From a virus: a stretch of DNA of 23,295 bases. Both the position numbers and the translations under genes were made by a program. Below the pieces are notes generated by a model. The model ran no database searches and was not told where the DNA came from. It worked only from the letters and a program-made list of their open reading frames with translations. Where the stretch lies: positions 1-23,295 of the IMG/VR virus record IMGVR_UViG_3300032020_000050, one strand, 5' to 3'. This document shows positions 1 through 23,295 of the stretch, one piece after another (positions within the stretch are counted from its first letter, which is position 1; each line of letters opens with the position of its first letter).

Positions 1-24
1 CCCGCACTTTGGGCACTTCATCAT
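1..24 (-). CDS. Zinc-ribbon protein, N-terminal fragment (partial)
   Basis: Only the first eight codons lie in the window, reading MMKCPKCG. The CPKC knuckle marks a likely zinc ribbon. The first ATG overlaps the stop of the upstream gene as ATGA and is preceded by GGTGAGG, a good ribosome binding site, so translational coupling is likely. The gene continues past the left edge and nothing more can be said about its function. Confidence 0.6.
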
Positions 25-263
25 CCCTCACCGTCCTTGAGAGAGTCGGAGACTTTGATTGCTTCTTCAATACGGGCAATTCTATCGCTGTTTTCCATTT
101 TCTTTTCCATAAGCACTTCAATGATTCGATTGATCGCCCAATTATCTTGTTTCAGGAGTTCGACAAGGTGTTTCCGGAAATCTGGTGTCATCCGGTTAAA
201 TAAGTCTGGTATCGGCGCGAATTTGCATTCTATTGGTTCCGCCTTTCCCGCTCTCGTTGTCAT
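21..263 (-). CDS. Small helical protein, unknown function
   Basis: An 80-residue protein starting MTTRAGKAEP. It is charged and predicted largely helical, with an amphipathic stretch around residues 35-70 (LVELLKQDNWAINRIIEVL) that could form a helical hairpin or dimerisation coil. The ATG at 263 is preferred over the longer open frame because it lies just after the upstream stop and has GGAAGTGA a few bases before it; the longer version would overlap the neighbour by about 35 nt. It has no cysteine knuckle, unlike most of its neighbours. I do not recognise the family. Confidence 0.7.
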   Translation of the reverse strand: MTTRAGKAEPIECKFAPIPDLFNRMTPDFRKHLVELLKQDNWAINRIIEVLMEKKMENSDRIARIEEAIKVSDSLKDGEG

Positions 264-267
264 TGTG

Positions 268-471
268 TCACTTCCATCTCTGTTTTGGAATCTTCTTTCC
301 AAGTTGTTCGGCGGGAGAGCCGACTGGAGCTGTAATCAAGCCGTTACTCCAGAAATCAAGTATCTCGACTCCGTCGATACTGAGTGCCCAGTTTGTTCCC
401 TTCGGATTATAACCGCCGAAATTGTCGAATCTTTCCCACTCTATCTTCCCCGGGCCTTGTCGGTTCATCAT
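268..471 (-). CDS. Small hypothetical protein
   Basis: A 67-residue protein beginning MMNRQGPGKIEWERFDNF. The start is set by a strong GGAGGGG site 5 nt upstream and by the ATGA overlap with the PQ-loop gene stop; the second ATG (468) is an equally good alternative. The pattern of alternating aromatic and hydrophobic residues (WERFDNFGGY, WALSIDGVEILDFW) suggests a small beta-rich fold. No known motif is seen. Its coupling to the PQ-loop membrane protein gene implies coordinated expression only. Confidence 0.65.
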   Translation of the reverse strand: MMNRQGPGKIEWERFDNFGGYNPKGTNWALSIDGVEILDFWSNGLITAPVGSPAEQLGKKIPKQRWK

Positions 472-755
472 CTTCCCCTCCACTTCACTGAAAAGTAAAT
501 CATCAAGCACGGCTGAACGAGACCTATAAGATTCGAAACGATAAACACGGGGTCTCTTCTCAACTGTGCGTATATCTCATAGAAAACAATCCCGATAGCT
601 ATTGAAAGGTAGAACAACGGGCTTATCTGGTTGGTCTTCTTGAGTTTGATAGTTTTGATTATCTGAGGTATGTAAGCTACATTGACTAACACGATCCCCA
701 ACCAGCCGAATATGCTCCCGTCCGTCAGTTCACCTTCTTCGAACAACTCTCCCAA
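468..755 (-). CDS. SemiSWEET/PQ-loop family three-TM membrane protein
   Basis: A 95-residue protein with three predicted membrane helices at about residues 13-33, 47-64 and 70-88. The first ends in AYIPQ (PQ at residues 30-31) followed by the basic segment IIKTIKLKKT and IS, and the third carries VSN (Asn 75) followed by LIGL. This is the layout of SemiSWEET/PQ-loop half-transporters, which dimerise to move small sugars or related solutes; the lipid-A biosynthesis N-domain family is a close alternative. Length fits the family. The start is weak: TTG at 755 (or 746), overlapping the ATP-grasp gene by about 30 nt, because no ATG precedes the first helix. Substrate cannot be told from sequence. 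Confidence 0.75.
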   Translation of the reverse strand: MGELFEEGELTDGSIFGWLGIVLVNVAYIPQIIKTIKLKKTNQISPLFYLSIAIGIVFYEIYAQLRRDPVFIVSNLIGLVQPCLMIYFSVKWRGR

Positions 756-1474
756 TGATAGGAGTCTTCGGCGAGGGCCATGTCAGTTACGAACCACTGT
801 TTGTTTTCAGTTCTGCATACATCAACGGACCACGCAAGGTTTGACCATTCGGTGACCTTCTGAGCGAGGATTCGTGCGGTCTCGAAGTCGTCCGGTTCTT
901 TCTGTAGTTCAGAAAGTCTTTCCCGCCAATCCTTGGGTTCCAAGGTGTTGTGATAGAATCTGATGGCTTCCTCTGGCCAATACGGGTGATGGCACAGTAT
1001 CTCCCCGTGCTGTGAGAAGAAACGAAACTCCCTAGCAATGGGCATCCCTAAGAACGCTTTGAACGGCGCTTCGAGTTTCAAGAACTCTCTGACTGCGAAT
1101 GCTTTGTACCGAAGGCCCATGATTCCGGCGCATTCGTTCGCTTCGGCAACTCCACAGATGTTTCCGACAACATGCTCCAAATCGATGACATAACACGTGT
1201 TATCCCATTCGTGCTTTCCGGCGCACTGGTCGGTACGAAGGAATGCCGGAGGACCACCGACCAATTTGACCGCATTCTTGACGCCTTGAATGACCCGCGC
1301 GATGTATTCCTTATCCGGTTTTCCGTCCATGGCCTCAAAGATTTTCACCTGGTCCACGTCTATGAATAATGTCTTTGGGGTCGGAACGTTTTCAGCTATC
1401 TTCGGATACCAATACAGCATCGAATTCAGTTTGTCGTGTTGCTTCACATTGGATAGGGTCTTCTCACTTGCCAT
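725..1474 (-). CDS. Putative ATP-grasp (R2K/DUF4343-like) enzyme
   Basis: A 249-residue protein, the largest enzyme-like product of the early operon. Recognisable segments are FLRTDQCAGKHEW at 79-90, IAREFRFF at 146-153, HHPYWPEE near 162, and the acidic C-terminal block WSVDVC (Asp 218) plus VTDMALAED (Asp 231). A beta-rich basic region followed by paired acidic metal-binding residues resembles ATP-grasp ligases of the viral R2K clade, which are thought to modify proteins or peptides using ATP. I assign this from remembered motif layout, so the family is probable and the substrate unknown. ATG at 1474 overlaps the previous stop as TGATG. Confidence 0.55.
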   Translation of the reverse strand: MASEKTLSNVKQHDKLNSMLYWYPKIAENVPTPKTLFIDVDQVKIFEAMDGKPDKEYIARVIQGVKNAVKLVGGPPAFLRTDQCAGKHEWDNTCYVIDLEHVVGNICGVAEANECAGIMGLRYKAFAVREFLKLEAPFKAFLGMPIAREFRFFSQHGEILCHHPYWPEEAIRFYHNTLEPKDWRERLSELQKEPDDFETARILAQKVTEWSNLAWSVDVCRTENKQWFVTDMALAEDSYHWESCSKKVN

Positions 1475-1737
1475 CAGTTCATCAACCTCTTCTGATTCTT
1501 AGGGACTTCTCTCTTCGCGTGTTCGAGTGCCGCACTGTGAAGGTCGAGTTTGGTGAGTCCCTTGGCGCACTCCTTCTCTATCTCCATCATCGTGCGGTTC
1601 TCCTTCCAGCTCTTCTGCTTTGCCATGTCGTTGTATCCTCTGGATATTTTGTGCATTAACTTGACCGTGTTCGCCAAGTCGTCTATCGTCTCCGCTTGAA
1701 GGTTGCGGATTTGCTTGTCCTTGAGTTCACTATTCAT
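1474..1737 (-). CDS. Coiled-coil protein, unknown function
   Basis: An 87-residue, highly charged protein beginning MNSELKDKQI. Heptad-like spacing of Leu, Ile and Met (ETIDDLANTVKLMHKI; TMMEIEKECAKGLTKLDL) predicts one or two long helices, possibly a coiled coil. The ATG at 1737 overlaps the zinc-ribbon gene stop as ATGA, which favours it over the longer frame starting further upstream. No enzymatic motif is visible; a structural or regulatory partner role is possible but not shown. Confidence 0.7.
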   Translation of the reverse strand: MNSELKDKQIRNLQAETIDDLANTVKLMHKISRGYNDMAKQKSWKENRTMMEIEKECAKGLTKLDLHSAALEHAKREVPKNQKRLMN

Positions 1738-1886
1738 TGGGACACCGCCACCTTGCGGAATCTCCTCGGAGGAATATCGCAACGGACACAGAGTCCTCTA
1801 TCCTGTGAGTGCTTCGCGTACAGTGGTTGCCCGCACTTCTGACACAGAAGTCTCTCCGACCATTTCCGATAACGATAGGCTCTCAC
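1734..1886 (-). CDS. Small zinc-ribbon protein
   Basis: A 50-residue protein read directly from the minus strand, beginning VRAYRYRKWSERLLCQKC. Two CxxC knuckles (CQKC and CVRC) about 20 residues apart form a classic zinc ribbon, flanked by Arg/Lys-rich ends (RYRK at the start, PRRFRKVAV at the end) that suggest nucleic-acid contact. The GTG start overlaps the upstream stop as GTGA and has GAGGAG 8 nt before it. It fills what otherwise looks like a gap between the nuclease-like gene and the coiled-coil gene. Confidence 0.75.
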   Translation of the reverse strand: MRAYRYRKWSERLLCQKCGQPLYAKHSQDRGLCVRCDIPPRRFRKVAVSQ

Positions 1887-2263
1887 AAAGGCAACTCCTC
1901 GTCCAGCCATCGTTCCATTACGCGGATAGAATCGAACACCTCGCCCCCGTGCCTGTCGAATCCCTTCTTACAATCTAGTACGTGAAGGATGACTCCTCGG
2001 ACCTGTTCCTCGTATTGCCTCTGTTTTCGAGCGATACTTTCCTTGGTCGCGTTCGTCTCGACTTCTAAGATACCTTGAAACTTCTTCCCGTGGTCGTCAT
2101 AGTCGAAGTAAAGATCGGGTTCGCATGGCGGGTTGCACTTCTTGAAAACCGAGGGGTCTTTGATTCTCCCCCCGCGAATGACTATCATCTTTGCGGCATG
2201 CATAGTGATGTTGGTGTGTTGCTGTTGTCCGTGTATCCGCTGATACCAACCGAGGTTGCTCAC
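1883..2263 (-). CDS. Putative PD-(D/E)XK-fold nuclease-like protein
   Basis: A 126-residue protein with a pattern of restriction-endonuclease-like folds: PDLYFDYDDHG at about residues 49-59, then a hydrophobic strand ending GILEVET (65-71), then a Lys-rich helix and strand GVILHVLDC. The PD...E-x-E arrangement resembles archaeal and viral nucleases in which the canonical ExK lysine is replaced or moved; a compensating Lys may be in KESIARK. Activity is therefore uncertain. The GTG start at 2263 overlaps the previous stop (GTGA) and has a GAGGGGG site upstream. A role in viral DNA processing or host DNA degradation would fit, but is inference. Confidence 0.5.
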   Translation of the reverse strand: MSNLGWYQRIHGQQQHTNITMHAAKMIVIRGGRIKDPSVFKKCNPPCEPDLYFDYDDHGKKFQGILEVETNATKESIARKQRQYEEQVRGVILHVLDCKKGFDRHGGEVFDSIRVMERWLDEELPL

Positions 2264-2373
2264 GGGAGCGCCCCCTCTTTGCGCAAGTAAGCCTGAATGC
2301 AGTTGATCCGGCGGCGGCAGTTGACTTTACAATGCGCGTGCTTGTCGGTCCCGAAACATCTCTCTCTGGTCAT
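2260..2373 (-). CDS. Cysteine-rich microprotein
   Basis: A 37-residue protein, MTRERCFGTD onwards, with Cys at positions 6, 15, 19 and 25 plus His 12 and 14, spaced to bind one zinc ion, and an Arg/Lys-rich centre (NCRRRINC). The ATG overlaps the previous stop as ATGA. Its size and charge suggest a minimal zinc finger, perhaps binding nucleic acid or a host protein. No family is recognised. Confidence 0.65.
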   Translation of the reverse strand: MTRERCFGTDKHAHCKVNCRRRINCIQAYLRKEGALP

Positions 2374-2642
2374 TTCGTCACCCGATACTGGTTCTCTTGC
2401 ACCTTGCGCTCGCGTTCCTTTGCCGCCCGGACCTTCTTCTCTAGCATCGCGCATTCCGATTGCTTCTCTATGAGTGCCCCCTCATACCATGCAGACTCTC
2501 TTTCGAGAACCCAGTCATACCATTGGTCTAGCGCCCGAGTGGGAGTGATGTGGTGTTCCTCCAGCGCCAGTTGCACATGAGCCTTGATGCTGACGGAACT
2601 CGATTTTGCGGTTCTCCCAGTCGACCTCGGTCTGCCTGCCAC
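2370..2642 (-). CDS. Possible ribbon-helix-helix protein with C-terminal coiled coil
   Basis: A 90-residue protein starting MAGRPRSTGR. Residues 15-45 read as a short beta strand (SSSVSIKAH), a helix (VQLALEEHH), a turn ITP, and a second helix (TRALDQWYDWVLERE), the order expected for a ribbon-helix-helix DNA-binding fold. A long charged helix (residues 50-85, QSECAMLEKKVRAAKERERKV) follows and probably forms a coiled coil. GTG at 2642 is chosen because it gives a typical basic N-terminus and lies close to the upstream stop; an in-frame TTG at 2675 is an alternative. If DNA-binding, it is a candidate for the repeated dyads in the control region; that link is speculation. Confidence 0.6.
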   Translation of the reverse strand: MAGRPRSTGRTAKSSSVSIKAHVQLALEEHHITPTRALDQWYDWVLERESAWYEGALIEKQSECAMLEKKVRAAKERERKVQENQYRVTK

Positions 2643-2664
2643 TGTATCCCATCCCTTCTGTTTT

Positions 2665-2802
2665 CTATGTTCCAAACTTCAGTTGACAATCCTTGTATGC
2701 GGTATTCCAGAATCGGCAGTCGGCCTCTATGCAAGGCGCGGGGTTGCTCAACGGGTCTCTGATTGCCCGAGCTATCTCAAGGAGAGGGCACACCTTTGCC
2801 AT
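2665..2802 (-). CDS. Cysteine-rich small protein
   Basis: A 45-residue protein, MAKVCPLLEIARAIRD onwards, with four cysteines at 5, 24, 29 and 39 (PAPCIEADCRFW, KDCQL), suggesting a compact zinc or disulfide-stabilised fold with conserved-looking Trp 32. The ATG shares its A with the stop of the upstream gene (TGATG) and has GGAG upstream, so the start is well supported. Not covered by long-ORF criteria. Function unknown. Confidence 0.7.
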   Translation of the reverse strand: MAKVCPLLEIARAIRDPLSNPAPCIEADCRFWNTAYKDCQLKFGT

Positions 2803-2918
2803 CAGTACCATCTCCAAGGCAACTCTGGTCTTACGAAGTCGTCGTACTCATCCACATCTGGCTCCAGCGGAGGATTGTTCGGCATCGGTGGTTCTACAAA
2901 CATTGCGTCCCATCCCAT
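2802..2918 (-). CDS. Proline-rich acidic microprotein
   Basis: A 38-residue protein, MGWDAMFVEPPMPNNPP onwards, ending in the aromatic tail PWRWY. It is acidic (DVDEYDDF) and proline-rich, so probably extended or disordered until bound to a partner. A very strong GGGAGGGG site sits 5 nt before the ATG, the best ribosome site in this part of the operon, which argues that the frame is truly translated. No homologous family is recognised. Confidence 0.6.
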   Translation of the reverse strand: MGWDAMFVEPPMPNNPPLEPDVDEYDDFVRPELPWRWY

Positions 2919-2939
2919 TTTTCCCCTCCCTTTTGTTCG

Positions 2940-3194
2940 CTAGGTATTCCCATCCATCTTGCTAGGCTTCTCTGATGATCTAGCTATCAAGAAGCGAAGC
3001 GGGTTTTGAGAGTCGGGACCGGTCGGGTGTGTTTCAACCCGAAGCCAGTTGGCCGTCCGAGTTCCAACACAACCGACTCGGCGTTGGGATTTCTCGTCGG
3101 CGCAGTACACCGGTTTTCCCGCTCCTGTCAAGTCCGTGAACGAAAGCTTCTTCGCCTTCGCAAACGGGTCGACTGTGATGCTTTCAGTTTCCAT
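2940..3194 (-). CDS. Small hypothetical protein with two cysteines
   Basis: An 84-residue protein beginning METESITVDP. It contains VYCADEKSQRRVGC (two cysteines ten residues apart) and a basic C-terminal half. The ATG at 3194 follows the upstream stop by one base (TAG-A-ATG) with GGAG nearby. The two cysteines could be half of a zinc site shared by a dimer. No motif is recognised. Confidence 0.65.
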   Translation of the reverse strand: METESITVDPFAKAKKLSFTDLTGAGKPVYCADEKSQRRVGCVGTRTANWLRVETHPTGPDSQNPLRFLIARSSEKPSKMDGNT

Positions 3195-3195
3195 T

Positions 3196-3333
3196 CTACT
3201 CCATCTCCTTGAACTCGGTCTTTCCCTTCTTGTAGTGGTCGGCGAGTTCTGGTTGGAAGATGCAGAACGCGCAGACGTCGTCGTGAACGATTATGCAGGA
3301 TTTGCACTTCCCGTAGTTGTACGCACCAGGCAT
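3196..3333 (-). CDS. Small CxxC zinc-knuckle protein
   Basis: A 45-residue protein starting MPGAYNYGKCKSCII, with two CxxC pairs (CKSC at 10-13, CAFC at 21-24) followed by a charged helix ending KGKTEFKEME. This is a minimal treble-clef or zinc-ribbon arrangement. GGAGTGAG sits just before the ATG and overlaps the stop of a 13-codon frame (3338-3379, MSDETGKLAQPQE) that may be a leader peptide or simply chance. Function unknown. Confidence 0.7.
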   Translation of the reverse strand: MPGAYNYGKCKSCIIVHDDVCAFCIFQPELADHYKKGKTEFKEME

Positions 3334-3379
3334 CTTCTCACTCCTGGGGTTGAGCCAACTTACCGGTTTCGTCGCTCAT

Positions 3380-4249
3380 TCAATCCCCCTTCTTCTGTAT
3401 CTCATCTTCACTAGGCGCGATCACATGCGCGATTCCGTCCTTGTCGATGCCGTAGAATGACGCGCCCAATTCCGCGATTTGCATGGTCGGTAGGAACGGA
3501 TTTTTCTTTTCCGAGGCCCAGACCGAGTCCCCGACCGAGGCCCAGACCGAGGCCCAGACCGAGTCCCAGACCGAGTCCCCGACCGAGGCCCAGACCGAGG
3601 CCCAGACCGAGGCCCTGACCGAGTCCCTGACCGAGGCCCAGACCGAGGGCCAGACCGAGGGCCAGACCGAGGCCCAGACCGAGTCCCCGACCGAGGCCCA
3701 GACCGAGGCCCAGACCGAGTCCCAGACCGAGTCCCTGACCGAGTCCCATTCCTCAATCGAGTGGAATTGCACACCCTTGAAGGGTATCACGCGATGCAGC
3801 GAGTCTGATTGCTCCAGACGCGCGACGTGCTCTGCGATTAGTCGCTCGACCTTCTTTCTATCCGATTCGGAAAGTACCTTCATCTTGACCCGACGCGCTC
3901 GGTCTACCAACTTGAAAAAACTGCGAGCATTCGGCAATCCGATGTCCGTCGCATTCAACTCTCTTTCGACCTTGAGTTTTCTAACCCGTGTCTTTTCATC
4001 GTCCGTTGCGATGGCATCGCTCGCGCGGTAAGAGACTTCCAACAATCGCCACGGCCAAGTCACATACTTGGTCGGGCCGTACTTGTGCTTGCACACGTGT
4101 AGACCTACGCCACATGGTCCGGTGCTAGGCGGATCGGGGTTCTCGACCTCAATGGTCTTCCCGACTGTGTACAGCGTCTTCCCGTCCTTGAACGCGGTTC
4201 CGTCGGGTCGGACCATTTTGTAGGCGCGGATTCGTTTTATCGGCGTCAT
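3380..4249 (-). CDS. DUF7666-like protein with tandem xSVx repeats
   Basis: A 289-residue protein in three parts. Residues 1-80 (YKMVRPDGTAF, LYTVGKTIEV, CGVGLHVCK) resemble the DUF7666-type domain seen in phage and bacterial proteins of unknown role. Residues 85-165 are a charged helical region. Residues about 165-245 are 19 consecutive tetrapeptides of the form xSVx (DSVW, ASVW, ASVG, PSVW, DSVR), encoded by a 12-bp DNA repeat. The last 45 residues return to ordinary sequence. A period-4 Ser-Val pattern suggests a regular solenoid or coil. The repeat count could vary between related viruses. ATG at 4249 has GGAGTGA upstream. The cellular role is unknown. Confidence 0.7.
   Translation of the reverse strand: MTPIKRIRAYKMVRPDGTAFKDGKTLYTVGKTIEVENPDPPSTGPCGVGLHVCKHKYGPTKYVTWPWRLLEVSYRASDAIATDDEKTRVRKLKVERELNATDIGLPNARSFFKLVDRARRVKMKVLSESDRKKVERLIAEHVARLEQSDSLHRVIPFKGVQFHSIEEWDSVRDSVWDSVWASVWASVGDSVWASVWPSVWPSVWASVRDSVRASVWASVWASVGDSVWDSVWASVWASVGDSVWASEKKNPFLPTMQIAELGASFYGIDKDGIAHVIAPSEDEIQKKGD
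3511..3748. repeat. 12-bp tandem repeat array inside coding sequence
   Basis: About 19 copies of a degenerate 12-bp unit, on the plus strand mostly GACCGAGGCCCA with variants GACCGAGTCCCA, GACCGAGTCCCC and GACCGAGGGCCA. Variation is almost confined to positions that switch Asp/Ala/Pro and Trp/Arg/Gly in the minus-strand protein, and longer blocks of variants recur, indicating duplication of multi-unit segments. Because the unit is a multiple of three, copy gain or loss keeps the reading frame. The array opens long frames in several other phases, which are artefacts. Confidence 0.9.
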
Positions 4250-4255
4250 TTTGAT

Positions 4256-4825
4256 TCACTCCTGTGGCTTCGCGGGCTTCCCAGGCTTGCCGTCGTGCTT
4301 CAAGAAATGATTGCACTTCGGACAAATCGCAAAGATGGACCCCGCCTTCTCTGGGTCGGTGGATCGGTGGACCTTCGCGATACCCCCGCACAACTCGAAC
4401 TTCTTAGGATCTTCTTTGGTGGGCACTAGGTTCATGCACGTAAGCGAGGTCGGCCACGCCTTCCCCCATCTATCAGTCCCGAACATATTGGTGCTCGGCT
4501 CGTCAACCTTAGATGGCTCGGTCTTCGGGGGTTCCGGAGTCGGCTTCGCAGGTTCTTCCTTTTTCATCTCAAGAGCGGTCTTGAACTCAGGTGTAGGCGT
4601 CGATGGCGTGGCAGGCGTCTGTGTCGGGTGCTTCCTCGCTTCCTGCTTCCTCTCGTACTCGGCGCTCTTCCACTCGTCTTTGGTAGATATGAACACCGTC
4701 GCAGTCGCGGACGTCCTCGCCTCGTTCCCTTCCACAAATCCCATTGTCTTGTAGATGGATTCGTAAAGAGGTGCCCACAACTGGGAAATCATCTTGAGTT
4801 CTGTGAGTTTCGGGTTTTCGGTCAT
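4256..4825 (-). CDS. Zinc-binding protein with proline-rich linker, unknown function
   Basis: A 189-residue protein in three zones: an N-terminal domain (1-65, MTENPKLTELKMIS, YKTMGFVEGNEARTSATATVF), a low-complexity Pro/Thr/Glu linker (about 66-112, with repeated TPTPE and EPPKTEPSK), and a C-terminal domain with CMNL, LCGG and CPKC that could bind one zinc. The linker implies two independently folded domains. ATG at 4825 overlaps the previous stop (ATGA). Such architecture would suit an adaptor or nucleic-acid-binding protein, but I do not recognise either domain. Confidence 0.7.
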   Translation of the reverse strand: MTENPKLTELKMISQLWAPLYESIYKTMGFVEGNEARTSATATVFISTKDEWKSAEYERKQEARKHPTQTPATPSTPTPEFKTALEMKKEEPAKPTPEPPKTEPSKVDEPSTNMFGTDRWGKAWPTSLTCMNLVPTKEDPKKFELCGGIAKVHRSTDPEKAGSIFAICPKCNHFLKHDGKPGKPAKPQE

Positions 4826-5019
4826 TCAACCACCTTGCCGTAAAATGGTCGCCATCTGTCGCGATTCGCACCACCAAATCCGGTGCAGTTGATGGGCGGA
4901 CCTTTGCCGCAGGGGATTCGATAGCAAATCGAAGTACAGTCAGGATTGTCGCACACCCATCCTTTCTGTGGGCGCTTCTCTTTCGGCTCGAAATTCTTAC
5001 ACTCTTCACAGTCTCTCAT
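4822..5019 (-). CDS. Cysteine-rich small protein
   Basis: A 65-residue protein starting MRDCEECKNFEPKEK, with seven cysteines (CEEC at 4-7, WVCDNPDC, ICYRIPC, INC) and a GW motif, enough for one or two zinc sites. The ATG overlaps the upstream stop as ATGA and has a perfect GGAGG about 9 nt before it, so the shorter start is preferred to the 124-residue frame. It resembles other cysteine-rich viral microproteins but no named family fits. Confidence 0.75.
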   Translation of the reverse strand: MRDCEECKNFEPKEKRPQKGWVCDNPDCTSICYRIPCGKGPPINCTGFGGANRDRWRPFYGKVVE

Positions 5020-5291
5020 TGTGTTGTTCCTCCTTTCTTCGATTCTAGTCTGTCCAAAATCATATTCGCGTAAGTGTGAAGAGAAGTGTTCACGTCGAGA
5101 CACAACCCGCACCAGACGGGGGCGTGGTCGATTACGTCTTTCACCCCAGCCGATAGGTCGCAATCGGGGCAGAATACTTGTCCGCAGTGAGCGCATCTGA
5201 AAAGAGTGTGCTCGAAGTCTTCCGTTACCTGCTTTCGTTCAAGTGCTAGTTCGACAAGGAATTCCGCGTACTCTTCGCTTTCCTCGGTCAT
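5016..5291 (-). CDS. Zinc-finger protein with three CxxC knuckles
   Basis: A 91-residue protein: an acidic helical N-terminus (MTEESEEYAEFLVELALE), then CAHC, CPDC and CGLC between about residues 33 and 65, and a C-terminal helix (LHTYANMILDRLESK). Three knuckles could make a rubredoxin-like or double zinc-ribbon fold. GGAGG precedes the ATG at 5291, which overlaps the neighbour's stop as ATGA. A regulatory or scaffold role is possible; no family is certain. Confidence 0.75.
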   Translation of the reverse strand: MTEESEEYAEFLVELALERKQVTEDFEHTLFRCAHCGQVFCPDCDLSAGVKDVIDHAPVWCGLCLDVNTSLHTYANMILDRLESKKGGTTQ

Positions 5292-5434
5292 TTCTTCTCG
5301 ACCTCCGATGGACGGGGGTTGAAATGTTTGAACTCAGGTGCGAAACAGTCATAATGAATGCAGATTGAAGCGTCAGGGTCATTTGGGTCATAGGGGGAAT
5401 ACGATTCGCACTTCTCGCACGACTTCTCACCCAT
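5288..5434 (-). CDS. Small cysteine-rich protein
   Basis: A 48-residue protein read from the sequence: MGEKSCEKCESYSPYD followed by a CIHYDC segment. Four cysteines (6, 9, 25, 30) plus His 27 give a likely zinc site. AGGAGG stands 8-9 nt before the ATG and the start overlaps the previous stop within GATGGGTGA. Both coding ends therefore mesh exactly with the neighbours, which supports reality despite the short length. Confidence 0.7.
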   Translation of the reverse strand: MGEKSCEKCESYSPYDPNDPDASICIHYDCFAPEFKHFNPRPSEVEKK

Positions 5435-5552
5435 CGCGGTCAGCCTCCTGCAACTTAGAACCGCACTTCGGACAAACTATCTCGGTTCTGATGACAGCTT
5501 CCATGTTAGTTCCGCAAACGAAACATCTCGCCTTCGCCTTCCCCTTCTTCAC
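5427..5552 (-). CDS. Zinc-ribbon microprotein
   Basis: A 41-residue protein starting VKKGKAKARCFVCG, with CFVC and CPKC pairs 17 residues apart, a textbook zinc ribbon, and a basic N-terminus (KKGKAKAR). The GTG start overlaps the upstream stop (GTGA) and has GGAGG 8 nt before it; longer in-frame versions would overlap the previous gene by 100 nt. Probably binds nucleic acid or a transcription/translation component, by analogy with other ribbons only. Confidence 0.7.
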   Translation of the reverse strand: MKKGKAKARCFVCGTNMEAVIRTEIVCPKCGSKLQEADRDG

Positions 5553-5728
5553 GGTCTCTCCCTCCGGCCACAAGAACACGACAACTCCCTCCCAGGAGTG
5601 TCGATGATCTTTCTCTTGCACTTCGGACACCGATGAGAAATAGATACACACGAGACGGGGCGAGAGATTGATGCACTGACGGGGGATGGTTTCCCCGTCT
5701 CGTGTTTGCGATTAGGATTCATTTTCAT
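5549..5728 (-). CDS. Zinc-ribbon protein behind an internal promoter
   Basis: From ATG 5728 this is a 59-residue protein, MKMNPNRKHETGKP onwards, ending in CPKC and CSC knuckles (RCPKCKRK, LSCSCGRR). The frame stays open upstream, with further ATGs at 5752 and 5758, but an archaeal TATA-like box at 5771-5778 predicts transcription start near 5748, making 5728 or 5722 the natural first codon. GGGCGGG lies 7 nt before 5728. If transcribed from the main operon promoter, a longer form starting at 5758 is possible. It is the first gene after the dyad at 5797-5822. Confidence 0.6.
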   Translation of the reverse strand: MKMNPNRKHETGKPSPVSASISRPVSCVSISHRCPKCKRKIIDTPGRELSCSCGRRERP

Positions 5729-5770
5729 GTCTTTCCCGCCCAGTTGCACCATTGACATATCAACACCGCG

Positions 5771-5778
5771 ATATTTAA
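5771..5778 (-). promoter_or_regulatory. Archaeal-type TATA box (internal promoter)
   Basis: On the minus strand the box reads TTAAATAT and lies in the 95-nt gap-like stretch between the stop of the gene at 5823 and the zinc-ribbon ATG at 5728. Spacing puts transcription start near 5748. A dyad of the repeated operator family lies 18 nt upstream, next to where a BRE would be, which would suit activation or repression at this promoter. Confidence 0.45.
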
Positions 5779-5796
5779 GGGTTGCTGAAGTATCAA

Positions 5797-5822
5797 TTTC
5801 GTTAATAAGATTACCAACCGAA
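5797..5822. promoter_or_regulatory. Dyad operator copy 1 (12-2-12)
   Basis: Left arm TTTCGTTAATAA, spacer GA, right arm TTACCAACCGAA. It ends one base from the stop codon of the 5823-5975 gene and lies just upstream of the TATA-like box at 5771-5778. This copy is 700 bp to 1 kb away from the other four, inside the early operon. Confidence 0.7.
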
Positions 5823-5975
5823 TCAGTAGACAGGGGTTGCACGTATCTCGACCTCGAACCCGGCTTGTCTGAGCACCCGCGCGATCTCTTCGGTCCTCTC
5901 TTTCGCGAACTCGATCCTCGCGACATACATCCCGTCAGCGTGCTTCGCTCTTAAGATGATTGCTTTGTCGGTCAC
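5823..5975 (-). CDS. Small basic/acidic protein, unknown function
   Basis: A 50-residue protein beginning VTDKAIILRAKHADG. The sequence alternates strand-helix-strand (AIILRAK, YVARIEF, KERTEEIARVLRQAGFEVEIRA), a ferredoxin-like or beta-alpha-beta half-fold, and lacks cysteines. The GTG overlaps the upstream stop (GTGA) and AAGGTG lies 5 nt before it. It ends directly against dyad copy 1. Not reported by long-ORF criteria. Confidence 0.7.
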   Translation of the reverse strand: MTDKAIILRAKHADGMYVARIEFAKERTEEIARVLRQAGFEVEIRATPVY

Positions 5976-6109
5976 GTCTTCACCTTCTTATGTTCCTCGT
6001 GGTCTCTGGCGCACATCTCGCTCCAATGCTTCTCGCAGAGGTCGCGGCCATTGACCCTGAGCCAGGGCGGACTTCGGCAATACGGGATCTCGCATCTGTA
6101 GTCGGTCAT
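5972..6109 (-). CDS. Small zinc-finger protein
   Basis: A 45-residue protein, MTDYRCEIPYCRSPPW onwards, with the ligand pattern C-x4-C-x13-C-x2-H-x4-C and several downstream histidines (DHEEH). Consensus of small HNH-like or treble-clef fingers (CEKHW) is partly met but no HNH catalytic set is complete. ATG overlaps the stop of the upstream gene (ATGA) with GGAGAGG immediately before it. Confidence 0.7.
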   Translation of the reverse strand: MTDYRCEIPYCRSPPWLRVNGRDLCEKHWSEMCARDHEEHKKVKT

Positions 6110-6366
6110 TCCTCTCCCTTCTCCTCGCACCTAAGTCGCAATCCGAGCTGGCTCATCAATGTTGGTAGTCCCTGCTTCTCGGCGCATTTCTTACAGATTA
6201 GACTCCCGCTGATTTCCTTCGGAGCCTTGATGCCTGGGATTGCCGCCCCGCATTCAACACACTTCTCCTCGTCGGTGTAGTCTGCCGTGTTTGCTGCCTC
6301 CGTATGTAAGTAGGTAGACACGAGTATATAAATTGTCCGCCGGTATTCCTTGGACCAGCGCGTCAC
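6106..6366 (-). CDS. Zinc-ribbon protein, first gene of the early operon
   Basis: An 86-residue frame with CVEC and CKKC about 22 residues apart (EEKCVECGAAIPG, LICKKCAEK), a zinc ribbon, and an acidic C-terminus. Two starts compete. GTG at 6366 has GGGAGG only 2 nt away, an unusually short spacing, and could be served by the TATA-like box at 6426-6433. GTG at 6321 would give a 71-residue product lying just after the strong TTTATATA box at 6325-6332. The ribbon is in both versions. It probably reports the start of the leftward polycistron. Confidence 0.65.
   Translation of the reverse strand: MTRWSKEYRRTIYILVSTYLHTEAANTADYTDEEKCVECGAAIPGIKAPKEISGSLICKKCAEKQGLPTLMSQLGLRLRCEEKGEE
6325..6332 (-). 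promoter_or_regulatory. Archaeal TATA box TTTATATA
   Basis: The minus strand reads CGGACAA then TTTATATA, an exact match to the archaeal TATA consensus with a possible BRE upstream. Predicted transcription start is near 6303, where GGAGG also occurs. It lies within the longest version of the first early gene, so either that gene starts downstream or the promoter serves the rest of the operon (6109 leftward). Confidence 0.45.
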
Positions 6367-6425
6367 AACCTCCCAAGATATGGGATGATATGACGCGGTT
6401 TCCCTATCAAACCGTGCTGTTCGTC

Positions 6426-6433
6426 GATATATT
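6426..6433 (-). promoter_or_regulatory. Possible TATA box for the early operon
   Basis: AATATATC on the minus strand would place transcription start near 6400 and give a leader of roughly 35 nt before GTG 6366. An inverted repeat (CGGTTT at 6396-6401, AAACCG at 6409-6414) surrounds that point. Weaker than the box at 6325-6332. Confidence 0.3.
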
Positions 6434-6530
6434 CAGGCCTACAAATCGCGCCGGAAAAAGGGTGGAACACGTGTACCAGACCTCTCTACCGCGGATGAAG
6501 CATACAAGTGCACACACATTCCCGTTCCCA

Positions 6531-6556
6531 TTCCGTTACTAACCTTAACAACCGAA
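6531..6556. promoter_or_regulatory. Dyad operator copy 2 (12-2-12)
   Basis: Left arm TTCCGTTACTAA, spacer CC, right arm TTAACAACCGAA. Arms match the family consensus with a few mismatches, preserving the GTT and AAC cores and the outer TTC/GAA. Confidence 0.7.
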
Positions 6557-6600
6557 CTCCTTTCTCTAACCTTCCTCCTCCTCCTTCCTTGAAAAGGATC

Positions 6601-6631
6601 AAGTAAGAAGTAAGAAGAAGTAAGAAGAAGA
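6601..6631 (+). repeat. Purine-rich direct repeats (AAGTAAGAAG)
   Basis: Plus strand shows AAGTAAGAAG, TAAGAAG and AAGTAAGAAGAAG in succession with no C in about 25 bases, preceded on the same strand by a pyrimidine run of CCTCCTCC type. Strand asymmetry of this kind may destabilise the helix or be a slippage product. No function is assigned. Confidence 0.5.
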
Positions 6632-6666
6632 CCTTGATTTCCACTAGAGAAAAGAGTGCCTAGCAA

Positions 6667-6697
6667 TTCGGTTAATAAAATAATGTTATTAACCGAA
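6667..6697. promoter_or_regulatory. Dyad operator copy 3, perfect arms, 7-bp spacer
   Basis: Left arm TTCGGTTAATAA and right arm TTATTAACCGAA are perfectly complementary (13 bp if the flanking A and T are counted), separated by AATAATG. The spacer is 5 bp longer than in the other copies, so the half-sites are rotated about half a helical turn. The AT-rich centre could double as a TATA element or an easily melted site. Confidence 0.75.
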
Positions 6698-6829
6698 TAG
6701 GGGTCACTCCTCCTTTTCCTGCACGACTATTAGAAACTTGCGAAAGTCCAGAAATACAACCTGTTAATCGGTGATTGTCGAACCGGACTATTTTTCTTGC
6801 CGATACGAATATCGTACCGAGAAATCCGA

Positions 6830-6855
6830 TTCGGTTGGTAATCTTACTAACGGAA
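6830..6855. promoter_or_regulatory. Dyad operator copy 4 (12-2-12)
   Basis: Left arm TTCGGTTGGTAA, spacer TC, right arm TTACTAACGGAA. Its centre is 44 bp from the centre of copy 5, close to four helical turns, so the two would face nearly the same side of the DNA. Confidence 0.75.
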
Positions 6856-6873
6856 TGAAGAAGGCGAAATCTA

Positions 6874-6899
6874 TTCGGTTACTAATCCTACCAACGGAA
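6874..6899. promoter_or_regulatory. Dyad operator copy 5 (12-2-12)
   Basis: Left arm TTCGGTTACTAA, spacer TC, right arm CTACCAACGGAA. It ends 29 bases before the GTG of the rightward gene, overlapping or abutting the position where its TATA element (weak candidate TCAAATAG at 6899-6906) would be. Confidence 0.75.
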
Positions 6900-6928
6900 T
6901 CAAATAGGTTCGAGAGGATACGGACCGC

Positions 6929-7147
6929 GTGACCGAATGGGAGGACAGGGCGAGAATCTCTATACTACTGTATCTAGGGTCGGCCATGATAGGGCTTAGC
7001 GGCCTACTGTACGCGATTGCCGTCGCTTCTATGCACGGTGAGAAGCCACCCCCCTCATATAGCGACTACGCTCAAGCAATCAGCGTAATGGACTTTGCTA
7101 TCGTTCTGGTCGGGTTCGCGCGTCAGGCTAGAAGGATGCGCGAATAG
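6929..7147 (+). CDS. Two-TM small membrane protein, only rightward gene
   Basis: A 72-residue protein beginning with GTG (MTEWEDRARISILLYLG). Two hydrophobic helices (about 11-32 and 49-65) flank a short loop GEKPPPSYSDY, and the C-terminus is basic (RQARRMRE), so both ends are probably cytoplasmic. GAGAGGAT lies about 11 nt before the start; alternatively the message is leaderless, since a weak TATA-like box lies about 27 nt upstream. It sits behind two operator dyads and ends 2 nt from the tail gene stop. A superinfection-exclusion, holin-like or regulatory role is possible; sequence alone does not decide. Confidence 0.65.
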   Translation: MTEWEDRARISILLYLGSAMIGLSGLLYAIAVASMHGEKPPPSYSDYAQAISVMDFAIVLVGFARQARRMRE

Positions 7148-7149
7148 AC

Positions 7150-9516
7150 CTATGCTGCTGCCTTGCAGTGAATCTCGGCAATGACTCTAGTCGTTCTCCA
7201 CTTCGGAAAGTGCTCACTAGGGTACAGCGCAACAGTAGTATGCCTAGTCCCTCCAGAGGCCGCATCCCAGAGTTCGAGTTGCATGACGTGGTTCGTCCCA
7301 TCTATCGTGTGCCCGTTGATAGTCTCGAACTCGGCATGATACGTGGAGTCATTATAGCGACTATTTGCGGTCCTGGTACACAGAACGCGCACGCCGTCGT
7401 TGATGATGGTACTATTAGCCGTGCACAGTTGCATGTACATCGTTGCGGCAACTTCAACGGCACTGGTGTATCCCGATGCGAAGACGGTCGTGAATGGGTC
7501 GTCAGGTGCGATGAACGATTCACTCCTCTCGGCTCGCCCTCGAGCATCCGTCAAGGCGTTGAGTATTAGTAAGTCCTCATTCGTGATTTGGACCTCGGTC
7601 GTATTCTCGTGAAGGACGATACCCTTGACGTGGAACTCCACATTGTTTATCCCGAGCGGCGAATACTTGAGATGGATATGCCCTCCCGCGCCATAGTATC
7701 CCGAACCGACTTGGAGTTGGAAGAGATCGGGATACACTCCGGCTACCGTTACTGTGCCTTCCCATGTTCCGCGCGTGAACGAATCGAGTATCTGCCACGC
7801 CTTCCGATCTGCATCGGCGAGGGTGTTTATCGACTCGTCCGTGTGCGTTGTCGTGAGTGTCAATTTCGACTTGGTTCTGAAAGATGTTGCTAATGCACGG
7901 TCGTCTCTCTGTACGATGATGGGCGCGCCAGTTGTGGCCTTTCCAACCACTATGACACTGGCAGGTCTCTGGGTCGTCGTGCGCTTCAGGTTGACGGAAA
8001 CTATCCGTATCTCATCATCGGTTGTGGTGTCTGCTCCATGGGAGAACGTGTATCCAAATGTGAACGGTCTCCACCCAGCAGTGATTATGTCTTCGTCATC
8101 GTCATTGCGGTAAGCGGCAATCGCATGTTGGTATCCAGTATACGCTCCCGCGGTCTCAAACGTGTCGCAGAGTTCTCGGAAGCATTCTCCGACCGACTTC
8201 CCGCGAGTCTGATAGAGCGAATACGTAGTGTCGAAGTTGGCATTAACTTCACCGTATACATCGGGATCCGGAGTGAAGCCAATCAATCTGGTAAAGATGT
8301 CTTCTGTGGTCACCGTACCATAGTAGTACGATACCTTGCCCCGATGAATGTGCGCCGCGTAGTAGCCGCCACTAACGGTCGTGATGGGCACGCCGTTCGA
8401 ATTGCATACAATCGTCGTCCCAGAAAGATAATAGTCTTCGAAAACAATTTCTTCATAATATGCAAAGTCGAGACGGAGTGTGAGGTTCGAATCGTCACCA
8501 ACGGATTCCGTCCAATCGGCATCGTCGTGCACCTTCCACCAATAGGAATCGGCAAAAGGATTTGCGCCTATTCCAGTGTGATAGATGACTGCCACGAATC
8601 CTCCGCTATCTTCTGTAACCTTTATTGAAGTATCGCACGAGAAGACCACCCAGTACTTCTTCCCTTTCTCCAATTGAACCGTATCGGATGCCATCTCGTT
8701 CGTGAAGTCTACTTGCACTGGCGTGTTGACGTGGTCGCCGAGTCCGACGAGATATTCGCTCGAAGCGATGTCCACACCACTCGGTCGGTCTCCGCGGTCG
8801 GCTTGGATGGCACAGTGGATATGCCCATCAACTGACACGTCCATAGTTTGATAGTAATATCGAAGCCCAATCAATCCGTCGCCCTTCGCCACGAACGCTT
8901 GCGCAGAATACCAGTACTCGTAGGGGTCTTCCACATCTGGGATGATTGTCGTGCCTAACAGATACTCGAGTGACGCTCCAACTCCGCCGAGATTCGTGGT
9001 GTCATCCGTTCTCGATAGACCGACGAACACCGGCGGCCAGACAACTCCCGTTTCGGTGCAACCGTCGATGGTTGTCGTGCCGACATAATCAGTTGTATCC
9101 TTCTGCTTCAGGTCGCGGTAATTGCCATATACGATCGCGTTCGGCTGGATATATTCGTACTTTTCCAGATAGTCTCTCGCGACGATGGTCAGGATCCCGT
9201 TACTCGCCTGTGAGATCTCTGTGATGAAGCCCCAGAAGACTTCGGTCTTTGTCGTCGGAGCGGCCACTGGGTAAACGAAATAGTTGACGCGGACACCGAT
9301 ATCAATCGCTCCTGTACCCGCGTCCCAACCTGCGAATGAAGTGCTGAGAAGATTCTCTGCGGGGGTCGAGGACTTGTTCTCGACCTGAACGGTCAGTTTT
9401 CTCGGGTAGTTCTCCGTCCATTCAAATGTTCGGGAAATCATCTTCTGGTTTGATGCTTCCGTGATAGTGTAGTATTTCGCCGCATCGTTCCAGAAGGTCA
9501 GCTCAAATTGCGACAT
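7150..9516 (-). CDS. Large tail protein (hub/tip, receptor-binding candidate)
   Basis: A 788-residue protein starting MSQFELTFWNDAAK. The ATG at 9516 forms TAATG with the upstream stop, so the longer frame to 9687 is rejected. Residues about 28-122 (RTFEWTENYPRKLTVQVEN; VFWGFITEIS; GILTIVARDYLEKYE) look like the beta-domain hub of siphovirus or Mu-like tail tip proteins, in which the segment FxG-x-I...LTI...DYL is typical. The middle (150-400) is rich in aromatic beta strands suggesting lectin or jelly-roll modules, and the last 120 residues form another distinct beta domain. As the last gene of the late operon and the largest tail protein, it probably builds the tail tip and contacts the host. 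Confidence 0.65.
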   Translation of the reverse strand: MSQFELTFWNDAAKYYTITEASNQKMISRTFEWTENYPRKLTVQVENKSSTPAENLLSTSFAGWDAGTGAIDIGVRVNYFVYPVAAPTTKTEVFWGFITEISQASNGILTIVARDYLEKYEYIQPNAIVYGNYRDLKQKDTTDYVGTTTIDGCTETGVVWPPVFVGLSRTDDTTNLGGVGASLEYLLGTTIIPDVEDPYEYWYSAQAFVAKGDGLIGLRYYYQTMDVSVDGHIHCAIQADRGDRPSGVDIASSEYLVGLGDHVNTPVQVDFTNEMASDTVQLEKGKKYWVVFSCDTSIKVTEDSGGFVAVIYHTGIGANPFADSYWWKVHDDADWTESVGDDSNLTLRLDFAYYEEIVFEDYYLSGTTIVCNSNGVPITTVSGGYYAAHIHRGKVSYYYGTVTTEDIFTRLIGFTPDPDVYGEVNANFDTTYSLYQTRGKSVGECFRELCDTFETAGAYTGYQHAIAAYRNDDDEDIITAGWRPFTFGYTFSHGADTTTDDEIRIVSVNLKRTTTQRPASVIVVGKATTGAPIIVQRDDRALATSFRTKSKLTLTTTHTDESINTLADADRKAWQILDSFTRGTWEGTVTVAGVYPDLFQLQVGSGYYGAGGHIHLKYSPLGINNVEFHVKGIVLHENTTEVQITNEDLLILNALTDARGRAERSESFIAPDDPFTTVFASGYTSAVEVAATMYMQLCTANSTIINDGVRVLCTRTANSRYNDSTYHAEFETINGHTIDGTNHVMQLELWDAASGGTRHTTVALYPSEHFPKWRTTRVIAEIHCKAAA

Positions 9517-10295
9517 TAACGGTCCTCTATCAGAGTGAGATTGAACGGTATATACGGTCCGTCGCGCGACCCGAACCGCAACGATTCGACGATTGCCTTT
9601 GGCATCGTACAGAATTGCCCGATGTATGACACACGAATCCTGGCGTCCCTCATAACAATTAGCGTCTGCCACGCATAGGTTGACCACGGAATCAATCCTG
9701 ATAGTTCGATTACTCCAGCGTGTCCTCCCTCGGGATATATCCGGCTGTAACTCCTCCCTTCGCAGTAAATCTCGTCTATCTTCTGGTCGCGTCGGATCGG
9801 TGTCGGAGGGTCAAGTATTCCGTTATTCGTCACGTTGCCAGTGTTGAAAAACAAGTAATTCGTGTGGTTGCCGATGCTCGGAGCGAAGTTTTTCAGCTCA
9901 CAGTAATCGAAGTTGAGTGTCCGGGTATCCGCCGTCATACCAGCTATTATCATCCTGATAGGATAGGTCGGTGTCGCATTCACCGAGGTTATGGTGAACG
10001 GGCTCTCTGGGATCGCGGCACTATTGAATCCGCTCGTCACGCTACCCGCTATCAGGATGTGTGCTCCGTTACTATGCGTTCCGGCGGCATCCTTGATTTG
10101 AACCGTGTGCGCGGCATTGGCGGTGAGGATCCCTCCATTTACATAGAGTCCGGCAATCGAGAATGAGTGGTCGATTGCGACGTTGTGTTTAATCTCTACG
10201 TAATCATTTGCCCCGGGTATTCCCGCGGGAGCCCATCGCGCGACATCCCACCATAATCCCGCATCAACCGATGTCTTCGTAGCCGCCCATACCAT
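9516..10295 (-). CDS. G8-like/beta-solenoid tail or fibre protein
   Basis: A 259-residue protein beginning MVWAATKTSVDAGLWWD. The N-terminal 90 residues follow the pattern W...W.P.GxPGANDYVEIKHNVAID...IAGLYVNGGILTAN, typical of G8-like or pectate-lyase-type right-handed solenoids in secreted and virion surface proteins. The C-terminal 80 residues (IDEIYCEGRSY, GGHAGVIELSGLIPWS, FGSRDGPYIPFNLTLIEDR) form a separate beta domain resembling small tail-tip components. Its position between tape-measure-like and hub genes matches a distal tail protein. Function inferred from order and fold pattern. Confidence 0.6.
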   Translation of the reverse strand: MVWAATKTSVDAGLWWDVARWAPAGIPGANDYVEIKHNVAIDHSFSIAGLYVNGGILTANAAHTVQIKDAAGTHSNGAHILIAGSVTSGFNSAAIPESPFTITSVNATPTYPIRMIIAGMTADTRTLNFDYCELKNFAPSIGNHTNYLFFNTGNVTNNGILDPPTPIRRDQKIDEIYCEGRSYSRIYPEGGHAGVIELSGLIPWSTYAWQTLIVMRDARIRVSYIGQFCTMPKAIVESLRFGSRDGPYIPFNLTLIEDR

Positions 10296-10299
10296 GAAC

Positions 10300-10866
10300 C
10301 TAACCCCCTATGATACTAAGAGTACCCTTCGCCATCTCTCGCTGGCCTTGCGAATCGCCACCAGGCGGTGAGAATGTGACGTTGTTAGTCACAGTCGTCT
10401 TGTTCGACCCTCTGCCTGCATAGTAACCGGCCGCCGCCGCACCCGCCCCTAGAGCCAGACCAACGAGAGCCAGTTTCGCCGGACTGTGAAGGACACTTCT
10501 ATACGTCTCAACAGACGCGAGGCTTATCTCCGCCGCTTGCAATGACATGAGTACCATCCTCGCACCTTTGAGTAGTTGGAACGCGCTCGATACCCCGTGA
10601 ATCGCCATACCCAGTGTTTGTAAGGTTTTCGCAGTCTTGCCGCCGACTATTCCGGTTGAAATGAGTACGTTGCTCAGTCCTCTGAAACCCATATCAATAG
10701 ATCGGACTGCTTGAACTTGCATAAGAAAACTAATCTTCTGGCTGTCGCTTATCTGCGTGGTCGCCTGCATCTGGGACGCGAGTTTGCCTTGCCCAGCTTC
10801 GATGCGTGCAACGGACGGACTGATATTGTCTACAAGTGTCAATGTGTATCTGATTTCCTCATCCAC
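10300..10866 (-). CDS. Short tape-measure-like tail protein 2
   Basis: A 188-residue protein beginning MDEEIRYTLTLVDNISPS. Amphipathic helices from 15 to 125 (including GGKTAKTLQTLGMAIHGVSSAF and QLLKGARMVLMSLQAAE) resemble segments of phage tape measures; a hydrophobic Gly/Ala helix at about 131-150 (ALVGLALGAGAAAAGYY) and a polar tail (TTVTNNVTFSPPGGD) follow. GTG at 10866 overlaps the previous stop and has GAGG 5 nt before it. At about 0.15 nm per residue (the usual rule) a tape measure of this size implies a tail of only some 28 nm. Confidence 0.55.
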   Translation of the reverse strand: MDEEIRYTLTLVDNISPSVARIEAGQGKLASQMQATTQISDSQKISFLMQVQAVRSIDMGFRGLSNVLISTGIVGGKTAKTLQTLGMAIHGVSSAFQLLKGARMVLMSLQAAEISLASVETYRSVLHSPAKLALVGLALGAGAAAAGYYAGRGSNKTTVTNNVTFSPPGGDSQGQREMAKGTLSIIGG

Positions 10867-11389
10867 GTTTCCTCACCCCCGTCCCTGCCAATGCGTGCTC
10901 CATCTGCCTTCTCTCTTGAGGTACTCCCAGATTCCCCCCGGGAAGGTTCCAATCGCCAGAACCGAACTTCTCCCCGACAGCATACCCGATACCTAGAGTG
11001 GCCCCGACTAGGATAGCCGCTCCTGCCGCCATCGCGATTGTGTGCCATTGCTGCGCTATCGCCATCGCAGTCGTCTCCCCCGTCGCTAGTGCCAACTCTC
11101 TCGCAGTCTGAGCCTTGACAATAGACCGATACGCGCCCTGAAGCATGAGTATAGAATAGTTCGTGATGACAACCGTTCGAAGGGCTTTCATCAACTGACT
11201 GTTCATGTCGATGTGAACGCCGAGTCCTTCCAAGGCCATTATCGGCTGGTACACGGACCTGATGGAGATGCCTTCCATGCCGAGGTTCATAGAACGCGAA
11301 CTGTAACTTCCCATGCTAGAAGAGGTGGATTCGTAACCGCCGACTATCTCAGCATCTCCCATCTCTAGGAATGCCAAATCACTCGGCAA
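10859..11389 (-). CDS. Short tape-measure-like tail protein 1
   Basis: A 176-residue protein with the same overall plan as its neighbour: a Ser/Met-rich N-terminus (MGDAEIVGGYESTSSS), amphipathic helices (VHIDMNSQLMKALRTVV, AYRSIVKAQTARELAL), a Gly/Ala membrane-like helix at 115-138 (IAMAAGAAILVGATLGIGYAVG) and a Gly-rich tail. TTG at 11389 is used because GGAG is 5 nt before it and overlaps the previous stop; ATG at 11362 is an alternative without a clear site. Sequence similarity to its neighbour is architectural rather than obvious, so duplication is not claimed. Confidence 0.55.
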   Translation of the reverse strand: MPSDLAFLEMGDAEIVGGYESTSSSMGSYSSRSMNLGMEGISIRSVYQPIMALEGLGVHIDMNSQLMKALRTVVITNYSILMLQGAYRSIVKAQTARELALATGETTAMAIAQQWHTIAMAAGAAILVGATLGIGYAVGEKFGSGDWNLPGGNLGVPQERRQMEHALAGTGVRKRG

Positions 11390-12011
11390 TCTTCTCCATC
11401 TCCCTCTTCATCAGTTCGCCCTTCTTTTCGAGGGTGTTCACCAATATGTCCGCTTGCTCGGCGGTCATGTTCTCGATTGTTAAGTCGTTCGAGAGGGGGA
11501 TGCCGTACTCCTTCGCTATCGTGAGTAGTATCTCGCACGACGCAGTCGCAGAACGGACACTTGTAAGCTCTGAAAGAAGGATATACAATTTAGTGACTTC
11601 TTCCGCGTCTAGTGCAGTAAGGAACGCATCGTAATCCTCAAGAGATGCAAACTTAGGGTTCTCGAAACACGCCATCGAAAAGAGTCTCTGTTGATCGCGC
11701 AGTAACTTCCCGCACGATTCCATCCTCTCAATGTGCGCCGCATCCAAAGGAATGCCTCGGCGCTCGAAGTTCCGCAGTTGCTCCGCTTGCTTGAGGACTT
11801 CTATCAGTTCCGGCTTCTCCTCGAAGAACACGGTCAGAATCCTGTCTCGGTCGAGTTGCGTGAGCTTCTTCAAAACAACATCGCCGATGGATGTCCTGAA
11901 CGCCCAGCGTTTCTTGTAGGACTTGATATAATCATCCATGCACACGGGCTTGAAGTCTGCAAACGGTGGTCGGCCCTCATACTCTACGAGGTCCAGAGGT
12001 GGGGTCGGCAC
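11379..12011 (-). CDS. Probable tail assembly chaperone
   Basis: A 210-residue, mostly helical acidic protein, beginning MPTPPLDLVEYEGRPP. It lies between tail tube and tape-measure-like genes, the usual place for tail assembly chaperones, and its composition (LTQLDRDRILTVFFEEKPELIEVL, LTIENMTAEQADILVNTLEK) suits a soluble helical chaperone. The GTG at 12011 has GAGG 9 nt before it. I see no slippery heptamer near its end, so the frameshifted extension found in many phages is not supported here. Assignment is by gene order. Confidence 0.5.
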   Translation of the reverse strand: MPTPPLDLVEYEGRPPFADFKPVCMDDYIKSYKKRWAFRTSIGDVVLKKLTQLDRDRILTVFFEEKPELIEVLKQAEQLRNFERRGIPLDAAHIERMESCGKLLRDQQRLFSMACFENPKFASLEDYDAFLTALDAEEVTKLYILLSELTSVRSATASCEILLTIAKEYGIPLSNDLTIENMTAEQADILVNTLEKKGELMKREMEKIAE

Positions 12012-12013
12012 GT

Positions 12014-12274
12014 CTATCGCCTCAGTATGAAGTCTGCCGCGAGTCCGAGTCCGAGCATGATAAATCCGATGAAGTACGCGAGAGCGGTCCGGTCGTCGTT
12101 GGAATGCTCTTCCTCGTGGTCATCCTTGAACTTGCCCAATATTTCGACCTTGCTCTCCGTGACTGCGACCTTGGTGCATAGGATGTTGAGCTTCGTGAGT
12201 ATCTCGTGATGCTCACTGCGATTCTCCGTCCGAAGCGTCTCTAGCGCGAATGTCAATGCTCGTTCGTCGTCCAT
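12014..12274 (-). CDS. Coiled-coil protein with C-terminal TM helix (XhlA-like)
   Basis: An 86-residue protein starting MDDERALTFALETL. The first 45 residues form a likely coiled coil, followed by an acidic linker (KDDHEEEHSNDD) and one membrane helix (ALAYFIGFIMLGLGLAADFI) ending in RR. This plan matches XhlA/hemolysin-type holin-associated proteins, though the location inside the tail module is unusual for lysis genes. The ATG at 12274 is chosen over GTG 12283 because GAGGTG sits 6 nt before it. It could instead be a tail component that inserts in the membrane. Confidence 0.6.
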   Translation of the reverse strand: MDDERALTFALETLRTENRSEHHEILTKLNILCTKVAVTESKVEILGKFKDDHEEEHSNDDRTALAYFIGFIMLGLGLAADFILRR

Positions 12275-12284
12275 TTCCAACACC

Positions 12285-13217
12285 TCACGCGACCGCTATA
12301 TTCTTGAATCGGATTCGTAACGGTTGTATCATGATGGTTCGCTTGAACTCTGGGAGGTCGTCGTCTTCGAGCATTATCTCCCCGTTCGCTAGTGTGATGG
12401 TATCATCGTCTATCGGGATCGTGAGGGCCGTAATCGCAGAACCCGCCAACTTCGCCGTGTTGTAAGTCTCATTCTCCAAGTCGACCTCGCAGGTGAAGAT
12501 GATGTCTCTCTTGCCTTCCTGTATCGCTCTTGCGCAGTGGTAATAGAGTGTGTCTGCCCCGTAGATGTTCCCCATCGTCACATCCAAGCCATTGTCTATC
12601 TCGATGCTCCAATTCTTAGGATGCCAGTCGACCAAACCGCCCGCCGCTATGTTGATTTGGGAGACCCCGCTCCAGGTCAATATGGCAGTCGTGACATCGG
12701 TGGCATTTGCGCCAACGACCACACCCGCTTGTAGCCCGGCCAATGTCTTCGAAACGCTCTTCTCGACCCATCTTGCTATGACATCCGCCTCGAAGTCGAT
12801 GAGCTGTCCCGGTCCGTCGCAAGACAGTTTCAGTTTGTTTATCTTGCATCCATTGAAGTGCCAGTACACGTCCGCCGCCAAATCGAACCGAAACTGCGCC
12901 GAGAATGATGGCAGGTGCTCGGTGAGCGCGGTGATACTACCCATGCCGAACATAGCCCAGAAGTCACGCCATTGGATCGCCACTGATAAGGCTCTCGACC
13001 ACCCCTTCAGTTTAAATCCGATGTCCCACGCACCTTTAGTGACGTCCGAGAACGACCTCGATGTGGACCCTAGATGAAACGCCTGGTGAGCATTGACCTT
13101 CGGCTTCGCTGATTCGATAGTACATCCCCACACTAGGGCCGTCGCGGGAGTCGTTCCGTAAGTGCCTTCGGTTATGTAGTTGAAGTTCGCTAGTTCCCCG
13201 GGCGAGTAGTTTGCCAT
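12285..13217 (-). CDS. Major tail tube protein
   Basis: A 310-residue protein beginning MANYSPGELANFNYITEGTYGTTPA, the usual opening of siphovirus-type tail tube proteins (an E-x-TYGTTP motif near residue 17). Repeated beta strands such as FKLKGWSRALSVA, INKLKLSCDGPGQLIDFEADVIA and WSIEIDNGLDVTMGNIYG suit the two-sheet tube fold, probably a duplicated domain given the size. It follows the tail terminator gene with TAATG overlap. Its presence shows a real tail rather than a tailless capsid. Confidence 0.75.
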   Translation of the reverse strand: MANYSPGELANFNYITEGTYGTTPATALVWGCTIESAKPKVNAHQAFHLGSTSRSFSDVTKGAWDIGFKLKGWSRALSVAIQWRDFWAMFGMGSITALTEHLPSFSAQFRFDLAADVYWHFNGCKINKLKLSCDGPGQLIDFEADVIARWVEKSVSKTLAGLQAGVVVGANATDVTTAILTWSGVSQINIAAGGLVDWHPKNWSIEIDNGLDVTMGNIYGADTLYYHCARAIQEGKRDIIFTCEVDLENETYNTAKLAGSAITALTIPIDDDTITLANGEIMLEDDDLPEFKRTIMIQPLRIRFKNIAVA

Positions 13218-13630
13218 TATTCCATCTCCTTTATGATATCAAAGTTGACGACGTAGATGTGTCTCCCTTTCGCGTCTCTCCCCAATGAAGAGGGCGATTG
13301 CTTGGCCGCGATCCAATAATAAATCGTGCCGTTGATTGTCGTGCGCGTGAGCTTGTGAAGCGTGTGCATTACATGGTAAGCGTTGTCGTATGCGGTGTCG
13401 TGAGAGACCGCGCGCACGCGAACTTGTATATTAGGAAACTCCCCCTCCCAGTCTACAGATGGTGGGATTCCCCCGTATGCAAACACCGCAATACAGTCAT
13501 CCGGGAGGGTGGGTAGCGTGTTCTCGAATATCGTTCCCGTTGAGGGGGTGATAGTCGTGCCGACGATATGACCGGCTACACCTACCGCCCCTGTCACGAG
13601 CTGAGCGACAATATCCTCAGTAAGAACCAT
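13217..13630 (-). CDS. Tail terminator / minor capsid protein (PF12691-like)
   Basis: A 137-residue protein. A helix near the start (MVLTEDIVAQLVTGAV) is followed by LPDDCIAVFAYGGIPPSVDWE and IQVRVRAVSHDTAYDNAYHVMHTL, the layout of the phage minor capsid/tail terminator family that caps the tail tube and joins it to the head. Position between gp10-like and tube genes agrees. ATG at 13630 lies immediately after the upstream stop. Confidence 0.7.
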   Translation of the reverse strand: MVLTEDIVAQLVTGAVGVAGHIVGTTITPSTGTIFENTLPTLPDDCIAVFAYGGIPPSVDWEGEFPNIQVRVRAVSHDTAYDNAYHVMHTLHKLTRTTINGTIYYWIAAKQSPSSLGRDAKGRHIYVVNFDIIKEME

Positions 13631-13631
13631 T

Positions 13632-13973
13632 TCAAATCCCCAGTATCCTGTTCACTTCGCTATGGACCGCTTCCGGGATGTTCTTTGAATACATCTGAAG
13701 AGGCTCCTCCAAGAACTTCGCTTTCGTGGGCGGGTGATGATATGCCTCTAGGTTTTCGTGTACCCACCAAGCATACTCCGCGCTGTAACCGATGGTTGCG
13801 AGAATCTGCCCATAACCGAGAACCGGCTCTGAGACATATCCCGACCCTCTGAGGTATCCTGTCTTCACCGGGCATATCTTCTTCGACTCGGTGAGGATTT
13901 CCTCAAGTACGCGCTGTAAAGCTATGGAGACTTCGCCCGGGTACTGGTCGGCCAACCCTCTAAGGTGATCCAC
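13632..13973 (-). CDS. HK97 gp10-like head-tail joining protein
   Basis: A 113-residue protein with the family signature: an N-terminal helix, then KKICPVKTGYLRGSGYVSEP (PVxTGxLR is the hallmark), IGYSAEYAWWVHENLEAYHHPPTKAKFLEEPL and a closing helix. Gp10-like proteins act at the head-tail connection. The only start codon in frame after the previous stop is GTG at 13973, giving a shorter N-terminus than usual; the open frame continues a dozen codons upstream (VEIQVPNAQ) without ATG/GTG/TTG, so a rare start codon (ATT) there is possible. Confidence 0.75.
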   Translation of the reverse strand: MDHLRGLADQYPGEVSIALQRVLEEILTESKKICPVKTGYLRGSGYVSEPVLGYGQILATIGYSAEYAWWVHENLEAYHHPPTKAKFLEEPLQMYSKNIPEAVHSEVNRILGI

Positions 13974-14001
13974 GATTGCCTGCGCGTTAGGTACTTGAAT
14001 C

Positions 14002-14751
14002 TCAACCGTGTTCGTTCACCTTGAATGCCCAGAGTCTCTTACGTGTAGAGGGTAGATGTTCGCGGATGTACACTTTCAGTTGTGTCTCCGCCATCGTCTC
14101 GCGTTCATTTGCCAGAATCATCGGGTCGGGACTGGAACCCCCGTCCGTGTTTATTGAACCCGAACGTGTCCCGTCTGCGAACATCCGGCGCATCACCATA
14201 GCGAACGCCTTGTTGAGTCCGATTGCTCTTAGGTTTATGTCGCTCGCACTCGATACGGTGATTCCGTCCATCGCCAATCGAGAGTTGATTTCATTCGTCG
14301 CTTGACCGAGGATCTCGTGTAGAACCGCCTCCGTCAGAGTGCTCCCGGTAAGATTGACAAGTTCGGTTGAGGTTGCGTATGTGTAGGGGTCGGTGATGTA
14401 TTCGGGATTGTTTAGGACGAGTCCTGCCGGAAATGTTCCGGTGTAGTCTCTGAAAATACACCGGGTAGCCACTCCCGTTACGAGTGAAGATGGAAGAGTC
14501 CATCTGTAATCGGGATACGAATTGGCCGACTTGATGGTGCACTTGCTCGTCGAGTTCCCGTTCACGATTATGACGATGTTGCTCGCGGCGGGAAGGAATC
14601 CCGCGCCGAGCGCGTCGTCGAATTCCAAAATCGAACCCGAGTCCATGATGAGCGTTCCTGTTCCCGTCGTGCTCGTCATCTGAAACCATGTCTCAGTGCT
14701 GTCCGCGATTATCGTATGCGTCGTTCCATTGAAGTCCAGTGTTCCAGACAT
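14002..14751 (-). CDS. Neck adaptor-like protein with N-terminal beta domain
   Basis: A 249-residue protein in two parts. Residues 1-105 (MSGTLDFNGTTHTIIAD, GTLIMDSGSILEFDDALG, NIVIIVNGNS) form repeating beta strands of a solenoid or G8-like domain. Residues 120-249 (TELVNLTGSTLTEAVLHEIL, ATNEINSRLAMDGI, NKAFAMVMRRMFADG, QLKVYIREHL) resemble the helical gp6-like head-tail connector that forms the ring below the portal. The next gene is gp10-like, as expected after an adaptor. GAGGTG precedes the ATG. A fusion of surface and adaptor modules is unusual; adaptor identity is inference. Confidence 0.5.
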   Translation of the reverse strand: MSGTLDFNGTTHTIIADSTETWFQMTSTTGTGTLIMDSGSILEFDDALGAGFLPAASNIVIIVNGNSTSKCTIKSANSYPDYRWTLPSSLVTGVATRCIFRDYTGTFPAGLVLNNPEYITDPYTYATSTELVNLTGSTLTEAVLHEILGQATNEINSRLAMDGITVSSASDINLRAIGLNKAFAMVMRRMFADGTRSGSINTDGGSSPDPMILANERETMAETQLKVYIREHLPSTRKRLWAFKVNEHG

Positions 14752-14754
14752 TTT

Positions 14755-16584
14755 CTACACCTCACACCATCTATGCATGACCGGAATGAAACAGTCAATA
14801 TCCAACCAGTTGAGAACCGCGCTTCCGAGATTGTCAATCATTATCATCTTGCGGAGGCCCGTTGTCGCGACTGGCATATCGGCGGCCCCGATTTGCAGGA
14901 CGAGTTTGTCTTGATTATAGACATCCATCCCGGTGGCTGTCTGTCGCAGCTCCCACTTCATCGCCAGATTGCCGGGGGCAACTACCCCAGTATCGAGGTT
15001 CTTCACCACACCAGATCTGGCAACCTTCACGACATAGTTTGCGCTAACTCTGGTATCGAGACAGATGAGAACGCAGTCCGTGTTCAATGGTCCGAGCGCT
15101 CCTCGGTCATCGGAGAATCCGACAGCGTAGAATACATCCGCATTGCTGTATTCCCTGAAAACCGCGTATAGGCCCAACCCCCCTTCTCGAAGATTGTAAT
15201 TCTTGTCTTGACCTTCCATCCATGTCGGATTCCCGATTCCTACTTCTGTTTGAACCCGCCAGAACCCGCCCGAATCTCCTATGGTATTGATGCCGTGATT
15301 CGTTCCCATGTTGCAGTACCACTTCGCGCCGCAGGCTTTCGCAGTGGCCGACCAGTCTATTTCGTGACCATCTGATGCATCCAAGATGCAGATTCCTTTC
15401 GCGAACAGATTTCCTTGAAGGTCGATGTCTCTCATGTCCGGGACGATGGAATTAATCGCGGGGACTGCGATGAATATTTCCTCGAACGCCGCGCCCGAGG
15501 CATTGAAGAACATGAGAACCTTTCCCTCGGTATTGACTAGGTGAGGTCTCCAGAAAGTCTTTACGAACATTCTCCAAGTCTCTGAGGTCATAACGGGATT
15601 GTCGACGGATTTCGTCCATGTTACCAAATCGGTGGAATACGCCATCCCAAGACCTTCGGGCGGCGGTTCGCTATTCGGACTCGGGGGAGGGGAACTACAC
15701 GCACAATACGCCATGACATAATAAGCCCCGACTCGAATGATACTCGGGACACCGACCCATCCGGCATCCCATGTGTCTGCGGTGACATCGAGGAGTTTGC
15801 CTTGTTTCGTCCATGCGATTCCGTTCGTCGAGGTCGCGTAGTAGATGCGCCATCTGTAATCAGGCGCGCCATTCGGCTGGCCTGCATAGAGCATATAGTA
15901 CACCCCGTCCTTCTCCAACACCGACGGAGCCAGTATGTTCACCGTGGTCTCCGCTCCGGGTTCTAAACCGGGAGATAGGACCGGATTGAGAAGACTCCTC
16001 GTCCATGTGACGAGGTCGGTCGATGTAGCTAGACCTATTTGTTTCAGTTCGGCGACATTCATCCCTTCATAATACATATAGTAAGTCGAACCGATTTGCA
16101 GGATGGAGGCTTTGCTCGCGAACTTGTCGTCCCATTGGCCGCCTGCTCCCTCTTGAAAGACCGGGTTCGAAACACCCTTCGTCCATTGATAGAGATTCTG
16201 AGATGTTGCGAAGCCGATTCTCGCGTGGGTTCCATCATATCCGCCGTAGAACAGGTAGTAGGTGTCTCCCTTGCGAATCAACCATGGGTCGTTTATGGTG
16301 ACCGAATCCCACGCGCCTGAGATGCCCACCTTCAAAAGTTGTTCCTTGCGGATGTGCCACGGTCCTATGGGCAAGTCGTTATACCAGCGTTGATTCTGGT
16401 CCGGTTCGGAAAGCGTCATCCCTTTTGAATGCACAGACATCGCGCCGAACTTCCCGTCCTTATCGAGATATTCGAGGAGAGTGTCGTCGCTCTTTTTGAT
16501 TTCGCGGATATTCACCACTTGACCGGGTGAGGCTATGACTTCATGTGTGACTAGGTTTGGGTCTGCGGAAGTTTCTTTTCCCAT
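14755..16584 (-). CDS. GH43-like five-bladed beta-propeller virion protein
   Basis: A 609-residue protein. Residues about 90-375 contain five blades, each with the pattern P-x-(I/V)-x-(R/K)-x-G-x-YY-(L/M)-x-Y followed by IGxATSxDLxxWT (blade starts near 98, 158, 218, 279 and 345), as in glycosyl hydrolase family 43/32-type propellers. NDPW in blade 1 holds the usual Asp; the complete acid set cannot be confirmed. A Pro-rich insert (SSPPPSPNSEPPP) interrupts blade 4. Residues 380-609 form a lectin-like beta domain. It probably binds or cuts a surface glycan. ATG 16584 has GAGGAG upstream; a 10-codon frame with GGAGGG lies just before it. Confidence 0.65.
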   Translation of the reverse strand: MGKETSADPNLVTHEVIASPGQVVNIREIKKSDDTLLEYLDKDGKFGAMSVHSKGMTLSEPDQNQRWYNDLPIGPWHIRKEQLLKVGISGAWDSVTINDPWLIRKGDTYYLFYGGYDGTHARIGFATSQNLYQWTKGVSNPVFQEGAGGQWDDKFASKASILQIGSTYYMYYEGMNVAELKQIGLATSTDLVTWTRSLLNPVLSPGLEPGAETTVNILAPSVLEKDGVYYMLYAGQPNGAPDYRWRIYYATSTNGIAWTKQGKLLDVTADTWDAGWVGVPSIIRVGAYYVMAYCACSSPPPSPNSEPPPEGLGMAYSTDLVTWTKSVDNPVMTSETWRMFVKTFWRPHLVNTEGKVLMFFNASGAAFEEIFIAVPAINSIVPDMRDIDLQGNLFAKGICILDASDGHEIDWSATAKACGAKWYCNMGTNHGINTIGDSGGFWRVQTEVGIGNPTWMEGQDKNYNLREGGLGLYAVFREYSNADVFYAVGFSDDRGALGPLNTDCVLICLDTRVSANYVVKVARSGVVKNLDTGVVAPGNLAMKWELRQTATGMDVYNQDKLVLQIGAADMPVATTGLRKMIMIDNLGSAVLNWLDIDCFIPVMHRWCEV

Positions 16585-16662
16585 GTACTCATCTCCTCAA
16601 GAGGAAATCCGTCGTTCTATGCCATCCATGTCTATCCCTCCAATGAAAGGAAAGGGTTTGCC

Positions 16663-17007
16663 TCACGGTTTGTCTCCCATGAGGCGCTGCTCCAAGACGC
16701 TTGCCGTCGTGAACAGACCGATGAACAGGCCGAAGATGGCCGTGAATTGAAGTACTCCGTCTGTGAATAGCACCAATCCACCGATCACGCTCAATCCTGC
16801 TAACGGTACGCTCAGGAGCAGATGGTCTCTCAGTTTCGCCCAGTTGCCCAAGTCCGTGGGCGGCTGGAGCCAGATACCCAGACTCGCAACTACGGCAACC
16901 GCGAACGCGATGCCCAAGTTCCAGAGTTCCCCCTGAGACGCGGCGGTCGCGTACACGATTATCGCTACCACAACTGCGAGTAGCCTTGCCAACTTTGCTT
17001 GCTCCAT
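16663..17007 (-). CDS. Four-TM membrane protein, holin candidate
   Basis: A 114-residue protein with four predicted membrane helices: about 6-22 (ARLLAVVVAIIVYATA), 28-46, 63-82 and 86-105, short loops and a charged C-terminus (EQRLMGDKP). Size and topology suit phage holins of class I or II type, or a membrane protein of unknown use. No endolysin lies next to it, though the envelope of an archaeal host would require a different lysis strategy. Its ATG follows the previous stop directly (TAA then ATG). Confidence 0.6.
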   Translation of the reverse strand: MEQAKLARLLAVVVAIIVYATAASQGELWNLGIAFAVAVVASLGIWLQPPTDLGNWAKLRDHLLLSVPLAGLSVIGGLVLFTDGVLQFTAIFGLFIGLFTTASVLEQRLMGDKP

Positions 17008-17223
17008 TTAGTCACCTACTTCTGGTCTAGTCCGAATATCGTAATGTTTAATCTCTGTGCGCGAATCCTCTGGTTGAGTGTCGATTAAGAACATGTCTGG
17101 GTTCTGGTCGTTCGACTCGGTCGCTGTCGTCGGGTCGATGTCGAGCCATGTCAGTTCCTCATCGGTGAAACGATCTGGATGGATGAGTGCTAATGCGTGC
17201 TCCTCCGCCCACTTCCTCGTCAT
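17008..17223 (-). CDS. Small acidic hypothetical protein
   Basis: A 71-residue acidic protein (MTRKWAEEHALALIHPD, DEELTWLDIDPTTATESN) with no motif I recognise. The second half is rich in Asp, Glu, Pro and Thr and may be disordered. Its stop directly precedes the start of the membrane protein, so the two are likely co-translated. The start has only a weak AAGG site. Confidence 0.6.
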   Translation of the reverse strand: MTRKWAEEHALALIHPDRFTDEELTWLDIDPTTATESNDQNPDMFLIDTQPEDSRTEIKHYDIRTRPEVGD

Positions 17224-17255
17224 CCGCTTGCCTTCGTTATCCGTGCTCAGAGCCG

Positions 17256-18794
17256 TCAGGCATCACCCCATCCCTTCGGCTGATTGACGCAGAATTGTAC
17301 GGGGAACGGTCTGAGCCGAACAGCATCGTGGTCCCTGAGAATCTTTGTAGGTGTGTTTATCGTCAGAGTTCCTATCGTGTTTATCTTCCCCGCTATGCCG
17401 ATCTGCACACCAGCCGATTGAACAGTCGTCGCTCCAGCGGATGTCTTCAAATCTTTGCAGCGTGTTTCAACATCCAAAGTCAGCGTACCAGAACCGTTAT
17501 CAATATCCTGGAACGCGGTCGGCTTGCGAGATACCGCGCTGATTGAAAGATTGCCGTAGGTGTAGTACGATGAATAAGCGGCCAACCCGACCCAGACACA
17601 CGCGCCCGCCGTAAAAGTCGTGTCTATCGGATGGTGAGCACAGTCCAAGAAGATGACTGGACCCGTACTATTCACCGTGATCGCCGTGTCGGGATAGCCA
17701 CTAACGGTTTGCTCTCCTGCTCCTAGAAGTGAAACGGTGTTCGCTCCCCGTGTCAGGGTTCCGTTATTTCTGAGGTCTTTGTAGACATTGAGCGCGGCGG
17801 TCAGTGTGGTCGTTGCACCTTCGGCTACGCGAAGATGATAACATCCTGAAGCCGCGAGTTTTAAGTTTCCAACCGCCGTCATTATCAGCGTCGATGTGCC
17901 TTGAGTGAATGTTCCCGCACTTGAGTCCCAAGTTCCCGCACATGAAATGGGTGCGGCGCGTCCGTTAATAACACCTCGCGTCCCAATGGTGATATTCGTA
18001 GCATTTATGGGATAGTTGCTGGCCGAGGCGTCCAGAGTCATGTTGTAATCGACGGCCCCGGATGTGATGTTCAATGTATTCCCAAGCACGAGGGCGCTAC
18101 TGAGCGTCAGAGTGCTATGGGCGGTCGCATAAGGACAGACGACCACGACTGGCGCGGAGATTGCTCCAAGAGTTGCGGATAATGTCATTGTGGCTTGACC
18201 GGCCATCCGTATAGTGAGCGCCCCCGTTCCTGTGATGACCCCATAGTTCGTGAAAGTACCAACTATTGCGTCATTTAGGATGACCAAAAGGTTCATAGTG
18301 AAAGTCTTATCAATCGCAACACTGAACTGCTCCAGTGCATTGTTAGTCGCCCCTAGAATCATCCCGTTCCCAGCATTAACAAGTGTAACATTAGCATTAA
18401 TGTGACAACGCCAAGGGTAAAACCAATTATTCACGGTTATCGAGGTACCGTCTCCGGTCATGGTGAAGCAAAGTGTGTAATTGCTAATCGCATAAGTTCC
18501 GGTACACGAGATGTTCCCAGAACAAGTCAGTTCGTGAGTCTGATCGCCCGCAAATGTACCCGCGGTCATGGTAAATGAAGTGCACGAGAAGGTCGCGCTC
18601 ATTGTGATGACGCCACTGTAACCCGCAGCCACGGAGTAACTCCCGAAAGCCAATGCCATGTCCCACGTGCAATTGGCAGTCGAGGTAGCATTGAAAAGTA
18701 TGTTATCTCCAGTCACCGGTTTGGTGCCGCCATTCCAATTGGCGTCTGTGCTGGCAAGATTGCCACTTGTCTGTGTCCACGTCTTCGTTGCCAT
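17256..18794 (-). CDS. Large beta-solenoid surface/adhesin-like protein
   Basis: A 512-residue protein starting MATKTWTQTSGNLAST. The opening W-N-GGTKPVTGDNILFNATST is the G8-like or autotransporter-type solenoid entry motif, and short repeats with Thr, Ser, Gly, Val and Asn continue throughout (for example MSATFSCTSFTMTAGTFAG, LTLSSALVLGNTLNITSG, GTFTQGTSTLIMTAVGNL). Such right-handed solenoids make fibres or decorations that bind host surface glycans. Composition is strongly Thr/Ala/Ser-biased. It is located between capsid and neck genes rather than at the tail end. Confidence 0.65.
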   Translation of the reverse strand: MATKTWTQTSGNLASTDANWNGGTKPVTGDNILFNATSTANCTWDMALAFGSYSVAAGYSGVITMSATFSCTSFTMTAGTFAGDQTHELTCSGNISCTGTYAISNYTLCFTMTGDGTSITVNNWFYPWRCHINANVTLVNAGNGMILGATNNALEQFSVAIDKTFTMNLLVILNDAIVGTFTNYGVITGTGALTIRMAGQATMTLSATLGAISAPVVVVCPYATAHSTLTLSSALVLGNTLNITSGAVDYNMTLDASASNYPINATNITIGTRGVINGRAAPISCAGTWDSSAGTFTQGTSTLIMTAVGNLKLAASGCYHLRVAEGATTTLTAALNVYKDLRNNGTLTRGANTVSLLGAGEQTVSGYPDTAITVNSTGPVIFLDCAHHPIDTTFTAGACVWVGLAAYSSYYTYGNLSISAVSRKPTAFQDIDNGSGTLTLDVETRCKDLKTSAGATTVQSAGVQIGIAGKINTIGTLTINTPTKILRDHDAVRLRPFPVQFCVNQPKGWGDA

Positions 18795-18828
18795 CGTTAT
18801 CCCTCGTGATTGGAAAGTCTGAAAAGGT

Positions 18829-19248
18829 TTACACCGAGTCTGCTGATGTCAGCATCTCGCCTTCGCGCCCGACAAGCCCGTAGAACAGATTGACCGCGCT
18901 GATCGATTGCGCAGCATCTCCGTTCACTACAGACGTACATTCCAGCCCAGTCATGCCGTCACAGTCGATGAGCACGGGAATGCCGTACTTGACCGCCGCG
19001 CCGGATACATCCACAGTAACCGTCGTCAGGTCCGAAGTGGAATGCAATGTCGTCGCTACCCGGTCCCCGACAACCGCGGCTATGTGGAACGTGACAGTCC
19101 CGGAGCTGCCTACGTTATCGCCGGTCGCCTTCGCCTGCAAGACGCATCTCTTCGCTCGTGATACGTCAATCGCGGGAGTCTCGGTCGTATAGGTCGCGGT
19201 TGCGACTATCGTTGCTATGTCCGTTGAGAAGAACTTGCCTTTCTTCAT
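18829..19248 (-). CDS. Small beta-rich virion protein (hypothetical)
   Basis: A 139-residue protein, MKKGKFFSTDIATIVATATYTTE onwards, with alternating Val/Thr strands, GTVTFHIAAVVGDRVATTLHST, TTVTVDVSGAAVKYG and ECTSVVNGD, likely an all-beta capsid-associated or fibre-base protein. It follows the capsid gene after 51 nt and a palindrome. GGAGTGA lies 6 nt before the ATG. No family is recognised; order suggests a virion component. Confidence 0.6.
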   Translation of the reverse strand: MKKGKFFSTDIATIVATATYTTETPAIDVSRAKRCVLQAKATGDNVGSSGTVTFHIAAVVGDRVATTLHSTSDLTTVTVDVSGAAVKYGIPVLIDCDGMTGLECTSVVNGDAAQSISAVNLFYGLVGREGEMLTSADSV

Positions 19249-19293
19249 GTTTGTTCACTCCTTGAGATGGAAATGAAAAAGGTTTGAGGGGAT

Positions 19294-19308
19294 GAGTACT
19301 CAGTACTC
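19294..19308. terminator. Palindrome at the end of the capsid gene
   Basis: GAGTACT-C-AGTACTC, a perfect inverted repeat spanning the capsid gene stop codon. On the minus strand a short T run (CCTTTTTC) follows about 15 nt later. The arms are too close to form a good RNA hairpin, so it may be a processing, pausing or termination point that keeps capsid message more abundant than downstream messages; this is inference. Confidence 0.25.
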
Positions 19309-20298
19309 TATCCCGCAACACGCGCTGGTGTTGAACGAGGTGTAGGCCACCCTCATCTTCACTACCATGCCGACAAGGTCTCTGATTGGTTCCTTGTAGT
19401 CAACAGTCGTGATGTCCTGCCTCATGCCGATTGCGCCAGCCGCGCTCCTGTCGAGCAAGTACGCACCGATGTCGCCATCAAGGTCGTAGTCGAACAGTGC
19501 GCCCGCGCCTGCCGTTGGAACGGCGTTGCACAAGTGCAAGTTCACCCCGAGCAAGGTTCCCAGCCTGCCGGTCCTAGCAGTGTCGCCCAGCTCAAAGAAC
19601 CCGACCGAAGGCACATAGTCCTTCATCAGTATGGCCTTGTACTCTGGACACATGATGAGGTCGGTTCCTTGCAGATTGACCCCGCTCATCTGTCCGAGTG
19701 CTCCGGCCAGAGAACCCATGCCCAGGTTCGTGCCTGCGCAGTCGTGGTGTATCACGACGGCCTGAGTCGTGAGTGCGTCCAGAACCCTGCGGTTCAGAGC
19801 GTTCTCCAGCCTCAGTCCAGCCGCTTCCAGCTGCCACTGAATCACCGGCACAACGGCGTCATCGAGCATCTCCTGCGTGATCTCCGCTCTGTCAGCGTAC
19901 TTCTTGCAGGTGAGTGTCGCGGGCGTCGGGTGCTCGGTCGTTCTCGGAACCTCGGCTCCCTCAGCGACCTCAGACGCATAGCCCTTGGTGGCACCGATGT
20001 TCACTGTCATCGCATTGCCGGCCATCGGCCATACATTGAGTGCCTGTCTCACGCACTGCGCCGGGCACGCTCCCTTGATGATGGAGTCGTACACGGCGGT
20101 CTGTATGAGCGTGGTGTCTACCGCATCTTGGAGAAGCAGTTCCCTGATCGGGACGGTCTTCTCGCCCTGAGGCCATCCAAGCTCGGCCGGAATCCTCTTC
20201 ACGAGTTCCTTCTTCTCGGCATTGTCTGCGAACCCACCCTGTATCCTGAAGATGGGCTCAAAGTAGGCGGACAAGTCTCTTATTGGTTTGTTTTCCAT
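19300..20298 (-). CDS. Major capsid protein (HK97 fold)
   Basis: A 332-residue protein, about usual length for HK97-like capsid proteins processed or not. Features are an N-terminal helical stretch (1-70), AVDTTLIQTAVYDSIIKGACPAQCVRQA, the E-loop/P-domain segment AEGAEVPRTTEHPTPATLTCKKYADRAEITQEML, the spine helix (VIQWQLEAAGLRLENALNRRVLDAL) and the A-domain strands ending YLLDRSAAGAIGM and VVKMRVAYTSF. It is flanked by the protease/cement genes, the standard arrangement. GGAGGGG precedes the ATG at 20298. The gene is relatively GC-rich and codon-biased, as expected for abundant protein. Confidence 0.85.
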   Translation of the reverse strand: MENKPIRDLSAYFEPIFRIQGGFADNAEKKELVKRIPAELGWPQGEKTVPIRELLLQDAVDTTLIQTAVYDSIIKGACPAQCVRQALNVWPMAGNAMTVNIGATKGYASEVAEGAEVPRTTEHPTPATLTCKKYADRAEITQEMLDDAVVPVIQWQLEAAGLRLENALNRRVLDALTTQAVVIHHDCAGTNLGMGSLAGALGQMSGVNLQGTDLIMCPEYKAILMKDYVPSVGFFELGDTARTGRLGTLLGVNLHLCNAVPTAGAGALFDYDLDGDIGAYLLDRSAAGAIGMRQDITTVDYKEPIRDLVGMVVKMRVAYTSFNTSACCGIEY

Positions 20299-20311
20299 TT
20301 GTGTCCCCTCC

Positions 20312-20782
20312 TTAGGCGTGGATCACGCTCGTAGTTCCGCAGAGCACAAGCATCTTCTCCATCGTCAGAGATGCCGCAGTCGAATCCTCAAGCATCCTGC
20401 CGACGAGTTCCTGTGTCGCCGCTCCGGAACATGCTATCACTGTGCCGCCGACGGCGCAGTCGTTCGTAGTCACGGGCTCGCCCGCATCTATGTCTACGTC
20501 GCTCGAATAGTTCGAGACGTAGACGATGCAACCGAGCATCGCGACCGCCACCTGTTTCCCAGCAGTAGCTTCCGCCGCCGTCACTCCTTGGATTGCGACT
20601 CCGAGAGGGGCTTCTCCCGCCTCGACGACTGCCGCTCGGACAGTCATGGTCACGCCAGTTGCATCTATCGCAACAACCTGACCCGCGGAGATGGCTCCAC
20701 TGGCGATGAAGCTCTGCACATTATTCCCAGCCACTAGAATCGTTTTCATGGTCGCCGGGAATGCTGTTCTGTCGTTTGCCAT
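20312..20782 (-). CDS. Capsid decoration/cement protein (DUF2190-like)
   Basis: A 156-residue protein. AGNNVQSFIASGAISAGQVVAIDATG, then GEAPLGVAIQGVTAAEATAGKQVAVAMLGCIVYV and the closing segment follow the DUF2190 cement protein plan (small beta-barrel that stabilises the capsid). Ala, Val, Thr and Gly dominate. Position between protease-scaffold and capsid genes matches. GGAGGA lies 6-7 nt before the ATG. Assignment from pattern and order; no search was run. Confidence 0.65.
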   Translation of the reverse strand: MANDRTAFPATMKTILVAGNNVQSFIASGAISAGQVVAIDATGVTMTVRAAVVEAGEAPLGVAIQGVTAAEATAGKQVAVAMLGCIVYVSNYSSDVDIDAGEPVTTNDCAVGGTVIACSGAATQELVGRMLEDSTAASLTMEKMLVLCGTTSVIHA

Positions 20783-20813
20783 TTCTCTTTCCTCCTTGTT
20801 TCTTCTTTAGGGT

Positions 20814-22073
20814 TTAGGCTCTCGAAACCTCCCCATCCCGAATCGTCGCCGGAGTCAAAACCTCCAATTCCTTTGCCCGACTCGAAACAGTGTCGCCATT
20901 GCCCGGAAGGGTCTTTGGCGACGCGGGAGTTTTCTCAAGCTCCTTAATCCGCGTTTCATACTCGGCGATCTTGGCCGTCATAGCCTCAACCGCTGTCTTA
21001 TGCGCGGATTCCTCGTCGGTCTTGGACTTCGAAACGGTTTCGAGTTGCTTTGTCAGCTCGGCTTTCTCCGATTCTGCTTTCTTTGCTAGCTCGACCTTTT
21101 CGGTCTCAAGAGCGGCGAGTTTCTGCTCCAGTTCCTTTGTCTCCATGTCTTCCCGCTCCTTCTGTTCTAGTTGTTCGCACTCGGCCGCTTCGTTGCGCTT
21201 CATCTTGCATACAGTACACGCGCCTCGGTCGACCGTCGCGAAACCGTAGAATGCCAAGCTAGCGGCCTCGTACCGCTTCGTCTCTGCATTCCAGACTTCC
21301 TTGCCACCGACCTCTGCTGAGACGTCGGTGACCTCTCCATCTTCAATCATTTGAATGACATCTTTAGACGCCTGCGACCTGCCGTGGAATATCCCATCCA
21401 CGATTATCGCCTTCGTCTCCGCGTCATATCGAGGATTCTTAATCATGCCGATCCTATCAGTGATAGCCCTCGGCGACCCGCCCTGATGCCTCGACCAGAT
21501 GCCTTTTCCTATCCAATTCTCAGCATCCTTTTCGAGTATCCTAGCGGGATAATGCAATGGTGTCCCAATTGCTGAATCCGTCCATGTGCCCTCGGCGAGT
21601 GCTATGATGTTGTTCACCTGCAACCCGCCATTCTTCAAGCGAACGAAGTTCCCCGGGGAAATTGAAATCTCCAATGTCCTCGTCTGCGATATTGGTCTGT
21701 GCTCTAACACATTCTCCATCCTCCGTACCGCGCTCCACGCGATCTTGGCGCACTTCTCTTTATCAGCAGGGTCTTCGGAACCGTGTTGCTTCGAACGACA
21801 GTCTGCATATACCTGCGCGAGAACCGTTGCTTTCTGTTTTGGGAGTTCTCCCGGGTCGGGGGACTTGAAACCCCCGACGGTCGTCAGTTGGCGGATCTCA
21901 TCGAGTGCCGCCGCCTCTTGCTCAAGGTAAAACTCGTTCTCTTCCCTGGCCTCGTGCTGTTTCGGCTTTCCCTCGACATTGCGCATTATGACCGCGCAGT
22001 AACCTTCGGGATTTCCCTTGCTCTTGTTCTTCGCGACGCAATCGGCGAAGTTCTTGTACTCTGCAAACGGCAT
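20814..22073 (-). CDS. Prohead protease fused to scaffold-like coiled coil
   Basis: A 419-residue protein with four zones. Residues 1-30 (YKNFADCVAKNKSKGNPEGYCAVI) are a short Cys-containing module; 80-120 (VYADCRSK..., KEKCAKIAWSAVRRME) resembles the ChaB-type AWxAV motif; 130-290 resemble the HK97 prohead protease family S78, with candidate His 196 (WSRHQGGS), Ser 252 (TDVSAEV) and Asp 282 (TVDRGAC); 295-385 is a long Glu/Lys coiled coil, as in phage scaffolds. The protease would cut scaffold and capsid during maturation. The start at 22073 follows the upstream stop directly. Confidence 0.75.
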   Translation of the reverse strand: MPFAEYKNFADCVAKNKSKGNPEGYCAVIMRNVEGKPKQHEAREENEFYLEQEAAALDEIRQLTTVGGFKSPDPGELPKQKATVLAQVYADCRSKQHGSEDPADKEKCAKIAWSAVRRMENVLEHRPISQTRTLEISISPGNFVRLKNGGLQVNNIIALAEGTWTDSAIGTPLHYPARILEKDAENWIGKGIWSRHQGGSPRAITDRIGMIKNPRYDAETKAIIVDGIFHGRSQASKDVIQMIEDGEVTDVSAEVGGKEVWNAETKRYEAASLAFYGFATVDRGACTVCKMKRNEAAECEQLEQKEREDMETKELEQKLAALETEKVELAKKAESEKAELTKQLETVSKSKTDEESAHKTAVEAMTAKIAEYETRIKELEKTPASPKTLPGNGDTVSSRAKELEVLTPATIRDGEVSRA

Positions 22074-22310
22074 CTACTTCTTCTCCTCCGTTGTTATTGT
22101 GAAATCTCGATATTGATGCGTGCACGTCGATGTCGTGACGGCGTCGAAAGAATACGTCGCACTGACATCTCTTCCCACACAGAGATGGTTCGGTGCTTCG
22201 TCTTCATTGGCGAATACCTGCCCGCACCGATAGCATATTGAGATCTTTGATATTATCAGTTGCTCGGTCACTGCTGGTTCCTTTCGAAACAGTTCTCGTA
22301 GTCGCTTCAT
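22074..22310 (-). CDS. Small zinc-finger protein in head operon
   Basis: A 78-residue protein beginning MKRLRELFRKEPAVTEQ. CYRC at about 29-32 with NHLC at 44-47 gives a C2-HC zinc site. The remaining segment is a beta-hairpin (FTITTEEKK). The ATG overlaps the gpF-like gene stop as ATGA; upstream longer frames are rejected for that reason. Placed between minor head protein and protease, it might be a head-assembly factor. Confidence 0.65.
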   Translation of the reverse strand: MKRLRELFRKEPAVTEQLIISKISICYRCGQVFANEDEAPNHLCVGRDVSATYSFDAVTTSTCTHQYRDFTITTEEKK

Positions 22311-23062
22311 CCTTTCACTCCTGTCTCTATGACTGGTAATAGTATGCACGGGCAGTTCGGATGATACGGGCACGGAGGCGCTTCTCCCATCGCGAACTTC
22401 TGCCCGTCTAATGATTCGCAGTCCTCGCACACGTTCTCTAAATGACTCGTGTACCACTCGACCTCGTCCACGCCGATCTTGTCGTATTGTGTAAGTGCCG
22501 CCCTGTTGAACGCGGTCATGGTCTCCGTTCTAGCAAGCAACCGCGCGCGGTCCCGGCCTATCCCGTCTATCGTCTCGTCGATGTCCCTCGCGATGGATTC
22601 TATCCCTCGCCCGTCCATCACACCGTCGCTTATCGAGCGCATTATGTCGCTGGACATCTTCGTGGTGATCCCGTCCAAGTCGCTTATGTTGCGCTCCTCC
22701 AGTATTGAGATGACCTTCTGGTCGACGGGCATCTGGCTGTAAGCGACTTTCACCCCAGCGGCATTGAGGAATGTCGTCCCCCTTACTGCGCCTGCCGTGT
22801 ACCCCTTCGCGACGTTTCTGTTAATTACCGATTTAGATGGAATGGTAATCGTCGCATTGATGGCATATTCGATGTTCTTCTGCGCTATCGTGTTCGCGAT
22901 AGCAGACGGCTCGGCCATCTCTCGCATACCCAGCCGTTTCTTATAATCCTCTTTGAAGTTGAGAAACAACTTATCCAAGTCGTTCCCGTAGGCGACTCGG
23001 AGCTTCCCCGCAAGACTGGGATCTCGCATCTTGTTGAGGGCTTTCCTCAGTGATGGTACCAT
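22307..23062 (-). CDS. Minor head protein, Mu gpF-like
   Basis: A 251-residue protein from ATG 23062, MVPSLRKALNKMRDPS onwards. The C-terminal half has the gpF head-morphogenesis pattern: RARLLARTETMTAFNRAAL, then VEWYTSHLENVCEDCESLDGQ and APPCPYHPNCPCILLPV (the cysteine/His cluster typical of this family binds metal). The N-terminal half is helical. GAAGGGAATAAG precedes the chosen ATG. It is made alongside the portal and helps start head assembly or is injected with DNA, as known for Mu and SPP1 homologues. Confidence 0.75.
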   Translation of the reverse strand: MVPSLRKALNKMRDPSLAGKLRVAYGNDLDKLFLNFKEDYKKRLGMREMAEPSAIANTIAQKNIEYAINATITIPSKSVINRNVAKGYTAGAVRGTTFLNAAGVKVAYSQMPVDQKVISILEERNISDLDGITTKMSSDIMRSISDGVMDGRGIESIARDIDETIDGIGRDRARLLARTETMTAFNRAALTQYDKIGVDEVEWYTSHLENVCEDCESLDGQKFAMGEAPPCPYHPNCPCILLPVIETGVKG

Positions 23063-23295
23063 CTTATTCCCTTCGTGAGACGAACACTTCGCATCCTTGC
23101 GGCACGCATTGAAAGTGAACCGGAAAAGGGATAAGCGGACCATTCGCTCTCGCCTGTCCAAATGTTATAGTTGAGTACGACTTCAGTGGCATAAACCTCG
23201 CATGGGGCGAGTGGAGGGGTTTCGTAGTCGAGGGTCGCCTCTGCCGCGTAGACATCGCACGCCACGACGGGATTGTAGTTGAGGATTGCTTCAGC
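23047..23295 (-). CDS. Repetitive C-terminal fragment of an unknown protein (partial)
   Basis: The frame enters from the right edge and ends after 82 codons, overlapping the gpF-like start by 16 nt. It contains a short repeat: AEAILNYN...CDVYA, AEATLDYE...CEVYA, TEVVLNYN, with units of 17 and 19 residues and the conserved segment C(D/E)VYA. The rest is basic (RAARMRSVRLTKG). It could be the end of a portal-linked or decoration protein. Most of the gene lies outside the window, so its identity cannot be fixed. Confidence 0.5.
   Translation of the reverse strand, partial: AEAILNYNPVVACDVYAAEATLDYETPPLAPCEVYATEVVLNYNIWTGESEWSAYPFSGSLSMRAARMRSVRLTKGIRWYHH

Follow-up and report, generated by a model that had tools for sequence, protein, structure and literature searches.

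Which protein sets the tail length of a tailed virus when the place of its tape measure gene holds no long gene? Tape measure genes are nearly always located between the tube and baseplate genes. The question is raised by a linear virus record of IMG/VR, analysed over its whole 23,295 bases (the window), which is a fragment without portal and terminase; the remaining genome is unseen. The minus strand of the window carries the structural genes from MuF through a 788-residue hub-like protein, in the order MuF, protease/scaffold, decoration-like protein, major capsid protein, neck proteins, tail terminator, tail tube, an 89-residue protein, a 210-residue protein, two small proteins that we call TMP1 and TMP2, a 259-residue protein and the 788-residue protein. 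The nearest matches of the major capsid protein come from tailed viruses of Halorubrum and Haloferax (26–28% identity). The window likely belongs to a tailed virus with an archaeal host, and the proximity of its major capsid protein to those of the Haloferuviridae indicates that the virus is probably archaeal. For comparison, we used contigs L002 and L004 from other metagenomes, contig L003 and the more distant contig L030.

The region around the small genes is composed of recognisable and unrecognisable tail genes, all on the minus strand. The tail tube protein (310 residues, 12285-13217) matches PF18906 Phage_tube_2 with an E value of 5.5e-12. It is preceded by the tail terminator (13217-13630, PF12691) and a tail completion/neck protein (13632-13973, phrog_5). 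At the other end, the 788-residue gene (7150-9516), whose start at 9516 matches that in L002, is unrecognised by any family library or PDB search, and its hub-like function is assigned from position and size. Thus, the tail tube described as clear in the preliminary description is confirmed, and the tail hub named there is a putative one. The 259-residue protein (9516-10295), encoded directly downstream of TMP2, may be a distal tail or baseplate connector-like protein by its position. Its AlphaFold model has a pLDDT of 30, and no similarity to the baseplate connector of the halovirus HFTV1 was found. The 210-residue protein (11379-12011) is acidic and helical, and resembles a tail assembly chaperone in position and composition. 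It has no −1 frameshift extension and matched nothing in family libraries or PDB profile searches. Between it and the tube gene, the 89-residue protein (12014-12283) has a C-terminal membrane-like helix; its gene is present in L002, L003 and L004 and absent in L030, where the tube and chaperone-like genes overlap, and it looks like a later insertion.

At the place of the 609-residue neck-region gene (14755-16584), L002, L003 and L004 have other ORFs, of 470, 562 and 590 residues, and the capsid-to-neck region is a site of swappable genes, possibly receptor- or sugar-binding. L003 contains three consecutive decoration-like genes (951-2399) compared with one in the window (20312-20782). Downstream of its tail genes, L002 has a tyrosine integrase-like ORF (13821-14660), suggesting temperate relatives. 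In addition, positions 3420-3750 of the window hold a tetrapeptide repeat array (D/A/P-S-V-W) within the ORF 3380-4249, a stretch with several open frames.

No ORF of at least 300 codons lies between the tail tube gene and the hub-like gene of the window, in agreement with the preliminary description, which reported a missing long tape measure. The space between the tube and baseplate-like genes is filled by TMP1, TMP2, the chaperone-like gene and the 89-residue gene. The other long ORFs of this linear fragment encode the major capsid protein, the protease/scaffold, MuF and beta-rich variable proteins; none is tape-measure-like, so a long tape measure elsewhere, which would have spoken against the earlier claim, is not found in the window. 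A long tape measure is likewise absent from every contig that covers this slot. The real tape measure might instead be encoded by the missing portion of the genome, with neither TMP1 nor TMP2 acting as one. The missing portal and terminase of the contig and the lack of any tape measure family match for the two proteins are consistent with such an arrangement, but in all contigs covering the slot the pair recurs and long helical ORFs are absent, and the window reaches 7 kb past the hub; we regard this explanation as doubtful. In the haloarchaeal myovirus phiCh1 (examined over 10000-26000), the space between what are presumably the tube and baseplate genes contains just small ORFs and one ORF of 452 residues, none annotated as a tape measure.

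TMP1 (176 residues, 10859-11389, minus strand) starts with TTG and TMP2 (188 residues, 10300-10866, minus strand) with GTG. TMP1 has a Ser/Gly-rich N-terminus followed by helices, a hydrophobic segment at about residues 116-139 and a polar tail. TMP2 contains a helical region, a Gly/Ala hydrophobic segment at about residues 130-150 and a polar C-terminal tail (156-188). Both genes are complete and in the same order in L002 and L030, encoding 173-176 residues for TMP1 and 186-188 for TMP2, while L004 contains the complete TMP1 and ends after residue 41 of TMP2. The window, L002 and L030 share one gene order, running from the tube through the chaperone-like gene, TMP1 and TMP2 to the baseplate-like genes; L004 has it from the tube gene up to the TMP2 start, where that contig stops. 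Between L030 and the window, identity is 49% for TMP1, 56% for TMP2, 53% for the tube, 41% for the chaperone-like protein and 63% for the downstream protein; the lengths of TMP1 and TMP2 are therefore constant at about 50% identity. Most codon differences of L002 and L004 from the window are silent. Compared with L002, 40 silent and 3 changing codon differences are found in TMP2 codons 1-160, and 21 silent and 10 changing ones in TMP1. On this sequence evidence, TMP1 and TMP2 are real, separate genes and not ORFs open by chance. IMG/VR scans for distant relatives yielded close relatives, haloviruses and L030 only, and GTDB scans with two major capsid protein alignments found no distant relatives.

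The two genes overlap in the window, as first described, by 8 nt; the overlap is real, but it is not essential, since the two genes of L030 are separated by a gap and each has its own start. An assembly error or a single frameshifted gene is ruled out by the same arrangement in L002, L004 and L030. TMP1 also overlaps the end of the chaperone-like gene by 11 nt in the window, as expected if it were a frameshift extension of the chaperone in the style of lambda G/GT. However, the frame of TMP1 relative to the chaperone is +1, not −1, and in L030 the chaperone-like gene stops ahead of TMP1, which starts at its own GTG with an in-frame stop five codons upstream. These separate starts and the upstream stop exclude a sequencing frameshift and contradict a lambda-type product, whose residual probability is close to nil. 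A fused TMP1–TMP2 product is not expected from the sequences.

Three properties (the hydropathy maximum over 19 residues, the fraction of acidic residues and that of Gly+Ala) were compared with those of 10 annotated tape measures and 12 chaperone-slot proteins, taken from Mu, A118, TP901-1, HK97, psiM2, vir515, Tubberson, HFTV1, HRTV-4 and HRTV-29. The tape measures range over 1.29-2.85, 0.07-0.18 and 0.13-0.33, respectively, and the chaperone-slot proteins over 0.46-1.47, 0.01-0.27 and 0.08-0.21. With values of 1.56-1.84, 0.06-0.09 and 0.23-0.27, TMP1 and TMP2 group with the tape measures on all three properties, in the window and L030 alike, and the 210-residue protein groups with the chaperones. 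In both contigs the pair is Gly/Ala-rich and low in acidic residues and possesses a membrane-like hydrophobic helix, unlike chaperones. Moreover, the pair follows the tail tube and the putative chaperone and precedes the putative baseplate genes, which is the tape measure slot.

This comparison bears on the role of TMP1. In TP901-1 (p43/p44) and A118 (p14/p15), the tail tube and tape measure genes are separated by two small genes, and TMP1 occupies the position of the second of them, so TMP2 alone could be the tape measure and TMP1 a second assembly chaperone. However, those chaperone pairs are mostly acidic, have no membrane-like helix and are followed by a long tape measure, whereas the composition of TMP1 (hydropathy 1.84 and Gly+Ala 0.25, at an acidic fraction of 0.08) fits the range of the tape measures and not that of the chaperones. 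We consider a chaperone role for TMP1 unlikely, although it carries more weight than the other alternatives discussed here.

The likeness to tape measures is not matched by recognisable sequence similarity. No tape measure match for TMP1 or TMP2 was obtained in Pfam, PHROGs, NCBIfam or PDB profile searches, including the profiles PF10145, PF24164, PF06791 and the PHROG tape measure families; in this respect the tape measure assignment of the preliminary description is not borne out. PF24164 (TMP_N) detects all five halovirus records tested and misses TMP1 and TMP2, and phrog_305 also finds the halovirus tape measures, whereas PF10145 misses both groups, so that the silence of the profiles is only partly informative. 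TMP2 of L002 has a weak PHROG match to phrog_20280, a 'minor tail protein' (E 0.053). Among 396 ORFs, the best non-orthologous scores of TMP2 include halovirus tape measures, at a level that is not significant. An N-terminal tape measure motif appeared convincing by eye in TMP2 and was not favoured in a scored strand–helix block model of known tape measures, a test of low power in which TMP2 ranks about 260 of 962 and left-out known ones rank 19-117. The AlphaFold model of TMP2 is mostly helical to residue 150, but it is a low-confidence model, with a pLDDT of 43. We infer that TMP2 is tape measure-like from its position, composition and evolution rather than from membership of a sequence family.

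A further indication comes from the C-terminus of TMP2. Between the window and L002, 153 of 155 positions are identical in residues 1-155 and 23 of 33 in residues 156-188. The divergence thus begins within the TMP2 C-terminus, and the two baseplate-like genes that follow are 58% identical. In L004, TMP1 retains 97% identity while the tube gene falls to 68%. Residues 317-341 of the HFTV1 tape measure touch the baseplate through hub and connector docking (PMC12494034), and variation of the TMP2 C-terminus together with the baseplate genes is expected if the end of TMP2 makes a similar contact. By this pattern, TMP2, with a C-terminal tail that changes together with the baseplate genes, is the best candidate for the ruler.

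HFTV1 gp40 (Haloferuviridae; PDB 9h4p/9h7v), from the characterised virus group whose major capsid protein is most similar, is among the nearest counterparts, being a short helical tape measure in the same slot with a hydrophobic segment and a baseplate-docked C-terminus. It differs in being a single gene of 341 residues for 11 rings, and its sequence shows no detectable similarity to either TMP1 or TMP2. Residues 2-316 of the HFTV1 protein span the 11 rings at 28.6 residues per ring (PMC12494034). With this scaling, the helical part of TMP2 (3-150) would span about 5 rings (22 nm), and full-length TMP2 would span 6-7 rings (28 nm). TMP2 alone is therefore predicted to specify about 5-7 tube rings, close to the gene transfer agent of Rhodobacter capsulatus (RcGTA), whose tail has five rings and, with the baseplate counted in, measures 49 nm (PMC7296036). 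Its tape measure g11, also very short, with a helix at the N-terminus and strands and loops in the C-terminal part (PMC7296036), is in contrast a bacterial, single-gene trimer, and no second tape-measure-like gene is described there.

Acting end to end as one ruler in two pieces, TMP1 and TMP2 would total 364 residues, near the 341 of HFTV1, and give 12-13 rings and about 55 nm, an HFTV1-like tail. Compared with halovirus tape measures only, however, neither protein aligns to either half of the ruler, a hydrophobic segment and a polar C-terminus are present in both, and the genes are cleanly separate in L030 with their own starts. The split tape measure suggested earlier is not supported by these observations, and an end-to-end ruler is quite improbable.

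The near-equal length and layout of the two proteins could also reflect tandem duplication, the paralogues forming a mixed bundle in which each is specialised for one C-terminal conformation. This idea is attractive because the HFTV1 tape measure is a hexamer with two alternating C-terminal forms (PMC12494034). In the window, TMP1 and TMP2 align with a local score of 62 against 37 ± 6.5 for shuffled sequences (fraction 0.003, Z about 3.9), and they are reciprocal best non-self matches among 396 ORFs. However, the L030 pair is no more similar than shuffles (Z −0.5), with an hhalign probability below 1%. Because the weak similarity vanishes in L030, tandem paralogy receives low weight and appears rather unlikely. 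The layout shared by the two proteins, as noted in the preliminary description, is tape-measure-like in arrangement and composition and does not by itself indicate common descent of the pair. A mixed side-by-side bundle of two mini tape measures that sets the tail length, each specialised for one of the HFTV1 roles (hub docking or folding back on the connector), is likewise a tentative proposal to which we assign a low probability. For the presence of two proteins, side-by-side use of both is the likeliest explanation, followed by TMP1 as an unusual chaperone and then by an end-to-end ruler.

The reading that we favour, at a probability of roughly 0.6, is a probably archaeal virus whose tail is very short and non-contractile, with TMP2 as the tape measure and TMP1 as a second protein of the same type. 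Copies of TMP2 would form a bundle filling the roughly 5-7 rings of the tube; the C-terminal tail would dock on the baseplate, and the Gly/Ala helix could insert into the host membrane during ejection. TMP1, translated separately, may share the channel or co-assemble with TMP2. The channel location of both proteins, their action as rulers, the length of the tail and the function of TMP1 are inferences.

Short tape measures are already known; a paired ruler or split tape measure was not found in the literature searched, and a conserved pair of mini ruler-like genes appears to be new. The usual assumption is that a tape measure is one long protein and that its length determines that of the tail. 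If the conserved tape-measure-like proteins of fewer than 200 residues described here are rulers, they would approach the minimum size of a ruler. With such a pair, it could be tested directly if the rings are counted by one protein or by two, and if the membrane-entry role is separable from the ruler role.
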